Below, piece after piece: positions 1-64,000 of a stretch of 64,000 bases of DNA (within the stretch, counting starts at the first letter, position 1; every line of letters starts with the position of its first letter). The stretch is from the NCBI GenBank assembly GCA_001899315.1, contig MOYA01000002.1, positions 597,250-661,249 on the forward strand, read 5' to 3'. The notes under the pieces were generated by a model. The model saw only the letters and a list, made by a program, of their open reading frames with translations. It had not been told where the DNA came from and did no database searches. This DNA comes from Candidatus Obscuribacter phosphatis. Lineage in GTDB: Bacteria; Cyanobacteriota; Vampirovibrionia; Obscuribacterales; Obscuribacteraceae. The translations under genes and the position numbers were made by a program.

Positions 1-195
1 TGCTCAAATTTCATTTGCCAAAATCAGCGTAAAGCCAGTCGCAATCACCGTATATTCCCAAACGACGAAGCGGTGATCAAAGTCATGTATCTTGCGGGTC
101 AGCTGATTTCGCGCAAATGGACCATGCCGCTGCGCGATTGGGGTGCTGCGATGAACCAGTTCGCTATCCTGTTTGAAGGGAGAGTACCATCATGA
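1..195 (+). mobile_element. IS256-family transposase, C-terminal end (partial)
   Basis: The frame is open from the first base to a TGA at 193-195. Its end reads FPNDEAVIKVMYLAG, then SRKWTMPLRDWGAAMNQFAI, then LFEGR. This is the conserved C-terminus of IS256 (mutator-type) DDE transposases, in particular the KWTMPLRDW and NQFAILF motifs. The catalytic domain and left end lie outside the window, so it cannot be judged whether the copy is intact. A matching right-end inverted repeat candidate lies about 145 bp downstream. Confidence 0.85.
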
Positions 196-213
196 GAGAG
201 AAGACCGACGATT

Positions 214-271
214 CCGCCGGCTTGCCGAGCCGGCGGCTTCCGGACACTCTACCCCCAGCGCTTCGCGCTGG
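214..271. repeat. Two perfect hairpins downstream of the IS256 transposase
   Basis: A 9-bp perfect stem (arms 214-222 and 228-236, 5-nt loop) is followed by a 7-bp perfect stem (255-261 and 265-271, 3-nt loop). Both are GC-rich and lie between the transposase stop and the presumed IS end. Neither is followed by a T-run, so they are not simple intrinsic terminators. They may insulate the element from outside transcription or be structural ends. Confidence 0.5.
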
Positions 272-340
272 AGGTAATCGTGCCGGTTCACATCGAACGA
301 CAAAGACCTGTAAGATCAGTTATGAGTGACCAATAAACCT

Positions 341-371
341 AATGACACAGTTTGATTGACAGATCCGCTCT
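341..371. repeat. Probable right terminal inverted repeat of the IS256-type element
   Basis: The stretch beginning GACACAGTTTGATTGACAGA resembles IS256-family termini, which read roughly ACACA(N)nTTGACA-like towards the gene. It lies at the expected distance after the transposase stop. The partner repeat is outside the window, so the exact boundary cannot be fixed. Confidence 0.4.
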
Positions 372-438
372 CTTGCATATAATATCCGGAAAAATAGAGA
401 TGAGTTTCGAGACGTGTTCCTCTGAGACGCCTTTCTGG

Positions 439-873
439 TTATGCAGCCTCAAGTTCAGCCATCAGTGTTTTCCAAAACTCGCTGTAGGCATTTTGGCTAT
501 CTAACCCGAACTATTTTTCGACTAGATACACTTCGCCCTTGACGCCTGGAAACAGCTGTCAGTGACGCATGTGCCCTTTCCAAAAGATGCGCATAACCTC
601 GAAGCCCTTAATGGTGATACGCGGTCTTCATTGACTAGAAGCCTCTGACTGGCTTAATGAGGCGCTTTAGCTTGCCATGATCTGCTTCCAGCCCATTGTT
701 CAAACATTTCACTTGCCGATGTTCTATAGCGGCTTCGCATTTGTCAGATTTCTTCATTGACTCAAGAGCGGCACCATAGGCTGCATTCTTGTCAGTGTTT
801 ATTGTATTTGGAAGATCTCAGGACTTTGGAGGATAATCTCACCCTGGAAATGGCGCCATTTGAAGTCGTTCAT
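439..873 (-). pseudogene. IS6-family transposase, internally deleted and frameshifted
   Basis: On the minus strand an ATG at 871-873 starts MNDFKWRHFQGEIIL, the usual N-terminus of IS6-family transposases. The reading then jumps at about 825 to NTDKNAAYGAALESMKKSDK and EHRQVKCLNNGLEADHGKLK, which are the conserved distal DDE region, and on to LIKPVRGF. Roughly the middle half of the usual ~235-residue protein, including the first catalytic aspartates, is missing. At least three stops and one frameshift follow before the end at 439. This is a dead remnant. Confidence 0.85.
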
Positions 874-922
874 GTCTTTGCACCGTAAACCGAAGTATGA
901 ACTCTTTGTTCCCAGCTGCATG

Positions 923-938
923 TTTTTGCAACAGAGCC
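923..938. repeat. IS6-type terminal inverted repeat
   Basis: Read on the minus strand this is GGCTCTGTTGCAAAAA, close to the GGCACTGTTGCAAA terminal repeat typical of IS6/IS26 elements. It lies about 50 bp upstream of the transposase remnant start, as expected. No matching repeat is visible beyond the other end (340-438), so the right end appears lost. Confidence 0.65.
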
Positions 939-991
939 ATCTTTTCTCTCTGCCACCAACCAGGACAAAACATCGAATTTACACCGAGAAC

Positions 992-1705
992 CTAGTCCCA
1001 CCAAAAGTCCCAAGCTTTAGCATTTAGTAAGTCAATCGCCAATCCAGATATAGTGCCGTCACCATGACCTTGAAGAATGTTGTCTGGACAATATGCAGCC
1101 TGCTCTCGAGCAAGGCAGAGGGCTTGATCTTGAGAATCGACCGGATTGTTTACAAGGCAAGTGAGTGCATCACGAGCAATCCAAATAATTTCCGAGCCAA
1201 ACTTCTCATTCCATCTTTTGTGCAAAGCTACTTGCACTGAAGGTGGAGGGCATGAGTGCCAGCCTCCAAAGCGAAAAACGGCCGGAATTTGCCAAGAATG
1301 CTTAACCGGCACTAGGACCAGTGTCTCAGACGTTGGTATTTCCGACGAGGCTCTTGGGTGCTTGTTGAAACTGCCGATCTTATAGCGATTTTTCCGCGCT
1401 AACCATTCCTCCATATTGAGAAACTCGCTGTCCTCGATTACTTTTGATGCAAGCGATATACAGTTTTGAAAACCTTTATGATTGTCGACCAGAACGTCCA
1501 TGAATTCACCATAGCTATCATTCATAATAAAAAGGGGTACATAGCCAGTTTGCTCTGAGGTATTGAGAAATTTCTTAGCAGTTTCTATATGTGCGTCTGT
1601 CCCGATTTTAACGCTGTGAACACAGCCGAGATAATCAATCTTCACGCTGTTGACTATCTCGGCTGCTACTCCCGCCGCTTTAAGAACTTCTTCAGCCTTT
1701 TTCAT
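992..1705 (-). CDS. DUF4253 domain protein
   Basis: A 237-residue cytosolic protein. The C-terminal half carries the DUF4253 signature: a GGWHSCPPP motif, a WNEKFGSEIIWI segment, an AREQAAYCPDN segment and the terminal AWDFWWD. The start is set at the ATG at 1703-1705 because an AGGAG lies 6 nt upstream; a longer in-frame start at 1732 has no such site. DUF4253 proteins have no established reaction and are often found among toxin-immunity and other accessory genes. Here the gene sits between an IS6 remnant and further small unknown genes, which fits that pattern, but immunity function is only a guess. Confidence 0.8.
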   Translation of the reverse strand: MKKAEEVLKAAGVAAEIVNSVKIDYLGCVHSVKIGTDAHIETAKKFLNTSEQTGYVPLFIMNDSYGEFMDVLVDNHKGFQNCISLASKVIEDSEFLNMEEWLARKNRYKIGSFNKHPRASSEIPTSETLVLVPVKHSWQIPAVFRFGGWHSCPPPSVQVALHKRWNEKFGSEIIWIARDALTCLVNNPVDSQDQALCLAREQAAYCPDNILQGHGDGTISGLAIDLLNAKAWDFWWD

Positions 1706-1875
1706 ATAAATCTCCTGGTTCGGAATAGCCACCTGTTAAGTCCAGCTATGGCTGGCGATAAGCAGCTAAGCTATTAAAACTTTGACGTGCATCAACTTAT
1801 AGCGCTTTTATGCGTTGGTATTGAATTTGAATGCATATCTTACTTAAGCCTGAAAGCTAGGTAGACTAGGATGAA

Positions 1876-2313
1876 CTAAGGCGCTCCTGTAGTTCCCATG
1901 ATTGTATTAGATACAACGCCTGAAGGGGAGAACGAAATATCCAGTCGGTCATACGGAGTATGGAGGAAATAGGTAGCAGTGCGTAGTTCTTTCGGGTCGG
2001 GGTTCGGAACCGCATCATCGGTAAGCATATCAATATAGAAAGTGGAATCAGGACTTCCCAACTTTTGAACAACAGCCTTGAAAGTCATCCCAGAGAGTTC
2101 TTGTGAATTCACGAGATCCTTTGCCATACACTCTAATCTGGGGGAATGCTCCTTCCTCAAAAGTAACCAGGTTGAAGCATCGAATTTTTCCGGCTTCAAG
2201 AAGAAAAGATGAGTAGGATAGTTAAGCGTCAATCCAGCCAAGAGGAACAATCCCAATCCCAATCCTGAGGCAACAATTATGCCGAGCAACCGCAGTGGAG
2301 AGAGTCTAAACAT
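1876..2313 (-). CDS. Membrane-anchored hypothetical protein, BamE/SmpA-like tail
   Basis: A 145-residue protein with one N-terminal membrane segment (about residues 10-32) and an extracytoplasmic domain. The distal part, GMTFKAVVQKLGSPDST followed by a two-strand segment ending ISFSPSGVVSN, resembles the small alpha-beta fold of SmpA/OmlA (BamE)-like proteins. There a GM...V...LG.P helix precedes strands ending in F...G.V. The likeness is by eye only and no function is assigned. It lies in the accessory region on the same strand as its neighbours. Confidence 0.55.
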   Translation of the reverse strand: MFRLSPLRLLGIIVASGLGLGLFLLAGLTLNYPTHLFFLKPEKFDASTWLLLRKEHSPRLECMAKDLVNSQELSGMTFKAVVQKLGSPDSTFYIDMLTDDAVPNPDPKELRTATYFLHTPYDRLDISFSPSGVVSNTIMGTTGAP

Positions 2314-2384
2314 TTTTCTGGATAATTCCTTAAAGAGCGGAGATTTTCACCTAGGCTGTTAACGAAAGAAACGAGATTTGGTGG

Positions 2385-2852
2385 TTATCGATAGTCAAGT
2401 TCAGCTCTCCAATCGATATTATAGGGGAATTTCAAATCGCCATTTTCGTCAAACAAATTTACTGAACCATAATACTGACCGAAACCAACTACTGCCGTAT
2501 CTAGTCTCTGATAAGCGAGACAACCGCACTTCAATGAGAATGCGCCGAAGTCAGCCTCAGTAACTCGCCGTTGAACAATTGCGGTCTTGCTTTCATCCAA
2601 GTCGTGGAGTGGCCAAAAGCAGCATGATTCCGTGTCAAACGAAACGATTTCCAAAGCGTGTGAATCCTCCGGGAGTACAATCAGCAGTCGCACCAAGGAA
2701 GTCTCTCCGCAAATTGTCGTAGCAGCTCCGCCAATTCGCTCAATCTCAAACTGTGACTTTGCAAAGTGCATTTCCTTTATGTACGCGCTATGCCAGTTGG
2801 TTGAACCAAGTAGCAATTGCATTTCATCGTCCCCATTAACAAGTGTAAGCAT
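2385..2852 (-). CDS. Hypothetical protein, 155 aa
   Basis: A soluble protein without signal peptide or membrane segment that I do not recognise. It begins MLTLVNGDDEMQLLLGSTNW and ends with aromatic-rich strands (GFGQYYGSVNLFDENGDL). An AGGT lies 6 nt before the ATG. Its small size, beta-rich look and position among IS remnants would fit an immunity-type protein, but nothing in the sequence proves this. Confidence 0.5.
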   Translation of the reverse strand: MLTLVNGDDEMQLLLGSTNWHSAYIKEMHFAKSQFEIERIGGAATTICGETSLVRLLIVLPEDSHALEIVSFDTESCCFWPLHDLDESKTAIVQRRVTEADFGAFSLKCGCLAYQRLDTAVVGFGQYYGSVNLFDENGDLKFPYNIDWRAELDYR

Positions 2853-2913
2853 TAGTGACCTGTCCCAAGTTTAGTAAACAACCAGAAAATTGCGAAGCTA
2901 CTTTAACTGACCA

Positions 2914-3360
2914 TTACCCAGTGTCAAATTCCTCAGGTGTTCTATACCCAGGTGAGCAGTGAAGTCTTCGCCTGTTGTAAAAGATTTCAATGTACTCAAA
3001 GATCTCATCCTTTAGGGTGGCTGAAGGGCTTAGTCCGTAGATATCTAGTTCGTGCTTAAGTGTGCCGAAGAATGATTCTGTAGGAGCGTTATCCCAGCAA
3101 TCGCCTTTACCATTCAGACTCCGTCGCAGCCGGTGACGCCAGAGAATAGTGCGGAATTCAGTGCTTGCATACTGAGAGCCGCAATCAGAATGAAATCGTG
3201 GATGAGCTCCAGGGCGCCGGCTTAGAGACATATGATTAGCAATAGACCAGCCAACAACTTTTCGATAATAGAGATCTATCCAACCGCAGAGGTAGAGCCA
3301 GCCTTCTCTTGTTCTCCGGTAGGTTTTGTCATTTGTCCAAATCTTCCGGTTCCAATCAAG
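2914..3360 (-). pseudogene. IS3-family (OrfB) transposase, truncated and internally deleted
   Basis: The frame is open from about 3360 to the stop at 2914. It starts in WNRKIWTNDKTYRRTREGWL and LCGWIDLYYRKVVGWSIANH, the first part of the rve catalytic core, then passes directly to GAHPRFHSDCGSQYAS. The roughly 30 residues that normally separate the GWS..H motif from the HSD.GSQY motif are absent. The end carries the glutamate region (NAPTESFFGTLKHE) and the RRRLHCSPGYRTPEEF tail. The N-terminal half (OrfA and the OrfB start) is missing. It is not expected to be active. Confidence 0.85.
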
Positions 3361-3790
3361 AATGGGGTTCCTGCAACGCTTTCTCTCTTTGAACCACTTC
3401 GATCATTTGAGAAAATCCCTCAGGATAGTCAGAACGGAAAATGTCCGCCAAGTCATCGGAAAGTCCATCCACCCCAGCAAGGGGAACTAGACCATTGTTA
3501 TTGTTTTGTTTGTAATGCAAACAACAAGAACCATCACCGTCGGCAATGCTAGTCGTTCCATCTAGGACTACTAGAAATCTGAAAATTGCTTTGTCAACGG
3601 CAACCATAATCGCCTTGGTCACATAGTCATCTATCTCGCGCGAGCTAGAGCGACACCAAACGGCTGTAGATTTTATTGACTCTGGCAAATCTTCTATAGG
3701 AGTGTTCTGCAAATAATTTATAGCGAGTCGCAGCGCAGAGTCTCTAACTTTTGGTTTGATAACATTTTCTACGAATTCAAATTGATTCAC
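3356..3790 (-). CDS. Hypothetical protein, C-terminus abutting the IS3 remnant
   Basis: A 144-residue soluble protein of unknown function. Translation probably starts at a GTG (3788-3790) preceded by AAAGGAG with 6-nt spacing, a strong site. The protein has an acidic, helical character (PIEDLPESIKSTAVWC; DGLSDDLADIFRSDYPEGF). The reading frame ends exactly where homology to the IS3 transposase begins, so the last residues may be element sequence and the original C-terminus may be lost. Confidence 0.6.
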   Translation of the reverse strand: MNQFEFVENVIKPKVRDSALRLAINYLQNTPIEDLPESIKSTAVWCRSSSREIDDYVTKAIMVAVDKAIFRFLVVLDGTTSIADGDGSCCLHYKQNNNNGLVPLAGVDGLSDDLADIFRSDYPEGFSQMIEVVQREKALQEPHS

Positions 3791-3807
3791 TTTCTTCTCC
3801 TTTATTC

Positions 3808-4053
3808 CTATAGATATCTCCTAGTGGGTCTATGCTTTCTCAAGTCCCGATACATGTCCGCAATGGCGTCTAGAGGTGTTCCATCTTTTAGCATACGCTT
3901 CGAGTTCCCCGCCAGTTGTTCAATCACTTCTTTTGGAGCCCATTGTGACATGGAGGAATAGTTAGTGAAGTTGGGCGAATTGAATGACAGAGTCCAGTGC
4001 CCGAAAGACTCACAGGGCTTGAATGTGCCAGATAACTCGCTAAGAATTGCCAA
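3808..4053 (-). CDS. Small hypothetical protein, possibly 5'-broken
   Basis: An 81-residue frame ending 17 bp before the next gene's start, so the two may be co-transcribed. No good ribosome site precedes the TTG at 4051-4053. A separate short frame in another register (4068-4142, minus, starting MKPVKIDPKRFLELV) ends just upstream. Its style would suit the front of the same protein, so a frameshifted gene is possible. An internal ATG (MSQWAPKEVIEQLAG) is an alternative start. Function unknown. Confidence 0.4.
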   Translation of the reverse strand: MAILSELSGTFKPCESFGHWTLSFNSPNFTNYSSMSQWAPKEVIEQLAGNSKRMLKDGTPLDAIADMYRDLRKHRPTRRYL

Positions 4054-4375
4054 GATAAATCACCAAGTCACACTCCGCTTGAAGTAGGAACTGATCGGAC
4101 TAGTTCCAGAAACCTTTTTGGGTCAATCTTTACAGGTTTCATTGCCCCTCATAGCAGCTTCGCTATCCACGAGCCCAAAAGTGCAAGGTGAAACGTAGTA
4201 TTCAAGATTCTGCATCTGTCATCGTGCCCTATATAACCGCTCCCAGATTCTCCCTTTGGTCACCGGCGATGGTGTCACTTATTTTAAGTCTTGCACACTT
4301 CTTAGTGGCGGTCAATTTGTCCCAAATTGGCCGATGATGTCAGCGCCGACTCGCTACTGAGTCACTCCGCAACAA
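4054..4375. other. Gene-poor stretch in the accessory region
   Basis: About 320 bp without a convincing gene. It holds the 24-codon minus-strand frame at 4068-4142 described with the neighbouring gene, and a 7-3-7 perfect inverted repeat at 4313-4329 (CAATTTG, spacer TCC, CAAATTG). The latter could be an operator or the end of a decayed mobile element. Nothing else stands out. Confidence 0.4.
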
Positions 4376-4930
4376 CTAGCGAGACATATCCCCGTATTTG
4401 ATAGATTGAGTTAGAGCAAAGTCGCTCTCAGGATCATTCACCGATTGCAGATAATACGCATATTTCTGCCAAACGTAGGAGTTCTCTGGATCCAAAGCTA
4501 AAGCTTTCTTGTAGAGCTCTTTGACCTTAGGACCTGCCGGAATGCTATTCGCCTTAGACATGTACAACTCTGCAAGTCTGGCCCGAGGATCAAAGCGAAT
4601 ATCTGGTTCTGCTTTTTCTGCGGAAATCAATTGCCAAGACTTTAGGAAAGAGCTTTCTGCCTCATTGATAAGGCCAGACTCCTGTAGTACTCCTCCCATA
4701 ATATAGTAGAACCTCCAATCATGTTCTTCTGCTAAATATTGCTTAGAGAGCATTTTTGATTGTTGTGGAGGCATCGCCCTCAGGCGCAAAAGGTCTTGTT
4801 CGAGATGACTAGGTATCTTGAGACCCGAGGACTTGGCTTGGTAAATGAAGATGGATTGCACCGCTGGACTTTGCTCACTACAGCCGCCGAGACCGAGAAT
4901 CAGCAAGCATAGGAACAACAGGCACATCAT
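4376..4930 (-). CDS. TPR-like lipoprotein
   Basis: A 184-residue protein when started at the double-ATG at 4928-4930. The first 16 residues form a hydrophobic signal (MMCLLFLCLLILGLGG) followed by a lipobox cysteine (LGGC, C17), so it should be lipidated and cleaved by LspA. The remainder is helical. It ends in tetratricopeptide-like repeats (KVKELYKKALALDPENSYVW followed by QKYAYYLQSVNDP). A start further upstream (5035) would bury the signal and is unlikely. The role is probably protein-protein contact in the periplasm; partner unknown. Confidence 0.65.
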   Translation of the reverse strand: MMCLLFLCLLILGLGGCSEQSPAVQSIFIYQAKSSGLKIPSHLEQDLLRLRAMPPQQSKMLSKQYLAEEHDWRFYYIMGGVLQESGLINEAESSFLKSWQLISAEKAEPDIRFDPRARLAELYMSKANSIPAGPKVKELYKKALALDPENSYVWQKYAYYLQSVNDPESDFALTQSIKYGDMSR

Positions 4931-5038
4931 GTATCTCGACCACGCAATAGTGTTAGGGTCAGAACGAATTGTCCCACTTTTGACGGAATTATCTATCAGT
5001 ATTGACTGGATTCTTGGGTGGGCAGCATACCCCATACT

Positions 5039-5254
5039 TCAGAGGGTAAGGTAACCGCCACTAGCTCGCTCATCGTAGATCACATAGTCACCTTCATTAG
5101 AACTACAAACAAATTTGGTTCTAAGCCAATTATTGAAATTCGGAACGATTATTTCGAGAGCATTTGACGACACGACTTCCTTCGCTTCAGGTATGGGTTT
5201 CTGTGACGTCTCTCTATCTTTGGACAGGTCAGGGCTTTGGTGGGTCTGGATCAG
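5039..5254 (-). other. Possible small or decayed gene without a clear start
   Basis: An open minus-strand frame runs from a stop at about 5255 to a TGA at 5039-5041. Its composition looks coding (VPNFNNWLRTKFVCSSNEGD and ERASGGYLTL). No ATG and no clear ribosome site exist. It begins inside the last codons of the upstream secreted protein in another frame, so it may be a frameshifted C-terminal part of that gene or a remnant. Confidence 0.3.
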
Positions 5255-5720
5255 TCAATTTAATCGGCTCAAATCCTTCCATAGAAGAGACCAAAGTATA
5301 GGTCTTAGAAATATCAGAATACAACAAATTGAAATCAATAACATTGCTGTAGGTCTTACCCGGCTGAATACATGCAGGAACCCATTCCGAATGAAGTGTC
5401 ACCCTCTTACCATTCTCACATATCAATTCAAATGGTTGTTTGATATTTATAGTTCTACTGGTTCCATTATGAATCTCCACAGAAATACGCATGGTGAAGT
5501 GCTCCGTAAGATGATACCCACTGTATTCTCTATGCTCAATTATTTTAGCTCTGGACAAAATCTTGCCTTTTGCCGATGTGTTGGGGCCTGCGGGCTTTGC
5601 TCTAGGTACTGCCAGTGGAGCTTTTGACTGTGCTTCTGCCTGTTCCAAATACATGAGGAACTGTAATAGACCATTTGCAAAGAGAATGCTCAAACAAAAA
5701 ATAGTCTTTCTTCTATTCAT
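5229..5720 (-). CDS. Secreted hypothetical protein
   Basis: A 163-residue protein with an N-terminal signal peptide (MNRRKTIFCLSILFANGLLQ, cleavage likely near AEA-QS at about 30). The mature part has a Pro/Ala-rich linker and then a beta-rich domain (HFTMRISVEIHNGTSRTINI and the segment around ELICENGKRVTLHSEW). It looks like an Ig-like or FxLYD-like extracytoplasmic fold, where alternating strands follow an NGT turn. Function unknown. The C-terminal end runs into another open frame (5039-5254), so truncation by a frameshift is possible. Confidence 0.55.
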   Translation of the reverse strand: MNRRKTIFCLSILFANGLLQFLMYLEQAEAQSKAPLAVPRAKPAGPNTSAKGKILSRAKIIEHREYSGYHLTEHFTMRISVEIHNGTSRTINIKQPFELICENGKRVTLHSEWVPACIQPGKTYSNVIDFNLLYSDISKTYTLVSSMEGFEPIKLTDPDPPKP

Positions 5721-5724
5721 TGGT

Positions 5725-5910
5725 TCATTGCCTCAATTTATACAATCCCATTAAATACTTCTCGCAGCAATACAGGTCTTTAACTCCAGTTCTCGCATTA
5801 GCCGCACTTTCCGCAGCCGGAGCCAGCTTAAGCTTGCCCGTAGGGTCCCATCTTGGTACTTGCATGTATTTTCCAAGCCCTTCAACTAACACTACGTGAA
5901 AATTACCCAA
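5725..5910 (-). CDS. Small hypothetical protein (TTG start, doubtful)
   Basis: A 61-residue frame starting at a TTG preceded by GGAGAAGAGG. It ends 4 bp before the next minus-strand start, an operon-like spacing. The sequence (GNFHVVLVEGLGKYMQVPRW, then DPTGKLKLAPAAESAANART) is not recognised. The frame stays open for 11 codons upstream without a start codon, so it may instead be the end of a decayed longer gene. Confidence 0.35.
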   Translation of the reverse strand: MGNFHVVLVEGLGKYMQVPRWDPTGKLKLAPAAESAANARTGVKDLYCCEKYLMGLYKLRQ

Positions 5911-5957
5911 ATGTACCTCTTCTCCTTTTTCATCTTTTACACCTTAGACCTGCCATC

Positions 5958-7772
5958 TTAGGTCCCGAGACCCTGATGCGCTGCCGCAAAACTCAAAGAA
6001 GCAGAAGACAAAGTGACTTCACCTGTTAGTATGGCTTTTTGTGCCTCGACGAAGCGGGGATGGCTGGGACCTATATCGTCAAGCCAGAAAAGCGGCGAGC
6101 CTAGCTCAATTAGAGTCTGCTGCAACTGCAACAATTGACTTTGATAATTGGGCATTCCTATCATATTAATAGAAAGTCCGTTTGATTGTTCTTTCAAGGT
6201 AAGAACGGCTGCCGCACCGGCGGCAACGCCGGTGGCCCACTCGATCGGATGCAGGCGATAAGCACCATTGGTGATATGACTTACTCCGGTATTCTTAGCG
6301 GCAGCAATCAAATTGCTATGGCTGGCACAAACTAGGCTGCCATAGGGTATTTGAAATGGTCGTGCTTCTTGCCCCGCCCCCGGCACTTCCTGTCTGCCAT
6401 GTATATCGATGGGGTAGAGTCCGATGCCGACCGTATCAGCAAAGTTGCGGGCGCGGCAATCGCTGTTTTCTGTGGCGGCGATGTCTTGCTCGACAATTAG
6501 AGTGCGGGCTTTTAAGCGGCGTGATTCTCTAATATAGGGATATTTCGATAGACCATCTTTGGTCCCCAAAACATCAAGATCCAGCTTAAACTCAGGGTAG
6601 CCTCTCTTTTCAGAATCATCTCTTGCTGCTTCAGTTTGCAACCAATAAAGAAAGCCTAGGCTTAGTCGTTTTGCCAAGGCAAGATAGTCTTGTTTTACTT
6701 CCGGCTCTTTATCGATTATGTTATAGCCGCGCAGATCGTTGGCATCCCAGTTGATCATTGAAACATCACTTTCCAGTTTGCCCGAGAAGAGTTGGGCGGC
6801 AAGCAGGCGGCGATAGGTCCAGAAAGGCAGGAAATGCTTGGCTTTGCCACCGCCCTGTTCGGGGGGGCGGGGATCTATGTCGTCATACTCTTCGTCTATT
6901 TTGAAGCCGAAAAGCGAGAACTTACCTTCGGCAAGAAAACGATCATAGTCATTTGGTTTGGCAATTGTATGGTCTTGCAGTGGATGTCTGGTTAAGACAA
7001 AGGGATAAGTGAAATCTTGAACATTATCGCTGTCGCCCTGTTCGGGGGCGTGGGCCTCGCCTGTTTCGCTCTTGCTGTCGCTGCCGAGGCGGTAGGGGGC
7101 GCCTACCAGGGGAAAGAGATCGCCTAATTCACTGGCATCGATAAAGATCCTGGCTTTGGCCAAGCTGACTGCGCCGCTATCCAGATCTCCGAGTATGATA
7201 CTGTCGATGGTGCAGGTTTCGTTTTCCTCCGGCTGCCTCTCCTTACTAACTTGAGCATCAAGAACTAGAGTTCTTTTTTTGATCTGTAAGTTGCCAGTGC
7301 CTAAGAAGGGCTCAAATAGTTCATCGATAATGTCGATTGCTACCTTGGGTTCGAAAGATAATCTGGTCACCCAAGAAAGTCCCGGATGCAGGAGCGGATC
7401 TTCTTTGGCTTGCGGGCAGAGTTCGGGCAGGTTTTGATAGTATTCTCTGATTTGCCGGCGTAACTCCATATAAGAAGCACAGCCGCCGGTACTCTCTATA
7501 TATTTGTTTTCGTCCAAGGCAGAGACTCCCTGGCTTGTCATTTGTCCACCCAGCCATGAAGTTTCTTCAACTAGCAAGACCTTGGAATTGGCATTCAGCC
7601 TAAGAATAGTCAGGGCGGCTGCTAGTCCGCCCATGCCACCGCCAATAATGGCTATATCGTAAGTCTCTTGCCTCAGCGTTGCTGCATCGACTTGAAATTG
7701 TCGGATTGCCTGCGAATTCTCCGCTTGCACTGATTCTACGTCGAGAACTCTATAGGTTTTTGCTTCAGTCAC
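5958..7772 (-). CDS. FAD-dependent oxidoreductase (FAD_oxidored family)
   Basis: A 604-residue flavoprotein. A Rossmann FAD-binding motif lies near residues 38-58 (YDIAIIGGGMGGLAAAL), followed by LVEETSWLGGQMTSQGVSAL, a hallmark of the FAD_oxidored family (PF12831). The middle and end carry the family's IRESRRLKARTLIVEQDI motif and a C-terminal NGAYRLHPIEWATGVAAGAA motif. The family includes proteins annotated as xanthan lyase or secreted FAD oxidoreductases, but the substrate is not known. No signal peptide is seen. The start is a GTG at 7770-7772. It is divergent from the KdsC-like gene with 65 bp between. Confidence 0.8.
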   Translation of the reverse strand: MTEAKTYRVLDVESVQAENSQAIRQFQVDAATLRQETYDIAIIGGGMGGLAAALTILRLNANSKVLLVEETSWLGGQMTSQGVSALDENKYIESTGGCASYMELRRQIREYYQNLPELCPQAKEDPLLHPGLSWVTRLSFEPKVAIDIIDELFEPFLGTGNLQIKKRTLVLDAQVSKERQPEENETCTIDSIILGDLDSGAVSLAKARIFIDASELGDLFPLVGAPYRLGSDSKSETGEAHAPEQGDSDNVQDFTYPFVLTRHPLQDHTIAKPNDYDRFLAEGKFSLFGFKIDEEYDDIDPRPPEQGGGKAKHFLPFWTYRRLLAAQLFSGKLESDVSMINWDANDLRGYNIIDKEPEVKQDYLALAKRLSLGFLYWLQTEAARDDSEKRGYPEFKLDLDVLGTKDGLSKYPYIRESRRLKARTLIVEQDIAATENSDCRARNFADTVGIGLYPIDIHGRQEVPGAGQEARPFQIPYGSLVCASHSNLIAAAKNTGVSHITNGAYRLHPIEWATGVAAGAAAVLTLKEQSNGLSINMIGMPNYQSQLLQLQQTLIELGSPLFWLDDIGPSHPRFVEAQKAILTGEVTLSSASLSFAAAHQGLGT

Positions 7773-7837
7773 TGCACTTACTCTTCACGAACTTGGATGC
7801 TATTATAACCTCGGTTTATTTACAGGTAATAGTTTCG

Positions 7838-8428
7838 ATGGCGTCAAATTACAGCCCCGGCAAATCGGTCAATCTGGAAGATCTTTCGGCGGAAGTCAAG
7901 ACTAGGTCCGGGCGAATAAAATTGCTCTTGATGGATGTGGACGGTGTGCTCACCGACGGCTCGCTTTACTACTTCCCTGGTCCCGACGGCAAGCCTACCG
8001 AATTCAAAGGATTCAATTCGCAAGACGGTGCAGGGTTCCATTGCCTGCATTATTGTGGTATCAAATCTGGTGTGATATCGGGGCGTGATTCTCAAGCTGT
8101 GAACGAACGGGCGCGCATCTTGAAGATAAGTCATGTTTATCAAGGCTTTTTAGAAAAAGAGAGTGTCTATGAAGAGATTCTGTCTAAAGAGAATCTCAGC
8201 GATGAAAGTGTTGCCTTTATTGGTGACGATTTTCCCGATTATGCTTTGATGAAGCGTTGCGGCTTTGCGGTGGCTGTGGCCAATGCCCGCGATGAGCTGA
8301 AAGAGCGCGCTCACTATGTTAGTCGCGCCCGGGGTGGAGACGGGGCGGTGCGCGAGACCATCGAAGTGATACTTAAGGCCCAGGGGCTTTGGGATAAGGT
8401 CCTGAAGAAATTCGGCTTTAGCGACTAA
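7838..8428 (+). CDS. KdsC-like HAD phosphatase
   Basis: A 196-residue HAD-superfamily type C0 phosphatase. The nucleophile motif is LLMDVDGVLTDG (D33, D35), motif II is VISGRDS, and motif IV is FIGDDFPD followed by FAVAVANA. The arrangement matches 3-deoxy-D-manno-octulosonate 8-phosphate phosphatase, which releases phosphate during Kdo synthesis for LPS. No other Kdo gene is in the window, so another sugar-acid phosphate (for example an acylneuraminate 9-phosphate) is possible. The start at 7838 is chosen because a longer frame back to 7679 overlaps the divergent oxidoreductase gene. The segment before motif I (residues 1-25) is a short extension. Confidence 0.8.
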   Translation: MASNYSPGKSVNLEDLSAEVKTRSGRIKLLLMDVDGVLTDGSLYYFPGPDGKPTEFKGFNSQDGAGFHCLHYCGIKSGVISGRDSQAVNERARILKISHVYQGFLEKESVYEEILSKENLSDESVAFIGDDFPDYALMKRCGFAVAVANARDELKERAHYVSRARGGDGAVRETIEVILKAQGLWDKVLKKFGFSD

Positions 8429-8460
8429 TTTTTATTGTTTCTGTACGCAGTTAAGTTGCT

Positions 8461-8535
8461 TTTCTAAGCTACTTCTCTGATCTACTTTTCTAAGCCATTT
8501 TTCTAAGCGATTTTTCTAAGCGATCTTTCTAAGCT
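8461..8535. repeat. 13-bp tandem repeat, about six units
   Basis: Copies of TTTCTAAGC start at 8461, 8487, 8500, 8513 and 8526. The period is exactly 13 bp, with one degenerate unit at 8474. The array lies between two convergent genes and its last unit contains the stop codon of the minus-strand gene. It looks like slippage expansion, and may also be a mild transcription or mRNA 3'-end signal. Confidence 0.8.
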
Positions 8536-10553
8536 ACTAGCGATTGTTTTCCGACCATCTGTTGAGCTTTGCCTAGAGATTCAGAAACAGTGCCTTTGGT
8601 CATCATCAGCTTGACCATTGAGATCATGTCGCCCTGGTCGGAGAGGGCTTTGATGCTGCCTTCGATGGAACCGAGACTGGCTGACAGGGCATCGATATCG
8701 GAGGCGCTTACTCTGCCGGAGGCTGCTTTAGCGATCAAGCTCAAGGCCTGAGCTTCGGCGGCGCGGGCTAGACCCATGGCTCTGCCTTCGGCTGCTTGCT
8801 GGGCGGCTTTCTTGCTGCTGTCTGAAACAAGGGTATTAGACATTCTTACATAAGTGCCGTCGGCTTCAAGGGCGCTGCCGTCACTGAAGCTCGCGCGGCC
8901 GGTGCTGCTGTCATATCTTACTTGAGAGCTTTCGATGCCTCTTTCAGACATGCGCACGCCGGTGCGTTCATCGGTAACATTTGTACCGTTGACGCGCAGA
9001 TCGCCTATTTTGAGACCTTGATTGTCTCTTTCGATTTTTCTGCCGTCGGCGGTGGTTATGTTATAACCCTGCTGACCAGGTTTTGTGGTCAGTGCCATGC
9101 CGTTTTCTTTGTTTGTGATCACTGTTTCGCCAGTGGCGGTGGTGGTCTCAACCTTGATGTCTTTGCTTTCGGCTGTTGTCTTGGCGAAGGTGCCGTCGCT
9201 GGTGCGCTCACCCGAGAGGGTCGTGGTCTGGTCGGCGGATGTAACTTTGTCGCCAATTATTTCTCTGATTGAATGGGCAACATAGTCGCCGTTGAACCAG
9301 CGGGCCCGAGCATTTATCTTGTCTTTCAAGGCTTCGAAAGCTTGACTGCCTTGCAGGTGCTCATGACCGTCTTTGTCAATCAGGCTGATATTGCCTTTGG
9401 CGTCTTTGACCAGGCTGTTGTCAAATATTCTTTGCAGCATCAAACCGTTATCGGCGACTAGCAAGTAGTTTGGGGTCGAGCCTTTGGTCCCGTCACTTTT
9501 GGTAAATTCAAACTCGTTTAGATAAATTTTGGCGTTATTGAATTGGATAACACCGCGTTTGCCCTCTTTATAGAGCTTCTCCATAGCTTCTTTAAGTTTG
9601 GCAGGGTCGGATACGTCGAGATTAGTGTTGATTCGCTCGTACTGAGTATCTTTCATCTTGATCACAGCTTCGCCATTTTCTGTTATGCGAATTTCAGAGG
9701 TGATACGACCATCTTTATCGACTGTCCAGATTTTCTCGCCTGAAGCATCAAAACGGATCTTGCCGTCTTTGCCGTCAGGTGTTTCGGTGGTGCCGTCGGG
9801 ATAAACTCGCACTTCAAGACCTTTAGGTCCCCAGACTTCTTTCACTTTGCTGGCTTCGTCATAGACATAGTTTTTGCCGCCTTCGGTGACTGTAACTATT
9901 GAACCTTCTTTTGAATAGATGACTTCGCCTTTGTCGTTGTATTTGACCATTTTGTCGCCGATTTTGACGAAGTCGCCTTTTCTTTCGGTTTCGGCGGCTC
10001 TTTCAACGGCTTTGTCCAGTTCGGTCTTGACGGTTTGGGCATTCTTGACTGTATCGGTTACGCCCCGGGTCGATTCAGTTTGATAGTCCATGCTGGCAGT
10101 TTTGTCGGGCTCGCTGCGAAATTCGCCTTTGTTGCCTGCGGCTTTGAAGTTCCGCAGGTCCAGACCGGCAATGATAGATGGTTCTGACTGTTTGAGTGAG
10201 TCGGCTTTCTCTTTGAGGGTCTCAACCGATTTGGGGCTGCTGTCTTTGCCAGGGCTTTCTAGACCGGCATTGACTTTGCAAGAGTTGGCAGCGGCGCCGG
10301 CGCCAGCAGCGGCTTTTACACCGAAAGCGCCGTCATAGATTTTGGGACCGTTGTTGAAGCGGTTATTGTTAAGAATCGCTTCCATCTCCATATTGGAGCG
10401 CTGCAGGCGATCGTAGGCATTGGTGGCTGATTTATCCATTTTGAAACTAGGGTCGTAGGCGCATGCCGCTAGCTTCTCCCCAGCCTTTTGAGCAACGCTT
10501 TCGGGCGTTTCTTTCTTTTCTTCCGGTTTTTCGCTTACTTTATCCGTAGCCAC
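8529..10553 (-). CDS. Large hypothetical protein with YD-like beta repeats
   Basis: A 674-residue acidic/lysine-rich protein without signal peptide or membrane segment, starting at GTG. Residues 1-190 are low-complexity and helical. Residues about 195-300 consist of short beta-hairpin repeats of the type KIGDKMVKYNDKGEVIYSKE and RVYPDGTTETPDGKDGKIRF. These resemble YD/RHS-type repeats but lack their strict consensus. After a middle domain (KGSTPNYLLVADNGLMLQRI) another DGR/DG-turn repeat area follows at about 470-580, then an Ala-rich helical C-terminus. I do not recognise the family. Possible roles are a structural or secreted effector-like protein, but no toxin domain is visible. Confidence 0.65.
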   Translation of the reverse strand: MATDKVSEKPEEKKETPESVAQKAGEKLAACAYDPSFKMDKSATNAYDRLQRSNMEMEAILNNNRFNNGPKIYDGAFGVKAAAGAGAAANSCKVNAGLESPGKDSSPKSVETLKEKADSLKQSEPSIIAGLDLRNFKAAGNKGEFRSEPDKTASMDYQTESTRGVTDTVKNAQTVKTELDKAVERAAETERKGDFVKIGDKMVKYNDKGEVIYSKEGSIVTVTEGGKNYVYDEASKVKEVWGPKGLEVRVYPDGTTETPDGKDGKIRFDASGEKIWTVDKDGRITSEIRITENGEAVIKMKDTQYERINTNLDVSDPAKLKEAMEKLYKEGKRGVIQFNNAKIYLNEFEFTKSDGTKGSTPNYLLVADNGLMLQRIFDNSLVKDAKGNISLIDKDGHEHLQGSQAFEALKDKINARARWFNGDYVAHSIREIIGDKVTSADQTTTLSGERTSDGTFAKTTAESKDIKVETTTATGETVITNKENGMALTTKPGQQGYNITTADGRKIERDNQGLKIGDLRVNGTNVTDERTGVRMSERGIESSQVRYDSSTGRASFSDGSALEADGTYVRMSNTLVSDSSKKAAQQAAEGRAMGLARAAEAQALSLIAKAASGRVSASDIDALSASLGSIEGSIKALSDQGDMISMVKLMMTKGTVSESLGKAQQMVGKQSLVA

Positions 10554-10620
10554 CGATTTCTACCCGTTTAACTCGATTAGTTTGCCAACGCTCTTGTCTA
10601 TATGCAGATGCGCTAATTTT

Positions 10621-10659
10621 TGGAAAGCTTTCCAGACGATTTAATCTTTTCGCTATACT
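10621..10659 (+). promoter_or_regulatory. Putative promoter with 14-bp palindrome upstream of the radical SAM gene
   Basis: A perfect palindrome TGGAAAGCTTTCCA (10621-10634) lies 19 bp before a -10-like TATACT (10654-10659), so it covers the -35 position. It precedes the TTG start at 10689 by about 55 bp. An operator overlapping -35 is plausible but unproven. Confidence 0.35.
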
Positions 10660-10688
10660 GAAATTGGCGGAAACCAGGTGATTTAATC

Positions 10689-11777
10689 TTGCCCCCGAGA
10701 AAAGTCGTCGACTCTACTATAGATGTAGGCTACAGCCATATTGAAGGCGAAACTTTGGCTTGCGACCTTTGTCCGCGCAATTGTCGCCTCAAAGACGGCG
10801 ACCGTGGCTTTTGCTTTGTGCGGCAAAATCAGGGCGGTCAGATGAAGTTGACCACCTATGGGCTCAGTACCGGCTTTTGTATTGATCCGGTGGAAAAGAA
10901 ACCGCTCAATCATTTTTATCCGGGCAGTCCTGTTTTATCTTTCGGCACAGCCGGCTGTAACTTGGGCTGTCAGTTTTGCCAGAATTGGACAATCTCAAAG
11001 TCTAGAGAAGTAGAAATCTTGTCTGAGCCAGCCCTGCCCGAGCAGATTGCCCGAGCCGCTCGGCACTATAAATGTGCGGCTGTGGCTTTTACCTATAATG
11101 ATCCTGTCATTTGGGCCGAGTATGCCATAGATACGGCAATAGCCTGCCATGCCGCCGATATTAAAACTATCGCCGTTACCGCTGGCTATATCAATGACAA
11201 AGCCCGTTCAGACTTTTACGCCCATATTGATGCTGCTAATGTCGACCTCAAGGCTTTCAGCCAGCATTTCTATTCCAAGCTTACCCTCTCTAATCTGGCG
11301 CCTGTGCTTGATACCTTGGTTTGGCTCAAGCATGAGAGTCAGGTCTGGTTTGAAATCACTACCTTAATTATTCCGGGTGAGAACGATAGCGACCAGGAAC
11401 TGCATGCCATGTGCCAGTGGATTTATGACAAGCTAGGCGCCGATGTGCCCTTGCATTTTTCGGCTTTCCACCCCGATTTTAGGCTACTCGATTATCAGCC
11501 TACTTCAAAAGAGACCCTGGTGCGAGCCCGGGAAATAGCTGTCGAGCATGGGCTCAAGTATGTTTATGTGGGCAATGTTGATGATTCGGAGCGCCAGAAT
11601 ACTTATTGCCCCGCTTGCAGCAAATTACTTATTGAGCGCAACTGGTACGAGCTTGGACAATATAAAATTAAGGGCGGTGCCTGCGCCTACTGTGCCGCGC
11701 CGATTGCCGGGGTGTTTCCGGCAAAACGCGGTTCCTGGGGGAGGAAGCGCCAGCCGGTGAGCATCCAGTCCTTTTAG
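10689..11777 (+). CDS. amrS: AmmeMemoRadiSam-type radical SAM enzyme
   Basis: A 362-residue radical SAM protein. The cluster motif CNLGCQFC (C90, C94, C97) binds the [4Fe-4S] that cleaves S-adenosylmethionine. An N-terminal cysteine set (C25, C28, C32, C42; LACDLCPRNCRL) and a C-terminal pair of CxxC motifs (YCPACSK, ACAYCAAP) are typical of the AmrS/PflA-like family. In that family the enzyme is usually paired with a MEMO-like and an AMMECR1 protein. Neither partner lies in this window. Its product is not established. The start is TTG with AGGTG upstream. Confidence 0.85.
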   Translation: MPPRKVVDSTIDVGYSHIEGETLACDLCPRNCRLKDGDRGFCFVRQNQGGQMKLTTYGLSTGFCIDPVEKKPLNHFYPGSPVLSFGTAGCNLGCQFCQNWTISKSREVEILSEPALPEQIARAARHYKCAAVAFTYNDPVIWAEYAIDTAIACHAADIKTIAVTAGYINDKARSDFYAHIDAANVDLKAFSQHFYSKLTLSNLAPVLDTLVWLKHESQVWFEITTLIIPGENDSDQELHAMCQWIYDKLGADVPLHFSAFHPDFRLLDYQPTSKETLVRAREIAVEHGLKYVYVGNVDDSERQNTYCPACSKLLIERNWYELGQYKIKGGACAYCAAPIAGVFPAKRGSWGRKRQPVSIQSF

Positions 11778-11803
11778 TTAGCCAGCGGAGACGGCTCTGA
11801 TTT

Positions 11804-12103
11804 ATGTCCAAAACTACGATTGCTTTTGCCATATTCCTGAGTACCGCCCTTTTGCCCCCGGTGTTTTCCCGCCCGGCTCTCTCTTTCGAAAAGGTTAGTA
11901 CTTTGAGCAATGCCGAATTGTTGAGCGGTCCGCCCCGTCGGCGCCACTCCAGCAAGCCTATTTTTAGACCATTGCCGCCCTACCATGCTGTCGCCAATAA
12001 GCGAGAGAAGCGTTTTGTCCATTTACTTTTGACTTCTCTAGGATTTGTGGGAATATTTCTTGCAGTACTGGCCCTTCGTTCAATGCCGCAAAAGAGATAT
12101 TGA
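11804..12103 (+). CDS. Small membrane hypothetical protein
   Basis: A 99-residue protein 26 bp after amrS on the same strand. It has a signal-like N-terminus (MSKTTIAFAIFLSTALLPPV), a basic proline-rich middle, and a C-terminal membrane segment (HLLLTSLGFVGIFLAVLAL). Not recognised. The stop at 12103 lies just before the likely start of the next small membrane protein, suggesting the two are a pair. Confidence 0.5.
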   Translation: MSKTTIAFAIFLSTALLPPVFSRPALSFEKVSTLSNAELLSGPPRRRHSSKPIFRPLPPYHAVANKREKRFVHLLLTSLGFVGIFLAVLALRSMPQKRY

Positions 12104-12110
12104 GACTGCT

Positions 12111-12296
12111 TTGGATTTCCTCGAGAGAACCCTACTGCTAATAATCGGGCTGACCTTTATGGGCGGGGGCGGCGTTTTGACTCGTCAGGCTTTCGATGAG
12201 GCTAAAAATGTCTTTGAATGTATTGTCTTCGGCATGCTCGTCGCCACCGCCGGGGTGCTTTTTATAGTCTGGGCGGTGGGTGGTCCGCCTCAGTAG
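12111..12296 (+). CDS. Small two-helix membrane protein
   Basis: A 61-residue protein when started at the TTG at 12111. The frame also extends back to a GTG at 12045, overlapping the previous gene in another register. Two membrane segments are visible (ERTLLLIIGLTFMGGGGVLT and CIVFGMLVATAGVLFIVWAV). Function unknown. Its 7-bp distance after the preceding gene suggests translational coupling. Confidence 0.45.
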   Translation: MDFLERTLLLIIGLTFMGGGGVLTRQAFDEAKNVFECIVFGMLVATAGVLFIVWAVGGPPQ

Positions 12297-12398
12297 CTAA
12301 GGCTAGGCGGCGGCGCTGAAATTGTGCTAAGAAAGAGGCGGGTCTGTCGTAGTAAACTAGGCTCTTCACTCGGCGAATAGCACTGCGAGGTACATTTC

Positions 12399-13064
12399 AT
12401 GGGCGCCAAGTCCAAGGTTTTTTCAGTCGGATTTTTTAGATGCCAGATTCTAGTCGGTTTGTCATTGGCACTGGTCTCCTTTTCTTTGCCTTCATTGGAA
12501 GCAAAGACCAAGACAGTCGAAGAGAAGGGCGGACGGTCGGGCAATTGGCGCACCGGCGCGCAAGATGCACCATCGGTGGAGGCATGCCGCAAGCAGGTGA
12601 AAGAGAACCCCAATAGTGTCGTGGCTCACAACGACTTGGGTTGGGCTTTGCGTCAGATTGGTAAGGCTAAAGAAGGCGAAGTGGAGCTGCGCGCCGCCAT
12701 TACTCTTGATGATAGTCTGCACCAGGCTCATTCCAATTTGAGCGTTTGTTTGCTAGACCTTGGTAAGCCCCAAGAAGCCGTCATGGAAGCAAGAAAAGCT
12801 GTTTCGCTCAAACAAGACCAGCCAATCTATCATGTGGTGCTTGGTAATGCTCTTAGTGCCACTGGTGACAATAAAGGGGCCATTGAAGAGTACAAGTTGG
12901 CAATCGAGCAAAAGCCCGACTATGAAAATGCCTATTATAATCTCGGACGAGTGCTCGACATTATGGGTGAGCCCAATGAAGCTGGTAAAGCTCTCAGTCA
13001 GGCTTTGAAGCTTGACCCTGAAGACGAGCGAGTCTTGAAGATACTAGATAGAATTGTCAAATAA
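12399..13064 (+). CDS. Secreted TPR protein
   Basis: A 221-residue protein with an N-terminal signal (hydrophobic about residues 15-33, cleavage near LEA-KT). It then has a basic linker and about four tetratricopeptide repeats from residue 70 to the end. Typical units are NPNSVVAHNDLGWALRQIGK and KPDYENAYYNLGRVLDIMGE. GAGG lies 9 nt before the ATG. It likely acts as a periplasmic scaffold. The stop overlaps the start of a small membrane protein by 11 nt, which suggests a two-gene operon. Confidence 0.75.
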   Translation: MGAKSKVFSVGFFRCQILVGLSLALVSFSLPSLEAKTKTVEEKGGRSGNWRTGAQDAPSVEACRKQVKENPNSVVAHNDLGWALRQIGKAKEGEVELRAAITLDDSLHQAHSNLSVCLLDLGKPQEAVMEARKAVSLKQDQPIYHVVLGNALSATGDNKGAIEEYKLAIEQKPDYENAYYNLGRVLDIMGEPNEAGKALSQALKLDPEDERVLKILDRIVK

Positions 13065-13365
13065 GCTTTTACTGACTTATCTAATTGTTTTGACGGCGGT
13101 GCAGTGCGTAATTGCACCGCTGTCGCTTGTGGCTAGCGCCATGGCTTCCCAACTTTTCGTTCATGCCACGGTCGCCAATCGCTACCTGATTTGGTTGGTT
13201 TTTCTCTGTATTGCTACTTATGGGCCGGTCTCATTCTTTTCGCTGCTTATGGCTTGGTGGGCTTATCGCAAGCAGATGACCGCCTATAGAGTGATCTCTT
13301 ACAGCATTGCACCTTTTCTCAACTTAGTTGTTTTGGTCACCGCTGCCTGTCAATTGCATTATTGA
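13054..13365 (+). CDS. Small three-helix membrane protein
   Basis: A 103-residue protein whose TTG start lies inside the end of the TPR gene. Three membrane segments are visible: LLTYLIVLTAVQCVIAPLSL, YLIWLVFLCIATYGPVSFFS and SIAPFLNLVVLVTAACQL. Not recognised. Overlap with the secreted TPR protein implies joint expression. Confidence 0.55.
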   Translation: MSNKLLLTYLIVLTAVQCVIAPLSLVASAMASQLFVHATVANRYLIWLVFLCIATYGPVSFFSLLMAWWAYRKQMTAYRVISYSIAPFLNLVVLVTAACQLHY

Positions 13366-13405
13366 GGGCGGCTAATTTTAGGGTGGCTAAATTTAGCGCT
13401 TCAAT

Positions 13406-15544
13406 TTAGCGTTTTAGACTCAATGAAATGCGCTTTCTGGCTTTGTCTACTGTAAGCACCGTCACTTCCACCTTTTGTCTCACGGGCACCACTTCGGCCG
13501 GTTCTTTTATAAATTTGTTTGATAGTTCGCTGATATGAACCAGTCCGTCTTGATGGACGCCAATATCGACAAATGCACCAAAGGCGGTGACATTGGTGAC
13601 AATGCCTGGCAGCTTCATGCCCTCTTTCAAGTCGTCTAGGGTATGAACATCGGCAAATTTGACCACTTCCAGGGTGGCGCGCGGGTCGCGTCCCGGCTTT
13701 TCTAGTTCTTGCATGATATCGCGCAAAGTAGGCAGTCCAATTTTCTCGCTGGCATACTTTTCCAGCTCTATCTTTTTTCTAGTCTCGCTTGATTGCATTA
13801 GTTCTTTCAGCGAAACACCGGCGTCTTTTGCCATTTGTTCAACGATTTTATAGCTTTCGGGGTGCACGGCGCTGGCATCAAGCGGATTGGCCGCTTCTCG
13901 AATGCGCAGAAAACCGGCACTCTGTTCAAAGGCTTTCGGTCCCAGTCGGCTCACTTTTTTAAGCTCGCTGCGAGACTTGAATGGTCCGTTTTCACTTCTG
14001 TATTTGACTATGTTGCTGGCAATTTGTTTGCCGACGCCTGAAACATAAGAGAGCAGCTCTTTGCTTGCCGTATTGAGTTCTACACCGACAGCATTGACGC
14101 AGCTGACGACAGTTTCATCCAGGCTCTTTTGCAGCTCATTTTGGTCAACGTCGTGTTGATACTGACCGACACCGATAGATTTAGGATCAAGCTTGACCAG
14201 CTCGGCCAGCGGGTCCATAAGACGCCGTCCGATTGATACGGCGCCTCTCACTGTAATATCGTGATCGGGAAATTCTTCTCTGGCAACTTCCGAGGCTGAA
14301 TAAATGGAAGCGCCGCTTTCGTTGACCATGACTATTTGCGGCGTCTCTAACTGGGCTGCCTGCCAGTTCAACTCTTGTAGGAACTTTTCACTTTCTCTGC
14401 CGGCCGTGCCGTTGCCTACGGCGATGGCGCAGACATTATGTTTCTTGGTCAAATCAAGCAGCTTGGCGGCAGCTTGGTCAGGTTGATGCAGATAGATTAC
14501 ATCATGGCTAAGCAAATCACCCTGGCTGGAAAGGCAGACAATTTTGCAACCGGTGCGAAATCCCGGGTCGAGAGCCATGATCGCCTTCTGGCCGAAAGGC
14601 GGGGCCATAAGCAGCTCTCTTAGGTTCTTGCTGAAGATCTTGATCGCTTCTATATCGGCGCGTTTCTTTAGCTCTGTCCTTAGTTCACTCTCCATTGAGG
14701 GTGCCACCAGTCTATCGTAGGCATCTTCTATGGTTACTTCGAGAAGCTCGGTCACTTCGCCTTTGCCTTTCAGGAAGTGGTTGTCCATAATGATCAGGGC
14801 TTCTTCATCATCTGGTGCGAGGCTGAGTTTGAGAAAGCCTTCGCTTTCCCCTCTAAACAGAGCCAACAAGCGGTGCGATGGAGCTTTCGCCGCCGCCTCG
14901 CTCCAGTCAAAATAGTCTTTGAATTTCTCGGCCGCTTCTTCTTTGCCGTTTGCAGCCTTAGAAGCAACCAGCTTAGAGCTTAGCAAGGCCTTTTTAGCCC
15001 AATAGTCTCGCATAGCCTTTCTTAGCTTTTGGTCTTCGCTCATCCATTCGGCGATTATGTCTTTGGCTCCGGCTAGGGCGAGCTTGGCATCTTTTACGCC
15101 AAGCTCGCTGTTTATATATTCTTGCGCCGCCTGCAGAGGGCTCTTCACTTTATACTGAAAGATTGCCAGAGCCAGAGGTTCCAGTCCCTTTTCTCGGGCT
15201 TGTCCGGCTCTCGTTTTGCGTTTTACTTTATAGGGCAGATAGATGTCTTCCAGCTCGTTGAGATTATCAACGGCGGCGATTTTTAGTTGCAATTCTTCGC
15301 TGAGCAAGTTGCGCTCGCTAAGAGACTTGAGTATAGCTTCGCGTCTTTTGTCGAGGGCGACCAGTTTTTCGTTCAGGTCGCGAATGGCTGCCAGTGCCAC
15401 TTCGTCTAGAGAGCCGGTCGCCTCTTTGCGATAGCGGGCGATAAAGGGAATCGTACAATCATCGTTGAGCAGGGCGAGGGTCGCTTCCACTTGCTGGGGT
15501 TTAAGCGAGAGGCGCTCTGCTATTTTTTTGACATATTCAATCAA
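13406..15544 (-). CDS. tex: Tex-like RNA-binding transcription accessory protein
   Basis: A 712-residue protein matching the full Tex layout. It has an N-terminal helix-turn-helix region, a YqgF/RNase H-like domain (MALDPGFRTGCKIVCL, about residue 325), helix-hairpin-helix repeats (LLSYVSGVGKQIASNIVKYR, about residue 495), and a C-terminal S1 RNA-binding domain (LPGIVTNVTAFGAFVDIGVH). Tex binds nucleic acid and influences transcription and RNA stability. The start is TTG with AAGGA 7 nt upstream. It is followed on the same strand from upstream by the Usp gene, 17 bp away. Confidence 0.95.
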   Translation of the reverse strand: MIEYVKKIAERLSLKPQQVEATLALLNDDCTIPFIARYRKEATGSLDEVALAAIRDLNEKLVALDKRREAILKSLSERNLLSEELQLKIAAVDNLNELEDIYLPYKVKRKTRAGQAREKGLEPLALAIFQYKVKSPLQAAQEYINSELGVKDAKLALAGAKDIIAEWMSEDQKLRKAMRDYWAKKALLSSKLVASKAANGKEEAAEKFKDYFDWSEAAAKAPSHRLLALFRGESEGFLKLSLAPDDEEALIIMDNHFLKGKGEVTELLEVTIEDAYDRLVAPSMESELRTELKKRADIEAIKIFSKNLRELLMAPPFGQKAIMALDPGFRTGCKIVCLSSQGDLLSHDVIYLHQPDQAAAKLLDLTKKHNVCAIAVGNGTAGRESEKFLQELNWQAAQLETPQIVMVNESGASIYSASEVAREEFPDHDITVRGAVSIGRRLMDPLAELVKLDPKSIGVGQYQHDVDQNELQKSLDETVVSCVNAVGVELNTASKELLSYVSGVGKQIASNIVKYRSENGPFKSRSELKKVSRLGPKAFEQSAGFLRIREAANPLDASAVHPESYKIVEQMAKDAGVSLKELMQSSETRKKIELEKYASEKIGLPTLRDIMQELEKPGRDPRATLEVVKFADVHTLDDLKEGMKLPGIVTNVTAFGAFVDIGVHQDGLVHISELSNKFIKEPAEVVPVRQKVEVTVLTVDKARKRISLSLKR

Positions 15545-15560
15545 CAGACTGTCCTTATAA

Positions 15561-16499
15561 TTAAAAGCCGGCCGGCATTGAGTGTACCGATGACATATCG
15601 TTACTATCTTTGTTGGTCATGGCGAGATATTCCGCCTTTTCCATGAGCTTGACTTTGTCGAAGCTGGCGGTCTTCTTGAGGGAGCGGTCTTCATCCATTA
15701 TTCCCCGCACAATTGATACTGCGCATGGTGCTTCTTGCGAAACTACCTGGCTGACGCTGCCCAAGATCATGCGTTTGAAGCCCTTGCGTCCGTGGCTGCC
15801 CATGACGATCATGTCGGCATAGTGCTTTCTGGCTTGGTCGACTATAACTTGTCTGGGGTCGCCTTTGACTATTTGCATTTGAATGTTATGTGGTTGGAAA
15901 TGACCATGGAGAGCGGCTGCTCTATTGTCCAGGCTCACTTCCACCTGGTGAAAGTCGGTATCATCCTCTACGACGGCAAGCAGAATCAGTTTACTATCGT
16001 TCCATTTGAAATTGGTCAGCCACTCTGCCGCCACTTGCGAATAGACCGAATCATCAATAGGCAAGATTACGGTTTTGTAAGAGGGTGTTTGCATACGAGC
16101 CAGGAAACAAGGGGTTTTTGCCACTAGTACCGGGCAGGGGGCCGCTGCCACCAGTGACTGTGTGACACTGCCCAAGAATAATCTTTCCATAGTGCTCTCT
16201 TTGTTGGAGCCGACCACCATTAGGTCGGTCTGGAAGTTTTCGCAGAGAGAGAGCAATTCTTCTTTCGGTTCGCCCCGTCTAACAAAATAGGCGACTTTGC
16301 ATTGCTTGAGGCGGTTGTGCAGTTCTTCGGCAATAGCTTCAGTGGTGGAGAGTTCGGCATTGTCTTCGCTTTGGTTTGCTTCTTTATCTAGAACAGTGAC
16401 CAAATTGATTTCGGTACCGGTCTGCCATTGCATTTTGAGCATGGCGTCGAGGGTGGCGCGTGAACTCGGTTTGGCATCTATTGCGACTAGAACTTTCAT
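15561..16499 (-). CDS. Tandem universal stress protein
   Basis: A 312-residue protein with two UspA domains. Each carries the ATP-binding G-x2-G-x9-G(S/T) pattern: first near GSNKESTMERLFLGSVTQSL, then near GSHGRKGFKRMILGSVSQVV. Both domains end in APCPVLVA / APCAVSIV strands. The start is placed at the ATG at 16497-16499 because GAGG lies 7 nt upstream; the frame's longer start lacks one. The last ~40 residues are an unstructured tail. Such proteins bind ATP and support stress survival. It may share transcripts with tex downstream. Confidence 0.9.
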   Translation of the reverse strand: MKVLVAIDAKPSSRATLDAMLKMQWQTGTEINLVTVLDKEANQSEDNAELSTTEAIAEELHNRLKQCKVAYFVRRGEPKEELLSLCENFQTDLMVVGSNKESTMERLFLGSVTQSLVAAAPCPVLVAKTPCFLARMQTPSYKTVILPIDDSVYSQVAAEWLTNFKWNDSKLILLAVVEDDTDFHQVEVSLDNRAAALHGHFQPHNIQMQIVKGDPRQVIVDQARKHYADMIVMGSHGRKGFKRMILGSVSQVVSQEAPCAVSIVRGIMDEDRSLKKTASFDKVKLMEKAEYLAMTNKDSNDMSSVHSMPAGF

Positions 16500-16790
16500 C
16501 TCTTTTCCTCGTTGGCTCACTTACAAAGTAAGCCAGAATCGGGTAGTTTTCCAGCCTTTCTGTTTTAAGCATAAATAAGGCGCTTCCCGTCTTTTGGCAG
16601 GTTCAATGGTGGAACCCTTGTCAATTGGCAGCCTGACAGGCTTTTGCCGATTCTATCCGGCTTTGTTTGGTCGCGTTTGCGCCATCTAGTTTACTTACTT
16701 AATAAACAAGTGTAAGCATCTGCAAATTGGTCAACCTGCTAAACTCCAGATTAACAATTGGAAAACTGCTCAGCAATTACAGGTAAATCG

Positions 16791-17834
16791 ATGCGACCAG
16801 GTTCATTTCTTCTTTCGCTTCTACTTTCGCTTTTATGCGGCAGTGTGCAGTCATTTGCCTATGTAATGCCGGTCTTTGCCTCTGATTCGGTGCAGTTGAC
16901 CAAGGCTGCCGATCTGACTGAAGCGATTCAGTTTCAGTCTCAGGAGAGAAAATTAGAAGGGCTTGCTTCTAGACCCAAGATTGGTCTGGCCCTTGGTGGC
17001 GGCGGAGCTAGAGGCGCCGCCCATGTGGGTGTTCTGAAAGTGCTTGAGCGTGAAGGTATCAAGTTTGATTGCGTGGTCGGCACAAGTATAGGCTCAGTGG
17101 TGGGTGGCTTTTACTGTTTGGGTGTGAAGCCTGAAGAAATGGAAGAGCCGGTTGTGAGTGCCAGGGTGATGCGGCAGTTTATGACTGTACCCATTGCCTT
17201 TCAAGTCATGGCTCTGCCTTTTTTCTATATTTCGCGGTTTTTTGGAGTCAAATCTTATGATGGGCTTTATGGCGGCAAAGCCTTCAAGGAACATCTCATG
17301 GCCGGCATGTCCACCCGTGATGTTGAGATAGAGGAGTTGAAGATTCCTTTTGCCGCAGTCACTTTCAACTTGCTTGACGGTGAGACTTATCTGATCAAGA
17401 AGGGGCATTTGGCCCGCGCTATGACCGCCAGCTGTGCTGTGCCGGTCTTAAGAAAACCAATTCCTATCGATGATTATTTGATGTCTGATGGCGGTTTGGT
17501 TTGCAATTTGCCGGTTAAACAATGCCGAGAAATGGGCGCCGATATTGTTATTGCCGTTAACATCGATGAGCCTTTTGATAAACAAGAGGCTGAAAAGTTT
17601 AGACCTTTCGGCTCAGTCGGGCGCCGGGCTATTGCTTGGAAGTTGGCTAGTATAGACAAGCCCCAGGGGATGATGGCCGATATCTTGATTCATCCTGATA
17701 CCAGTGGCATCTCACTCATTTCTACCAAACGTGCCGATGCCAGGCGCGCCTTGCTGGCTGGTGAAAAGGCGGCAGAAGAGGCTCTGCCCGCCATTCGCGC
17801 TCTTCTCAAGAAAGTAGGCGGCAGCACTGACTAG
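16791..17834 (+). CDS. Patatin-like phospholipase (RssA/NTE type)
   Basis: A 347-residue protein with an N-terminal signal or membrane anchor (FLLSLLLSLLCGSVQSFAYV). The patatin domain shows the oxyanion loop GLALGGGGARGAAHVGVL, nucleophile motif GTSIG (Ser99) and the catalytic aspartate motif SDGGL (Asp233). This Ser-Asp dyad hydrolyses acyl esters of lipids. The start at ATG 16791 is preceded by AGGT; a TTG further up is less likely. The signal sequence suggests action in the envelope. No secretion-type POTRA or barrel domain is fused. Confidence 0.88.
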   Translation: MRPGSFLLSLLLSLLCGSVQSFAYVMPVFASDSVQLTKAADLTEAIQFQSQERKLEGLASRPKIGLALGGGGARGAAHVGVLKVLEREGIKFDCVVGTSIGSVVGGFYCLGVKPEEMEEPVVSARVMRQFMTVPIAFQVMALPFFYISRFFGVKSYDGLYGGKAFKEHLMAGMSTRDVEIEELKIPFAAVTFNLLDGETYLIKKGHLARAMTASCAVPVLRKPIPIDDYLMSDGGLVCNLPVKQCREMGADIVIAVNIDEPFDKQEAEKFRPFGSVGRRAIAWKLASIDKPQGMMADILIHPDTSGISLISTKRADARRALLAGEKAAEEALPAIRALLKKVGGSTD

Positions 17835-17856
17835 TCCGCCTGCGAACTAATCGCTC

Positions 17857-20346
17857 TTACTCTTTCTCGATTAGCTTGACAGAGACAATAAAGTCCAGCT
17901 TGGCTAGTTCTTTCAGCTTGCTTGCCGGCAGTGAAAGCTTTATTTCTTTGCCTTGGCTTATTATTGTTGCGCCGAGAGCTTTGAGTGCTTTCTTGTTCTT
18001 AGCCGAGAGCGTAGCTGTCTTGATCTTGATAGTGACCACCAAGTTTTGGTCTTTATCTTTTGCTTGACCCTTGTCTATTGGGCTAGCTTCTTCCGCAGGC
18101 TTTTCTTGATCTTTGCGGTCCGATTCTCTTTTCTTGCAATACTCCATTTGTCTGGTTTGGACGCTGCTGCTTGCTTGTGAGAGGGCGCCAACTGGCATAC
18201 CGGCTGCTGAGTAAGCCACGCCATAGTTTGCGCTGCCTAAGTTTGCATTATTTCGATAGGCAAAGTTTGTTAAATTCATTAGTTTCGCCCGAACAGGAGC
18301 AGCTGTCGGTCTATTCATGTTGCCTCTACCGAATATCGCTTCGCGGCTCACTCCATCAGGCATCTCCACCGGCACATTTACTTTCTCACCCGGCTCACCC
18401 TTGGTCTTGATTGAGTCGTCCACCGCTACAAATGAGGTGTACTTGGTCATGATGTGATGCTTGAGGGCAGTGTCGACTATTTCTTCTTTCAGCTCTTTAT
18501 TGACCTGTCCTTGTTGAGCCCCGAACCAGTCTTCAGACATGAGGCGATCTACTTTAGCGCGGGCCCAGAGCGATGGTACGCCTTTGTTTTCTTTAGATTC
18601 GTTGGGAAAGTCTACTTTGATTGTCTGACTATATGGCTTACCGGCTTGATAGCCGGTTAAGGTGATGGTGCCGGCTCTGGGGGCGGTATAGCGACCCTTG
18701 AAATAAAGTGGTCTTTCGGCATAGACATCCGAAACTTCACGGGGATAGACATCTTTTACTTCCAAACCATCAGAAAAACTTAGTTTGACGTCTGTAAGCA
18801 CGGGGCTGCCGATTCGCTCATAGAATTTCTTGCCTACCGTTTCAGCGGAAGAGTTGAGCAGCACGTATTCAGCCTCGCCGCCCCCTTCTTTAGCCATACC
18901 GTCGATGAGCATGCGGTTGACACTGTTGCCTGTGCCGAAAGGGAACCAACGCGAGTTGCCGCGCATTTTCTTGACCAGACCAAGAATCTCAAAGTCGTTG
19001 CCGACATAGCCGTCGGTCATAAAAGTGATTATTCTGAGGCGGTGGGCGTCATTAGCCAAGCTGCAAGCCTTTTCCACCGCCGGCGCCATCCAAGTGCCGC
19101 CCCGTGCTTGCAACTTTTCGATAAAGTCGCGTGCCTTTTGTTTTAGATCTTGTCCGGCTTGTTCCGGTTTATCGGGAAACTGTTCGACACTGTTGTTGAA
19201 GGTGATAATTTGGAAAGTATCGTTGGCATTCATATGTTCAAGCATATAGAGCATGGCGTCTTTAGCCTTTTGCAAGGGAGCGCCGCTTTGCGAGCCGCTG
19301 CAGTCGATGACGAAGATAAGCTCTTTGGGCGCCGTGTTTTGCGCCGTTACTCTCTTGGGCGGCATCACCATCAGGGTAAAATAGCCGTCCTTGTCTGCTT
19401 TCTGTTTATAGGTGAGATAGCCGCTTTTGATTTGTTCCTGAGCCACATTCCAAGAAAGAACGAAGTCTTTGTTTGGAATCGTTTTTTGGTCAACTAAATT
19501 CACATGGGCTTTGCTCTCGCCTCTCTTCTCTATATTGACCTGGTGCAATGCCGAGTTGAGATTGCTCAGGCCCATGCCGGCGTCTAGGTTAATGTCTATT
19601 GAAATATCATGTCCGGCTCTTTCGCCCGCGGCGGCAAGTGGCGGGTTGATGCGCGAGGCATCAGGCACCGGCGCTGAATCAGGACCAAGACCGCTGCCCA
19701 TAAAGCGAGGACCGACAACGGTGGGGAAGGTAAAAGTATACTTGCCGCCATCGAAGGGTAGGGTTTCGATATAACTAATGGTGACTTCAATGTCTTTGCC
19801 TGGTTCTATATTGGCCACAGATTGGGTGAAGATATTGCTGCGTTCTTGTTCTAAGAGCGAGGCAGCATAGCCTCTCTGCCTAGCGTCTTCATAAATTTGT
19901 CTGGCTTCTTCTCGCTTTTTTATGGTGCCGTGGATGGTGCGACTGCCGATTTTCATGAGCATCTCATCGACAGCACCGTTTTCGCTCAAGGGGAAGGTGT
20001 AGACCGCCTCTATCTTTTTGGTGAAGGGATTGGTAAAAGTCTGCTTCACCGTTACTCTGGCGATATAACCGGCTATGTCGGCGGTGACGGCGGTGTGCTT
20101 GAGCGGGCAACTGCCTTCTTCTTTTCCATCTTTGTCTAGAGCCTTGAGAGTACCTGACCCTTCTGCATTTGAGAAACTCTTGCGGCCGTCTTTCTGACTG
20201 ATGCCGCCGGTGGTGGCGCTGGCTAGATTTAAATTGGTTTTGCTTCTTTCGGCTGAAGACACCGGGCTTGAAAGGAAGCCGCCTTGCATAAGCAAAATGA
20301 GAGAGCCTGCAGTCAGGGCTTTGTTCTGAATATTTAGTCTGTTCAT
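17857..20346 (-). CDS. VIT and von Willebrand A domain secreted protein
   Basis: An 829-residue protein with a signal peptide (hydrophobic 12-28, cleavage near VSSAE). A VIT domain follows at about 80-215 (VTADIAGYIARVTVKQTFTN; EARQIYEDARQRGYAASLLE). A vWA domain follows at about 340-500 with an intact metal-ion MIDAS motif (FVIDCSGSQSG) and FMTDG. The C-terminal ~60 residues form a separate small alpha-beta unit (KALKALGATIISQGKEIKLS, then LPASKLKELAKLDFIVSVKL). That unit resembles the prodomain-like modules seen near subtilases. Family members are cell-surface or periplasmic adhesion or assembly proteins; the ligand is unknown. No LPXTG or AIR synthase partner is adjacent. Confidence 0.88.
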   Translation of the reverse strand: MNRLNIQNKALTAGSLILLMQGGFLSSPVSSAERSKTNLNLASATTGGISQKDGRKSFSNAEGSGTLKALDKDGKEEGSCPLKHTAVTADIAGYIARVTVKQTFTNPFTKKIEAVYTFPLSENGAVDEMLMKIGSRTIHGTIKKREEARQIYEDARQRGYAASLLEQERSNIFTQSVANIEPGKDIEVTISYIETLPFDGGKYTFTFPTVVGPRFMGSGLGPDSAPVPDASRINPPLAAAGERAGHDISIDINLDAGMGLSNLNSALHQVNIEKRGESKAHVNLVDQKTIPNKDFVLSWNVAQEQIKSGYLTYKQKADKDGYFTLMVMPPKRVTAQNTAPKELIFVIDCSGSQSGAPLQKAKDAMLYMLEHMNANDTFQIITFNNSVEQFPDKPEQAGQDLKQKARDFIEKLQARGGTWMAPAVEKACSLANDAHRLRIITFMTDGYVGNDFEILGLVKKMRGNSRWFPFGTGNSVNRMLIDGMAKEGGGEAEYVLLNSSAETVGKKFYERIGSPVLTDVKLSFSDGLEVKDVYPREVSDVYAERPLYFKGRYTAPRAGTITLTGYQAGKPYSQTIKVDFPNESKENKGVPSLWARAKVDRLMSEDWFGAQQGQVNKELKEEIVDTALKHHIMTKYTSFVAVDDSIKTKGEPGEKVNVPVEMPDGVSREAIFGRGNMNRPTAAPVRAKLMNLTNFAYRNNANLGSANYGVAYSAAGMPVGALSQASSSVQTRQMEYCKKRESDRKDQEKPAEEASPIDKGQAKDKDQNLVVTIKIKTATLSAKNKKALKALGATIISQGKEIKLSLPASKLKELAKLDFIVSVKLIEKE

Positions 20347-20454
20347 TCTTTCTCTACTCTAGAAGTCATACGACCAGAGTAGCTAATCGTTATTGTTATT
20401 GACCTGGTATTTTGCCTAGTATTGCCCTAGCCAAAACATTGAATCGTCTTTTCT

Positions 20455-21183
20455 TTAGGGACCGGCACTTGGTATTGCACCTAGACTGGCTCGCAGACCC
20501 TTCTCGCCATGCAGAGCTTCTCCTTCCAGACCGATAGCTGTCACTAGAAATTGTTTGCGGTCGCAAAAAACATAATAGGTGCCGGCAATGCGATTGGTTT
20601 GGGTTTGAGCCTTTAGTGTCTCGCTTAGTTCGCCGCTATTTGTGGTTTCTGATATTTCTAGGGGGCTTACCCCCACTATATAAAGGCGCGGAGTCTGCTC
20701 TTCTTCTTGCTCGCGGCGATCACCCTTGATTTTGGTGCTGCCAAAACCTTGGTGCTGCACTGCCGGGGCGGCTGCCGCATATTCGGCTCGCTGACGGCTC
20801 AGTTCGCCTGCCAGCTCTTTCTCTTGTGCATAGGGATTGCGGCTCAGTATTGTTTTGACTGGCTCTGTCGTCTCTAGAACCGGTGAAGTGATCACCTGAC
20901 CCGGTGCCAGTTTTTTGGTTAGTCTAGACAAAAGCACCGGCAGCGCTTCTGCCAGTGCTTCGATGTCTTGATCCATTTTTAGATTGGCTTTGCGGGCAGC
21001 CAATCCGGCTAGATGCAGTTCTTTGGCAATTACTTGCTTTTGCTGTCTGGTTAGACTTTTGGCCAAGGCGCCTGCTTGTCTAGGGAATATGCCGGCTGAA
21101 ATACCGGTTGCAAGAAAACAGATTAGTCCTGCGGTCAGGAGAATCTTCTTTCTTCTTGCATATCTTCTAATTCGTCCAGCCAA
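20455..21183 (-). CDS. Membrane-anchored hypothetical protein
   Basis: A 242-residue protein with a basic N-terminus and one membrane helix (ILLTAGLICFLATGISAGIF). Extracytoplasmic helices and a C-terminal beta-rich domain follow (RIAGTYYVFCDRKQFLVTAI). Not recognised. It overlaps the preceding small gene (21135-21386) by 49 nt on the same strand. The cytosolic-protein-then-single-pass pattern would suit a sigma/anti-sigma-like or sensor pair, but no such domain is visible. Confidence 0.55.
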   Translation of the reverse strand: MAGRIRRYARRKKILLTAGLICFLATGISAGIFPRQAGALAKSLTRQQKQVIAKELHLAGLAARKANLKMDQDIEALAEALPVLLSRLTKKLAPGQVITSPVLETTEPVKTILSRNPYAQEKELAGELSRQRAEYAAAAPAVQHQGFGSTKIKGDRREQEEEQTPRLYIVGVSPLEISETTNSGELSETLKAQTQTNRIAGTYYVFCDRKQFLVTAIGLEGEALHGEKGLRASLGAIPSAGP

Positions 21184-21386
21184 TTGCTCGGCACCTCTAC
21201 AGTTTGGCGTTTTTCAAGCAGGGCTCTTTCTTTCAGATCCCATAGATATTCAAACATGCCTTCCTGGGTGAGGCCTTGGTTAAGGTGACTTTGACCCTTA
21301 CGGCAGTCATAAAGTTTATTCAGTCTTTCTTTGAGGTTCCCTGTTTCCAGTTTGACCATGCCGGCTTGGTTTTTCTTTGTGCTCAT
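21135..21386 (-). CDS. Small cytosolic hypothetical protein
   Basis: An 83-residue charged protein, started at the ATG at 21384-21386 because GGAG lies 6 nt upstream. It contains a stretch GLTQEGMFEYLWDLKERALL and an acidic end (WLDELEDMQEERRFS). Its end overlaps the next membrane protein by 49 nt, so the two are almost certainly co-expressed. Function unknown. Confidence 0.55.
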   Translation of the reverse strand: MSTKKNQAGMVKLETGNLKERLNKLYDCRKGQSHLNQGLTQEGMFEYLWDLKERALLEKRQTVEVPSNWLDELEDMQEERRFS

Positions 21387-21540
21387 CGCTATCTCCGCAA
21401 TTAATCTGATTTGGCCCGACAAAAGACCAGGGTGACGAGGGCATGACTAAAAATTTGCTTTGCCTCTGAAAGATTTATGCCCTTTAATCTGTCGATTAAT
21501 CTCATGACAACGGGGCTGTTTGTCGCGTCGCAGAGCCGCT

Positions 21541-21572
21541 AAAGAAAAAAGCCCCGCGAATTTCGCGGGGCT
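21541..21572 (-). terminator. Rho-independent terminator of rpsU
   Basis: A perfect 10-bp GC-rich stem (arms 21550-21559 and 21563-21572, 3-nt loop) is followed on the minus strand by TTTTTTCTTT. It lies 25 bp after the rpsU stop. Confidence 0.92.
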
Positions 21573-21596
21573 AATTATTGGAGGCGTTCTCAAGAA

Positions 21597-21770
21597 TTAG
21601 GAACGGCGCTTTCTTGCGGCTTCAGCTTTGCGCTTTCTTTTCACGCTCGGCTTTTCGTAACGTTCTCTGCGCTTAATTTCAGACAAGATTCCAGCTTTCT
21701 GGATTTTTTTCTTGAAACGCTTGAGCGCTGCTTCGATGCTTTCGCCCTCGGCTACTCTAACCTCTGACAA
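21597..21770 (-). CDS. rpsU: 30S ribosomal protein S21
   Basis: A 57-residue basic protein with the S21 core: [40 protein letters not shown] and [11 protein letters not shown]21 helps base-pair the mRNA leader to 16S rRNA in initiation. The start is set at a TTG (21768-21770) giving [11 protein letters not shown]. That fits the family's usual N-terminus, and a strong GGAGGGG lies just upstream. The frame is open further up to ATG codons at 21812-21842, but those would add an unrelated extension and skip the strong site. A clear terminator follows. Confidence 0.93.
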
Positions 21771-21891
21771 AGGTTCTCCCCTCCAATCATATTTTCCGGA
21801 TATGCGAACCATTGATACTATCATTAAATATGCATCCAGCAAGGTCTTTCCAACCCTTTATAGACACTACTTAACTAAATAGACACTAAGC

Positions 21892-21914
21892 AAAAGGGGG
21901 CTTGCGCCCCCTCT
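21892..21914 (-). terminator. Rho-independent terminator, near-symmetric
   Basis: GGGGGC (21896-21901), loop TTGC, GCCCCC (21906-21911). On the minus strand it is followed by TTTT and serves the gene ending at 21940. On the plus strand it is followed by TCTTTCCTTTT, so it could act in both directions. Confidence 0.85.
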
Positions 21915-21939
21915 TTCCTTTTAAAACCTTGTCTGGAGG

Positions 21940-22494
21940 TTATTTGCCGCTGGCGTGCTTGATTCTGGCGCCGTCGATATTTGTTTCCTGGTCGGGAATC
22001 ATCTTATCTAGTTTGCGACCGAGAATGTCATGCTCTTCCGAGATTCTGGTTTCAAAGAAGTGTTTGTAGAATTTGCCTCCACTTTTCACCAGAATGGGGA
22101 AGGCGTAACGTCCTGTGTTTTCGTCAAAAGAAACGGCGGTGGGTTTGTTTGGATCGCCGCCGTTTAGTATTAGATTGAGTGTCTTTGTGCCTGGTAGATT
22201 GACGAAGTCGCAGCCGGCGCAGATGCAAAGCAAGCCGCAAATAAAAAAGGAAGGACCGACAAACATGTGGGCCAGCATGCCTTCTTTGCGCTTGATAAGT
22301 GAGCGCTTGCCCGGCGGTAAGTGAGTCAGCCAGGGAGAGATCATAGTTATTGGTAAGAAGCCGGACCAATAGTTGAAACGACCCAAAACGCAAGCGTTCC
22401 AGCCCTTGTACATGTAAGAAAAGCCCAAGACTAAAACTACTAAGCCGAATGCAAATCGAGGAATTGGTTCAGATAGAAAAGAGAAGAAGCTCAT
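21940..22494 (-). CDS. Two-helix membrane hypothetical protein
   Basis: A 184-residue protein with membrane segments at about 12-30 (RFAFGLVVLVLGFSYMYKGW) and 75-95 (MFVGPSFFICGLLCICAGCD). A soluble domain of about 85 residues follows with strands PTAVSFDENTGRYAFPILVK and FYKHFFETRISEE. Not recognised. It is followed by a strong terminator and precedes rpsU on the same strand, but the terminator should separate the two transcripts. Confidence 0.6.
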   Translation of the reverse strand: MSFFSFLSEPIPRFAFGLVVLVLGFSYMYKGWNACVLGRFNYWSGFLPITMISPWLTHLPPGKRSLIKRKEGMLAHMFVGPSFFICGLLCICAGCDFVNLPGTKTLNLILNGGDPNKPTAVSFDENTGRYAFPILVKSGGKFYKHFFETRISEEHDILGRKLDKMIPDQETNIDGARIKHASGK

Positions 22495-22663
22495 TTTGGC
22501 GAAGACCTTTGAAAAGTAAAACTATCTAAGCTAATACTTTTAGTCTACACCCTCTTGGCGTTTTGACTACTTCCAATTCTTAACAGGTGCGCGTTTTTCG
22601 GCTGCTTTTGCCTGCTTGTCAGCTAAAATGGCAGTTCGTTCTTTATAGAGGGAGGAAAAGCTG

Positions 22664-24502
22664 GTGAGCCTTAAGCTTCGGCGCGACCATCGTTGCGGAC
22701 AAATGAGTGTTGACAAGGTAGGGCAGAATGTCTGTCTGTCCGGCTGGGTCAATGTGGTTCGCGACTTGGGCGGACTAATTTTCGTAGAGCTGAGAGACGC
22801 CACCGGCAAGGTGCAATTGGTTGCCGACCCCAATAAAAATAAAGAAGTACATGACGTTTTCGTAAACTTGAAAAATGAGTTTGTCATTGCCGTATCAGGC
22901 AAGTTGACCGGGCGTCCGGAAGGCACCTGCAATCATTCCAGCCCGACTGGTCTGGTTGAACTCTATCCTGATCAATGTGAAATTTTGAATACCGCCCGTC
23001 CGCTGCCCTTTCAGCTAGATCAAGGCGAAAAGGTTGATGAGGCCTTGAGGCTCAAATATCGCTATCTCGATTTGCGCCGCCCCGAGATGAGCAAAAATCT
23101 GGTCATGCGTCACAAGATTTCGCAGGCTGTAAGGCGCTATTTAGATACCGAGGGCTTTATCGAAGTAGAAACGCCTATTCTCTGCAAAGCTACTCCGGAA
23201 GGTGCTCGTGACTTCCTGGTGCCTAGTCGTCTCAATCCTGGTTCCTGGTACGCCCTGCCGCAGTCACCGCAGCTCTTCAAGCAAACTTTGATGATTAGCG
23301 GGGTTGACCGATATTATCAGATCGCTCGTTGTTTCCGTGATGAAGACTTGCGGGCCGACAGACAGCCTGAGTTTACCCAGATCGACATGGAGTTTTCTTT
23401 TGTCGATGAAGAGGAAGTGCAAAGAGTGACCGAGGGTGTCTTGGTGGAAAGCTTTGCCTGTGCCGGCATCGAGTTGAAGCCTCCCTTTCAGAAGATGAGT
23501 TATGCCGATGCTATGGGGCTTTATGGCAGCGATAAGCCTGACCTGCGCTTCGGTCTTGAATTTAAAGATTTCACCGCGGTGGCTCGCAATTGTAAGTTCA
23601 AGATGTTCAAAGATGTAGCTGAAGCCGGTGGTCTGGTCAAAGGTATAGTTTTGAGCGGCAAAGCCGAAACTACCTCGCGCAAACATCTCGACACCTGGGC
23701 CGACTATGCTAAGAGCTGCGGCGGCAAAGGTTTGGCCTGGATTTCCTTTGGCAAAGAAGGGCTGCGCACCTCTGGTTTAGAGAAACATCTCACTGCCGAT
23801 GAAATAGAACAGATCATACAAATAGCCGGGGCCGGCGTTGGTGATGTGATTCTGATTGTCGCCGATAAAGCTAAGCAAGTGGCCAATGTGCTCGGTCGCT
23901 TGCGCTTGAAGCTGGGTGAGGAACTCGGTTTGATTGATGAAACTCTGCACAAATTGCTCTGGGTTGTTGATTTCCCTCTCTTTGAATATGACGAAGAAGA
24001 AGGGCGTCTAATGGCTGTGCACCATCCCTTCACCAGCCCGCGGGTGGAAGACCTCGATAAGCTGGAAAGCGACCCCGAAAGTGTTAAAGCAAGAGCCTAT
24101 GACATCGTCTATAACGGTGTTGAAATCGGGGGCGGCTCCATTCGTATTCACAATCAAGAGATGCAGTCGAAAGCCTTCGCAGCCATCGGTCTAGATAGAG
24201 AGACTGCTTCAGAGAAATTCGGCTTCTTGCTTGAAGCCTTAGAGTCGGGCGCGCCACCCCATGGTGGTATTGCCCTTGGTCTTGATCGTATGGTCATGTT
24301 GCTTTGCGGTTGTAAATCAATCAGAGATGTCATTGCCTTCCCGAAAACACAGTCGGGAGCTTGTCCGATGACAAGTGCACCATCTGCGGCGTCAGATGAG
24401 CAGCTAAATGAACTCAAGGTCTATAATAAGCTTGACAAGACAACAGAGAAAGGCAAAACAACTGACAAAGATAAGAAGGGTTCTTGCGAACCGGTTTGTT
24501 AG
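22664..24502 (+). CDS. aspS: Aspartyl-tRNA synthetase
   Basis: A 612-residue class II synthetase that charges tRNA-Asp. It has an OB-fold anticodon domain (VCLSGWVNVVRDLGGLIFVE), motif 1 region (FIEVETPILCKATPEGARDF), motif 2 (YYQIARCFRDEDLRADRQPE), the bacterial GAD insertion, and motif 3 (GGIALGLDRMVMLLCG). The start is GTG with GAGGGAGG upstream. The core ends near residue 585. The final ~28 residues form a Lys/Thr/Asp-rich tail ending GSCEPVC, which is not part of the usual protein. Whether the enzyme is discriminating cannot be told here. Confidence 0.96.
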   Translation: MSLKLRRDHRCGQMSVDKVGQNVCLSGWVNVVRDLGGLIFVELRDATGKVQLVADPNKNKEVHDVFVNLKNEFVIAVSGKLTGRPEGTCNHSSPTGLVELYPDQCEILNTARPLPFQLDQGEKVDEALRLKYRYLDLRRPEMSKNLVMRHKISQAVRRYLDTEGFIEVETPILCKATPEGARDFLVPSRLNPGSWYALPQSPQLFKQTLMISGVDRYYQIARCFRDEDLRADRQPEFTQIDMEFSFVDEEEVQRVTEGVLVESFACAGIELKPPFQKMSYADAMGLYGSDKPDLRFGLEFKDFTAVARNCKFKMFKDVAEAGGLVKGIVLSGKAETTSRKHLDTWADYAKSCGGKGLAWISFGKEGLRTSGLEKHLTADEIEQIIQIAGAGVGDVILIVADKAKQVANVLGRLRLKLGEELGLIDETLHKLLWVVDFPLFEYDEEEGRLMAVHHPFTSPRVEDLDKLESDPESVKARAYDIVYNGVEIGGGSIRIHNQEMQSKAFAAIGLDRETASEKFGFLLEALESGAPPHGGIALGLDRMVMLLCGCKSIRDVIAFPKTQSGACPMTSAPSAASDEQLNELKVYNKLDKTTEKGKTTDKDKKGSCEPVC

Positions 24503-24522
24503 TCTAAGGCGGTTCAAGCTAT

Positions 24523-25344
24523 ATGACCGATAAATCAAGCGCATCAGGGCGAAAGCGACCTGATTTCGCCATTGCTAAGAGTGAAAGGGCGCCAAGGCGT
24601 GAGACCTTGGCTCTCTTGATTGTCGGCATAATCGCATTGTCCGGCTGCGTTTTCTCGCTTACAGCTTGCACTGGTCTGAAAATTCGCCGTCCGGCCAACT
24701 CTTACCTGATTCAAGGTAATGAGTTCTTCAAAAGAGGTGAATACGACAAAGCCGAGAAAGAGTACCGAGAAGCTCTACTCAGTGATGCTAAGAATCCTAC
24801 TGCCATGAACAATCTTGGTGTCATTCTCAACGAACAGGGACGTTACGACGAAGCGATCACCGTTTTGAGAGAGGCTACAGCGCTCGATCCTAAGAACAGC
24901 ATCGCCCACTATGTACTTAGCGAAGCGCTTGCCAAGAAATCGCGTTTTGATGAAGCATTTCAGGAAGCGCGCACGGCCACTGCCATGGACTCTAGTGAAC
25001 CGCGGGCTTTTTGTGCTCTAGCCGAGGCCGCACTTGGTAAAGGTGATCTAAATACAGCTATAGAAGCCTATAAGTCGGCTTGTCAGATTGATTCTACTAA
25101 TGATGTCACCCATCATAAACTTGCTCTGGTACTTGGTTTGGCTGGTCGTCCTGAAGACCAGATCAAAGAAGAAGAAGAGGCTCTTGAAATTGAACCTGAG
25201 AATCTCGATGCTCGCATTGGCCTGGTGCAGGCCCTCAATGCCGCCGGTAAGAAGGCAGATGCCCTCTCTGAATTTACTTCTCTAGAGAAAGAGCATCCTG
25301 ACAATCAAGAAGTGGCGGCTCTCAAAAAGCTGCTAAATAAGTAA
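24523..25344 (+). CDS. TPR lipoprotein
   Basis: A 273-residue protein starting 20 bp after aspS. A basic 27-residue leader precedes a hydrophobic segment ending in a lipobox candidate (IIALSGC). A second one (SLTAC) lies 8 residues later, so lipidation is likely but the exact cysteine is unclear. From residue 60 there are about six TPR units, such as AEKEYREALLSDAKNPTAMN and ARIGLVQALNAAGKKADALS. It is likely an outer- or inner-membrane-attached scaffold. Co-transcription with aspS is plausible from the spacing. Confidence 0.75.
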   Translation: MTDKSSASGRKRPDFAIAKSERAPRRETLALLIVGIIALSGCVFSLTACTGLKIRRPANSYLIQGNEFFKRGEYDKAEKEYREALLSDAKNPTAMNNLGVILNEQGRYDEAITVLREATALDPKNSIAHYVLSEALAKKSRFDEAFQEARTATAMDSSEPRAFCALAEAALGKGDLNTAIEAYKSACQIDSTNDVTHHKLALVLGLAGRPEDQIKEEEEALEIEPENLDARIGLVQALNAAGKKADALSEFTSLEKEHPDNQEVAALKKLLNK

Positions 25345-25468
25345 GTCGTTTGAATTAATGCGGCAAGTCTAAAAAATAATCCGCGGCGTTGAACTTTTTC
25401 ACCTGAAATTACGTCTTTAAAGCAGGTAGCAATTTGCTTTTCTTATCCCCGCCTATTGTCGAGGTGTT

Positions 25469-27034
25469 ATGTTTGCATGTGTTTATTCCGGCGCTTTGGC
25501 CGGTGTGGAAGCCAGCCCTATTGAAGTGGAAGTCGATTGTCTCGGTGGTCTCGGTCAAATTAGTATAGTCGGACTGCCTGATGCTGCCGTGCGCGAAGCT
25601 TGCGAAAGGGTGCGCTCGGCTATTAAGTCTTGTTCTTTTCTGATGCCGCCCGGCAAGAAGTGGGTGGTAAATCTCGCCCCTTGCGACATTAGAAAGGAAG
25701 GTTCGGCTTATGACTTGCCGATAGCCACCGGTATTCTTGTCTCAACCGGGCTTATCGACGGTGAAAAAATTGCCGATCTTTGGTTTGTCGGTGAACTCTC
25801 TTTGAGTGGTGCGGTGCGACCGGTCAGTGGCGTACTTCCCATCGCTCTAGCCTGTCAGGCCGCCGGTGCCGCCGGTATAGTCGTACCGGAAGGCAATGCC
25901 GAAGAAGCTGCTTTGGTTGATGGCTTGAAGGTTTTTCCGGTATCGCATTTGATGCAGGTGATGAAACTGTCGCAAGGTCTGGGCAATGGCACTGTCTATC
26001 TCGGCAAGCGGCGAGAGCGCTTTCTGGCCTCGGTGAAAATCGGCAAAGACATGAATGAAGTGAAAGGACAAGCACACGCCAAGCGGGCTCTGCAAATTGC
26101 AGCAGCGGGCAGGCACAATATGCTTATGGTCGGTCCGCCTGGTTCAGGCAAATCTATGTTGGCTGAGCGTTTGCCTGGTATCCTCCCCCCATTGGAGTAT
26201 GAGGAGGCTCTGGAGCTGACCAAATTGCATAGTGTGGCCGGCTTGCTCACTCGCAAAGATTCAATTATTTTCGAGCGCCCTTTTCGCAGTCCACACCATA
26301 GCGCTTCGGTGGTGGGCTTGGTCGGGGGCGGCTTGATGCCTAAACCCGGCGAGATTTCACTCAGCCATCAAGGCGTTTTATTTTTAGATGAGCTGACTGA
26401 ATTCCCGCGCACCCACCTTGATAACTTGAGGCAGCCGCTGGAAAGCCAGAAAGTCACTATTTCTAGAGCCGGGCAAACCCTCACCTATCCGGCTGCTTTT
26501 GTCCTGGTCGCAGCCTGCAATCCTTGCCCCTGTGGCTATCGCGGTGATGCCGTCAAAAGTTGTGTTTGCGGCCCGCATCAAGCTCAGCGCTATTGGTCGC
26601 GCATCTCAGGACCTTTGCTTGACCGTATCGATCTGAAAGTCGAGGTGCAGCGCCTTTCTGAAAACGAGTTGACTGTCTCGCGCAAAGAAGAAAGTTCGGC
26701 TGCTATTCTCAAGAAAGTGATGCGGGCGGTGGAATTGCAAAAGTTGCGCAATCGTCGGGGCAATAGCTTTGTCTACAACGGCTATCTCAATTCGCAGGAA
26801 TTGAAGGAGCATTGCCGTCTCAGCTCGGACAGTAAGAGCCTTATGGCTAAAGCCGTCAACCAATTCGGGCTTTCAGGGCGTGGTTATGATAGGGTCTTGC
26901 GCATATCGCGCACCATCGCCGACCTAGACGGTAATGGCCAGTCTGAAATCGCCCGCACAGTATTGGCTGAGGCGCTGCGCTATCAGTTACCGGCTGGGTT
27001 TTTCGATCTATCTCGGGCTGCGGGCTACCGATAA
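25469..27034 (+). CDS. comM: ComM/YifB-type Mg-chelatase-like AAA+ ATPase
   Basis: A 521-residue protein. The N-terminal Lon-protease-fold domain (VEASPIEVEVDCLGGLGQIS; VGLPDAAVREACERVRSAI region) is followed by the AAA+ core. The core has Walker A GPPGSGKSMLAERLPGILPP, the family motif FRSPHHSASVVGLVGGG, and Walker B GVLFLDELTEFPR. A cysteine cluster (CNPCPCGY) and the C-terminal Mg_chelatase_C domain end it. ComM is a branch-migration helicase that aids recombination of imported DNA. No other competence gene is nearby. GAGGTG precedes the ATG. Confidence 0.95.
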   Translation: MFACVYSGALAGVEASPIEVEVDCLGGLGQISIVGLPDAAVREACERVRSAIKSCSFLMPPGKKWVVNLAPCDIRKEGSAYDLPIATGILVSTGLIDGEKIADLWFVGELSLSGAVRPVSGVLPIALACQAAGAAGIVVPEGNAEEAALVDGLKVFPVSHLMQVMKLSQGLGNGTVYLGKRRERFLASVKIGKDMNEVKGQAHAKRALQIAAAGRHNMLMVGPPGSGKSMLAERLPGILPPLEYEEALELTKLHSVAGLLTRKDSIIFERPFRSPHHSASVVGLVGGGLMPKPGEISLSHQGVLFLDELTEFPRTHLDNLRQPLESQKVTISRAGQTLTYPAAFVLVAACNPCPCGYRGDAVKSCVCGPHQAQRYWSRISGPLLDRIDLKVEVQRLSENELTVSRKEESSAAILKKVMRAVELQKLRNRRGNSFVYNGYLNSQELKEHCRLSSDSKSLMAKAVNQFGLSGRGYDRVLRISRTIADLDGNGQSEIARTVLAEALRYQLPAGFFDLSRAAGYR

Positions 27035-27133
27035 TATTTTGGGGCTCTCTGCGATGCTATGCTAGTGAAGGGTTTCGACTATTGAATAGCGTAAGTTTCG
27101 GTAGCGTAAGTAAGGGCAAGTAGGGTCAAGCAA

Positions 27134-29458
27134 GTGGCTTCGATATTAAAGCGTTCCATGACCAGTACCAGGTTGGGTGACCTCCTGGTTCAGGCCGGCA
27201 TCCTCACTCAATTGCAACTGGCCGAAGCCATGCGCGCCGCCCAGGGCAAGCGTATGCAAATTGGTCAGATGCTTGTGATGAACGGTCTAATTTCGCCGCG
27301 CGACCTGCAATCGGCCCTGGAAGCGCAGTCGATGCTCAGGGATAAATCGGTGGAGCTGACTGAAGCTCTGCGTTGTCTCAAGATTGCCTATAAAGTCGGT
27401 GCGCCCTTTCGTGACATTTTAAATGAGTACGCCAGTCCCAAACGTTCGCAGTCGAGTAAATTGGGCGAACTCTTGGTGGAGTCTGGCTTGGTCACCTATG
27501 AAGTTCTGGCCAAAGCGGTAGAGCAGAGCAATACCACTGGTTTACCCTTGGGTCGCATGCTGGTCTTGCACAATATTTTGTCTAACGATCTGCTCAATGC
27601 CGTGCTGGACATGCAGGTGCGGGTGCGCGACGAAATGATGACCAGGGCGGAAGCCATTGCCAGTCTGCGCGAGAAAGCCGGTTTGGAGCCGGTGCAGGCA
27701 GAGCCCAGCGTGGAAGTTCAGGCTGCGGCGATCAAGCCGGTGCCTGCCCGCAAAAAGGGAGTGCGTCTAGGCGAACTTTTGGTGATGGCCGGTGTGCTCA
27801 CCGAGACCGATGTCATGAATGCTCTGGAATGGGGTTTGGTCAATCAACAAACCATAGGCCAGGTGCTGATCAGTCGCATGCTTGTTTCGCAGAACATCCT
27901 TGATGGTGCTCTCGAACTGCAAAAGCTGGTCGATAAAGGTGAGTTGTCGTCCACTCGGGCGAGTGAATGTTTGGCGCGGGTGCATAGCGGCGGCGCCACC
28001 CTGGAAGAAGCTATTCGTGAGGTAAAAGAAGAACAAGCTGCCTCGGGAGACATCAGCTTTGACGAATTGCTCTCTTTGGCTAATGTGCTAACCGAGGACG
28101 AATTGGATGATGCCTTTGATATAAGCACTAAATCGGCTGCTGTCATCGGTAAATTCTTGGTCTTGACCGGGCATCTCGATGTGCCGACTTTGCAAGCGGC
28201 TCTGCGCTGCTATCAGCTCATTTCCAAAGGTCTAATCGGTCGTGATGACGCCGTGGTCACCCTCGATTATTGTTTGCACCACAGCCCGGAGGGCCCGGTC
28301 AAATTTGACGATGCTCTCAAAGAGTTGGGTTGGTCCAAAGAAAAAGGGTTGAGGCTCAAGGGTGAAAGCGCCGAGGAGCAAGAGCCTGATGCTTCTGATT
28401 CTTCTTCCTCTGCGTCCGGCGAAACTGCGGCGCCGCCGGAAGTGAATAAGCCAGCTCAAGATCAAGTGCCAGCAGAAAATAATCCTCAGTCTGAAGCTGC
28501 CGCAGTCGCCGCCGATGCCCCTAGCTTAGAAGCCATTTCCGCCCAGCTGGCTCAAACCTCCTTGACCAATGTCGATGATATCATTGGTAGTGTCATGGCT
28601 GCGGTGGTACCCGCCCCTGCCCCACTTTTTAGTGAACCGGCGCCGGAAGGTTCGGCTCTGGGAGCGATTCCTTCTATTGCCGATGATTCGCTGGTGCAAG
28701 ATTCGGGCGATTCGGCTGAAGAGGCCGACGAGAACGCTGTTTCCAGTGAGGAAGCCAGTTCTCTCCATAACCTTGCCCCTGTCAAGAAGCCGCGCAAGCA
28801 TAGTCAGACCATACAACCTTCCGATGCCAGAGCCAGTCGTCTAGCCTCGCTTGCTAAGGGGCAGGGGCTTTCGGAAGACCTGATCAAAGGCTTTGATCCC
28901 TCTGCCGATGCACCTTCTTCTTTGCATAGAGTCTTTGAAAGATTAGCCCATAGTTATTTCAGGCAGGGTAATTTTTCTCAGGCGCAGGTGATATATGAAC
29001 GCATCCTGGTGCATCGCCTCAATCAGTTCGGACCGCAAGATCCTGTGCTGGTCACAGATCTCTCCAACTTAGCCGGTTCGCTTCTTGCTCAAGACAAACA
29101 TGACCAGGCAGAGCCTTTTGTGCGCCGCGCTATTGCTATTGCCGAGTCAACCGGAAAGCTTGAACCACTGAAGATGGCTGAGCTATTTAGCACCCTTTCG
29201 AACATTTATTTTAAGCAAGAGCGTTTTGACGAAGCTGAAGTCTTGATTCGCAAGTCTTTTGAGATACGCAAGAAGAATCTCAACAAAGAAGACCCAGACA
29301 TGGCGCAAATTCTCTCTGATTACGCCAAGTTGTTGCGCAAGATGAATCGACCACAAGAAGCTGAAGTTATGTACAAGCAATCTCTGGCAATTCTCTCTAG
29401 ACTAGAACAAGACAGCGCCGATAGTGAGGATAGTCAAGATAGTGAAGCTTTTGATTAG
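27134..29458 (+). CDS. Four MshEN-like repeats fused to a TPR domain
   Basis: A 774-residue cytosolic protein. Four units of about 100 residues fill positions ~12-400. Each has a tandem MshEN/GspE-N-like motif, for example RLGDLLVQAGILTQLQLAEA then IGQMLVMNGLISPRDLQSAL, plus a helical linker. Units 1-3 keep (R/K)LG..L and the LxxAL pattern, while unit 4 (SFDELLSLANVLTEDELDDA) is degenerate. A low-complexity acidic region follows at ~410-590. Kinesin-light-chain-like TPRs end the protein (SYFRQGNFSQAQVIYERILV; LFSTLSNIYFKQERFDEAEV). MshEN domains of secretion ATPases bind cyclic di-GMP, but here no ATPase follows. The start is GTG. Confidence 0.75.
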   Translation: MASILKRSMTSTRLGDLLVQAGILTQLQLAEAMRAAQGKRMQIGQMLVMNGLISPRDLQSALEAQSMLRDKSVELTEALRCLKIAYKVGAPFRDILNEYASPKRSQSSKLGELLVESGLVTYEVLAKAVEQSNTTGLPLGRMLVLHNILSNDLLNAVLDMQVRVRDEMMTRAEAIASLREKAGLEPVQAEPSVEVQAAAIKPVPARKKGVRLGELLVMAGVLTETDVMNALEWGLVNQQTIGQVLISRMLVSQNILDGALELQKLVDKGELSSTRASECLARVHSGGATLEEAIREVKEEQAASGDISFDELLSLANVLTEDELDDAFDISTKSAAVIGKFLVLTGHLDVPTLQAALRCYQLISKGLIGRDDAVVTLDYCLHHSPEGPVKFDDALKELGWSKEKGLRLKGESAEEQEPDASDSSSSASGETAAPPEVNKPAQDQVPAENNPQSEAAAVAADAPSLEAISAQLAQTSLTNVDDIIGSVMAAVVPAPAPLFSEPAPEGSALGAIPSIADDSLVQDSGDSAEEADENAVSSEEASSLHNLAPVKKPRKHSQTIQPSDARASRLASLAKGQGLSEDLIKGFDPSADAPSSLHRVFERLAHSYFRQGNFSQAQVIYERILVHRLNQFGPQDPVLVTDLSNLAGSLLAQDKHDQAEPFVRRAIAIAESTGKLEPLKMAELFSTLSNIYFKQERFDEAEVLIRKSFEIRKKNLNKEDPDMAQILSDYAKLLRKMNRPQEAEVMYKQSLAILSRLEQDSADSEDSQDSEAFD

Positions 29459-29539
29459 GCTGAAAGATTGAAGGAAGAATACTGATTCGACCTCGATCTG
29501 AGCTAATTTTTTCGCTTTGGTAAGCGAAGCTTCATACAT

Positions 29540-29563
29540 TTTCAAAAGCTTGCATATTTGAAA
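29540..29563 (+). promoter_or_regulatory. TTTCAAA-N10-TTTGAAA inverted repeat upstream of the exporter operon
   Basis: Two perfect 7-bp arms (29540-29546, 29557-29563) lie 22 bp before the ABC transporter ATG at 29585. The TTCAAA/TTTGAA half-sites recur in palindromes at 35550 and 61263, which suggests a shared regulator, although the spacing differs. Confidence 0.4.
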
Positions 29564-29584
29564 GTGTTCTGCTAAGTTTTTATC

Positions 29585-31384
29585 ATGGCAAATTCTAGTT
29601 CTGATCAGCACATTCACCTTAGTCCGGCTGACCGCTTTTGGCGCATGCTCGTGTCGGATCGCTCCGACCTGATTGTGCTTATGACTTACACGGTCATAAC
29701 CGGGCTCTTGTCTCTGGCCGTGCCTCTGGCTGCACAAGCCTTGGTCAATACAATTGCCGCCGGTATTTTCCTGCAACCGCTCATTGTTTTGTCTATCTTG
29801 GTTTTTGTCGGGCTGCTCTTCGGTGCCCTCTTGCGTATGCTCAAGTTTTGTCTGGTTGAGCGTTTGCAGCAGCGTATCTTTGCCTTCTTTTCTCTAGACA
29901 TTAGCGAGCGCATACCTGAAATCAAGGCATCGGCTCTAGTGGGCGAATATATGCCTGAGTTGGTCAACCGCTTCTTTGATGTAATTACAGTGCAGAAGTC
30001 TTGGGCTAAGCTTTTGCTCGAGGTGCCGTCGGCAATTTTGCAGGTTTTTGTCGGCTTAGTCTTGATGGCATTCTACAGCCCTTTGCTGCTTGCCTTCGAT
30101 GTGATCATCATTTTGTTTATCGTTTTCTCGACTGCTGTTCTGGGTTATGGCGGTCTGCGCACCAGTATCAGAGAGTCTTTGCTCAAATACAAAGTGGCTG
30201 AGTGGCTGGAAGACATGGGGCGCTGTCAGACCGGCTTTAAAATTAGCGGCGTGCTGCGCTTTCTGACTGAGCATACCGATGGTTTGGTGGTCAATTATCT
30301 CAATGCCAGAAGGGCGCATTTTTCGGTTCTTTATAGACAGGCCGTCTCGACCTATGTTTTTCAGGCTTTAGCCAGCACCGGCGTGCTTGCCATCGGCGGT
30401 TGGTTGGTGATTAACCGTCAGCTCACCCTTGGGCAACTTGTGGCGGCTGAACTTATTGTTCTCACTGTGCTTTCGGCGCTTGAAAAGATTATTCGCAGCT
30501 GTGATGTCTTTTATGATCTTTTGACCGGTCTTGATAAAGTCGGTCATATCACCGACTTGCCTGTAGAGAGGCGCGGCGGCATCGACATGCCCGAACAAGA
30601 AGGTGGCATGAGCGTAGCTTGTTATGATGTGCGCTTTTCTTATGGTGGCGAGAGAGGTGAAGTACTCTCCGGGCTCAATCTTGGTATCGCCAGTGGTGAA
30701 AAGGCCAGCTTGGTCGGAGCCAGTGGTGCCGGCAAAACCACATTGGCTTGGCTGCTCTGCGGCATTTATGAGCCTTCGCATGGCACGGTCGAACTAGGCG
30801 GCTTTGATTTGAGAGATGTGAGCTTGCCCAGCTTTAGGCGACGGGTGGGCTTGGTCGGCGATGCTAATGAAGTTTTTGAAGGAACAATCGAAGACAATAT
30901 TACTCTTGGACGCCCTTATGTCAGCCATCAAGATGTGCGCTGGGCTCTTGATATAGCCCAGTTTAGTAAAGACCTAGTTAATATGCCCAGTGGGCTCAGC
31001 ACGATGCTCGTCAGCGGCGGGCGCAATCTTTCGCGGGGGCAGGTGCAGCGTTTGTTGATTGCGCGGGCTCTGGCTGGCAGACCCGATTTGCTCATACTCG
31101 ATGAAGCTTTTACTGGTATCGATGAAGCCACCAAGCTCAAAATCGTGGAGGCCATTTTCGCACCTGAAAATTCCTGGACAATCTTTGATATTTCCCATGA
31201 CGCCGAAGTGGTTATGCGTTCTTCTCGGGTCTATGTACTTTCCGCTGGTAAGATTGTTGAGTCGGGCACACCGGCAGATCTTTCCTGGCGAAATGTCGCC
31301 GAGTTCTCTACTCTCTTTCCCGATCTGGCCGCACAGATTCGTTCGGTGGAAAGGCGCAAGACTGACAGGAGTGCCAAAGTATGA
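29585..31384 (+). CDS. ABC exporter, fused membrane and ATPase domains
   Basis: A 599-residue half-transporter. The N-terminal ~320 residues carry about six membrane segments. The nucleotide-binding domain has Walker A SLVGASGAGKTTLAWLL (about 375-390), the signature NLSRGQVQRLLIARAL, and Walker B LLILDEAFTGID. There is no N-terminal C39 peptidase domain, so it should export an uncleaved substrate in the manner of HlyB-type systems. Its stop overlaps the HlyD-like gene by ATGA, and a TolC-like gene follows: a complete tripartite exporter. The substrate gene is not evident nearby. Confidence 0.88.
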   Translation: MANSSSDQHIHLSPADRFWRMLVSDRSDLIVLMTYTVITGLLSLAVPLAAQALVNTIAAGIFLQPLIVLSILVFVGLLFGALLRMLKFCLVERLQQRIFAFFSLDISERIPEIKASALVGEYMPELVNRFFDVITVQKSWAKLLLEVPSAILQVFVGLVLMAFYSPLLLAFDVIIILFIVFSTAVLGYGGLRTSIRESLLKYKVAEWLEDMGRCQTGFKISGVLRFLTEHTDGLVVNYLNARRAHFSVLYRQAVSTYVFQALASTGVLAIGGWLVINRQLTLGQLVAAELIVLTVLSALEKIIRSCDVFYDLLTGLDKVGHITDLPVERRGGIDMPEQEGGMSVACYDVRFSYGGERGEVLSGLNLGIASGEKASLVGASGAGKTTLAWLLCGIYEPSHGTVELGGFDLRDVSLPSFRRRVGLVGDANEVFEGTIEDNITLGRPYVSHQDVRWALDIAQFSKDLVNMPSGLSTMLVSGGRNLSRGQVQRLLIARALAGRPDLLILDEAFTGIDEATKLKIVEAIFAPENSWTIFDISHDAEVVMRSSRVYVLSAGKIVESGTPADLSWRNVAEFSTLFPDLAAQIRSVERRKTDRSAKV

Positions 31385-32781
31385 CGGTCATAGATTTGGA
31401 CGAAAAAGAGAAGGCTGTTTCCAGCTATCGGTCTTTCACCATGGTCAAATCGACGATGAGCGGTATGTTCATTGCCGTCACTTTGATTGTTGTTTTGGTG
31501 GTGCTTATCTTGGCCTTGGCTTTTGTGCCCTGGCAGCAGTCTGTTTCGGCTTCGGGGCGGGTAATTATTTTTTCACCCATGCATCGCCCTCAAAATATTG
31601 AGGCTCAGATTCCAGCCCGATTGCACGCCTGGCATGTGCGTGATGGTGAAACCGTAGAAGCTGGGCAGCTCGTAGCTGAGCTTTCTGATTTAGATCCCAA
31701 ATTTTTGGATGTCAATCAAGCTGGTCGCATTAAATCGCAGATAAAAGCTCTGCAGTCTCGAAGAGAAGCGGCTCAGTCGCGCTATAAAGCCATGGGTGAG
31801 CAGCTTGAAAGTCTGCGCCGGTCGCAGGGGGCGGCTGTGCCCTCGGCTCAGGAAAGAGCCAGTCAGGCCAAAGATCGTATTTGGGCGGCGGAACAAGCGC
31901 GCGATGCGGCTAAGCAAAACTTGGTCACGGCCAAGCTTAATTTAGAGCGGATGAAAGCCCTGCACGATAAGGGGTTGCGCTCCCGGCGCGATCTTGAACT
32001 GGGGGTTCTGGATGAAACTAGGGCGGCCACCGAATATGAGCGAGCCGCCGCCCAGCTGCAGATCGCTAAAAGAGATCAGACCTTGGCTATATACGACCAA
32101 GCCAAGATATTGGCTGATACCGATGCCGGTTTGAGCAATATAATGGCGGCTATGGCTTCGGTAAAAGAAACAATTGAAAGCACTAATTCAGATATATTGA
32201 AGCTGGAAGTCGATTTGCAGAACGTGCAGCATAGGCATGCGCAAAGAAGAGTTTTGGCGCCATGCAAGGGGCGGATTGTCAAGTTAATGACTGTGGGTGC
32301 TGGTGAAACTGTGGATAGTGGTGCTGTTCTAGCTGTAATTGCCCCTGATACTGAAGATCTGGCTGCCGAGCTGGTGGTCAGTGACAATGACGCCCCCCTT
32401 GTTTCGGTCGGGCGTCCGGTGCGTCTGCAATTTGCCGGTTGGCCGGCTTTGCAGTTTGCCGGTTGGCCGTCAATTGCGGTTGGTACTTTTGGTGGTAAAG
32501 TGGCAGTTATTGACGCCAGTGATGATGGACGATGTCAGTTTCGGGTTATCGTCAAACCCGATGAAGAAGCTATTGCCGCCGGGCGAGACGAGCCCTGGCC
32601 TTCCACCCGTTTTCTTCGTCCCGGTGCCGAAGCCAGTGGTTGGATCATGCTTGATACAGTGCCGCTTGGCTTTGAGTTATGGCGTCAGTTCAATGCTTTC
32701 CCGCCAACGGTCAAACCTGAAGAATTGGGATTGCATAAGCAGGATGGAAGTAAGTCTGAAGTGCAGCGGAAGTCGAAGTAA
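31381..32781 (+). CDS. HlyD-family membrane fusion protein
   Basis: A 466-residue periplasmic adaptor with one N-terminal membrane helix (FIAVTLIVVLVVLILALAFV). It then has a biotinyl-lipoyl-like half motif (HAWHVRDGETVEAGQLVAEL), a long coiled-coil hairpin (about 115-290) and the second lipoyl half (APCKGRIVKLMTVGAGETVD). It bridges the ABC protein and the outer membrane channel. A local LQFAGWPALQFAGWPS doublet appears near residue 345. The gene overlaps the ABC gene by 4 nt and precedes the TolC-like gene by 5 bp. Confidence 0.9.
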   Translation: MTVIDLDEKEKAVSSYRSFTMVKSTMSGMFIAVTLIVVLVVLILALAFVPWQQSVSASGRVIIFSPMHRPQNIEAQIPARLHAWHVRDGETVEAGQLVAELSDLDPKFLDVNQAGRIKSQIKALQSRREAAQSRYKAMGEQLESLRRSQGAAVPSAQERASQAKDRIWAAEQARDAAKQNLVTAKLNLERMKALHDKGLRSRRDLELGVLDETRAATEYERAAAQLQIAKRDQTLAIYDQAKILADTDAGLSNIMAAMASVKETIESTNSDILKLEVDLQNVQHRHAQRRVLAPCKGRIVKLMTVGAGETVDSGAVLAVIAPDTEDLAAELVVSDNDAPLVSVGRPVRLQFAGWPALQFAGWPSIAVGTFGGKVAVIDASDDGRCQFRVIVKPDEEAIAAGRDEPWPSTRFLRPGAEASGWIMLDTVPLGFELWRQFNAFPPTVKPEELGLHKQDGSKSEVQRKSK

Positions 32782-32786
32782 GATCG

Positions 32787-34277
32787 ATGGATAGAGTTGG
32801 TGTTTTCTCCATTCTGCTCATAGTGGCGCTGTTTTCACCTGAAGCTGCGGCCTTTGCCCAGGGGAAGGATGCAAGCACGGATGGAACGCCTCTGCGTCCT
32901 CCCTTATCGCTGTCCCCCTTGAGTCTTACTGCCGAGAAAACTCAAGATCTCGGCTTGGATTTTCAAAAGTTTATCGACAGAGTCGACAGAAACTATCCTA
33001 AATTGATTGGAGCTGTAGCGGAAAAGAAGATTGCTTCTGCTAAGCGCCTGGAGAAGACTGGTGCTTTTGACCCGGTTTTGACTTCGGTTAATGAATTTCT
33101 CAGAGTGCAAGATACTTTTGAGCCTGGTAAGGCTAAAAATGCAGTGCATAACGAGAGTCGCATCGATCTGCTCACCCGCTCGGGCATCAAGGTTTTCACC
33201 GGCATGCGTTTAAATCCCAACGACACTAAGACGCCTTTTGTACCCAGTGGTAAGGCCGGCGAATATTTTGGCGGTGTGGCTGTGCCTTTGGCTCGTGGCT
33301 TGATGATTAACGAAAAGGCCGCTATGGAGAAGCAAGCCAAACTCGGCGAACCTTTAGCCGAGCAGCTCTTTGGTTTGACCAGGCTGGAGGTTTTGCTCAA
33401 GGCGGCGGCTTCTTACTATGAATGTATGGGGGCAAGGGCGCGCCTGGCGGTGGCAAATGACCTGCTTAGTCTGGCAGTGGCGCGCACCGAGCAAATCAAA
33501 GAACGAGTGGTGAGCGGTGATTCTCCTGCTTTAGAGATCAAGGAAGCCGAGCAAGAAATACAGAGACGGCAGTCGATATTTGTTAAGGCCCAGCGCGAAT
33601 TTCAGAAAGCTGCCTATTCGCTTTCGGTTTTTCTTTGGAGCGATGCCGGCACCCCTGGTGGTGTGCCCCGTCTGGAAGAAGTACCGTCTCTTTCGCCCGA
33701 ACCCATACTCTTGTCTGATGAGATCTGGAAGCGAGGCAGGCAGGAAGCACTGGATAAGCGGCCGGAGTTAAAGCGCATTGAGCTTGAGCGCAAACAAGTG
33801 CAGATCGAGTTGAAACTAGCAAAGAATATGATTTTGCCTGCAATAGACGCCTATGTCTCGCAGGGTGCCGATACCGGTCCTCAGGGCATTGGTTATGTCA
33901 TTCGCGGCGGTGTTGCTGTTTCAGCGCCGCTCAGGCAGCGCACCGCTCGTGGTCAAGCCCAGGCGGCTAGCCTCAAGCTTGAGAAATTAGACCAAGAAGA
34001 GAAAGCCGAAAGGCTGCGTATTCAAACTGAAGTGGATGATACGGTCTCGGCTATAAATACTTCATATGAGAGATATGTAGCCAACCTGGAAGAGGTTCGC
34101 AAAGCCCGAGACGTAGAAGAGGGCGAGCGCATGCGTTATGCTGCCGGTGACGGTACTCTCTTTTTGGTTAACCAGAGGGAACGAGCTACAGCGGAAGCTC
34201 GTATGCGCCTGGCGGAAGTGCATACTGAATATTTGCAGGCGATGGCGGCCTTCCGGGCAGTCACTTGCCGTCTTTGA
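32787..34277 (+). CDS. TolC-like outer membrane efflux protein
   Basis: A 496-residue protein with a signal peptide (VFSILLIVALFSPEAAAFAQ). Two repeated OEP-type helical/beta halves follow, with long coiled coils (EIKEAEQEIQRRQSIFVKAQ; RIQTEVDDTVSAINTSYERY). It forms the outer-membrane channel of the preceding ABC-HlyD pair. Its presence supports a double-membrane envelope. A 159-bp gap separates it from the ArsR gene. Confidence 0.88.
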   Translation: MDRVGVFSILLIVALFSPEAAAFAQGKDASTDGTPLRPPLSLSPLSLTAEKTQDLGLDFQKFIDRVDRNYPKLIGAVAEKKIASAKRLEKTGAFDPVLTSVNEFLRVQDTFEPGKAKNAVHNESRIDLLTRSGIKVFTGMRLNPNDTKTPFVPSGKAGEYFGGVAVPLARGLMINEKAAMEKQAKLGEPLAEQLFGLTRLEVLLKAAASYYECMGARARLAVANDLLSLAVARTEQIKERVVSGDSPALEIKEAEQEIQRRQSIFVKAQREFQKAAYSLSVFLWSDAGTPGGVPRLEEVPSLSPEPILLSDEIWKRGRQEALDKRPELKRIELERKQVQIELKLAKNMILPAIDAYVSQGADTGPQGIGYVIRGGVAVSAPLRQRTARGQAQAASLKLEKLDQEEKAERLRIQTEVDDTVSAINTSYERYVANLEEVRKARDVEEGERMRYAAGDGTLFLVNQRERATAEARMRLAEVHTEYLQAMAAFRAVTCRL

Positions 34278-34436
34278 AAATCTTACTTCTAATATAGAGA
34301 TATGCTAATATGTGAAAGTGTGATGAAAGAATGATCGGGTTTCTTTGTTGTCTTTTGGGGTCTGTTATCGATAGAGTGCCCCTATCAACTTCTGCATCAA
34401 TACAATTGCCATGATAAATCTCAAACAGGGGGCTTT

Positions 34437-34943
34437 ATGCCTTATAGAGCTGTAGTAAGCGGTGAATTAGCTAGGCTGTTTTCGGTTTTGTCCCATGCTA
34501 CCCGCATTAGAATCATTGAAGAATTACAAAAAGAAGACCTGACTGTCGGCACTTTGAAAGAAATTCTAGGCATCACCCATGCGGCGGTATCGCAGCAGCT
34601 CTCGGTTTTGAGAAGCCATCACCTGGTCAGTGAGAAAAGACAGGGCAGAAATGTTTTTTATCATCTAAGAAAGCCTGATCTGGCTAAATGGATCATGGAC
34701 GGTGTGAAATTTATCTTGCCCGACACAAATGAAGTGCAGACAATGGTTTCGGCTATAGAAAGCGCTCGCAGTGCTTGGAACCAAGAGCAGCCCGAAGAAG
34801 CTAAGTCTCGCTCCAAGTCGAGCGGCAAAACTGCCTCCGCAAATCTAAAGGCTGTGGCAAAACCCAGCTCTAAATCAAACGGCAAGGCTGCCGGTGCTAA
34901 GGCTTCTGCGCCAGCAACTCGCAATGGCTCTCGCTCTAGATAG
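34437..34943 (+). CDS. ArsR-family regulator with a basic histone-like tail
   Basis: A 168-residue protein. Residues 1-100 form a winged helix of the ArsR type: LARLFSVLSHATRIRIIEEL, the recognition helix HAAVSQQLSVLRSHHLV, and the wing EKRQGRNVFYHL. No cysteine occurs anywhere, so a thiol metal or redox switch is unlikely. From about residue 115 a Lys/Ser/Ala-rich tail resembles histone H1 or AlgP-type tails and could add non-specific DNA binding. GGGGG lies 6 nt before the ATG. It is convergent with, and overlaps by 8 nt, a paralogous ArsR gene. Confidence 0.88.
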   Translation: MPYRAVVSGELARLFSVLSHATRIRIIEELQKEDLTVGTLKEILGITHAAVSQQLSVLRSHHLVSEKRQGRNVFYHLRKPDLAKWIMDGVKFILPDTNEVQTMVSAIESARSAWNQEQPEEAKSRSKSSGKTASANLKAVAKPSSKSNGKAAGAKASAPATRNGSRSR

Positions 34944-35337
34944 CTCCAGCCTTTTTATCTCTGCCGTTATTCTTGATCTTAGCTTTGCCGTCCGACCATT
35001 TTTCCATTGTGGTTTGAGCCGCTCTCAGCAATAGTTTAGAGTCGCTGTCGTCCGGCACAATAAAGGGAATGGCTTCGGCTAGCCATTCTGATATTTGTTG
35101 ATTGGTGAGGCGGTAGAAGACATGGCGCCCCTCTCTTGTCTCTTTGATGATGCCCTGGGCGCGCATGATGGAAAGGTGCTGCGAGACGCCCGAATGTGAA
35201 ATACCGATTACTTCTTGCAGTGAGTTGACGCAGAGTGGACCGTTGCGCAGTTCGGTCAAGATACGAATGCGGGCGGGGTGTGAAAGCACTGAAAAGAGCT
35301 TGGCTAGGTGCTGAGCTATTAGAATTCGATGAGGCAT
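34936..35337 (-). CDS. ArsR-family regulator, paralogue
   Basis: A 133-residue winged-helix protein closely related to the convergent neighbour: HLAKLFSVLSHPARIRILTE, then HSGVSQHLSIMRAQGIIKET, then REGRHVFYRL. It has a single cysteine (LCVNSL) and a short basic C-terminus. It is divergent from the Mur-like/dabBA operon. The 285-bp space between holds several TGCAAATGTA repeats and palindromes, which makes this gene the prime candidate regulator of that operon and of itself. Confidence 0.88.
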   Translation of the reverse strand: MPHRILIAQHLAKLFSVLSHPARIRILTELRNGPLCVNSLQEVIGISHSGVSQHLSIMRAQGIIKETREGRHVFYRLTNQQISEWLAEAIPFIVPDDSDSKLLLRAAQTTMEKWSDGKAKIKNNGRDKKAGAI

Positions 35338-35396
35338 AGTCTTACTACCTGTTATGAATGCTTTTGCTTTGGAAGGCTAAATTTTTGAGAATTGCT

Positions 35397-35432
35397 TGCA
35401 AATGTAGAGATTTGCAAATATCTGCAAATGTA
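35397..35432. promoter_or_regulatory. Operator cluster between ArsR and the dab operon
   Basis: Two copies of TGCAAATGTA (35397-35406 and 35423-35432) flank and overlap a perfect inverted repeat TTTGCA-N6-TGCAAA (35411-35428). A third near-copy (GCAAATGTAA, 35521-35530) lies inside the dab promoter. Repeats at 26-bp distance next to an ArsR gene look like regulator binding sites. Confidence 0.55.
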
Positions 35433-35508
35433 ATAAGTATGATGTTAACATGGCGCCTGCCTTAGGCCAAGGGCTTCTTCTGTAAATCAATAAAATAGCC
35501 GCTTCTAT

Positions 35509-35536
35509 TTGACAGTGCGGGCAAATGTAATATACT
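35509..35536 (+). promoter_or_regulatory. Sigma-70-type promoter of the Mur-like/dabBA operon
   Basis: A consensus TTGACA (35509-35514), a 16-bp spacer and TATACT (35531-35536). The spacer contains GCAAATGTAA, a repeat also found in the upstream cluster, so a repressor bound there would block polymerase. The predicted start site is near 35543. Confidence 0.65.
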
Positions 35537-35549
35537 TGCAGATATATAA

Positions 35550-35568
35550 GTTTTGAAATATTCAAAAC
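35550..35568. promoter_or_regulatory. Perfect 8-3-8 palindrome in the dab operon leader
   Basis: GTTTTGAA, spacer ATA, TTCAAAAC. It lies just downstream of the predicted start site, in the same place relative to the promoter as the palindrome of the carbonic anhydrase gene at 61263. It is a likely operator. Confidence 0.5.
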
Positions 35569-35622
35569 AATGCAAATAACATTCTTGGCTCAAGGGAGCC
35601 GAGACGCGCAGGAGGGTGGTAC

Positions 35623-36519
35623 ATGGTTGCGAAATTCAGCCTCGATGATGTTTGTCTGTCTGCCGGAGGCGTACTTATTCAGGGCGAACGCCCTGAGGGC
35701 AAGGGTGCCATTGTCTATTCTCTTGAAAAGATTCGCCCTGGAGATTGGTTTATAGCCTTTTCCGATTCTATAAAGGATGGGCATGATGAGTTGAAAGAGG
35801 CCAGCGAAAGAGGTGCTTGCGGGGCTATTGTCAAAAGGCGCAGTCGTTACGCCTATGCTCCCCAGGGTTTCCCTCTGGTGGCTGTATCTGATACCAGAAC
35901 TGCTTATTTCGATCTGATAGGCAGTTACTGCAAGTGGGTCAAACCAAGAGTTATTGGTGTCACCGGAACAAGCGGTCGACGCAGTGCCATATTTTTGATG
36001 GCTCATCTATTGCGTGAGAAATACTCGGTACATGTTTCTCTGGTGCAAGGTTTGAATTGGATGGGCTGCGCTGAATCTATATTAGAGATGCCCGAGAAAA
36101 GTGAAGTGCTCATTTTTGAAGCACAGGCTATTGAAAGAGGTGAGATCGCCCAAATTGGCGGTGCTCTCGAACCGGAAATCGCTGTAATCACCGAATGCCG
36201 TCACCCTCTTTCTTCTGCCTCTAGAGACCGCGCCATGGCTGAGCTTTATTGCGAAATTCTTGAAACCCTCTCTCTTGAAGACAAGGCTAGAGCCGTCATT
36301 TTTGATGATTCTAGTGCGGCAAGAGAGCGTGCTAGAGAGATTTTGAGCCCTGAGCATCTGATCTTGCATTCTCAAAGCAACACTGAAGACTTAGATGCCT
36401 CGCTGACCGAGTCGGAGATCTGGTCGGCGGTTCAGGTCGCTCAATTGCTGGGGCTTGAGGAAAACATCATCAAGGAAGTGCTTGCCGAGCTGTGTTCTGA
36501 AGAGCAAGTCAACGCTTGA
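35623..36519 (+). CDS. Degenerate Mur-ligase-like (MurF-like) protein
   Basis: A 298-residue protein. Residues 1-100 resemble the MurF/MurE substrate domain (RPGDWFIAFSDSIKDGHDEL then KEASERGACGAIV). The central domain follows with VIGVTGTSGRRSAIFLMAHL where a Mur ligase has G-T-N-G-K-T-T; the P-loop lysine and the next threonine are both arginine. Family landmarks such as the GEIAQIGGALEPEIAVITEC region remain. The C-terminal ligase domain is absent (usual length about 450). ATP-dependent ligation is therefore unlikely, and a binding or regulatory role is more probable. GGAGG precedes the ATG. It is the first gene before dabB, 45 bp upstream. Confidence 0.7.
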   Translation: MVAKFSLDDVCLSAGGVLIQGERPEGKGAIVYSLEKIRPGDWFIAFSDSIKDGHDELKEASERGACGAIVKRRSRYAYAPQGFPLVAVSDTRTAYFDLIGSYCKWVKPRVIGVTGTSGRRSAIFLMAHLLREKYSVHVSLVQGLNWMGCAESILEMPEKSEVLIFEAQAIERGEIAQIGGALEPEIAVITECRHPLSSASRDRAMAELYCEILETLSLEDKARAVIFDDSSAARERAREILSPEHLILHSQSNTEDLDASLTESEIWSAVQVAQLLGLEENIIKEVLAELCSEEQVNA

Positions 36520-36564
36520 TTTGATTTAAATTCAAGTGCAATCTAATGGAGAACCATCAAAGTT

Positions 36565-37989
36565 ATGTTCGAGTTTTCGCTCTTTTCTCTCACTTTGCTG
36601 AGCGTTCTGCTTTCGTTCGTCGGCAACGAGAATAATCGTTTGCGAGCATTGATCGCTGGTCAAGCAGCGGCTTTCTTTTCTAGTATCGGTCTTGCTGTTA
36701 CGGTCTTCACCGGTCTGGCTCAGTCTCAGTCTGGTCTGCCTGGTCTGGTTATGGTCGACAGTGCTTCGGCAATGGTATCGGTATTGGTATCATTCATCGG
36801 GCTTATCACCCTGGTCTTCAGTGAGCGCTATATGCTTGGTGAGAAGAGTCGTCTCTCTTTTTGTCGACTCTTGGTGCTCATGGCCCTTACCGCTCAGCTG
36901 ACCGCTCTATCTAATCATATGATTTTGAGCTTGCTTGCTTATGGTGCCATCAGCGTACTTCTCTATCTCTTTATGAATTTAAGAGCGGAATCAAGAAAAC
37001 TCGCCGTCTCGGTGCTCAAGTATCATTTGCTGGCTGACTTCTTCTTAGCCTTTGCTTTCGCAACTTTATACTTCGACGGAGGTCCGCTTCATTTCAGCCG
37101 ACTGAAAGACTTTCACGTCAATAGTTCCTTGTTCAATCTCGGCGCTTATCTGCTTGTTCTTTCGCTATGTATCAAGTCGGCTCTCTTTCCCTTTCACCGC
37201 TGGCTGCTCAATACTCTCAACTGTCCCACCCCGCTGTCCGGTTTGATGCATGCCGGTGTGGTGAATATAGCCGGGGTGATGGCTTGCAAAGTCTACCCCG
37301 CCTTGCAGCTTGTGCCCGGCAGTCTCTATGTTTGGGGCGCTCTGGCTCTGGTCTCTGCCATGGTGGGTACGCTCACCATGTCCACTCAGTTTGATGTGAA
37401 GCGCAAGCTGGTTTATTCCACCGTCGGTCAGATGGGTTTCATGTCTTTGCAATGCGCCTGCGGACTCGTTCCGGCGGCAGTCTTCCACCTCATCGCCCAT
37501 GGTCTCTTTAAATGTCATATGTTCTTGCAATCGGGTAGCTCGGTTAACGAAGGTCTGATCAAGAAAGAGTTTGCCGCCATCAAAAAAGACGATGCTGCTT
37601 TGAGCCCTCTTGCTGTCAGTCTGGTCTTTGTCACTTTGGCTTTTGTCATATTCTATGCCTTCGGTACCCAGGCTGTGGCAAGCACTCTCGCTCTTGCGGC
37701 CAGTGTGCCCATTCTTCTCACTATGCCTGCCTTCAGCCGGGTGTCGGCTCCGGTAGCTCTCGCTTTGGCTGCGGCCACGGCTCTGCTTGTCTTTACTTCG
37801 GTCAGTCTGGCTGTCAGTTTTGAGCATGCTCTCAGCATGGTTTCCTTCTCATCTCCGGCATTCTGGCTCTTGCCGCTTGCTTTCGTTTTCTTCCTTGTTT
37901 TTCATTTCTTGGTCAATACGGCTGGAAAAGGCAAAAACCGCCTGGCCGACTGGCTCTATGTACAGGCTCTTTCTGGTTTTTACGTCTAA
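36565..37989 (+). CDS. dabB: DabB: NuoL/NDH-5-like proton channel subunit
   Basis: A 474-residue protein with about 13-14 membrane segments. The proton-conducting transporter signature is seen in KSALFPFHRWLLNTLNCPTP and LHAGVVNIAGVM-type sequence (GLMHAGVVNIAGVM), and in the following KRKLVYSTVGQMGFM. It is shorter than respiratory NuoL and lacks the long lateral helix. With DabA directly downstream it should form the DabAB complex. There cation flow is thought to drive vectorial conversion of CO2 to bicarbonate inside the cell. No other complex I genes are nearby, which supports this over NuoL. Confidence 0.92.
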   Translation: MFEFSLFSLTLLSVLLSFVGNENNRLRALIAGQAAAFFSSIGLAVTVFTGLAQSQSGLPGLVMVDSASAMVSVLVSFIGLITLVFSERYMLGEKSRLSFCRLLVLMALTAQLTALSNHMILSLLAYGAISVLLYLFMNLRAESRKLAVSVLKYHLLADFFLAFAFATLYFDGGPLHFSRLKDFHVNSSLFNLGAYLLVLSLCIKSALFPFHRWLLNTLNCPTPLSGLMHAGVVNIAGVMACKVYPALQLVPGSLYVWGALALVSAMVGTLTMSTQFDVKRKLVYSTVGQMGFMSLQCACGLVPAAVFHLIAHGLFKCHMFLQSGSSVNEGLIKKEFAAIKKDDAALSPLAVSLVFVTLAFVIFYAFGTQAVASTLALAASVPILLTMPAFSRVSAPVALALAAATALLVFTSVSLAVSFEHALSMVSFSSPAFWLLPLAFVFFLVFHFLVNTAGKGKNRLADWLYVQALSGFYV

Positions 37990-38022
37990 TCAGCTCAACT
38001 CAGCTCAATTGAAGGGATAGTC

Positions 38023-40554
38023 ATGATAAAGTCCGGTCAAAATTCTAATGCTGATCAAATTGCTCTTGCCGACCAAATAGCTCAGGCGACCACTTGTCTG
38101 AATGAGTACTGGCCTCTTGAGTCATTCATTGCCCTCAATGCTCTCAAAGGTTATGAAAAGGTTCCGTTTGAGGATGCAATTGAAATTGGTCGCAGTCTTT
38201 TCGGCAGCGAAGGTCACCTCAAGCTTTCTGATTATCGCGCCATGTACGAGACTGGCCGAATTAATCCGGAAGATTTGAAAGAAGCTTTTAAATATATAAA
38301 GGAAAGCCCGCGACTTTCACAGGAAGAGTTCATTGAATTGACCGCTAATTCTTCCTGGAGCAGCTTGCTTGATGGTTACTGCGGCACCTCGCTTGTAAAT
38401 TCGATCAATGAATTGGTGATCAAATGGCTGGGAGCTTACTTTGATAAGACCCAAGCTCAGTTTCAAGTCAAAGAGTCAGGTCTATTTCGCACTTGGCACA
38501 GACTGGTGGTACATGAAAAATCCCTTGATCTTACCTGCCAGTGGCGTGAGCTTTTTGCCGCTCTTCCTGGTCCGCAGCTGACATCACTGGCCGCACTAGA
38601 GTTTTTGTTGCAAAAAATCGGAGTAGGCGAGGCCGATGTAATTCCGTATATGCGGTCACATTTGATTGCCCTGCCCGGCTGGTCAAGCTATCTGCTCTTT
38701 TGTCAGAATCGCCAAGGGGCGAAAGAGTTGATAGTCGATTATCTGGCCATCAGGCTCTTTTATGAATACTGTCTTGCTTCCAGTTGGGTCAATCAAAGTG
38801 CTTCTCGGCAAGGGGGATTTGAAAAGAGTTTTTCACGTCTGAACAGTCTCAAGAAAACAGACGACATTGTGGTCGGTGGTTTTTCGGGGGTGAAAGATGC
38901 TTCGGATGTCTGGCAGGAAGCCTATGAGATCAACTATAGAAACAGACTCTTAGATCAGATTAGCGGCAATTTTGAAAATCGTCGGGAAGCTCAGGGACCT
39001 GATGTCCAGATGGTTTTTTGTATTGATGTGCGCTCCGAGCCTGTGCGCCGGCACCTGGAATTTCTCTCTACCTATGAGACTCTTGGTTTTGCCGGTTTCT
39101 TCGGCATGCCGATGCGTTTCAAACCTCTCGGCGGCGAACGCTCTCTCGATCTTTGCCCGGCTTTGCTCAGTCCCGATAAGGCTGTGAGTGAATGCTGCAG
39201 CCATGAAAAAGAGGCGGAGCGTTATACATCTTTGAAAGCTCTGGGCTCGGCGGCTTTGCTTTTGCGTAAGAAACTGAAGAGTTTCCTAGCCACCAGTTTT
39301 GGTTTGATTGAAGCCTTCGGTGTCTGGTCGGCTTTGCCTCTTTCCGGTAAGACTCTCTTTCCTCAAGGCTTTACTGCCGCTTATGCCAAGCTCTGGCAGG
39401 TGGTCGGCGGCGAACCGACAACCAGTCTCGACCTTAGTGCTTATACGCTTGATGAGAAAATAGCCACTGCCTACGGTGCGCTCTGCGGCACCGGCTTGGC
39501 TGGGCGCGAGCATTTGGCACCGCTAGTGGTGCTTTGTGGACATGGCGCCAGCTCGCAGAACAATCCCTATGCTTCCGCCCTCGATTGTGGTGCCTGCGGT
39601 GGTAATTCCGGTCGCCACAGTGCCAGATTGGCAGCTGCCATTCTCAACGATGAAGAGGTGCGGGCTGGACTAAGCAAAGAGAAGCAGATAAGCATTGCCG
39701 AGACGACTCGTTTTTTGGCATGTGAACACGATACAACCAAAGATACTTTTCGCTTTTTTGATCTCGACAATCTCAAACAGTTCAGTGCCGAGCAAAAGGA
39801 AATCTTTGCCAAGCTGCAGAAAGATCTGGAACTGGTCGGCGCACTGGTCAGAAAAGAGCGGGAGAAGCGCTTACCTTTGTCCAGTCTCAAGGGCTTTAAT
39901 CATCCCTTTGCTCGGGCCTGCGACTGGGCACAAAATGCGCCCGAATGGGGCTTGGCTCGTAATGCCGCCTTTGTTGCGGCGCCGCGCAGCCTTACCCGGG
40001 GTCTCGATCTGGCTGGTCGCACTTTCTTGCATAGCTATGATTGGAAAGCCGATGAGAGCGGTAAAGTGCTGGAGTTGATTATGACCGCACCGATGGTGGT
40101 GGCGCAGTGGATCAATTCTCAGTACTATTTCTCGACCATGGACAACCGCCTGCTTGGCAGCGGCAGCAAGGTCTTGCACAATGTGGTCGGCGACTTCGGC
40201 GTTATGCAGGGGCTGGGTGGAGATCTGCTCTTGGGCTTGCCGAGGCAATCGGTCATGAGCGGTGAAGAAGTGCTTGAACACGAGCCCATGCGACTTTTAG
40301 TCTTGTTGGCGGCACCGGTGCCGATGATCGACAAAGTTTTGTCGGCTCATCCAGCCGTGGCAGATCTGGTCAATAACCGCTGGATCCATCTTGTTTCAGT
40401 CGGCGATGACGGCTCTTTCCAGCAGGCTCTGGGCGTCGGTCGCTGGATCAAGATTGAGAGAAAGCAAGTGCTTGAGAAAGTCGTCATTGACAAAGTCGTC
40501 ATTGACAAAGTCGTCAGTGAGAAAGTCGTCAATGAAAGAGTCGATGCTTTGTAG
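38023..40554 (+). CDS. dabA: DabA: carbonic-anhydrase-like subunit of the DabAB carbon transporter
   Basis: An 843-residue protein of the DUF2309/UPF0753 family. The zinc site is intact: C333 and D335 in FCIDVRSEPVRRHLE, H507 in LCGHGASSQNNPY, and C522 in LDCGACGG. The spacing agrees with the C351-D353-H524-C539 set that I recall for Halothiobacillus DabA. With DabB it converts CO2 to bicarbonate at the cytoplasmic side, coupled to the ion gradient. The last residues are a five-residue repeat (KVVID-type) coded by a 15-bp tandem repeat, outside the conserved fold. The gene starts 33 bp after dabB. Confidence 0.95.
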   Translation: MIKSGQNSNADQIALADQIAQATTCLNEYWPLESFIALNALKGYEKVPFEDAIEIGRSLFGSEGHLKLSDYRAMYETGRINPEDLKEAFKYIKESPRLSQEEFIELTANSSWSSLLDGYCGTSLVNSINELVIKWLGAYFDKTQAQFQVKESGLFRTWHRLVVHEKSLDLTCQWRELFAALPGPQLTSLAALEFLLQKIGVGEADVIPYMRSHLIALPGWSSYLLFCQNRQGAKELIVDYLAIRLFYEYCLASSWVNQSASRQGGFEKSFSRLNSLKKTDDIVVGGFSGVKDASDVWQEAYEINYRNRLLDQISGNFENRREAQGPDVQMVFCIDVRSEPVRRHLEFLSTYETLGFAGFFGMPMRFKPLGGERSLDLCPALLSPDKAVSECCSHEKEAERYTSLKALGSAALLLRKKLKSFLATSFGLIEAFGVWSALPLSGKTLFPQGFTAAYAKLWQVVGGEPTTSLDLSAYTLDEKIATAYGALCGTGLAGREHLAPLVVLCGHGASSQNNPYASALDCGACGGNSGRHSARLAAAILNDEEVRAGLSKEKQISIAETTRFLACEHDTTKDTFRFFDLDNLKQFSAEQKEIFAKLQKDLELVGALVRKEREKRLPLSSLKGFNHPFARACDWAQNAPEWGLARNAAFVAAPRSLTRGLDLAGRTFLHSYDWKADESGKVLELIMTAPMVVAQWINSQYYFSTMDNRLLGSGSKVLHNVVGDFGVMQGLGGDLLLGLPRQSVMSGEEVLEHEPMRLLVLLAAPVPMIDKVLSAHPAVADLVNNRWIHLVSVGDDGSFQQALGVGRWIKIERKQVLEKVVIDKVVIDKVVSEKVVNERVDAL
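40477..40536. repeat. 15-bp tandem repeat at the end of dabA
   Basis: AAAGTCGTC begins at 40477, 40492, 40507 and 40522, an exact 15-bp period, with a degenerate copy after. It codes for EKVVIDKVVIDKVVSEKV at the DabA C-terminus. Unit number could vary between strains without shifting the frame. Confidence 0.85.
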
Positions 40555-41387
40555 TGAACAAAGAAATCGTCCTGGTCACCAAGCATGGCAAGGAGCGGGC
40601 TGTGAGGCGCCCGTTTTGGGTCGGCTTAGGTCAGACAATTTGCACAACCGACTTCGATACCGACTTGCTTGGTACTTTTAGCGGCGAAATCGAGCGACTT
40701 GATTCGCCTCGTGAAACTTGCATCAAGAAAGCAAAGATCGGTTTGGCTGCAGGCTGCCGCTCTGCTCTGGCCAGTGAAGGCAGTTTTGGGCCCCATCCCT
40801 ATCTGCCTTTCATTGCCTCTGATTTTGAGATCATGGCCTATATCGATGACGATGGTACTGAAGTGGTGGAGCAGCTTTTGGCTTATCGCACCAATTATGG
40901 TCATCTTGACTTAAAGCGAGATTTTCATGAAGCAGAGTTGCAGGCTTGGCTGGAGCGAGTGTGCTTTCCCTCTCATGCAGTCATTCTTAAGGTGCTTGAC
41001 GGTGATCAGATTGTCTATCTGGAAAAAGCAATAAACAGCCCTTCTCAGCTGAAAGACTCCTTGGCTTCTGCCGGCAAGCATACCGGGCAACTGCGCCTGG
41101 AGACCGATATGCGTGCCCATTGCAATCCTACGCGCATGGGTGTAATCGGTCGACTGGCAGTGAAGTTGGTGCGCCGTCTGCTCAGTCAATGTCCTTCTTG
41201 CCAGGCTCCTGGCTTTGGCATAGAAGGGCAGGAGCGCGGTCTGCCTTGCTCTTTATGCGGTAATGCCACCGACCTGGTGCTCTTTGATATTTTTGCTTGT
41301 CCCCGCTGTCGCAAGCAAGAACGTCGACCGCGCTCGGATGGTTTAAAGAAGGCTGCGCCGGGAGATTGTCAGTTCTGTAATCCCTAG
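40554..41387 (+). CDS. DUF6671-like zinc-ribbon protein linked to dabA
   Basis: A 277-residue soluble protein whose GTG start overlaps the last base of the dabA stop, so translation is coupled. The N-terminal part (VLVTKHGKERAVRRPFWVGL; ETCIKKAKIGLAAGCRSALA) and the end resemble the family I know as DUF6671. That match is from memory. The C-terminus carries paired zinc knuckles: CPSCQAPGFG, CSLCGN, CPRCRKQE and CQFCNP. An additional RMGVIGRLAVKLVRRL-type helix precedes them. No function is known. Its tight linkage to dabBA suggests a role in carbon uptake or its control. Confidence 0.7.
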   Translation: MNKEIVLVTKHGKERAVRRPFWVGLGQTICTTDFDTDLLGTFSGEIERLDSPRETCIKKAKIGLAAGCRSALASEGSFGPHPYLPFIASDFEIMAYIDDDGTEVVEQLLAYRTNYGHLDLKRDFHEAELQAWLERVCFPSHAVILKVLDGDQIVYLEKAINSPSQLKDSLASAGKHTGQLRLETDMRAHCNPTRMGVIGRLAVKLVRRLLSQCPSCQAPGFGIEGQERGLPCSLCGNATDLVLFDIFACPRCRKQERRPRSDGLKKAAPGDCQFCNP

Positions 41388-41409
41388 ATTGTTCAGTTAG
41401 CTGTTTTGG

Positions 41410-42441
41410 CTAATGGAAAATAGAAGCGATTCTTTTGATTGTCTCTTCTATATCATGGCGCTCAATGCCGAAATGAGTCACGGCCCTGATCCCCTTATTT
41501 TTTTCGATGCCGGTCAAGATGCCTTGGTCTTTCATTTTGCGCACTAGATCTTCTCTATCCATGCCGCTTTCAGTGGTTGGTTCAAAAAAGACCATATTGG
41601 TAAAAGGGCCAAAGCTGACTTTGATAAATGGAAGCTGTGAGAGACCGGAGGACAGTAATTCGGCATTTTTGTGGTCTTCGTCAAGTCTTTCCTGCATATT
41701 GTCCAGGGCATAGATTGCCGCTGCCGCCAGTACGCCTGCTTGGCGCATACCACCGCCAAGAGCTTTGCGCCAGCGTCTTGCCTTGCTGATAAATTCATGG
41801 CTGCCGGCGACAATTGAACCGGCAGGGCAGGCTAGCCCTTTTGAAAAGCAGAGCTGCACCGAGTCTACAGCCGATGTAAAGTCTGAGATTGGACGTTTGA
41901 AATGACGGGCGGCATTGAAAAGTCTGGCGCCATCTAGGTGCACGCTCAAATTGTGGTTGAGGGCTAGTTCTTTCACTTGATGCAAATAGAGCGGCGTGAG
42001 GGGCATACCGTTCCAGGTATTTTCTACGGCGATAAGCTTTGTCACCGTGCGATGGGGATCGTCTTCGTTAATGGCTCTCTTCAGCTCGCCGAGGTCAAAC
42101 ATACCGTCTTCATTTTTGATGGTGCGCAAGCTGATGCCGCCCAGGGTCGAGGCTCCGCCTTGTTCCCATCTGGCAATATGGCTCTGGTCGCCCAAAATGA
42201 TTTCATCACCCCGGCCGCAATGACTCAAACATGCCACCAGATTACCCATGGTGCCTGAGGCGACAAAGAGGGCTGCATCTTTCTCGGTCAGTTGGGCTAC
42301 TTTTTCTTGCAGGGCATTGACTGTGGGATCTTCGCCATAGACATCGTCACCCAAAGGGGCATCATACATGGCTCGGCGCATGGCTTCAGGCGCCAGCGTC
42401 ACTGTATCGCTGCGAAGATCGATAGTGGTATCTTGCCCCAT
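41410..42441 (-). CDS. ltaE: Low-specificity L-threonine aldolase
   Basis: A PLP enzyme of 343 residues from the ATG at 42439-42441 (a TTG 15 bp upstream would add five residues). Family marks are DLRSDTVTLAPEAMRRAM, GDDVYGEDPTVNALQ, the LIAVENTWNGMPLTP segment, HLDGARLFNAA, and the PLP lysine in CFSKGLACPAGS. It splits threonine or allo-threonine into glycine and acetaldehyde. It follows lysC on the same strand with 4 bp (or an overlap) between, so the two are probably co-transcribed with murA. Confidence 0.93.
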   Translation of the reverse strand: MGQDTTIDLRSDTVTLAPEAMRRAMYDAPLGDDVYGEDPTVNALQEKVAQLTEKDAALFVASGTMGNLVACLSHCGRGDEIILGDQSHIARWEQGGASTLGGISLRTIKNEDGMFDLGELKRAINEDDPHRTVTKLIAVENTWNGMPLTPLYLHQVKELALNHNLSVHLDGARLFNAARHFKRPISDFTSAVDSVQLCFSKGLACPAGSIVAGSHEFISKARRWRKALGGGMRQAGVLAAAAIYALDNMQERLDEDHKNAELLSSGLSQLPFIKVSFGPFTNMVFFEPTTESGMDREDLVRKMKDQGILTGIEKNKGIRAVTHFGIERHDIEETIKRIASIFH

Positions 42442-42445
42442 TTCT

Positions 42446-43816
42446 TTAGTCGGCAAAGAAGTAGTCGTGCAATTGTTGCACAGCCCTGTCAGCGTCTTTA
42501 GACATGACGAGGAAGCTCAAGTTAATATCGGAGGCGCCGCCTGATATGACCAGAATATTGACGTCTTTCAAAGCCGAGAAGACTTCACCGGCGATACCGG
42601 ATCTTTCTCTGAATTGGCGACCGACAACTGTCACTATGGCTGTGTCATGTGTGACCAAGAGGTCACCTAATTCTTTCAAATCTTCTTTGATTGCTTCCAG
42701 CCCGTCGTTGTTATCGATGGTCAGTGAAATCGATACTTCAGAGGTGGCGATTAAGTCGATTGGTGTTTTATGTCTGTCGAAAACTGAAAAGACTTTGGCC
42801 AGGAAGCCATGGGCCATCAGCATGCGAGGCGAGCTGATGAATAAAGCGGTGATGTTTTTCTTGGAAGCTATGGCGCAGACATTGCGAACTTTGCCGCCGG
42901 TGGTGACATTCTGGCTTGGCTGTCCCTGGATGAGAGTGCCTTCGCTTTCAGGGCGCATGGTGTTCAAGACTTTCACCGGAATGTTTTTCTCCACTGCCGG
43001 CTTGATCGTGAGCGGGTGCAAGACTTTCGCTCCAAAGTAAGCCAATTCGGCGGCTTCCTGAAAGGAGACTTCTGCTATCGGTAAGGCATTTTTGACTATA
43101 CGAGGGTCGGCGGTCATCATGCCGTCTACATCAGTCCAAATTTCAATACAAGTAGCACCGGCGGCGACGCCAAGAATCGAGGCTGAATAATCTGAACCAC
43201 CGCGTCCAAGAGTAGTGGTAACGCCACTTTCAGTGGAACCGATAAAGCCTTGGGTGATTACTGTAAAGCCGTCCTTGCTGAGACGCGCTATATCTTTAGC
43301 CTTCTCGTCGATTATTTCCCATAGAGGGTTGGCTTTGCCGAAAGTATCATCGGTAATTACCAGTTTTCTGGCATCGAGCCACTGCACTTTCATACCGCGG
43401 GCTGTAGCATATTCGGCTAAAACCCGCGAAGAAAGCAATTCTCCGACAGAAGAGACGGCATCGATTGAGCGCTTAGACAATTCACCCAAATAGTTGATGC
43501 CGCGCAAGACAGATTCAAGCTCGCTTAGATGCTCATTGAGATCTAACAGCAAGGCTTCTGCCTTTTCTTTCGATAACAAGCCTTTGACCGCATCGATGTG
43601 CTTGTTGCGCACCATGTCTATCTGGGCGAGGGCGCCGTCGAGGTCGCGTCTGACAGCCAAGTTGGCCGCTTCTATGAGGGCGTTGGTGACGCCGCTCATT
43701 GCCGAGACCACCACCAGGGGCGGTGCACTGGCGCGTGCTCGTTCTATCAGTCCGTAAACTTGCTCGAAGCGCTCTTTCGAGCCCACCGAGGTGCCGCCAA
43801 ACTTCATTACGATCAT
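42446..43816 (-). CDS. lysC: Aspartate kinase
   Basis: A 456-residue kinase that phosphorylates aspartate, the first step to lysine, threonine and methionine. The kinase domain begins VMKFGGTSVGSKERFEQVY and includes TLGRGGSDYSASILG and EIWTDVDGMMTADPRIV. Two ACT domains follow from about residue 305 and probably sense end products. The length and the long helical insert after the first strand resemble the monofunctional class III (LysC) type. It lies 44 bp after murA. AAGG lies upstream of the ATG. Confidence 0.95.
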   Translation of the reverse strand: MIVMKFGGTSVGSKERFEQVYGLIERARASAPPLVVVSAMSGVTNALIEAANLAVRRDLDGALAQIDMVRNKHIDAVKGLLSKEKAEALLLDLNEHLSELESVLRGINYLGELSKRSIDAVSSVGELLSSRVLAEYATARGMKVQWLDARKLVITDDTFGKANPLWEIIDEKAKDIARLSKDGFTVITQGFIGSTESGVTTTLGRGGSDYSASILGVAAGATCIEIWTDVDGMMTADPRIVKNALPIAEVSFQEAAELAYFGAKVLHPLTIKPAVEKNIPVKVLNTMRPESEGTLIQGQPSQNVTTGGKVRNVCAIASKKNITALFISSPRMLMAHGFLAKVFSVFDRHKTPIDLIATSEVSISLTIDNNDGLEAIKEDLKELGDLLVTHDTAIVTVVGRQFRERSGIAGEVFSALKDVNILVISGGASDINLSFLVMSKDADRAVQQLHDYFFAD

Positions 43817-43860
43817 GGTTAACAGCCTTAGTCGTTGTCGCCTGTTCTAAAGACTCTATT

Positions 43861-45168
43861 TTAACGTCTGTAGATGTCTGCGCCCAGAGATCTCAGCCTT
43901 TCTTCAAGACGATCGTAACCACGATCGAGATGGCTCAGTCCGGTAACTTCGGTGATGCCGTCAGCGCCGAGACCGGCAATGATAAGACAAGCGGCAGCGC
44001 GCAGGTCGCTTGACTTGACTTCGGCTCCCATTAGTTTGGGCACACCTTTTACAATGGCTGAATTGGCTTTCAACTGAATGTCTGCACCCATGCGGCGCAA
44101 TTCACCCACTTGCATGAAACGATTTTCGTAAATGGTTTCGGTGACAATCGATGTCCCTTCAGCCACTGCCAGTACAGCCATAACCGGTGCTTGCAAGTCG
44201 GTGGGGAAGCCGGGATAAGGAACCGTTGTGATATCGGTGGGCTTCAGCCTGCCGGTCGTCTTGATTTTGATCGTGTCGGGGGCATATATCGAGCACTCGA
44301 CACCCATTTCGTGAATCTTGGAGATGACTGCGTAGATATGGTCGGGTTTGACTCCGTCGATAACCACTTCGCCGCCGGCAGCCATACAGGCATACAAGAA
44401 AGTACCAACTTCCAAGCGGTCGGGAATGGTATCAACCACGGCACCATGCATTTCTTCCAGCGGTACACCGTCGATGACGATTTGATAAGTGCCGGCACCT
44501 GAGATTTTGCCGCCCATGGCATTGACGCAGTCAGCCAAGTTGACAATTTCAGGGTCTTGAGCGGCGTTCTCGATGATGGTTTGACCTTCGGCAAGAACGG
44601 CGGCCAGCATGATATTTTCGGTGGCGCCGTTGGATGGTCTATCGAGATAAATACGAGTACCGACCAGTTTCTGAGCCGAGGCGAAAACATAGCCATGGTC
44701 GATGCCCACTTCGGCACCTAGCAGTTTGAGACCGCGCTCATGCAGGTCAATGCGGCGTTCGCCGATGGCGCAGCCGCCCGGAAGGGAAACTTTGGCTTCG
44801 CGGCAGCGGGCGAGGAGGGGACCGAGAACCACGAAGGAAGCACGCAGTTGGCTGACTAACTCATAAGGAGCTTCGATTTCGGTGAGGTTGGTGGCATCGA
44901 TTTTGACTTCATCGTTAGCCACTTCTACCTTGGCACCAAGGTGTCTTAAAACTTCGCCCATCATGTGCACATCGGTGAGATTGGGCACATTACGCAGAAT
45001 GGTTACATCTTTAGCCAAAAGTGCTGCTGCCATCATTTTCAGAACAGCATTCTTGGCGCCGAAAACTTTTGTCTGTCCGTAGAGCGGTTTGCCACCACGG
45101 ATGATTATGCGTTCTTCTGATTCGGTCTTAGCCGGGGGGTCTAGTCTTGTCGCTTGTGGTGGTGTCAT
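43861..45168 (-). CDS. murA: UDP-N-acetylglucosamine 1-carboxyvinyltransferase
   Basis: A 435-residue enzyme for the first committed step of peptidoglycan synthesis, adding enolpyruvate to UDP-GlcNAc. The substrate motif FGAKNAVLKMMAAALL and the catalytic loop SLPGGCAIGERRIDLH are present. C133 is the cysteine that fosfomycin would modify. An ~18-residue N-terminal extension precedes the core. It heads a minus-strand cluster with lysC and ltaE. Confidence 0.96.
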   Translation of the reverse strand: MTPPQATRLDPPAKTESEERIIIRGGKPLYGQTKVFGAKNAVLKMMAAALLAKDVTILRNVPNLTDVHMMGEVLRHLGAKVEVANDEVKIDATNLTEIEAPYELVSQLRASFVVLGPLLARCREAKVSLPGGCAIGERRIDLHERGLKLLGAEVGIDHGYVFASAQKLVGTRIYLDRPSNGATENIMLAAVLAEGQTIIENAAQDPEIVNLADCVNAMGGKISGAGTYQIVIDGVPLEEMHGAVVDTIPDRLEVGTFLYACMAAGGEVVIDGVKPDHIYAVISKIHEMGVECSIYAPDTIKIKTTGRLKPTDITTVPYPGFPTDLQAPVMAVLAVAEGTSIVTETIYENRFMQVGELRRMGADIQLKANSAIVKGVPKLMGAEVKSSDLRAAACLIIAGLGADGITEVTGLSHLDRGYDRLEERLRSLGADIYRR

Positions 45169-45425
45169 TATTTGCCGCTTTTCTTTGAGAAGTGGTAAGC
45201 CAGTTATGATGGTGCGACGAAAGAATTTGAAAAATTAGGGGAATTTCGCCTCACTTCTTACTCTACAACGTAAAGGTAAACTCAATGTTAAGCATATTTT
45301 CTATTACCATTAATGGCGAATAAGATAGTTGCGGCAACCTGCCCCGGTTTTCGATTTTGGTATTGAAAACAGTTATAAAGTAGGATGTAAAAGTGCGGTA
45401 AACTCTTGTTGTCAAGCGAGTTCTA

Positions 45426-45854
45426 GTGAAGAAACTATACATAAATCGGCACTTTCAAAGAGTCTCTTTAAAAGAGCAGATCTTTCATCTTGGCAGCGTC
45501 TCTTTTGTCTTCTTGCTCACTGCCTCTCTTCTTTCTGGTTGTGTCATGTCTGAGGAGATGCGGCGCATTGAAGCGGTGAAGAAAGCGCAGCGCGAGCGAG
45601 ATCTGGAAGGTTCAACCAATTTGACCGGCGAACAGATCTTTGTGCGCAGCTGCAATACCTGCCACCCAAATGGACGAGCCGGGCTTGGACCCACGCTCGA
45701 AAGCCTGCCCAGCAAATTTCCGGAAGATGCGGCTCTGAAAGCTTTCATTCGCAAAGGCAAAGGTATGATGCCGCCGCAGAGTGCCGATCGCATCAATGAT
45801 GTGGAGCTGGATAGTCTGATTGCTTATCTCAGACAGCTTGATTTTTCAAAGTAA
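45426..45854 (+). CDS. c-type cytochrome lipoprotein
   Basis: A 142-residue protein starting at GTG. A signal segment ends in a lipobox (LLSGC, C39), so it is membrane-tethered in the periplasm. One haem c motif is CNTCH (C76, C79, H80), and a distal methionine for the sixth ligand lies in KGMMPPQ near residue 118. The pattern is a class I mono-haem cytochrome. It is likely an electron carrier; partners are not adjacent. The 257 bp upstream contain no other gene. Confidence 0.85.
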   Translation: MKKLYINRHFQRVSLKEQIFHLGSVSFVFLLTASLLSGCVMSEEMRRIEAVKKAQRERDLEGSTNLTGEQIFVRSCNTCHPNGRAGLGPTLESLPSKFPEDAALKAFIRKGKGMMPPQSADRINDVELDSLIAYLRQLDFSK

Positions 45855-45870
45855 GTCTCTCAAAGTAAAT

Positions 45871-46617
45871 CTATTGAGTGATGAGCATTTCGAGCAGCCA
45901 AATTACAGCCCCTAGAAAGGCTAAGACCATGACTATGCGCGAGATCGGTGCCGGGCTGGAAAGATTGACTGCCTTAATGGGCGAATAGCGCATAAACACT
46001 TGTGAGATGCGATCGCGATCGGCTAGATAGATTGAAGGAATAATCAGCGGCCAGAGGCGCTTCTTCTTAAGATTTGGGTGATAGAGAACGATAATTAGTT
46101 CGGGACTTAGATAAACCTTGGTAATTTGGTTCCAGTTTACTGACTTGCGCTGAGGCCAGTAAGGTCCTCGATATTTGATGCCGTAATGACTGAGTTGCAG
46201 GCTGGAAGGTGTGAGAAAGGGTCTCAGACCAATCAAGATTGCCAGTAGGGCAATGGAAAGGAAGAAGCCTTCCACGCTGTAAAAGAGTCGCTTGTCGTTG
46301 GAGAGGTAAAGTGGAGTCCAGCAGTATTTTGCTAGGCCGAGATAGGCGGAAGCAAGCACCAAGCACATCAGTAATTCGCTCGGTTCCTTTGATTCGACGA
46401 AATTGTCTTGGGCTTCTGAGTCTATCGGATCGTCCTTAAGAGAACTTAGATCTTTAAGAGCGCTTTGCTCTCTTACTGCCGATAAGTCACTGCCTGTCTT
46501 TGTTTCAAGGTTTGGCTTCGTTTCGCTGTTTGCAGGCTCAGCTTGGGTGAGATCGACGCCGTCTGGAATGTCGGCGTATGGATCGATATCTTGAGCTTCT
46601 TTTTCTGGAACAGTCAT
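45871..46617 (-). CDS. Membrane hypothetical protein with acidic N-terminus
   Basis: A 248-residue protein (start taken at the ATG at 46615-46617; no clear ribosome site). The first ~80 residues are acidic and disordered (DPYADIPDGVDLTQAEPANS). Two membrane segments follow at about 85-130 (ELLMCLVLASAYLGLAKYCW; GFFLSIALLAILIGLRPFLT). A PH-like domain comes next (LQLSHYGIKYRGPYWPQRKS; VNWNQITKVYLSPELIIVLY), and a last C-terminal helix. The two-helix-then-PH layout recalls bacterial PH-domain membrane proteins. Function unknown. Confidence 0.65.
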   Translation of the reverse strand: MTVPEKEAQDIDPYADIPDGVDLTQAEPANSETKPNLETKTGSDLSAVREQSALKDLSSLKDDPIDSEAQDNFVESKEPSELLMCLVLASAYLGLAKYCWTPLYLSNDKRLFYSVEGFFLSIALLAILIGLRPFLTPSSLQLSHYGIKYRGPYWPQRKSVNWNQITKVYLSPELIIVLYHPNLKKKRLWPLIIPSIYLADRDRISQVFMRYSPIKAVNLSSPAPISRIVMVLAFLGAVIWLLEMLITQ

Positions 46618-46656
46618 AAAGATAGAGTACTTCAATTGAAGCACTCAAGCAAGAAG

Positions 46657-48363
46657 TTAGTCGTCGGGGAAAAGCTCGGAAATAGCCTGCTCTGCCTTTT
46701 CTTGTAGTTTGCGTTTCTCGTCCGGGCTGCCCGAAGCCAGTTCCCTCCAGTCGGCATTGAGGCTGTCGCCATATTGCGATGCCGCGACGGCCTTATAAAA
46801 GTCGGTATCGAAAGAACGGGTGCGCACTACCACCGGCATGGGCACGGCATAGCCGAGCACCAAGGCTTGTTGCTTAGGGTCCATTTGGGCGAGCACGGTG
46901 CGCAGAGTTTGCGAGCCTGATACGCCGGTGAAGACTGCATCAATGTCTTTGTCATCATTGAGCAGGGCTGTCACTCTAGTGCCTATTTGGCTGAGAATTT
47001 CGGGATCTATACCCGAGGGGCGTTGATCGACAATGAGCAGGGTGACGAAATATTTGCGCATTTCTCTGGCGATAATACCGAATATGGTTTGCCTGGCTAC
47101 TTGAGGGGCGAGAAATTTATGGGCTTCCTCGATCACTATCATGAGCTTTCTGGGGGCGCGTACATTTTCGGGATCGCAGATATGACGTTCCGATTGTCTG
47201 ACATAATCGGCGTGTATTCTTCTGGTGATGATATTTGTGGCAAGCATGTAAGAGAGCAGATTATTCTGTCTGCCAAATTCTAGAACCACATTTTTGCCGG
47301 CTTTGATTTGAGACAATATCTCTTCGATATAGTTGTGTGAAACCCGTGGTCTCAAATAGGGCGTCTTTTGCACGACTGTATTCAGGCGTCTCTGCAGTGT
47401 TTTGAGGGCGGTGGGATGGCCCTTGAAGCTGACTGTGAATTCTTCGATTTCTTCGCCCGTCATGTCGAGCAGGGCGCTGATCCAGTCTTGTCCTAGTCTT
47501 TCTCTGGCAATATAGGCGTTTTCCAGGGTCGCTTCAGAGAGGGCTAGTTCGTTTTTTAGGAGGTCGAGATCTTCAATTTCGATCTGGTTATAGCCTATGT
47601 ACAGCTCTCGGGCATCGGGAATGCCTCTCGCTTTCGATGATTCGGCGTCGAGAGAAAAGACCACCACATTGGCGCCGAAGAGCTGCTTTAGTCCCTTGAC
47701 TCTGGGCGCGCTCTTATTTTCAGACATGGCTTGCCAGCCGTATTCGTTGTGCATGTCGAAAATAAGCACCGAAGCCAGGTCTTTGGCGATCACTCCCGAA
47801 AGAAGAATGCGGTTGAGAAAGGACTTGCCTGTGCCTGATTTACCGAAGATGCCGTTGGATCTCTCGATAAAGCGATTGAGATTGATACAGACCGGCACGT
47901 CCATATTGAGTGGTTGCCCGATATTAAAGAAGGCTTGTCCAGGCTCATTCTCGTCTCCGAAGACGAGGGCGAAATCTTGGGCGTCTGCTTCATAGACCGG
48001 CGAAAAATGGCTTGGTATTGTCTTGACCGGGCGCAGTTCTCGCTCTTCTTGGTCTTTGGTGAGCATCAACATCGGTTGCAGCTTGACCGTGCCGAAGGTA
48101 GTGGTGCCGGACAGCACCGACATCAAAAAGGCATCGTTAGCCGGTGGATTGAGCATGACCGAGGCGTTGGAACTGGAGAGGCTGACGTCGGTGAGCATAC
48201 TAAAGAAGCGATTGTTTTCGCCTTCGATAACAACAAAGCGTCCGACACGCAGATTTTCTACGCTTTGTTTGCCGTCCAATCTCATTTCCAGCCCAGCCGA
48301 AAGTGAGCCCTGGGTGATCATGCCGAGGGGCCTATTAGGCTTGGCTTCTTTATAGGAAGGCAT
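46657..48363 (-). CDS. herA: HerA-like DNA-translocating ATPase
   Basis: A 568-residue protein of the HerA/FtsK fold. It has an N-terminal HAS-barrel-like beta domain (LEMRLDGKQSVENLRVGRFV), Walker A GIFGKSGTGKSFLNRILLSG, FDMHNEYGWQ, a Walker B region LMIVIEEAHKFLAP, and the LLIVDQRPSGIDPEILSQIG sensor motif. HerA forms hexamers that move DNA ends with the NurA nuclease. No NurA is seen here; the small gene 3 bp upstream is too short for it. A role in repair, or as a defence-associated HerA, is open. Confidence 0.88.
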   Translation of the reverse strand: MPSYKEAKPNRPLGMITQGSLSAGLEMRLDGKQSVENLRVGRFVVIEGENNRFFSMLTDVSLSSSNASVMLNPPANDAFLMSVLSGTTTFGTVKLQPMLMLTKDQEERELRPVKTIPSHFSPVYEADAQDFALVFGDENEPGQAFFNIGQPLNMDVPVCINLNRFIERSNGIFGKSGTGKSFLNRILLSGVIAKDLASVLIFDMHNEYGWQAMSENKSAPRVKGLKQLFGANVVVFSLDAESSKARGIPDARELYIGYNQIEIEDLDLLKNELALSEATLENAYIARERLGQDWISALLDMTGEEIEEFTVSFKGHPTALKTLQRRLNTVVQKTPYLRPRVSHNYIEEILSQIKAGKNVVLEFGRQNNLLSYMLATNIITRRIHADYVRQSERHICDPENVRAPRKLMIVIEEAHKFLAPQVARQTIFGIIAREMRKYFVTLLIVDQRPSGIDPEILSQIGTRVTALLNDDKDIDAVFTGVSGSQTLRTVLAQMDPKQQALVLGYAVPMPVVVRTRSFDTDFYKAVAASQYGDSLNADWRELASGSPDEKRKLQEKAEQAISELFPDD

Positions 48364-48366
48364 GGC

Positions 48367-48633
48367 TTAAGTGAGATGAAAGCCTAGAGCTAGGGCGAAA
48401 GTATCGATTGCCTTTTGTCTTTCTGCTTGCCCGTATTCTTCTCTTTTGACCACATCGCTCTCGTCTTCGCCGCGATATTCGGTAAGAGTATAAACATAGG
48501 GTTCATGCAGGCTGCGTTCCAGTCTGTAGAGGTTTCCATTGGTGCCGTGGGCGCCTATCAGTCCCCAGACTCCGTCTAGAGCCTTGACTATGTCTTGCAC
48601 TGTATGGGGCCACTGGGCTCTTTGAGTGAGCAT
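48367..48633 (-). CDS. Small protein upstream of herA
   Basis: An 88-residue protein from the ATG at 48631-48633, with GAGG 9 nt upstream. A longer reading would run into the tRNA gene. The sequence (TVQDIVKALDGVWGLIGAHG; NLYRLERSLHEPYVYTLTEY) has a compact alpha-beta look but is not recognised. It ends 3 bp before herA starts, so the two are one operon. A HerA partner role is possible. Confidence 0.6.
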   Translation of the reverse strand: MLTQRAQWPHTVQDIVKALDGVWGLIGAHGTNGNLYRLERSLHEPYVYTLTEYRGEDESDVVKREEYGQAERQKAIDTFALALGFHLT

Positions 48634-48649
48634 TGTTTTAACCTCATGT

Positions 48650-48684
48650 AAGAAAGAGAAATGCAGGACGCATTTCTCTTTCTT
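48650..48684. terminator. 15-bp perfect hairpin after tRNA-Leu
   Basis: Arms AAGAAAGAGAAATGC (48650-48664) and its exact complement (48670-48684), 5-nt loop. It lies 9 bp after the tRNA 3' end and 17 bp before the next ATG. The stem is U-rich on its 3' side as read on the minus strand, but no T-run follows. It could end tRNA transcripts or be a processing signal. Confidence 0.55.
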
Positions 48685-48692
48685 TTGAAAAT

Positions 48693-48772
<80 letters not shown>

Positions 48773-48789
48773 AGATTGCTAACGCATAG

Positions 48790-48818
48790 TTTATGCATGT
48801 TTGCAGTGAGACTGTCAA
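48790..48818 (-). promoter_or_regulatory. Promoter of tRNA-Leu
   Basis: On the minus strand TTGACA (48813-48818), a 17-bp spacer and CATAAA (48790-48795) stand about 20 bp upstream of the tRNA 5' end. The -35 is perfect and the -10 is weak. Confidence 0.6.
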
Positions 48819-49048
48819 CTTGGCCCTTGCTTCCTCTTCATCTTTGAAATCGCTTCAAAAAAACTACTTGGTCTGGAAAATGCCGCAGTATAAGCTTTTG
48901 GGGGCTTGGTCTCTTTTGTTGAAATATATGAAAGTGCCTGAAGCCACAACCTGACCAGCTTTCGTCGAAAGAATTTAACTGGGGGTTGTGTAAAGTGGGC
49001 GCTAACTGGGCATATTTATCGTGATCCAATTCAGGGAAGTCTTTCTTA

Positions 49049-49546
49049 ATGATTGAAATGTTTGTCTTTGGAATCGCTCAAGATCAGAATACGCGTATGC
49101 CGATTCTGGTTCTTTACGACAGCACCAAAAGACGGGCTCTACCTATTTGGATCGGTGAGTCGGAGGCTCTGGCTATCAGTCGAGCCCTTGGAAAGCATAA
49201 ACCCAGCCGCCCTATGACCCATGATTTGCTGCTCAATACCATTGTTTCGCTTGGCTATAAAGTCGACCGCATCGAAATCAATGAACTCTCTTCTGATACT
49301 TATTTCGCCACTATCTTTATCAAAAGTGTCGATGGCAAGCGGGGAGAAACCAAGGCTATCGATTCCAGACCTTCCGATGCCATCGCCCTGGCATTGCGGG
49401 CGCGCGCTCCCATAATGGTTTCAGCCCAAGTGGTGGCTGACGGGACAGTGGCCGCCGATCACGAAAGAGATAAAGAAGAAGCAAAAGAGTTCAAGCGTTT
49501 TGTGGAAGGGCTCAAGGCTTCCGACTTTAAGGGCAGCTCTGACTAG
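49049..49546 (+). CDS. Bifunctional nuclease-domain (DUF151) protein
   Basis: A 165-residue protein of the BFN/DUF151 family. It begins MIEMFVFGIAQDQNTRMPIL, followed by ALPIWIGESEALAI and RPMTHDLLLNTIV, and the signature DSRPSDAIALALRARAPI. Plant members have RNase and DNase activity; bacterial roles are unclear. The C-terminus adds a charged helix (HERDKEEAKEFKRFVEGLKA), as seen in UVR-like BFN proteins. Its stop overlaps by 4 nt the stop end of a convergent gene. Confidence 0.9.
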   Translation: MIEMFVFGIAQDQNTRMPILVLYDSTKRRALPIWIGESEALAISRALGKHKPSRPMTHDLLLNTIVSLGYKVDRIEINELSSDTYFATIFIKSVDGKRGETKAIDSRPSDAIALALRARAPIMVSAQVVADGTVAADHERDKEEAKEFKRFVEGLKASDFKGSSD

Positions 49547-50124
49547 TCTTGAGGCTCTTTTTGACTTGGCTGGCTATCTGGCTTGCTTGCCTGTTTGAGG
49601 CGGTGTTTGCGCATAGAATAAGCCAGACTGTGTTCTTCAAAAATTTTCAATTTGCCCTGGCTGTCTTTCTTGAGCAACCAATGTACTTTCAACGCTGAAT
49701 GGTCATGCTTGGCAAGAAAGCTCACTGAAACAACCACTTCGTCCTTTAGACCTTTGTCTTCCATTATTTGATGGCGTTCGGTCTTAATGACCGGAGTGTC
49801 CATCGTCGTTTTGCTGTTTAATTCGCGCACATGGGGGTCTTTCAGTGAGCGTTTGATCTCTTGAGCGTACTCGCTTTTCGAAAACTTCTCTTGGGTCTGT
49901 CCTCCGCCGGTGCGGTCTAGGGCGGCATAAATGACGGCGTCGTCGCTGTAGAGGTCGACCAAGGCGGGGTCTGAGTCATGGTCGAGGGCTTTGTACTGCT
50001 CAAAGAGAGCTTTGGCTTCCTTAATCAACAAATGTCCTGATTCTTCAGCAGCCAAAGAAGAGGAAGCAAAAGCCAGAAGCAAGCCCGGCAAGAGGGTAAG
50101 TATCAGACCCAATCTTAGTTTCAT
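49543..50124 (-). CDS. Secreted NTF2-like (SnoaL/DUF4440-type) protein
   Basis: A 193-residue protein with a signal peptide (LGLILTLLPGLLLAFASSSL, cleavage after LAA). The domain begins with a helix (EAKALFEQYKALDHDSDPAL) and LYSDDAVIYAALD, the usual opening of NTF2-fold proteins. Beta strands follow with KVHWLLKKDSQGKLKIFEEH. No catalytic residues can be named. AAGGGG precedes the ATG. It ends the lspA-rluA-lapA operon, whose first gene is another secreted NTF2-like protein. Confidence 0.7.
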   Translation of the reverse strand: MKLRLGLILTLLPGLLLAFASSSLAAEESGHLLIKEAKALFEQYKALDHDSDPALVDLYSDDAVIYAALDRTGGGQTQEKFSKSEYAQEIKRSLKDPHVRELNSKTTMDTPVIKTERHQIMEDKGLKDEVVVSVSFLAKHDHSALKVHWLLKKDSQGKLKIFEEHSLAYSMRKHRLKQASKPDSQPSQKEPQD

Positions 50125-50137
50125 TTCTATCCCCTTG

Positions 50138-50485
50138 CTAATTTTTCTTCTTGAGAGCCTTTTCTAGGGCTGTTTCAAGTGTGGCGATCTTCGCTTCCAG
50201 CAGTTTGACTGTATCACCTTGAATCTCGACCTGCAGTTTGGCGTCCTGGGCTTTCCATTCCAATTGTTTCTGCTCTGATTTTTCCTCTCTGCGCCGCAGT
50301 CTTTGCAGGCAGAATGCTGTGGCGCCGCCCAAGACAAATAACTTGACCACTATCAAAGCAAGAGAGACCGTGAACTTTTGGCCGACAAAGCTGCATTCGA
50401 TGCTTTGGGTGTTGATTGCGGCAAAATAAAGGGTGCCGAGAATGCAAATGGCCGATATCAGTATATAGATTAGTTTGTGACTCAT
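50138..50485 (-). CDS. lapA: LapA-like (DUF1049) membrane protein
   Basis: A 115-residue protein with two membrane segments (KLIYILISAICILGTLYFAA; FTVSLALIVVKLFVLGGATA) and a C-terminal coiled coil. The NTQSIECSFVGQKFTVSLAL segment between them is the LapA/DUF1049 pattern. LapA helps LPS assembly control in enterobacteria, though the role may differ here. Its ATG overlaps the rluA stop (TAATG). Confidence 0.75.
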   Translation of the reverse strand: MSHKLIYILISAICILGTLYFAAINTQSIECSFVGQKFTVSLALIVVKLFVLGGATAFCLQRLRRREEKSEQKQLEWKAQDAKLQVEIQGDTVKLLEAKIATLETALEKALKKKN

Positions 50486-51456
50486 TATTTTTCTTGCAGT
50501 CTTAAAAGTAGATTCTGAAAATCTGCAGGTAGATTCGCTTCAAATTCTAACAGCTTGCCATCAACCGGGTGGGTGAAGCGCAATTTATGGGCGTGTAGGG
50601 CGTGACCTAGTAGTCCAAGTTTTTTGCGAGCGCTCTGGCTGCCGCTAGTCTTATGGTTATAGACCAGATCGCCCACCACCGGCAGACCTAAATAAGACAT
50701 ATGCACCCTAATTTGATGGGTCCTACCGGTTTCGAGGGCAAGGGCAGCCAGGGCGAAATTAGAATAGGTCTCTAGAATAGTGAAGTGGGTGACGGCGCGT
50801 TTGCCCTCGCCTTTACTTAGATCTGTAAATACTGTCATTTCTTTGCGTCTGACCGGGTGGCGACCAATCGCTAGATCTATGGTGCCCTCTCTTTCTTTGG
50901 GCTTGCCTTCCAAAAGAGCTAAATAGTTGCGCCCGGCTGTTTTGGCTTTCAGTTGTTCCGCCAGGCTATTGTGGGCCAGATCGGTCTTGGCCACCATGAT
51001 CAAGCCGCTTGTATCTTTGTCGAGGCGGTGTACTATGCCCGGTCTTATTACTCCGCCAATGGACGATAGTCTTTCGCCGGCATGGTACATAACGGCATTG
51101 ACCAGGGTGCCGCTATAAATGCCGGCGCCGGGATGAGTGACCATGCCCGCTGGTTTATTAATCACCAGTAAGTGCTCGTCTTCGTAGATAATATCGAGGG
51201 GAATATTTTCTGCCACTACATCAAGTGGCACTGCTTCTGGTACTACCAGAGCCACTATATCGCCGGCTCTAGGTTTGGCTCCCGCTCTAGCCGGCTTGCC
51301 GTTTAGTTCCACCATGCCGTCTTCGATAAGCTTTTGCAATCTGGCCCGGGAAAAATCGGGGACCAGTTTGCAGAGACATTGGTCTAGCCTGGGCTTGCCG
51401 CCTAGCTCGCTGAGTAAGTCGGCCTCGATGCAAAAAAGCTCTTTGTCCTCTGTCAT
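50485..51456 (-). CDS. RluA-family pseudouridine synthase (RluD-like)
   Basis: A 323-residue enzyme from the ATG at 51454-51456. Its start overlaps the lspA stop by ATGA, and a longer frame extends into lspA. An S4 RNA-binding domain comes first (GGKPRLDQCLCKLVPDFSRA; LIEDGMVELNGKPARAG). The synthase core follows with LLVINKPAGMVTHPGAG, the catalytic aspartate motif GIVHRLDKDTSGLIMVAK, and ALETGRTHQIRVHMSYLGLP. The S4-plus-core build fits RluD-type modification of 23S rRNA. The linkage to lspA is common in bacteria. Confidence 0.93.
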   Translation of the reverse strand: MTEDKELFCIEADLLSELGGKPRLDQCLCKLVPDFSRARLQKLIEDGMVELNGKPARAGAKPRAGDIVALVVPEAVPLDVVAENIPLDIIYEDEHLLVINKPAGMVTHPGAGIYSGTLVNAVMYHAGERLSSIGGVIRPGIVHRLDKDTSGLIMVAKTDLAHNSLAEQLKAKTAGRNYLALLEGKPKEREGTIDLAIGRHPVRRKEMTVFTDLSKGEGKRAVTHFTILETYSNFALAALALETGRTHQIRVHMSYLGLPVVGDLVYNHKTSGSQSARKKLGLLGHALHAHKLRFTHPVDGKLLEFEANLPADFQNLLLRLQEK

Positions 51457-51971
51457 TTCTTTTCGCTTCTGCTTAGCGAGCGCCAAATTATCAGGGCTAT
51501 GCCCAGATCGATCAAAACATCGGCTAGGTTGAAGATAGGAAATTTGAAGAAGGCAAATTCGAGAAAGTCGGTCACCTCTCCGCGGCAGAGTCGGTCGCAA
51601 ATATTGCCCAAGCCGGCGCCGATGGTTAGACCGAGCCCGAGCAGGTGCAGGCGGTCGGGATTTTCCGAGCGGCAGATCTTTATCGCCCAAATGAGCAGCA
51701 AAAGAGTGGCTGTGGCAGCCAAAATAAGCACCAGGGGACTGCCGGTGCCCATCGAAAAGGCGGCTCCGGTATTGGTGGTGAGAAAGAGATTGAGAAGCGG
51801 GGGCAGAAATTGGGTTCTACAGTGGCTCTCTAGGTGGGTGAGCGCCAAGTATTTGCTGCTTTGATCGGCTGCAAAGGCAAAAAGAGAAGCCCCTGCCAAA
51901 ACCACAGCAGGCATTATAAAGGAAGGCAAACTCGATTCTTTTTGCTTCTCTTGCACTCGGGCATTTGTCAC
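51453..51971 (-). CDS. lspA: Lipoprotein signal peptidase
   Basis: A 172-residue membrane aspartic peptidase that removes signal peptides from prolipoproteins. Four membrane segments are seen. The catalytic pair lies in GNICDRLCRGEVTDFLEFAF and FPIFNLADVLIDLG. Several lipoproteins in this window carry lipoboxes it would cut. The GTG start overlaps the previous stop, and the stop overlaps the rluA ATG, so this is a tightly coupled operon. Confidence 0.95.
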   Translation of the reverse strand: MTNARVQEKQKESSLPSFIMPAVVLAGASLFAFAADQSSKYLALTHLESHCRTQFLPPLLNLFLTTNTGAAFSMGTGSPLVLILAATATLLLLIWAIKICRSENPDRLHLLGLGLTIGAGLGNICDRLCRGEVTDFLEFAFFKFPIFNLADVLIDLGIALIIWRSLSRSEKK

Positions 51972-52933
51972 TCTTGGGCTTTAACTACGGTCTTTTCGCC
52001 TTCGCCGATGACGCTTTCCGGCTTGTGCTCGGGGATGACATTTAGTCTGCGTGTGAAGACCGAAAGTCCCAGCACTTTATCCCGGGCGGGATTGGTGAGC
52101 AAGACGCGGGCTGTGAGCAGTTCATTGCAGTTTTCGGCATTGGCATTCATAACCCGCTCTAATGTGCCTGTGCCTTCGAAGGGGCGAGGGGTCTCTTGCG
52201 GTTTGCCTTGGGGATATTTAAGCGGTTGGTTGGCTATAGAGCCAATGGCATGCAAGCCGGGCGGCAGGCTGACATCTATCTTGGCTGCGAACTGTTTGCC
52301 TGAGCGAATCTGTTCGGGGGCGACAAAGCTTGCTTTCAGCTGTTTAGCCAAACCAAAGCTTACTTTTACTTTCTCAAAATCAATGCGGTCACCGATTATC
52401 TTCCAGCTGCCGCCGATTTTCTTGAGATAAAGACGTCCTTCTGAAACCGACTGTAGTTCGCCTTTTGAATTGATGGAAGGATATTCGGTGGCGGTGGTGC
52501 CGAAAGCGATATCGGAAGTGTCCACCACGGCATAAGCGCCTTCCACTCGCACACTCTTAATTGTCGAGTTGATTTTGGCGTCGGGATAGGTCTTCCAAAA
52601 CTCGCTGGTCAAGCCTTTGACCGTGCCTTTGTCTATGCCGTCGTTATTGATATAGTCATCGGCATAATTGCCCATGACTGCCTCTAGCTCATGGCGATTC
52701 CAGGAGCTTTCCAGGCTGGCCAGGAAGTCTTCCACTTCTTTCTTGTCTTGGTTGGAGTGCTTGTCTCCATCAGTGGTGAAGTCGCCGGTAGGTGCGGCTT
52801 CGACTGGTGTCTGCGCCAATTTTGTAGAGGCGAAAGCACTGCTGACATTACTGGTAAAAAACAGGCTTAGAGCTAGGCTCAGAGCTAGAACTGGAGCCGC
52901 GAGCGGCGAAGATGATATCGAATGTGGTGTCAC
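51968..52933 (-). CDS. Secreted NTF2-like protein with extra beta domain
   Basis: A 321-residue protein with a signal peptide (AAPVLALSLALSLFFTSNVS). Residues about 60-185 form an NTF2/SnoaL-like domain (EVEDFLASLESSWNRHELEA; GRLYLKKIGGSWKIIGDRID). The rest is beta-rich, with an Ig-like sandwich look (SGKQFAAKIDVSLPPGLHAI). The start is GTG. It overlaps lspA by 4 nt. A -10-like TATAAT lies at 52972-52977 upstream, without a clear -35. Function unknown. Confidence 0.7.
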   Translation of the reverse strand: MTPHSISSSPLAAPVLALSLALSLFFTSNVSSAFASTKLAQTPVEAAPTGDFTTDGDKHSNQDKKEVEDFLASLESSWNRHELEAVMGNYADDYINNDGIDKGTVKGLTSEFWKTYPDAKINSTIKSVRVEGAYAVVDTSDIAFGTTATEYPSINSKGELQSVSEGRLYLKKIGGSWKIIGDRIDFEKVKVSFGLAKQLKASFVAPEQIRSGKQFAAKIDVSLPPGLHAIGSIANQPLKYPQGKPQETPRPFEGTGTLERVMNANAENCNELLTARVLLTNPARDKVLGLSVFTRRLNVIPEHKPESVIGEGEKTVVKAQE

Positions 52934-52978
52934 TGTCTTGCTTTTCTTCTCAATTACGGGTTCAGCCCTATATTATAC

Positions 52979-53004
52979 AGCGGCACCCCTTTCGGGGCGC
53001 CGCT
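52979..53004 (-). terminator. GC-rich hairpin after mdh
   Basis: AGCGGC-A-CCCC, loop TTTC, GGGG-C-GCCGCT: ten pairs with one mismatch. It lies 22 bp past the mdh stop. A T-rich run (CTTTTCTC) follows only on the plus strand, so on the mdh side it would be a weak or Rho-assisted terminator. Confidence 0.55.
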
Positions 53005-53026
53005 CTTTTCTCATCTGCTTGGAGCT

Positions 53027-53965
53027 TTATACAGCCACCAAGAGTTTATTCATCAGGTCGATGTTTTCTTTGATTGAATCAGCCGATTTCTTCAGTGATT
53101 CGGCTTCTTCTTTCTCAAGCTTCAGTTCGACTATGCGCTTGACACCTTCTCTTCCGAGAACGGTGGGTAGACCGATATAGACATCTTTCAGCCCATATTC
53201 GCCGTCGGCTAGAACTGCGCAGGGCAAGAGTCTGTTCTGATCTTTCAAGATTGCTTCCACCATCTGCACCACCGAGGAGCCGGGGGCGTAGTAGGCGCTG
53301 CCGGTCTTGAGCAGGCTGACAATCTCGGCGCCGCCGTTCTGGGTGCGCTTGACCATCTCATCGATTTTTTCCTGGCTGAGGAAGTTGGCTATTGGAACGC
53401 CATTGACTGTGGCGCAGCGGGTGAGGGGGACCATCAGGTCGCCGTGTCCGCCCAGAACCATGGCTCTTACATCTTGTACCGAGAAACCGGTTTCCATGGC
53501 GATGAAAGCCTGGAAGCGAGCGGAGTCGAGGACTCCGGCCATGCCGATGACGCGGGAAGCGGGCAGCTTGGTGGTTTTCCAGGTGAGATAGGTCATGACG
53601 TCAAGCGGATTGGTGACGACGATGAAGATAGCGTCCGGAGAGTACTTAATTGTTTCTTTGGCCACTTGCTGGACGATATTGGCATTGGTCTTGAGCAGAT
53701 CGTCTCTGGACATGCCGGGCTTTCTGGCGATGCCGGCGGTGATGACGACGATATCCGAACCCTTGGTGGCGGCATAGTCGTTGGCGCCGACCATCTTGCG
53801 GTCGAAGCCGTGCACGGCGGCAGCCTGCATCATGTCAAGTGATTTGCCCTGGGGCATACCTTCAACTACGTCGACCAGGCAGACATCACAAACGTCTTTG
53901 TCGGCCAGGTATTGAGCGACGGTGGCGCCCACAAATCCTGATCCTACTACGGTAACTTTGCTCAC
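53027..53965 (-). CDS. mdh: Malate dehydrogenase
   Basis: A 312-residue NAD-dependent dehydrogenase that interconverts malate and oxaloacetate. It has the NAD motif TVVGSGFVGATVAQYLA and DVCLVDVVEGMPQGKSLDMM. The mobile-loop arginines characteristic of malate rather than lactate enzymes lie in TAGIARKPGMSRDDLL. The catalytic histidine lies in MVLGGHGDLMVPL. This is the LDH-like MDH type. The start is GTG with AGGAGG 10 nt upstream. It is a single gene with its own hairpin. Confidence 0.95.
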   Translation of the reverse strand: MSKVTVVGSGFVGATVAQYLADKDVCDVCLVDVVEGMPQGKSLDMMQAAAVHGFDRKMVGANDYAATKGSDIVVITAGIARKPGMSRDDLLKTNANIVQQVAKETIKYSPDAIFIVVTNPLDVMTYLTWKTTKLPASRVIGMAGVLDSARFQAFIAMETGFSVQDVRAMVLGGHGDLMVPLTRCATVNGVPIANFLSQEKIDEMVKRTQNGGAEIVSLLKTGSAYYAPGSSVVQMVEAILKDQNRLLPCAVLADGEYGLKDVYIGLPTVLGREGVKRIVELKLEKEEAESLKKSADSIKENIDLMNKLLVAV

Positions 53966-54137
53966 AGAACATACCTCCTGAGGCTGCTTCTCATCAAGCT
54001 AATAAACAAGCTAACAAATGAGCTGAGCGTAGCATGAAATCAGGCGCATGCCCGTGAGCTTAAGCTAGCCTTCATAACAGCTCGATGGAAAATGGAAATA
54101 TGATGTATAAAGGAAGGTAGACCGGGGAGGAGCTTCA

Positions 54138-54830
54138 GTGAGATTAACTAAAAAGCAAATCGCACTCACTCTTATCGGGGTCAGCTTTTCGTCCCCTTGG
54201 CTTGTCCCTGCTTTAGCGGCCGACGCTGGTCAGAAAGATGCAACCGAGCTGCAGCTGAAGCCGTCTGTTCCCAAGCTTGATACAGACTCGGCCGGCGAAT
54301 TGTCGGTTCTGAAGGGTGGCGTGGAACACCGCATACATAAAAAGCCCCCGGAAGCGGTGGTCAAGAAAACCAAGAAGAACGACCTCTCGGGTAATGCCGG
54401 CAATGACGCTTTGCAGGCATCGCTCAGGGCTAGGCAAGAGGCGGAGCGCCTCATGCGCCAACGCGCTACTATTGATTCAGAAGATCGCCCCCAGACCTTT
54501 CAATACAAAATCGACCGCTCTATAGGCATCATTGGTGTCAAGTTCCTCAAAGTGGCAGAGAAGCCGCCGGTAATCAACAGAGTTTTCCCGGGCACTCCTG
54601 CCTGGAATGCAGGTTTGCAAGTAGATGATGTGATTGTTGCTGTGGACGGTGTGCCCACCTATGGCTTGACCAAAGATGAGTGCTATGACTTGATTGTCGG
54701 CACCCCCAATACACCTGTGACCATATCAATCAGACGGCATGGTGATTTCATGGCCAAGAGCATGCACCGCATGGATTTTAACGATATTCCCGATCCGGCT
54801 GTCAGGCGCGACTATCTCCGCAGCCTCTAA
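54138..54830 (+). CDS. Secreted PDZ-domain protein
   Basis: A 230-residue protein with a signal peptide (cleavage near PALAAD). The first half is low-complexity and basic. A PDZ domain fills about 130-205: IGIIGVKFLKV, INRVFPGTPAWNAGLQVDDV and IVAVDGVPTYGLTKDECYDL. No protease domain is attached, so it likely tethers another envelope protein. The start is GTG with GGGGAGGAG 5-9 nt upstream. Confidence 0.8.
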   Translation: MRLTKKQIALTLIGVSFSSPWLVPALAADAGQKDATELQLKPSVPKLDTDSAGELSVLKGGVEHRIHKKPPEAVVKKTKKNDLSGNAGNDALQASLRARQEAERLMRQRATIDSEDRPQTFQYKIDRSIGIIGVKFLKVAEKPPVINRVFPGTPAWNAGLQVDDVIVAVDGVPTYGLTKDECYDLIVGTPNTPVTISIRRHGDFMAKSMHRMDFNDIPDPAVRRDYLRSL

Positions 54831-54851
54831 TCTATATGTTAAAATCAGGCA

Positions 54852-55748
54852 ATGAAACTATGTTTTGATGCCACCAGATTTGGTTGCGGTTTAGATGGGG
54901 CGGTGGAGTTGGCTTCGCATCGAGGCATCAACTCTATCGAATATTCTTTTGCTCCTTTTGCTCCGGCTGGACGTTCTTCAGGCAAGGGCGGCGCTTCTAA
55001 AAAAGCTGCAAAGGGGGAGGAAGAAGAACGGCTTTATTTGGAGCAAGTCAAGGGCGTTGCCCAGTCTTCCGGCGTGGATTTCGCCATTATCAATCTTGAT
55101 TATGCTTTCGACGTCAACGATAAGAAAGCGCATAAGCTCTTTCAGGCTATGCTCGGCAAGCTCTCGCAGGTGGCGACCGCCCTTGCTTGTCCTCGCCTTG
55201 GTGTTTCTTTGTTGCCCACGCCGGATTTCGTCTCTGCTTTCACAGCCTTTTATCAAGGTCTAAAGGACGACCCAGCAATAGAGCAAGAGCTTGTACTACG
55301 GCTGATTACACCAGCGCCTCTGCGTGGCCTCAGTCTTGCCAAGTGGCGACATCTGGAGCCACAGGAATGGCGGGATTTGTTGGCTGCCTGCCCCGGCCTT
55401 TCTTTGGCCTATTGCCCTGCCGATGCCCTTTGGCTTGGTCTTGATTATCTGCAAAATATGAGCAGCTTCGCGCAGGCGATATCGCATGTGGTGGCGTGTG
55501 ATTTGGAGATCAATCGCAGCATGCTTAACGACAGCGGGCTCTTTGGACCGCTTTGGTGGCGCTACCGTCTCGCCGGCAAAGGACAAGTAGACTTCAAGCA
55601 GGTAATTGAATTGCTCAAGCTGCACGATTTTCAAGGGGCCTTTTCAATGCACTTCGAAGATGAGTTCTTGAGCAGCGAAGACAGTCTGCAGCATCTAGAA
55701 GCGCTTGATGAAAGTGTCAAATATTTCTCGCCCTTGCTCAAGTATTAG
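54852..55748 (+). CDS. TIM-barrel (sugar phosphate isomerase-like) protein
   Basis: A 298-residue protein whose opening (MKLCFDATRFGCGLDGAVEL, then ASHRGINSIEYSF) and ending (FQGAFSMHFEDEFLSSEDSL) match the xylose-isomerase-like TIM-barrel family (AP_endonuc_2). A Lys/Glu-rich insert lies at about 43-62. Metal-binding Glu/Asp/His residues expected in true isomerases are only partly visible (H and E near the end), so activity is uncertain. It precedes the GH38 mannosidase by 12 bp and probably shares its operon. Confidence 0.7.
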   Translation: MKLCFDATRFGCGLDGAVELASHRGINSIEYSFAPFAPAGRSSGKGGASKKAAKGEEEERLYLEQVKGVAQSSGVDFAIINLDYAFDVNDKKAHKLFQAMLGKLSQVATALACPRLGVSLLPTPDFVSAFTAFYQGLKDDPAIEQELVLRLITPAPLRGLSLAKWRHLEPQEWRDLLAACPGLSLAYCPADALWLGLDYLQNMSSFAQAISHVVACDLEINRSMLNDSGLFGPLWWRYRLAGKGQVDFKQVIELLKLHDFQGAFSMHFEDEFLSSEDSLQHLEALDESVKYFSPLLKY

Positions 55749-55760
55749 TACGAGGTGAGC

Positions 55761-58652
55761 GTGTCTAAAGCACTCAGTCTATATCTGCATACCCACTGGG
55801 ACCGTGAATGGTACTGGAATTTCAATGCTTATCGCATGGCTCTCGTGCCCCTGGTGGAGGAGATCTTGCAAGGTCTTGAGGAAGGGCGTTTTCAGCACTT
55901 TATGCTGGATGGACAAACTTCGCTTTTGCAAGATGTATTTGCTGTTAAGCCTGAATTAGAGCGCCTCATCGCCGAGCTGACCGCCCAAAAGAAACTCTCT
56001 TTGGGTCCTTGGTATGTGCTTGCCGATCAATTGCTTGTCGGCGGTGAGAGTCTGGTGCGCAATCTCGGTCTCGGGCTTAGGCAGTCTAAGGCCTTGGGTG
56101 CCAGTCTCAAAGTCGGCTATATGCCTGATACATTTGGGCATAGCGCCGACTTACCGACTATTTTGCAAGGTTTTGGTATCGATAGCGCCGTGGTTTGGCG
56201 CGGCGTGCCTGGTCTTTCCAGCCCCTATTTTTTATGGGAAAGTCCGGCCGGTGCCAAGGTCAAAACTTTTCATCTGCGTCGCGGTTACTACCAGACTGCA
56301 TTTAGCGAAGATCTAAGCGATGAGAAGTTGCTTGCTTTTCTCTCTACTTTTCTTTCTCAGGCGGTGGAAGATAATAACTTAGATATTCACGGTCTTGTGC
56401 CGGTCGGTGGTGATCATATGGGGCCGCCGCCGGGAGCCTTTTCAGCTTTGCTTGAGAGGTTGTCTGGATTTGACTATCAGGGTGAAGCAGTCAAAGTAAA
56501 AGAAGAGAGTCTCGCTGCTTTTCTTGATCGAATCAGCGCTGCTGCACCCGATATTATGCCGACCGTGCTCGGTGAACTGCGCGACAACAGAAAAGCCTTT
56601 GAGCACGAACGAGCTTATATGCTTGATGGGGTATTGTCGACGCGGCTTTATCTAAAGCGGGCTAATCGTCTTTCCGAACACCGCTTGTTTGCCTTGGTTG
56701 AGCCCTTTCTCAGCGCTGTCAGTATTTTGCAGCCCGGCTTTAAATATCCTTTTGCCGAGCTGACTAATCTTTGTCAGACTTTGCTTTTGAATCACCCCCA
56801 TGACAGTATTTGCGGTTGCAGTGCCGATTCGGTGCATCAAGAGATGCTCATTCGCGACCGCTCACTGCATGCCGGTCTTGATACGCTGGAGAGGCGGGCT
56901 CTTGAAGCTTTGCAAGGGCCGGCTCTAGAGAACCTAAAGCAGAAGGCTCAGTCCAAGCCTAAGGCTAAATACGGGCTAACCGAGCCCCTCACCTTGAAGC
57001 CTAGTGCCGGTCCGCCGTCTCTTTATACATTTTGCACTTCTCTTGGTGCTGCTGCTTCTCTGCCTCGTCCGGTGCCGGTGAAGTTTGCTCTGGCTAAGAC
57101 CGATTTGCCTTTGGTAGAGAAGTTCGGTCAGGTCGTTGCCCTGCAAGAGAAGCATGAAGCCTTCGCCGAAGTAGGCGGTGTGCCAGATTGGCAGGATGTT
57201 TGTTTGGTCGAGGCTTGGGCCTATGCCGGTTGTTCGGCGCCGTTGGCTTTCAGTTCTTTGAGTTTGTCGGCTGGTGAGAATTGGCCCTCTAGCTCTGAGC
57301 AGGCAATGCTGCAGGAACAGCAAGAAAAGTATGAAGGAGGCTTGCTTCTCTCAAACAAGTATCTAGAGGTTTATGTCGGTAAAGAAGTCGGCAATCCAAT
57401 CTATGTTGGAGTGCGGGACGGGAAGACGACTCAATTTAGAAAAGTCGGACACTATATATATGACCGCGGCGATGGCGGTGATACTTATAATTTCGATCCA
57501 GTTTATAGCGAAGGCAAAGGACAGAAGCCGCTCAAGGCAACCTTGAAGTCGGTGCAGGTGGGCAGCCGTGGGCCTCTGCTTGCTTCTCTCTTGCTGGAGT
57601 ATGAGGTCGAACTGCCTGAAGGTCTTGAAGTTGTAGGTGAGTGGCCGGTAGATAAGGCTCCCTCTGTTCCTAAGTTTAAGCGCAGCGCCAAAACTCTCAA
57701 GCATATATTCCATTGCCAAGTCAGTCTTAAAGCCGGCTTGCCTATGGTTTATTTTCAGACTTCCTTTTCTAATCAAAGCAAGAACCACCGCCTAGAAGTA
57801 GTCTTTGACAGCCTCGGCTGCGAGGGCACGGTTTCAGAGAATCATTTTAGTCTTATTGGTCGGCCGGAGCCATTTGCCGAGCAGGTCGACTTCCATCAGT
57901 TGGAGAGCCGGGCTGCGGCACTCGGCGCCATTGCTACCGGCCACGAAGCACCATTGAGTCGAAAACCCTGTCAGCGCTTCTTCTTTACCGATGATGCCGT
58001 CTACTTCAATAAGGGCTTGCCCGAATACGGGCTCTATAAAGGTCTGGTCTCTTACACGATTTTGCGGGCAGTAGGCAAACTTTCCTCAAGGCGCTTGCTC
58101 ACCAGGGGTGGTGGCGCAGGTCCAGACTTGGATACACCGGAAGCTAATTGTCTCGGCGAACAGATTGTCGAATACGGCTATGCTCCCTTTGCTGCTCTCG
58201 ACAAGGCTTTTGCCGAAACAATCGAGGCTAAGTCAGCCGGTATCAATAGCAAGGCCGCCCTTGCCTACGCTGCCTGCGAACTTTATGAAGGGCGTGACTT
58301 TGTCTTGGATGTTTCTTCAGATTCTCTGGCCAAGTCTCTAGCTGCTTCTGCCGAGCGGTCGCTTCTTAAGATGGATGATGCTCGCCTCAGTCTGGTGTCT
58401 ATGCATCAAGACATAGAAGAAAGTGGAGAGTCGGTCTTGATTTTGCGGGTGCTCAATGTGACCGGTGAAGCATTTAAGACTGATTTGACTGTAAATTTCG
58501 ACTGCGGCCCTGTATACAGTTGCCGTCTTGACCTCAAAGAAGAAAAGCTCTTGCCGCCCTTTGCCAAAGAAAAGGACAAAGCCGGGCAGACTTTTTCGGT
58601 CGGTTTTGAGCGCTTTCAGCTTCTCACCCTTAAAATAAAATTGAAGAATTAG
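55761..58652 (+). CDS. Glycoside hydrolase family 38 alpha-mannosidase
   Basis: A 963-residue cytosolic enzyme without a signal peptide. GH38 marks are YLHTHWDREWYWNFNAYR (zinc His and Asp), FMLDGQTSLLQD, the nucleophile aspartate D123 in GYMPDTFGHSADLPTILQGF, and HPHDSICGCSADSVHQEM near residue 360. The long C-terminal beta domains are present. GTG at 55761 is chosen because GAGG at 55752-55755 sits right before it; the GTG at 55755 overlaps that site. It should release mannose from alpha-mannosides. The TIM-barrel gene upstream may process the same sugar. Confidence 0.92.
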   Translation: MSKALSLYLHTHWDREWYWNFNAYRMALVPLVEEILQGLEEGRFQHFMLDGQTSLLQDVFAVKPELERLIAELTAQKKLSLGPWYVLADQLLVGGESLVRNLGLGLRQSKALGASLKVGYMPDTFGHSADLPTILQGFGIDSAVVWRGVPGLSSPYFLWESPAGAKVKTFHLRRGYYQTAFSEDLSDEKLLAFLSTFLSQAVEDNNLDIHGLVPVGGDHMGPPPGAFSALLERLSGFDYQGEAVKVKEESLAAFLDRISAAAPDIMPTVLGELRDNRKAFEHERAYMLDGVLSTRLYLKRANRLSEHRLFALVEPFLSAVSILQPGFKYPFAELTNLCQTLLLNHPHDSICGCSADSVHQEMLIRDRSLHAGLDTLERRALEALQGPALENLKQKAQSKPKAKYGLTEPLTLKPSAGPPSLYTFCTSLGAAASLPRPVPVKFALAKTDLPLVEKFGQVVALQEKHEAFAEVGGVPDWQDVCLVEAWAYAGCSAPLAFSSLSLSAGENWPSSSEQAMLQEQQEKYEGGLLLSNKYLEVYVGKEVGNPIYVGVRDGKTTQFRKVGHYIYDRGDGGDTYNFDPVYSEGKGQKPLKATLKSVQVGSRGPLLASLLLEYEVELPEGLEVVGEWPVDKAPSVPKFKRSAKTLKHIFHCQVSLKAGLPMVYFQTSFSNQSKNHRLEVVFDSLGCEGTVSENHFSLIGRPEPFAEQVDFHQLESRAAALGAIATGHEAPLSRKPCQRFFFTDDAVYFNKGLPEYGLYKGLVSYTILRAVGKLSSRRLLTRGGGAGPDLDTPEANCLGEQIVEYGYAPFAALDKAFAETIEAKSAGINSKAALAYAACELYEGRDFVLDVSSDSLAKSLAASAERSLLKMDDARLSLVSMHQDIEESGESVLILRVLNVTGEAFKTDLTVNFDCGPVYSCRLDLKEEKLLPPFAKEKDKAGQTFSVGFERFQLLTLKIKLKN

Positions 58653-58676
58653 AATAGACCTCAGGAGGATAGTGCG

Positions 58677-59642
58677 TTGTCTTTATCTCGACCTAGACCT
58701 ACAGCAGTAAGCCGCTTTTACTTGGGTCTTTTCTCTTTGACAGCCGCTCTTTTGCTCGCCACCGATGTGCCGTCCTGGTCTAAATCTACGCCTTATCCTG
58801 ATTCACATTTGCCTTTGGAATTGCAAGGACAGCTAGTGAAAGCGGTCAAGGGCTTTAAGCAGAAGAAGTTTGCCCAGGCCACCGCCGATGTTGAAGCTGT
58901 GGCGGCTGGGGCGCAAGATACTGATTCTTTACTCTTTATCGTTTCCACCCTAGACGGCTTTGGGGCGCCATCGGTTAAGGCAAAGCGCGCCTGTTTAGAG
59001 AAAGCGCTTTCTTTGGCGAAGACCTCGGATGAACTGCTCAATATTGCTTTGAAGGCTCGCCAAGCTGAATGTTTTGATCTTTCCAAAGCAGCCCTAGATA
59101 GTCTGGTGGCTGCTGCCACCACATTCGAGGACCTGATTGATTTGGCTCACAAAGCCCATCAGGCTTCCCAGCATGAAATCGCCCAGACTGCCATCAAGAA
59201 GGCTTATACACTGGTTAATAATGTACCCGACGTTTTTACTTTTGCAAAAGAGTCTATGAATGTCGGTTTAGAAGCAATGGCTCGTACAGCTCTGAAAGAT
59301 CTTGTCGAAGATCAGGCTTCTACATCTGAGCTGATGACTTTGATGCCCAAGATTGGCGCTTTCAATATGATTGATGTAACCAGGTTGGCCCTCAAGCGCG
59401 GGCTTGAGAAAAGCAAGACTGTAGATGATTATTTGGCTGTATATAACCAAGCTAAACGGTTTGAGCAGGAAGACATCGTCAAGGTCGCCGCCTATCGGGG
59501 TAAGAAGCTCACTTTGATCAATAAAATCAAAGACGAAAAAGAAGGACCGATGCGGGCCCGAGAGCGGGAGCTGGAAGAAAAAGAACGCAAGGCCAAGGAA
59601 GAGATGATGCGTTCTAGCGGTCAGATACCGAGCGGATTCTAG
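58677..59642 (+). CDS. Secreted alpha-helical repeat protein
   Basis: A 321-residue protein with a signal or anchor segment (YLGLFSLTAALLLATDVPSW). An all-helical solenoid follows, with about seven irregular repeats such as VSTLDGFGAPSVKAKRACLE and LAHKAHQASQHEIAQTAIKK. A strongly charged C-terminal helix ends it (RARERELEEKERKAKEEMMR). The repeats are TPR/SEL-like but no clean consensus is met. The start is TTG with AGGAGG upstream. The next membrane protein starts 2 bp later, so the two are coupled. Confidence 0.65.
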   Translation: MSLSRPRPTAVSRFYLGLFSLTAALLLATDVPSWSKSTPYPDSHLPLELQGQLVKAVKGFKQKKFAQATADVEAVAAGAQDTDSLLFIVSTLDGFGAPSVKAKRACLEKALSLAKTSDELLNIALKARQAECFDLSKAALDSLVAAATTFEDLIDLAHKAHQASQHEIAQTAIKKAYTLVNNVPDVFTFAKESMNVGLEAMARTALKDLVEDQASTSELMTLMPKIGAFNMIDVTRLALKRGLEKSKTVDDYLAVYNQAKRFEQEDIVKVAAYRGKKLTLINKIKDEKEGPMRARERELEEKERKAKEEMMRSSGQIPSGF

Positions 59643-59644
59643 CT

Positions 59645-61171
59645 TTGAGCCAGACTGAGAACAATTCATCAGAAGCAAAATGGTTGCCCAATGTCGGTGA
59701 CTTGCTTTTTGTCGGGGTGGTGCATCTCTTGCTATTTATGCGCCCTAACTATTTGTTTTCCGATGGTTCTACCGGTTGGCATATAGTTTCGGGCTTGCAC
59801 ATACTAAAGACCGGGTTAATTCCTCATAGTGACATCATGTCCTACACCTTTGCCGGCAAACCATGGGTGGCTTATGAATGGCTTTCAGACTATTTTATGG
59901 CTTGTCTGGTTAAGGTAGGTGGCTTGCCTCTCTTGGCGGCTGTCTGGGCTATTTCTTTGGCTTCCTTGGTTTTATTGCTTTATCAGCGCATGCGCTCTTA
60001 TGGCTGCCATTTTGCAGCGGCGATGTTCTTTTCCATTATTGGTTTGATTGCTTCGGCCAGTCATTGGCTTGTGCGTCCTCATTTATTTACATTTTTTGGA
60101 GTCTTTTTCTTTTATACCAAGTTGGAGGATTTTTACAGAGGCAAGTTGAGCGGCCGTGCTCTCTTTCTCTGGCTTCTGCCCTGTATGGTCATCTGGGTCA
60201 ATACGCATCCGGCTTTTCTTTTGGCGTATGCCATTAGTGGTCTCTATCTGCTTGTCACCGCCTGTGGTGCTGCCTGCGGGCGCCGCAGCAGCGGTCGCCC
60301 AGTGCTTGTCTTGGCGACGCTTCTTTTGGCGCTCATCCTCGTCAGTTTTATCAATCCATATGGCGTTACTCTTTATCACTATATTGCCGACTATTTGAAA
60401 GGCACGGCTATTTTAGCCGTTACCGACGAATTCAAAATTCCTGACTTTAAGCATAGTATTCATGCCGTTTTTCTTGAAATATTGTTTGCTTCTCTCTTGG
60501 TAGGCGCTTATTTGCGCGGGCGCTTAACAGCGACAAGCACAGCCATGCTTTTGGCCTTTGGTCATCTGGCGCTCAATGCCGTGCGCAATATCTCGCTCTT
60601 TGCCATTGTCGCCTTGCCTGCACTAGGTTCTTTGTACGGCAGCGCTCTTTTTTCGCCTGCTCAAGATAGTTGGCTGGGACGGCTTTATGAGCGAGTGCGC
60701 TTAGCCACCGCCGCATTCAACAAGCAAGAAGCTTTATCTAAGTATCACATTTTGCCCCTGGTCTATAGTTTGATTATCATAGCCGGTGCAGTCTTTGGTG
60801 GATTTGTGAAGAGCGACTTCGATGCCGAGGTACAACCCACCGCGACCCTGAAATATATAAGCGAACACAAGCTTTCACGTGGTAAGGGCTTTAACCTCGA
60901 CAACTGGGGCGGTTTGCTGCGTTACAAGCTTGATCAACCGGTCTTTATCGATGACCGGGCTGATTTTTATGGAGCTGACTTTTACAATCGCTATGGTTTA
61001 ATCTGTGAAACCCGAAGCGGCTGGAGACCGGTATTTGACCAGTATAATTTCGACTGGGTGCTCTTTCCCAAAGACAGTGCCCTCATTCAAGAGCTAAAGA
61101 AAGATCCCTCCTGGCGTGAGGCTTGTCAGGATCAGGCGGCGATATTGCTTGTAAGAAATTACTTTCAATAA
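59645..61171 (+). CDS. Polytopic membrane protein, GT-C glycosyltransferase-like
   Basis: A 508-residue protein with about 11 membrane segments and a soluble C-terminus. The N-terminal loop carries DGSTGWHIVSGLHILKTGLI then PHSDIMSYTFAGKPWVAYEW. This is the arrangement of GT-C lipid-sugar transferases, where an acidic residue near the first helix is catalytic. The C-terminus has the motif NWGGLLRYKLDQPVFIDDRA followed by DFYG, known from many uncharacterised GT-C-like proteins. Donor and acceptor are unknown. The start is TTG. Confidence 0.7.
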   Translation: MSQTENNSSEAKWLPNVGDLLFVGVVHLLLFMRPNYLFSDGSTGWHIVSGLHILKTGLIPHSDIMSYTFAGKPWVAYEWLSDYFMACLVKVGGLPLLAAVWAISLASLVLLLYQRMRSYGCHFAAAMFFSIIGLIASASHWLVRPHLFTFFGVFFFYTKLEDFYRGKLSGRALFLWLLPCMVIWVNTHPAFLLAYAISGLYLLVTACGAACGRRSSGRPVLVLATLLLALILVSFINPYGVTLYHYIADYLKGTAILAVTDEFKIPDFKHSIHAVFLEILFASLLVGAYLRGRLTATSTAMLLAFGHLALNAVRNISLFAIVALPALGSLYGSALFSPAQDSWLGRLYERVRLATAAFNKQEALSKYHILPLVYSLIIIAGAVFGGFVKSDFDAEVQPTATLKYISEHKLSRGKGFNLDNWGGLLRYKLDQPVFIDDRADFYGADFYNRYGLICETRSGWRPVFDQYNFDWVLFPKDSALIQELKKDPSWREACQDQAAILLVRNYFQ

Positions 61172-61230
61172 CTTTCTTTCAATAACTTTTCAGGCTGGCA
61201 TCATTTTGTAATCTCAGGCAGAATATTCAT

Positions 61231-61260
61231 TTGTCAGCCATTTAGCGGTTGTGTTATCAT
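61231..61260 (+). promoter_or_regulatory. Promoter of the beta-carbonic anhydrase gene
   Basis: TTGTCA (61231-61236), an 18-bp spacer and TATCAT (61255-61260). The predicted start site falls inside the palindrome that follows at 61263. Confidence 0.5.
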
Positions 61261-61262
61261 GC

Positions 61263-61286
61263 ATATATTCAAATCTTTGAATATAT
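61263..61286. promoter_or_regulatory. Perfect 11-2-11 palindrome over the carbonic anhydrase start site
   Basis: ATATATTCAAA, TC, TTTGAATATAT. It contains ATTC-N8-GAAT, the half-site layout I recall for BigR/SqrR-type ArsR repressors. It also has the two-base centre common in ArsR/SmtB sites. Its place right after the -10 fits a repressor operator. It is a strong candidate for control by one of the ArsR proteins at 34.4-35.3 kb. Confidence 0.65.
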
Positions 61287-61392
61287 TGGCATGTTAATCT
61301 TGTTGCTTGATTGACTGCTGAGCAGTACTTTGGTTGGGTTAGCTAAGGTATCTGTCATTCTGAAGAAAAGCCCCTAGAGGGCGGGAGAATCG

Positions 61393-62070
61393 ATGAAAAA
61401 ACTGATAACCGGTCTGCATCACTTTCAGTCTCATGTCTTTCAGACCCAGAAAGAGCTGTTTGAGCGTCTTTCGCAGGGGCAGTCGCCGGATGCGCTTTTT
61501 ATCACCTGCTCCGATTCTCGTATCAATCCAAACTTGATCACCAATACTCAGCCCGGTGATCTCTTCATCTTGCGTAATGCCGGTAATATTGTCCCTCCCC
61601 ATGGTGCTGCCAACGGCGGCGAAGGCGGCACTATCGAGTTTGCCGTCAGTGCCTTAGGTGTGAAAGATATCATTGTCTGTGGACACAATCTTTGCGGGGC
61701 AATGAAGGGTTTGCTCAAGCCCGAGTCGCTCAAAGAACTGCCGGTGGTCAAAGCTTGGCTTTCTCATGCTGATGCCACCAGAAGAATTGTGCTGGAGAAC
61801 TATAACCTGGAAGAATTAGACGAAGAAGAACTATTGAGTATCGCTGTGCAAGAGAATGTGCTTGTCCAGATTGAAAATCTCAAAACACATCCTTCTGTTG
61901 CAGCCGCTCTTTCGAGGGGTCAACTGACTTTGCATGGCTGGGCTTATAAGATTCAGACCGGTGAGGTCTTTACCTATAACTCCAAGGAAGGTCAATTTTT
62001 GCCCCTCACCGAGGTCTCATATATCAAAGAGAAGAGACGGCCGAGGCTGCAGGCCGGAATCTCAATCTAA
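61393..62070 (+). CDS. Beta-class carbonic anhydrase
   Basis: A 225-residue enzyme converting CO2 and water to bicarbonate. Zinc ligands and the Asp-Arg dyad are visible: C39, D41 and R43 in FITCSDSRINPN, and H98 and C101 in CGHNLCGAMKG. The fold landmarks DLFILRNAGNIVPP and GTIEFAVSALGVKDIIV are also present. It has no signal peptide, so it acts in the cytosol. GGGAG precedes the ATG. The promoter carries a perfect palindrome. Cytosolic activity could dissipate or complement the bicarbonate pool made by DabAB. Confidence 0.95.
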   Translation: MKKLITGLHHFQSHVFQTQKELFERLSQGQSPDALFITCSDSRINPNLITNTQPGDLFILRNAGNIVPPHGAANGGEGGTIEFAVSALGVKDIIVCGHNLCGAMKGLLKPESLKELPVVKAWLSHADATRRIVLENYNLEELDEEELLSIAVQENVLVQIENLKTHPSVAAALSRGQLTLHGWAYKIQTGEVFTYNSKEGQFLPLTEVSYIKEKRRPRLQAGISI

Positions 62071-62118
62071 GCCAGGCGATTTTTCTAAAGTCGAAAGCGA
62101 CCTTAGGCTGGTTGCCTA

Positions 62119-64000
62119 TCAGGTGGGTGAGGCCTCGGAGAGGGCGGCACTCAAGCTGTCGAAGGGCGTGAACTCACTTAGTTTATAGAGTGTCTTGAAG
62201 CGCTGTAACTCATCGCTGGTGCCTACGGCATAGACTTCATCGCCATTATTGAATACAAAGTCGGATGATGGAAAAGTATGGGTCTTGCCGCCGCTGCGCA
62301 CGGCTGTAATGGTCACACCGGTATTGCCTCTAATATTAAGCTCTTTTGCCGATTTACCAGAGAGCATTCCAGAGTCATTGATAAGCCAGCCGCCGGTTTG
62401 CTCTTCCTCTAGCACCATATATAGAGGCAAAATACGTTCGGTTTTCATGGTTTTGGCAAAGTCGGGATGCGGATGCGGATAGCGCATAGCTCGCACTTTA
62501 TCGAGGGCGGCTTCGATCTCAGAGGGCGGACGATTGCGGCTGAACAGAGCCAGTCTGGTTATCTCAATAGAAGCTTCGAATTCTGGTTGCACCACGGCGC
62601 TCACTCCGGCATCGGTAAAAGCGGCAATATCAGAGGGGCTATGGGCGCGAGCGATGATTTTCACATCTTCATTGCGCTTGCGCACAAATTTGGTTATGGC
62701 CGTTATCGCCGACGGGTCGGGCATGGTTAAAACCAGGCAGGCTGCGTCTTTTAAATTGGCTTTGGTCATGAGCATATTGCTTGTCGCATCGCCCCAAATA
62801 TGAGGCACTCCGCGCATAGCCAGATCTTCAACTATGGCGGCATTAAGTTCAATAACCAAATAGGGTATGCCGTAAGAAGTAAGCACTGTGCCGAGATTGC
62901 GTCCGGTGCGTCCAAAGCCGCAAATAATCACATGGTCTTTCAGTCGACTGGCCAGAGAAGTGGCATCTTTTTCTTCTTGCTGACCTTTCGGCTGCTTTTG
63001 GTTGCGATTTTGAAAGAGGTAAATTAGCCGAGGAGAAAGGGCATAAATAGCCGGGCTAGCCATGAGAGATACTACTGCTCCGGCAAAGAAAAGGTTATAC
63101 ATATCGTCACCCACCAGGCCGAGGTCGCGCCCCATGGTGAGCAGAACAAAAGAGAATTCCCCTATTTGAGCCAGACCTGCCCCAACCAAAATGGCGCTTC
63201 TGGTATTGCTGGTGGTGCAAAGCGCCGCTAGGGCGCCGACCAGAGTTTTACCCACCACCAAGAGCACAACAAAGAGCAAGACCTCGAGGCTGTGAGCAAA
63301 GATAAAGGCGGGGGTGAGGAGCATGCCCACTGAGACAAAAAAGACAACCGAGAAAAGGTCTTTCAAAGGTTGCACGTCGTGCAGAGCTTGGTGGGCCCAA
63401 ATTGATTCGCTCACCATGATGCCGGCTAAGAAGGCACCCAAGGCGATAGACAAGCCCATACTGTGCGAGAGCAGGGCAATGCCCAGGCAAAGACCAAGTA
63501 GGGTGAGCAGGAAGAGTTCTCTGGAATTTGACCGGGCGGCCTGGGCCAGTACGACCGGCAAAATTTTGACGGCACCGAAGACAACAATAAGAATAAAGGC
63601 AATTGCTTTACCGGCCGAAAGAAGTAGGTCGGTCAGTGAAGCCGTACCTTCGCTAGCCATAAGCGGCAAGAATGGAATGATCAAGACCAAGGAAAGGTCT
63701 TGCAGAATGGCTATGGAAAGCAAAATGCGGCCGTGTACTGAGTCGGTTTCGCCTCGGTCATAGAGGATTTTAGAAATAATCACCGAAGATGAAAGGGCGC
63801 AGACACAGCCAAAAAGAAAGGCTGTGCCGCTATGTTTGGCCAAGCCTAAAGCCAGTGCCAGCCCCCCGGCTAGAAGCGCTGTCAAGACAATTTGCAGGGT
63901 GCCTGTGGCAAGCAATTTGCCCGCTTTGGATGCCAGTTGCTTGAGGGAGAGATCGACCCCCAGGGCAAAGAGCAGCATGGCTACACCAAATTCAGCCAGA
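62119..64000 (-). CDS. KefB-like cation:proton antiporter with TrkA domains (partial)
   Basis: The frame runs off the end of the window; at least 626 residues are present. The membrane domain has about 11 visible segments, starting LAEFGVAMLLFALGVDLSLK and including GRILLSIAILQDLSLVLIIP. A TrkA-N Rossmann domain follows (HVIICGFGRTGRNLGTVL) and a TrkA-C domain at the end (NIRGNTGVTITAVRSGGKTH). This is the CPA2 (KefB/KefC) build for K+ or Na+/H+ exchange under nucleotide control. It is convergent with the carbonic anhydrase gene, 48 bp apart. Confidence 0.92.
   Translation of the reverse strand, partial: LAEFGVAMLLFALGVDLSLKQLASKAGKLLATGTLQIVLTALLAGGLALALGLAKHSGTAFLFGCVCALSSSVIISKILYDRGETDSVHGRILLSIAILQDLSLVLIIPFLPLMASEGTASLTDLLLSAGKAIAFILIVVFGAVKILPVVLAQAARSNSRELFLLTLLGLCLGIALLSHSMGLSIALGAFLAGIMVSESIWAHQALHDVQPLKDLFSVVFFVSVGMLLTPAFIFAHSLEVLLFVVLLVVGKTLVGALAALCTTSNTRSAILVGAGLAQIGEFSFVLLTMGRDLGLVGDDMYNLFFAGAVVSLMASPAIYALSPRLIYLFQNRNQKQPKGQQEEKDATSLASRLKDHVIICGFGRTGRNLGTVLTSYGIPYLVIELNAAIVEDLAMRGVPHIWGDATSNMLMTKANLKDAACLVLTMPDPSAITAITKFVRKRNEDVKIIARAHSPSDIAAFTDAGVSAVVQPEFEASIEITRLALFSRNRPPSEIEAALDKVRAMRYPHPHPDFAKTMKTERILPLYMVLEEEQTGGWLINDSGMLSGKSAKELNIRGNTGVTITAVRSGGKTHTFPSSDFVFNNGDEVYAVGTSDELQRFKTLYKLSEFTPFDSLSAALSEASPT

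Follow-up and report, generated by a model that had tools for sequence, protein, structure and literature searches.

The closest described counterparts of the locus analysed here are the DAB/DAC inorganic-carbon pumps, among them DAB2 of H. neapolitanus and MpsAB of Staphylococcus. In these systems DabB and DabA make up a membrane-potential-driven, CO2-hydrating complex that loads the cytoplasm with bicarbonate. The DabA subunit requires zinc, and the solved DabA2 of H. neapolitanus carries C351, D353, R355, H524 and C539 at its zinc site (PMC13144422). Outside the order Obscuribacterales, dabAB functions without a Mur-like gene, and the regulation of Dab pumps is an open question (PMC13144422).

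We analysed a 64,000-nt window of the Candidatus Obscuribacter phosphatis assembly (5.49 Mb in 8 contigs), with domain calls for the locus genes made against Pfam and NCBIfam. Obscuribacterales is an order of non-photosynthetic relatives of the Cyanobacteria. By its gene content, the locus at 35623..41387 is an inorganic-carbon-uptake operon of four ORFs, all on the + strand: a Mur-like gene (35623..36519, 298 aa), dabB (36565..37989, 474 aa), dabA (38023..40554, 843 aa) and a DUF6671 gene (40554..41387, 277 aa). The dabB product is a NuoL/Mrp-antiporter-like membrane subunit (Proton_antipo_M PF00361, 126 bits), encoded 45 nt after the Mur-like gene and 33 nt upstream of dabA, and DabA is a beta-CA-like zinc subunit (PF10070, 757 bits). 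An earlier, sequence-only reading of this DNA had described four same-direction genes with short spacing, a DUF6671-like gene whose start overlaps the dabA stop, and a DabA that retains C333, D335, H507 and C522; all of this held at the coordinates given, the TAG stop and GTG start sharing 1 base and R337 being kept in addition. The spacing of these zinc residues equals that in DabA2 of H. neapolitanus. In both core subunits, and in the zinc residues with the distances between them, the window unit agrees with DAB/DAC, but it differs by a Mur-derived first gene, a DUF6671 last gene and ArsR-type regulators. Since no RuBisCO was found in the genome, the bicarbonate presumably goes to anaplerotic and biosynthetic carboxylations. 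At window positions 61492-61968, 20 kb downstream of the operon, lies the single beta-carbonic anhydrase domain (PF00484) found in the genome.

The product of the first gene, here dab-Mur, is recognised by Mur_ligase_M (33 bits, cut-off 24) and by a partial MurF match, and it is a MurF-derived two-domain pseudo-ligase. It shares with MurF the fold of the first two domains and the Mg-ligand Glu, retained in 19/19 dab-Mur proteins, but differs from it at four other features. The P-loop reads GxxGR in place of GxxGK, with Arg in 19/19 dab-Mur and Lys in 15/15 full-length MurF proteins of the order. The site of the carbamoylated lysine, position 209 in the window protein and, by motif, K202 in E. 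coli MurF, is occupied by Tyr in 17/19 and His in 2/19 dab-Mur, while all 15 full-length MurF proteins retain the lysine. The N-domain no longer has its TDTR motif, and nearly all dab-Mur read W-x-L-E/D there; the proteins end just before the VPGR hinge of MurF, Mur_ligase_C (domain 3) being absent. A genuine full-length MurF of 479 aa, with the P-loop GSSGKTTTKE, is encoded elsewhere in the genome. The structure comparison with MurF that had been proposed beforehand bore out the relationship: the AF2 model of dab-Mur (pLDDT 89.8) matches the N-terminal and central domains of MurF in Foldseek with E 1.5e-16 and a query TM of 0.78. The fold and sequence matches also include the MurE-like PAP11 of the plastid RNA polymerase, which likewise has the Mur-ligase fold and is there a component of a complex unrelated to cell-wall synthesis, though PAP11 is MurE-type, full-length and part of another complex. 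An active ligase with a new substrate is ruled out by the missing P-loop Lys, carbamoyl-Lys and domain 3. Since these losses coincide with conservation of the remaining protein, dab-Mur is, as its residues indicate, a conserved, catalytically dead pseudo-ligase rather than a broken gene. The sequence-only reading was thus right about the loss of the P-loop lysine and of the whole C-terminal domain, but its word ‘broken’ does not suit a truncated, Lys-less form that is conserved in 19 genomes under purifying selection.

We followed the gene across a sample of 53 Obscuribacterales genomes, 27 of which were positive in a DabA search and had their dab regions fetched and scanned. A profile built from the Mur-like proteins and run on all 53 genomes returned 19 matches at 383-500 bits, and everything else scored at most 212 bits and consisted of full-length MurF or other Mur proteins. 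The dab-Mur ORFs measure about 286-354 aa, as against 454-520 aa for full-length MurF; the one in G335 sits inside a longer open frame. Every genome with dab-Mur also has dabA (19/27 dabA-positive vs 0/26 dabA-negative genomes; Fisher p 1.9e-8, a descriptive value given that the genomes are related). It had been asked beforehand whether the Mur-like gene is scattered independently of dabBA; in 19/19 genomes, including two in which it lies on a contig fragment, it stands just upstream of dabB, the exception in spacing being locus L066, where a beta-CA-like gene intervenes. In a tree, the dab-Mur proteins form one clade (100/100) that excludes the full-length MurF proteins encoded by those genomes. 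Inside this clade the five from operons with long DabA cluster together (91/95), as would be expected if each operon type has retained its own Mur. Between the window and a congener, dN/dS is 0.095 for Mur, 0.10 for DabB, 0.03 for DabA and 0.13 for DUF6671, so that dab-Mur, at about 0.1, is under purifying selection. Among dabB loci of the order with enough upstream sequence, seven have no Mur-like gene; since dabAB also works elsewhere without one, the Mur-like protein is not essential to the pump. Outside the order, none of nine dab loci from the rest of the phylum had a Mur-like gene next to dab, and among 15 of the 52 plasmid records with Mur matches none was dab-linked by annotation.

The Mur-like gene is preceded by a conserved block with the order TTGACA-N16-TATACTTGCA, then AATATTCAAA and TGCAAAT. 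In the window, a promoter, TTGACA-N16-TATACT (35509..35540, + strand, 11/12 consensus matches), overlaps the conserved TATACTTGCA element, and the operator-like AATATTCAAA / TGCAAAT block (35557..35575, + strand) follows the -10 and precedes the start of the Mur-like gene. Upstream 9-mers, those of the operator-like block included, are common to up to 8/10 regions, whereas 300 rounds of dinucleotide shuffling gave 4 at most. An exact search for the composite pattern returned one copy in each of 12/53 genomes, and its reversed control returned none. Ten of the 12 copies precede the Mur-like gene, in one case at the end of a contig broken off where the gene begins; the other two precede a detached DUF6671-cysD pair and an unrelated short ORF (L250, G335:C12:35272-35303). 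In G338, whose dab locus has no Mur, parts of the block precede dabB instead. One or two ArsR-family genes flank the block, their winged helices scoring 31-47 bits for HTH_5/HTH_20. In the window these are ArsR_p (34437..34943, + strand, HTH_5/HTH_20), which is found upstream in most loci, and ArsR_m (34936..35337, - strand, HTH_5 47 bits), which is divergent from the Mur-like gene and has its promoter region in common with it, an arrangement that recurs in G325, G330, G307, G300, G309, G334, G310 and G332. A TolC-like outer membrane efflux gene at window positions 32787-34277 precedes ArsR_p, and elsewhere in the order this pair is again found beside dab. We infer that the ArsR proteins bind the block, presumably at the operator-like site, and the operon is probably switched by regulators of this type; four plasmid dab-DUF6671 operons have LysR regulators in place of the ArsR genes of the window operon. 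The block's position supports placing the Mur-like gene and dabBA under one shared promoter as a single transcription unit. For the four genes together, a single unit was also what had been suggested from their spacing, and strict co-occurrence, synteny across the order and the conserved promoter/operator upstream of Mur agree with it.

The last gene of the operon belongs to DUF6671 (PF20376, 166 bits, cut-off 23.8). Within the order, DUF6671 occurs in 17 genomes, 17/17 of them dabA-positive, and most copies adjoin dabA; four are detached, and three of these stand beside a CysD-like gene, in two cases with an ArsR gene as well. Among 12 plasmid records with DUF6671 from other phyla, dabBA is close by in 7 and a sodium-dependent bicarbonate permease in 3 others, against a baseline of dabA in 123/72,556 plasmid records, and several of the plasmid dab-DUF6671 operons show a 4-bp overlap. 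A stand-alone CysD-like gene, absent from the window and with no CysN seen beside it, lies 3′ of DUF6671 in eight genomes of the order (L047, L048, L049, L052, L053, L130, L131 and L132) and 5′ of it on two Mesorhizobium plasmids (L172 and L202). Other plasmid neighbourhoods (L174, L175, L177, L178, L181, L203 and L204) have recurrent ilvD, pyrC, TerC and SbtA-type genes, as if they formed a low-bicarbonate or metal-stress island, and a Pseudomonas plasmid gene annotated ‘Mur ligase family’ near DUF6671 proved to be a short fragment, with a piece of a cyanophycin-synthetase gene behind it. Across the phylum, 50/292 sampled genomes have DUF6671 without dabA. Since such genomes are common among photosynthetic cyanobacteria, DUF6671 is not strictly a Dab protein; in 20 DUF6671 regions from that group there was neither dab nor a carbon-transport neighbour common to them, the commonest neighbour, in 6/20, being one that we read as HemJ-like. 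The tie to dabBA that had been proposed for this gene thus stands for the order, with its copies confined to dabA-positive genomes and mostly beside dabA, but fails for the photosynthetic cyanobacteria. On these distributions, DUF6671 is probably a helper that recurs among systems for bicarbonate uptake.

What kind of helper it might be was approached through its residues and fold. Across 45 sequences, eight Cys are invariant, along with H11, K13, D37, R48, K59, E75 and D185-R187. A YjjX/Ham1-type fold was expected from the motifs before the structure comparison was run, and the AF2 model (pLDDT 86.6) returned YjjX/VC0702 for all nine best Foldseek matches, which are weak (best E 6.9e-4, target TM 0.50), with Ham1 and ITPA lower in the list. 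An hhalign profile alignment to Ham1 placed these motifs in register at E 4.5e-4 but at a probability of only 33%, and a single YjjX sequence against the DUF6671 profile gave no significant match. YjjX and Ham1 (RdgB, ITPA) are NTP pyrophosphatases. The predicted N-terminal fold of DUF6671 and the register of its TxHxK and KA motifs would be like theirs; it differs by an extra zinc-ribbon C-terminus, two ribbons in the window protein, and sequence identity is very low, about 11%. As a working hypothesis from the model, the N-domain is therefore probably nucleotide-pyrophosphatase-like, with zinc ribbons attached. The eight invariant Cys, the overlapping position directly after dabA and the zinc requirement of DabA could instead point to a protein that, with the CysD-like partner, inserts zinc or a cofactor into DabA and is not a nucleotide enzyme. 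We think this rather unlikely, since the cluster of other invariant residues looks enzymatic, the predicted fold matches NTP pyrophosphatases, and the protein is also paired with a sodium/bicarbonate permease, a protein not known to depend on zinc.

For the Mur-like protein, the reading we favour is that of a regulatory or assembly partner of DabAB, and we give it an even chance of being right. The first product of the operon has kept the N-terminal and central domains of MurF but has neither the residues for ATP hydrolysis nor the carbamoylated lysine, nor the domain that binds the amino acid; as a non-catalytic partner of the Dab complex it would control the complex or assist its assembly, possibly binding a nucleotide without hydrolysing it. 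Physical contact with DabAB, regulation of the pump, a bound ligand and control by ArsR are what we infer from gene order, co-occurrence, conservation, the lost catalytic residues and the promoter block. More tentatively, the two flanking genes can be read jointly, as a dedicated, non-catalytic regulator, derived from MurF, of a CO2-hydrating membrane pump and a general nucleotide-linked module for control of bicarbonate uptake; the DUF6671 module, sometimes with the stand-alone CysD-like protein, would then be common to Dab and SbtA-type transporters across phyla.

Alternatively, dab-Mur could sense uridine nucleotides or peptidoglycan precursors and so match bicarbonate supply to the synthesis of carbamoyl phosphate, pyrimidines and cell wall. 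Bicarbonate is a substrate for carbamoyl phosphate, and pyrC lies beside DUF6671 on two plasmids. This alternative is of interest because the order has a separate, second MurF-derived pseudo-enzyme family beside pyrB and pyrC (L133-L141, for example G000:C2:154136-155056), with proteins of ∼300 aa that keep a DTR-bearing N-domain and have a degraded central domain. Its genes are divergent from or near pyrB in 7/9 loci examined, with pyrC in 5, and its members could possibly be pyrimidine-linked UDP sensors. In dab-Mur, however, the loss of TDTR makes MurF-like binding of a UDP-sugar doubtful, and for dab-Mur itself we regard this role as unlikely. That dab-Mur scaffolds the machinery of cell-wall synthesis or transcription, and sits in the dab operon for co-expression only, has a precedent in PAP11 as a Mur-type subunit of an unrelated complex; this seems distinctly improbable given that dab-Mur is never away from dab in the 53 genomes and that the Mur type of the long-DabA operons clusters together. 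A bicarbonate-linked sensor had also been suggested earlier, and in an operon that handles CO2 its obvious form would be detection of CO2 or bicarbonate through a lysine carbamate, of the kind that Mur ligases bear near the ATP site, as documented for MurE (PMC3829189); with Tyr or His in 19/19 at the K202-equivalent site, this version is contradicted and highly improbable. Finally, although some dab loci of the order do lack the gene, the single clade, an association without exception across 19 genomes from two families, purifying selection, the invariant residues and a dedicated promoter rule out, to a nearly negligible chance, an accidental neighbour or a decaying gene.

Our partner reading of dab-Mur and the helper reading of DUF6671 both concern proteins outside the described Dab system. 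We found no open-access paper on DUF6671, nor one combining DUF2309 with a Mur ligase; within that literature, the Dab system is the known part and its Mur-like and DUF6671 partners are without a description. Both suggest that CO2/bicarbonate uptake in bacteria has partners not yet recognised, and the operon supplies two new candidate Dab partners with a clear genetic handle. Since DUF6671 accompanies transporters of inorganic carbon in Actinobacteria, Proteobacteria and Obscuribacterales, testing it could assign a function to a widespread domain. The order, moreover, shows two separate conversions of MurF to a pseudo-enzyme.

Several smaller observations concern related genes. The long-type dab operons carry extras: besides the intervening beta-CA-like gene of L066 (4468-5082), in L067 (9530-9862, 4858-6237) dabA is followed by the gene of a P-II-like protein, and a second subunit of antiporter type is also encoded. 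G300 (C197), G301 (C350), G308 (C234) and G332 (C91:10077-11003) have a second full-length MurF-like paralogue, whose P-loop reads GSSGKSTTRD; in G332 it shares its contig with the dab operon.
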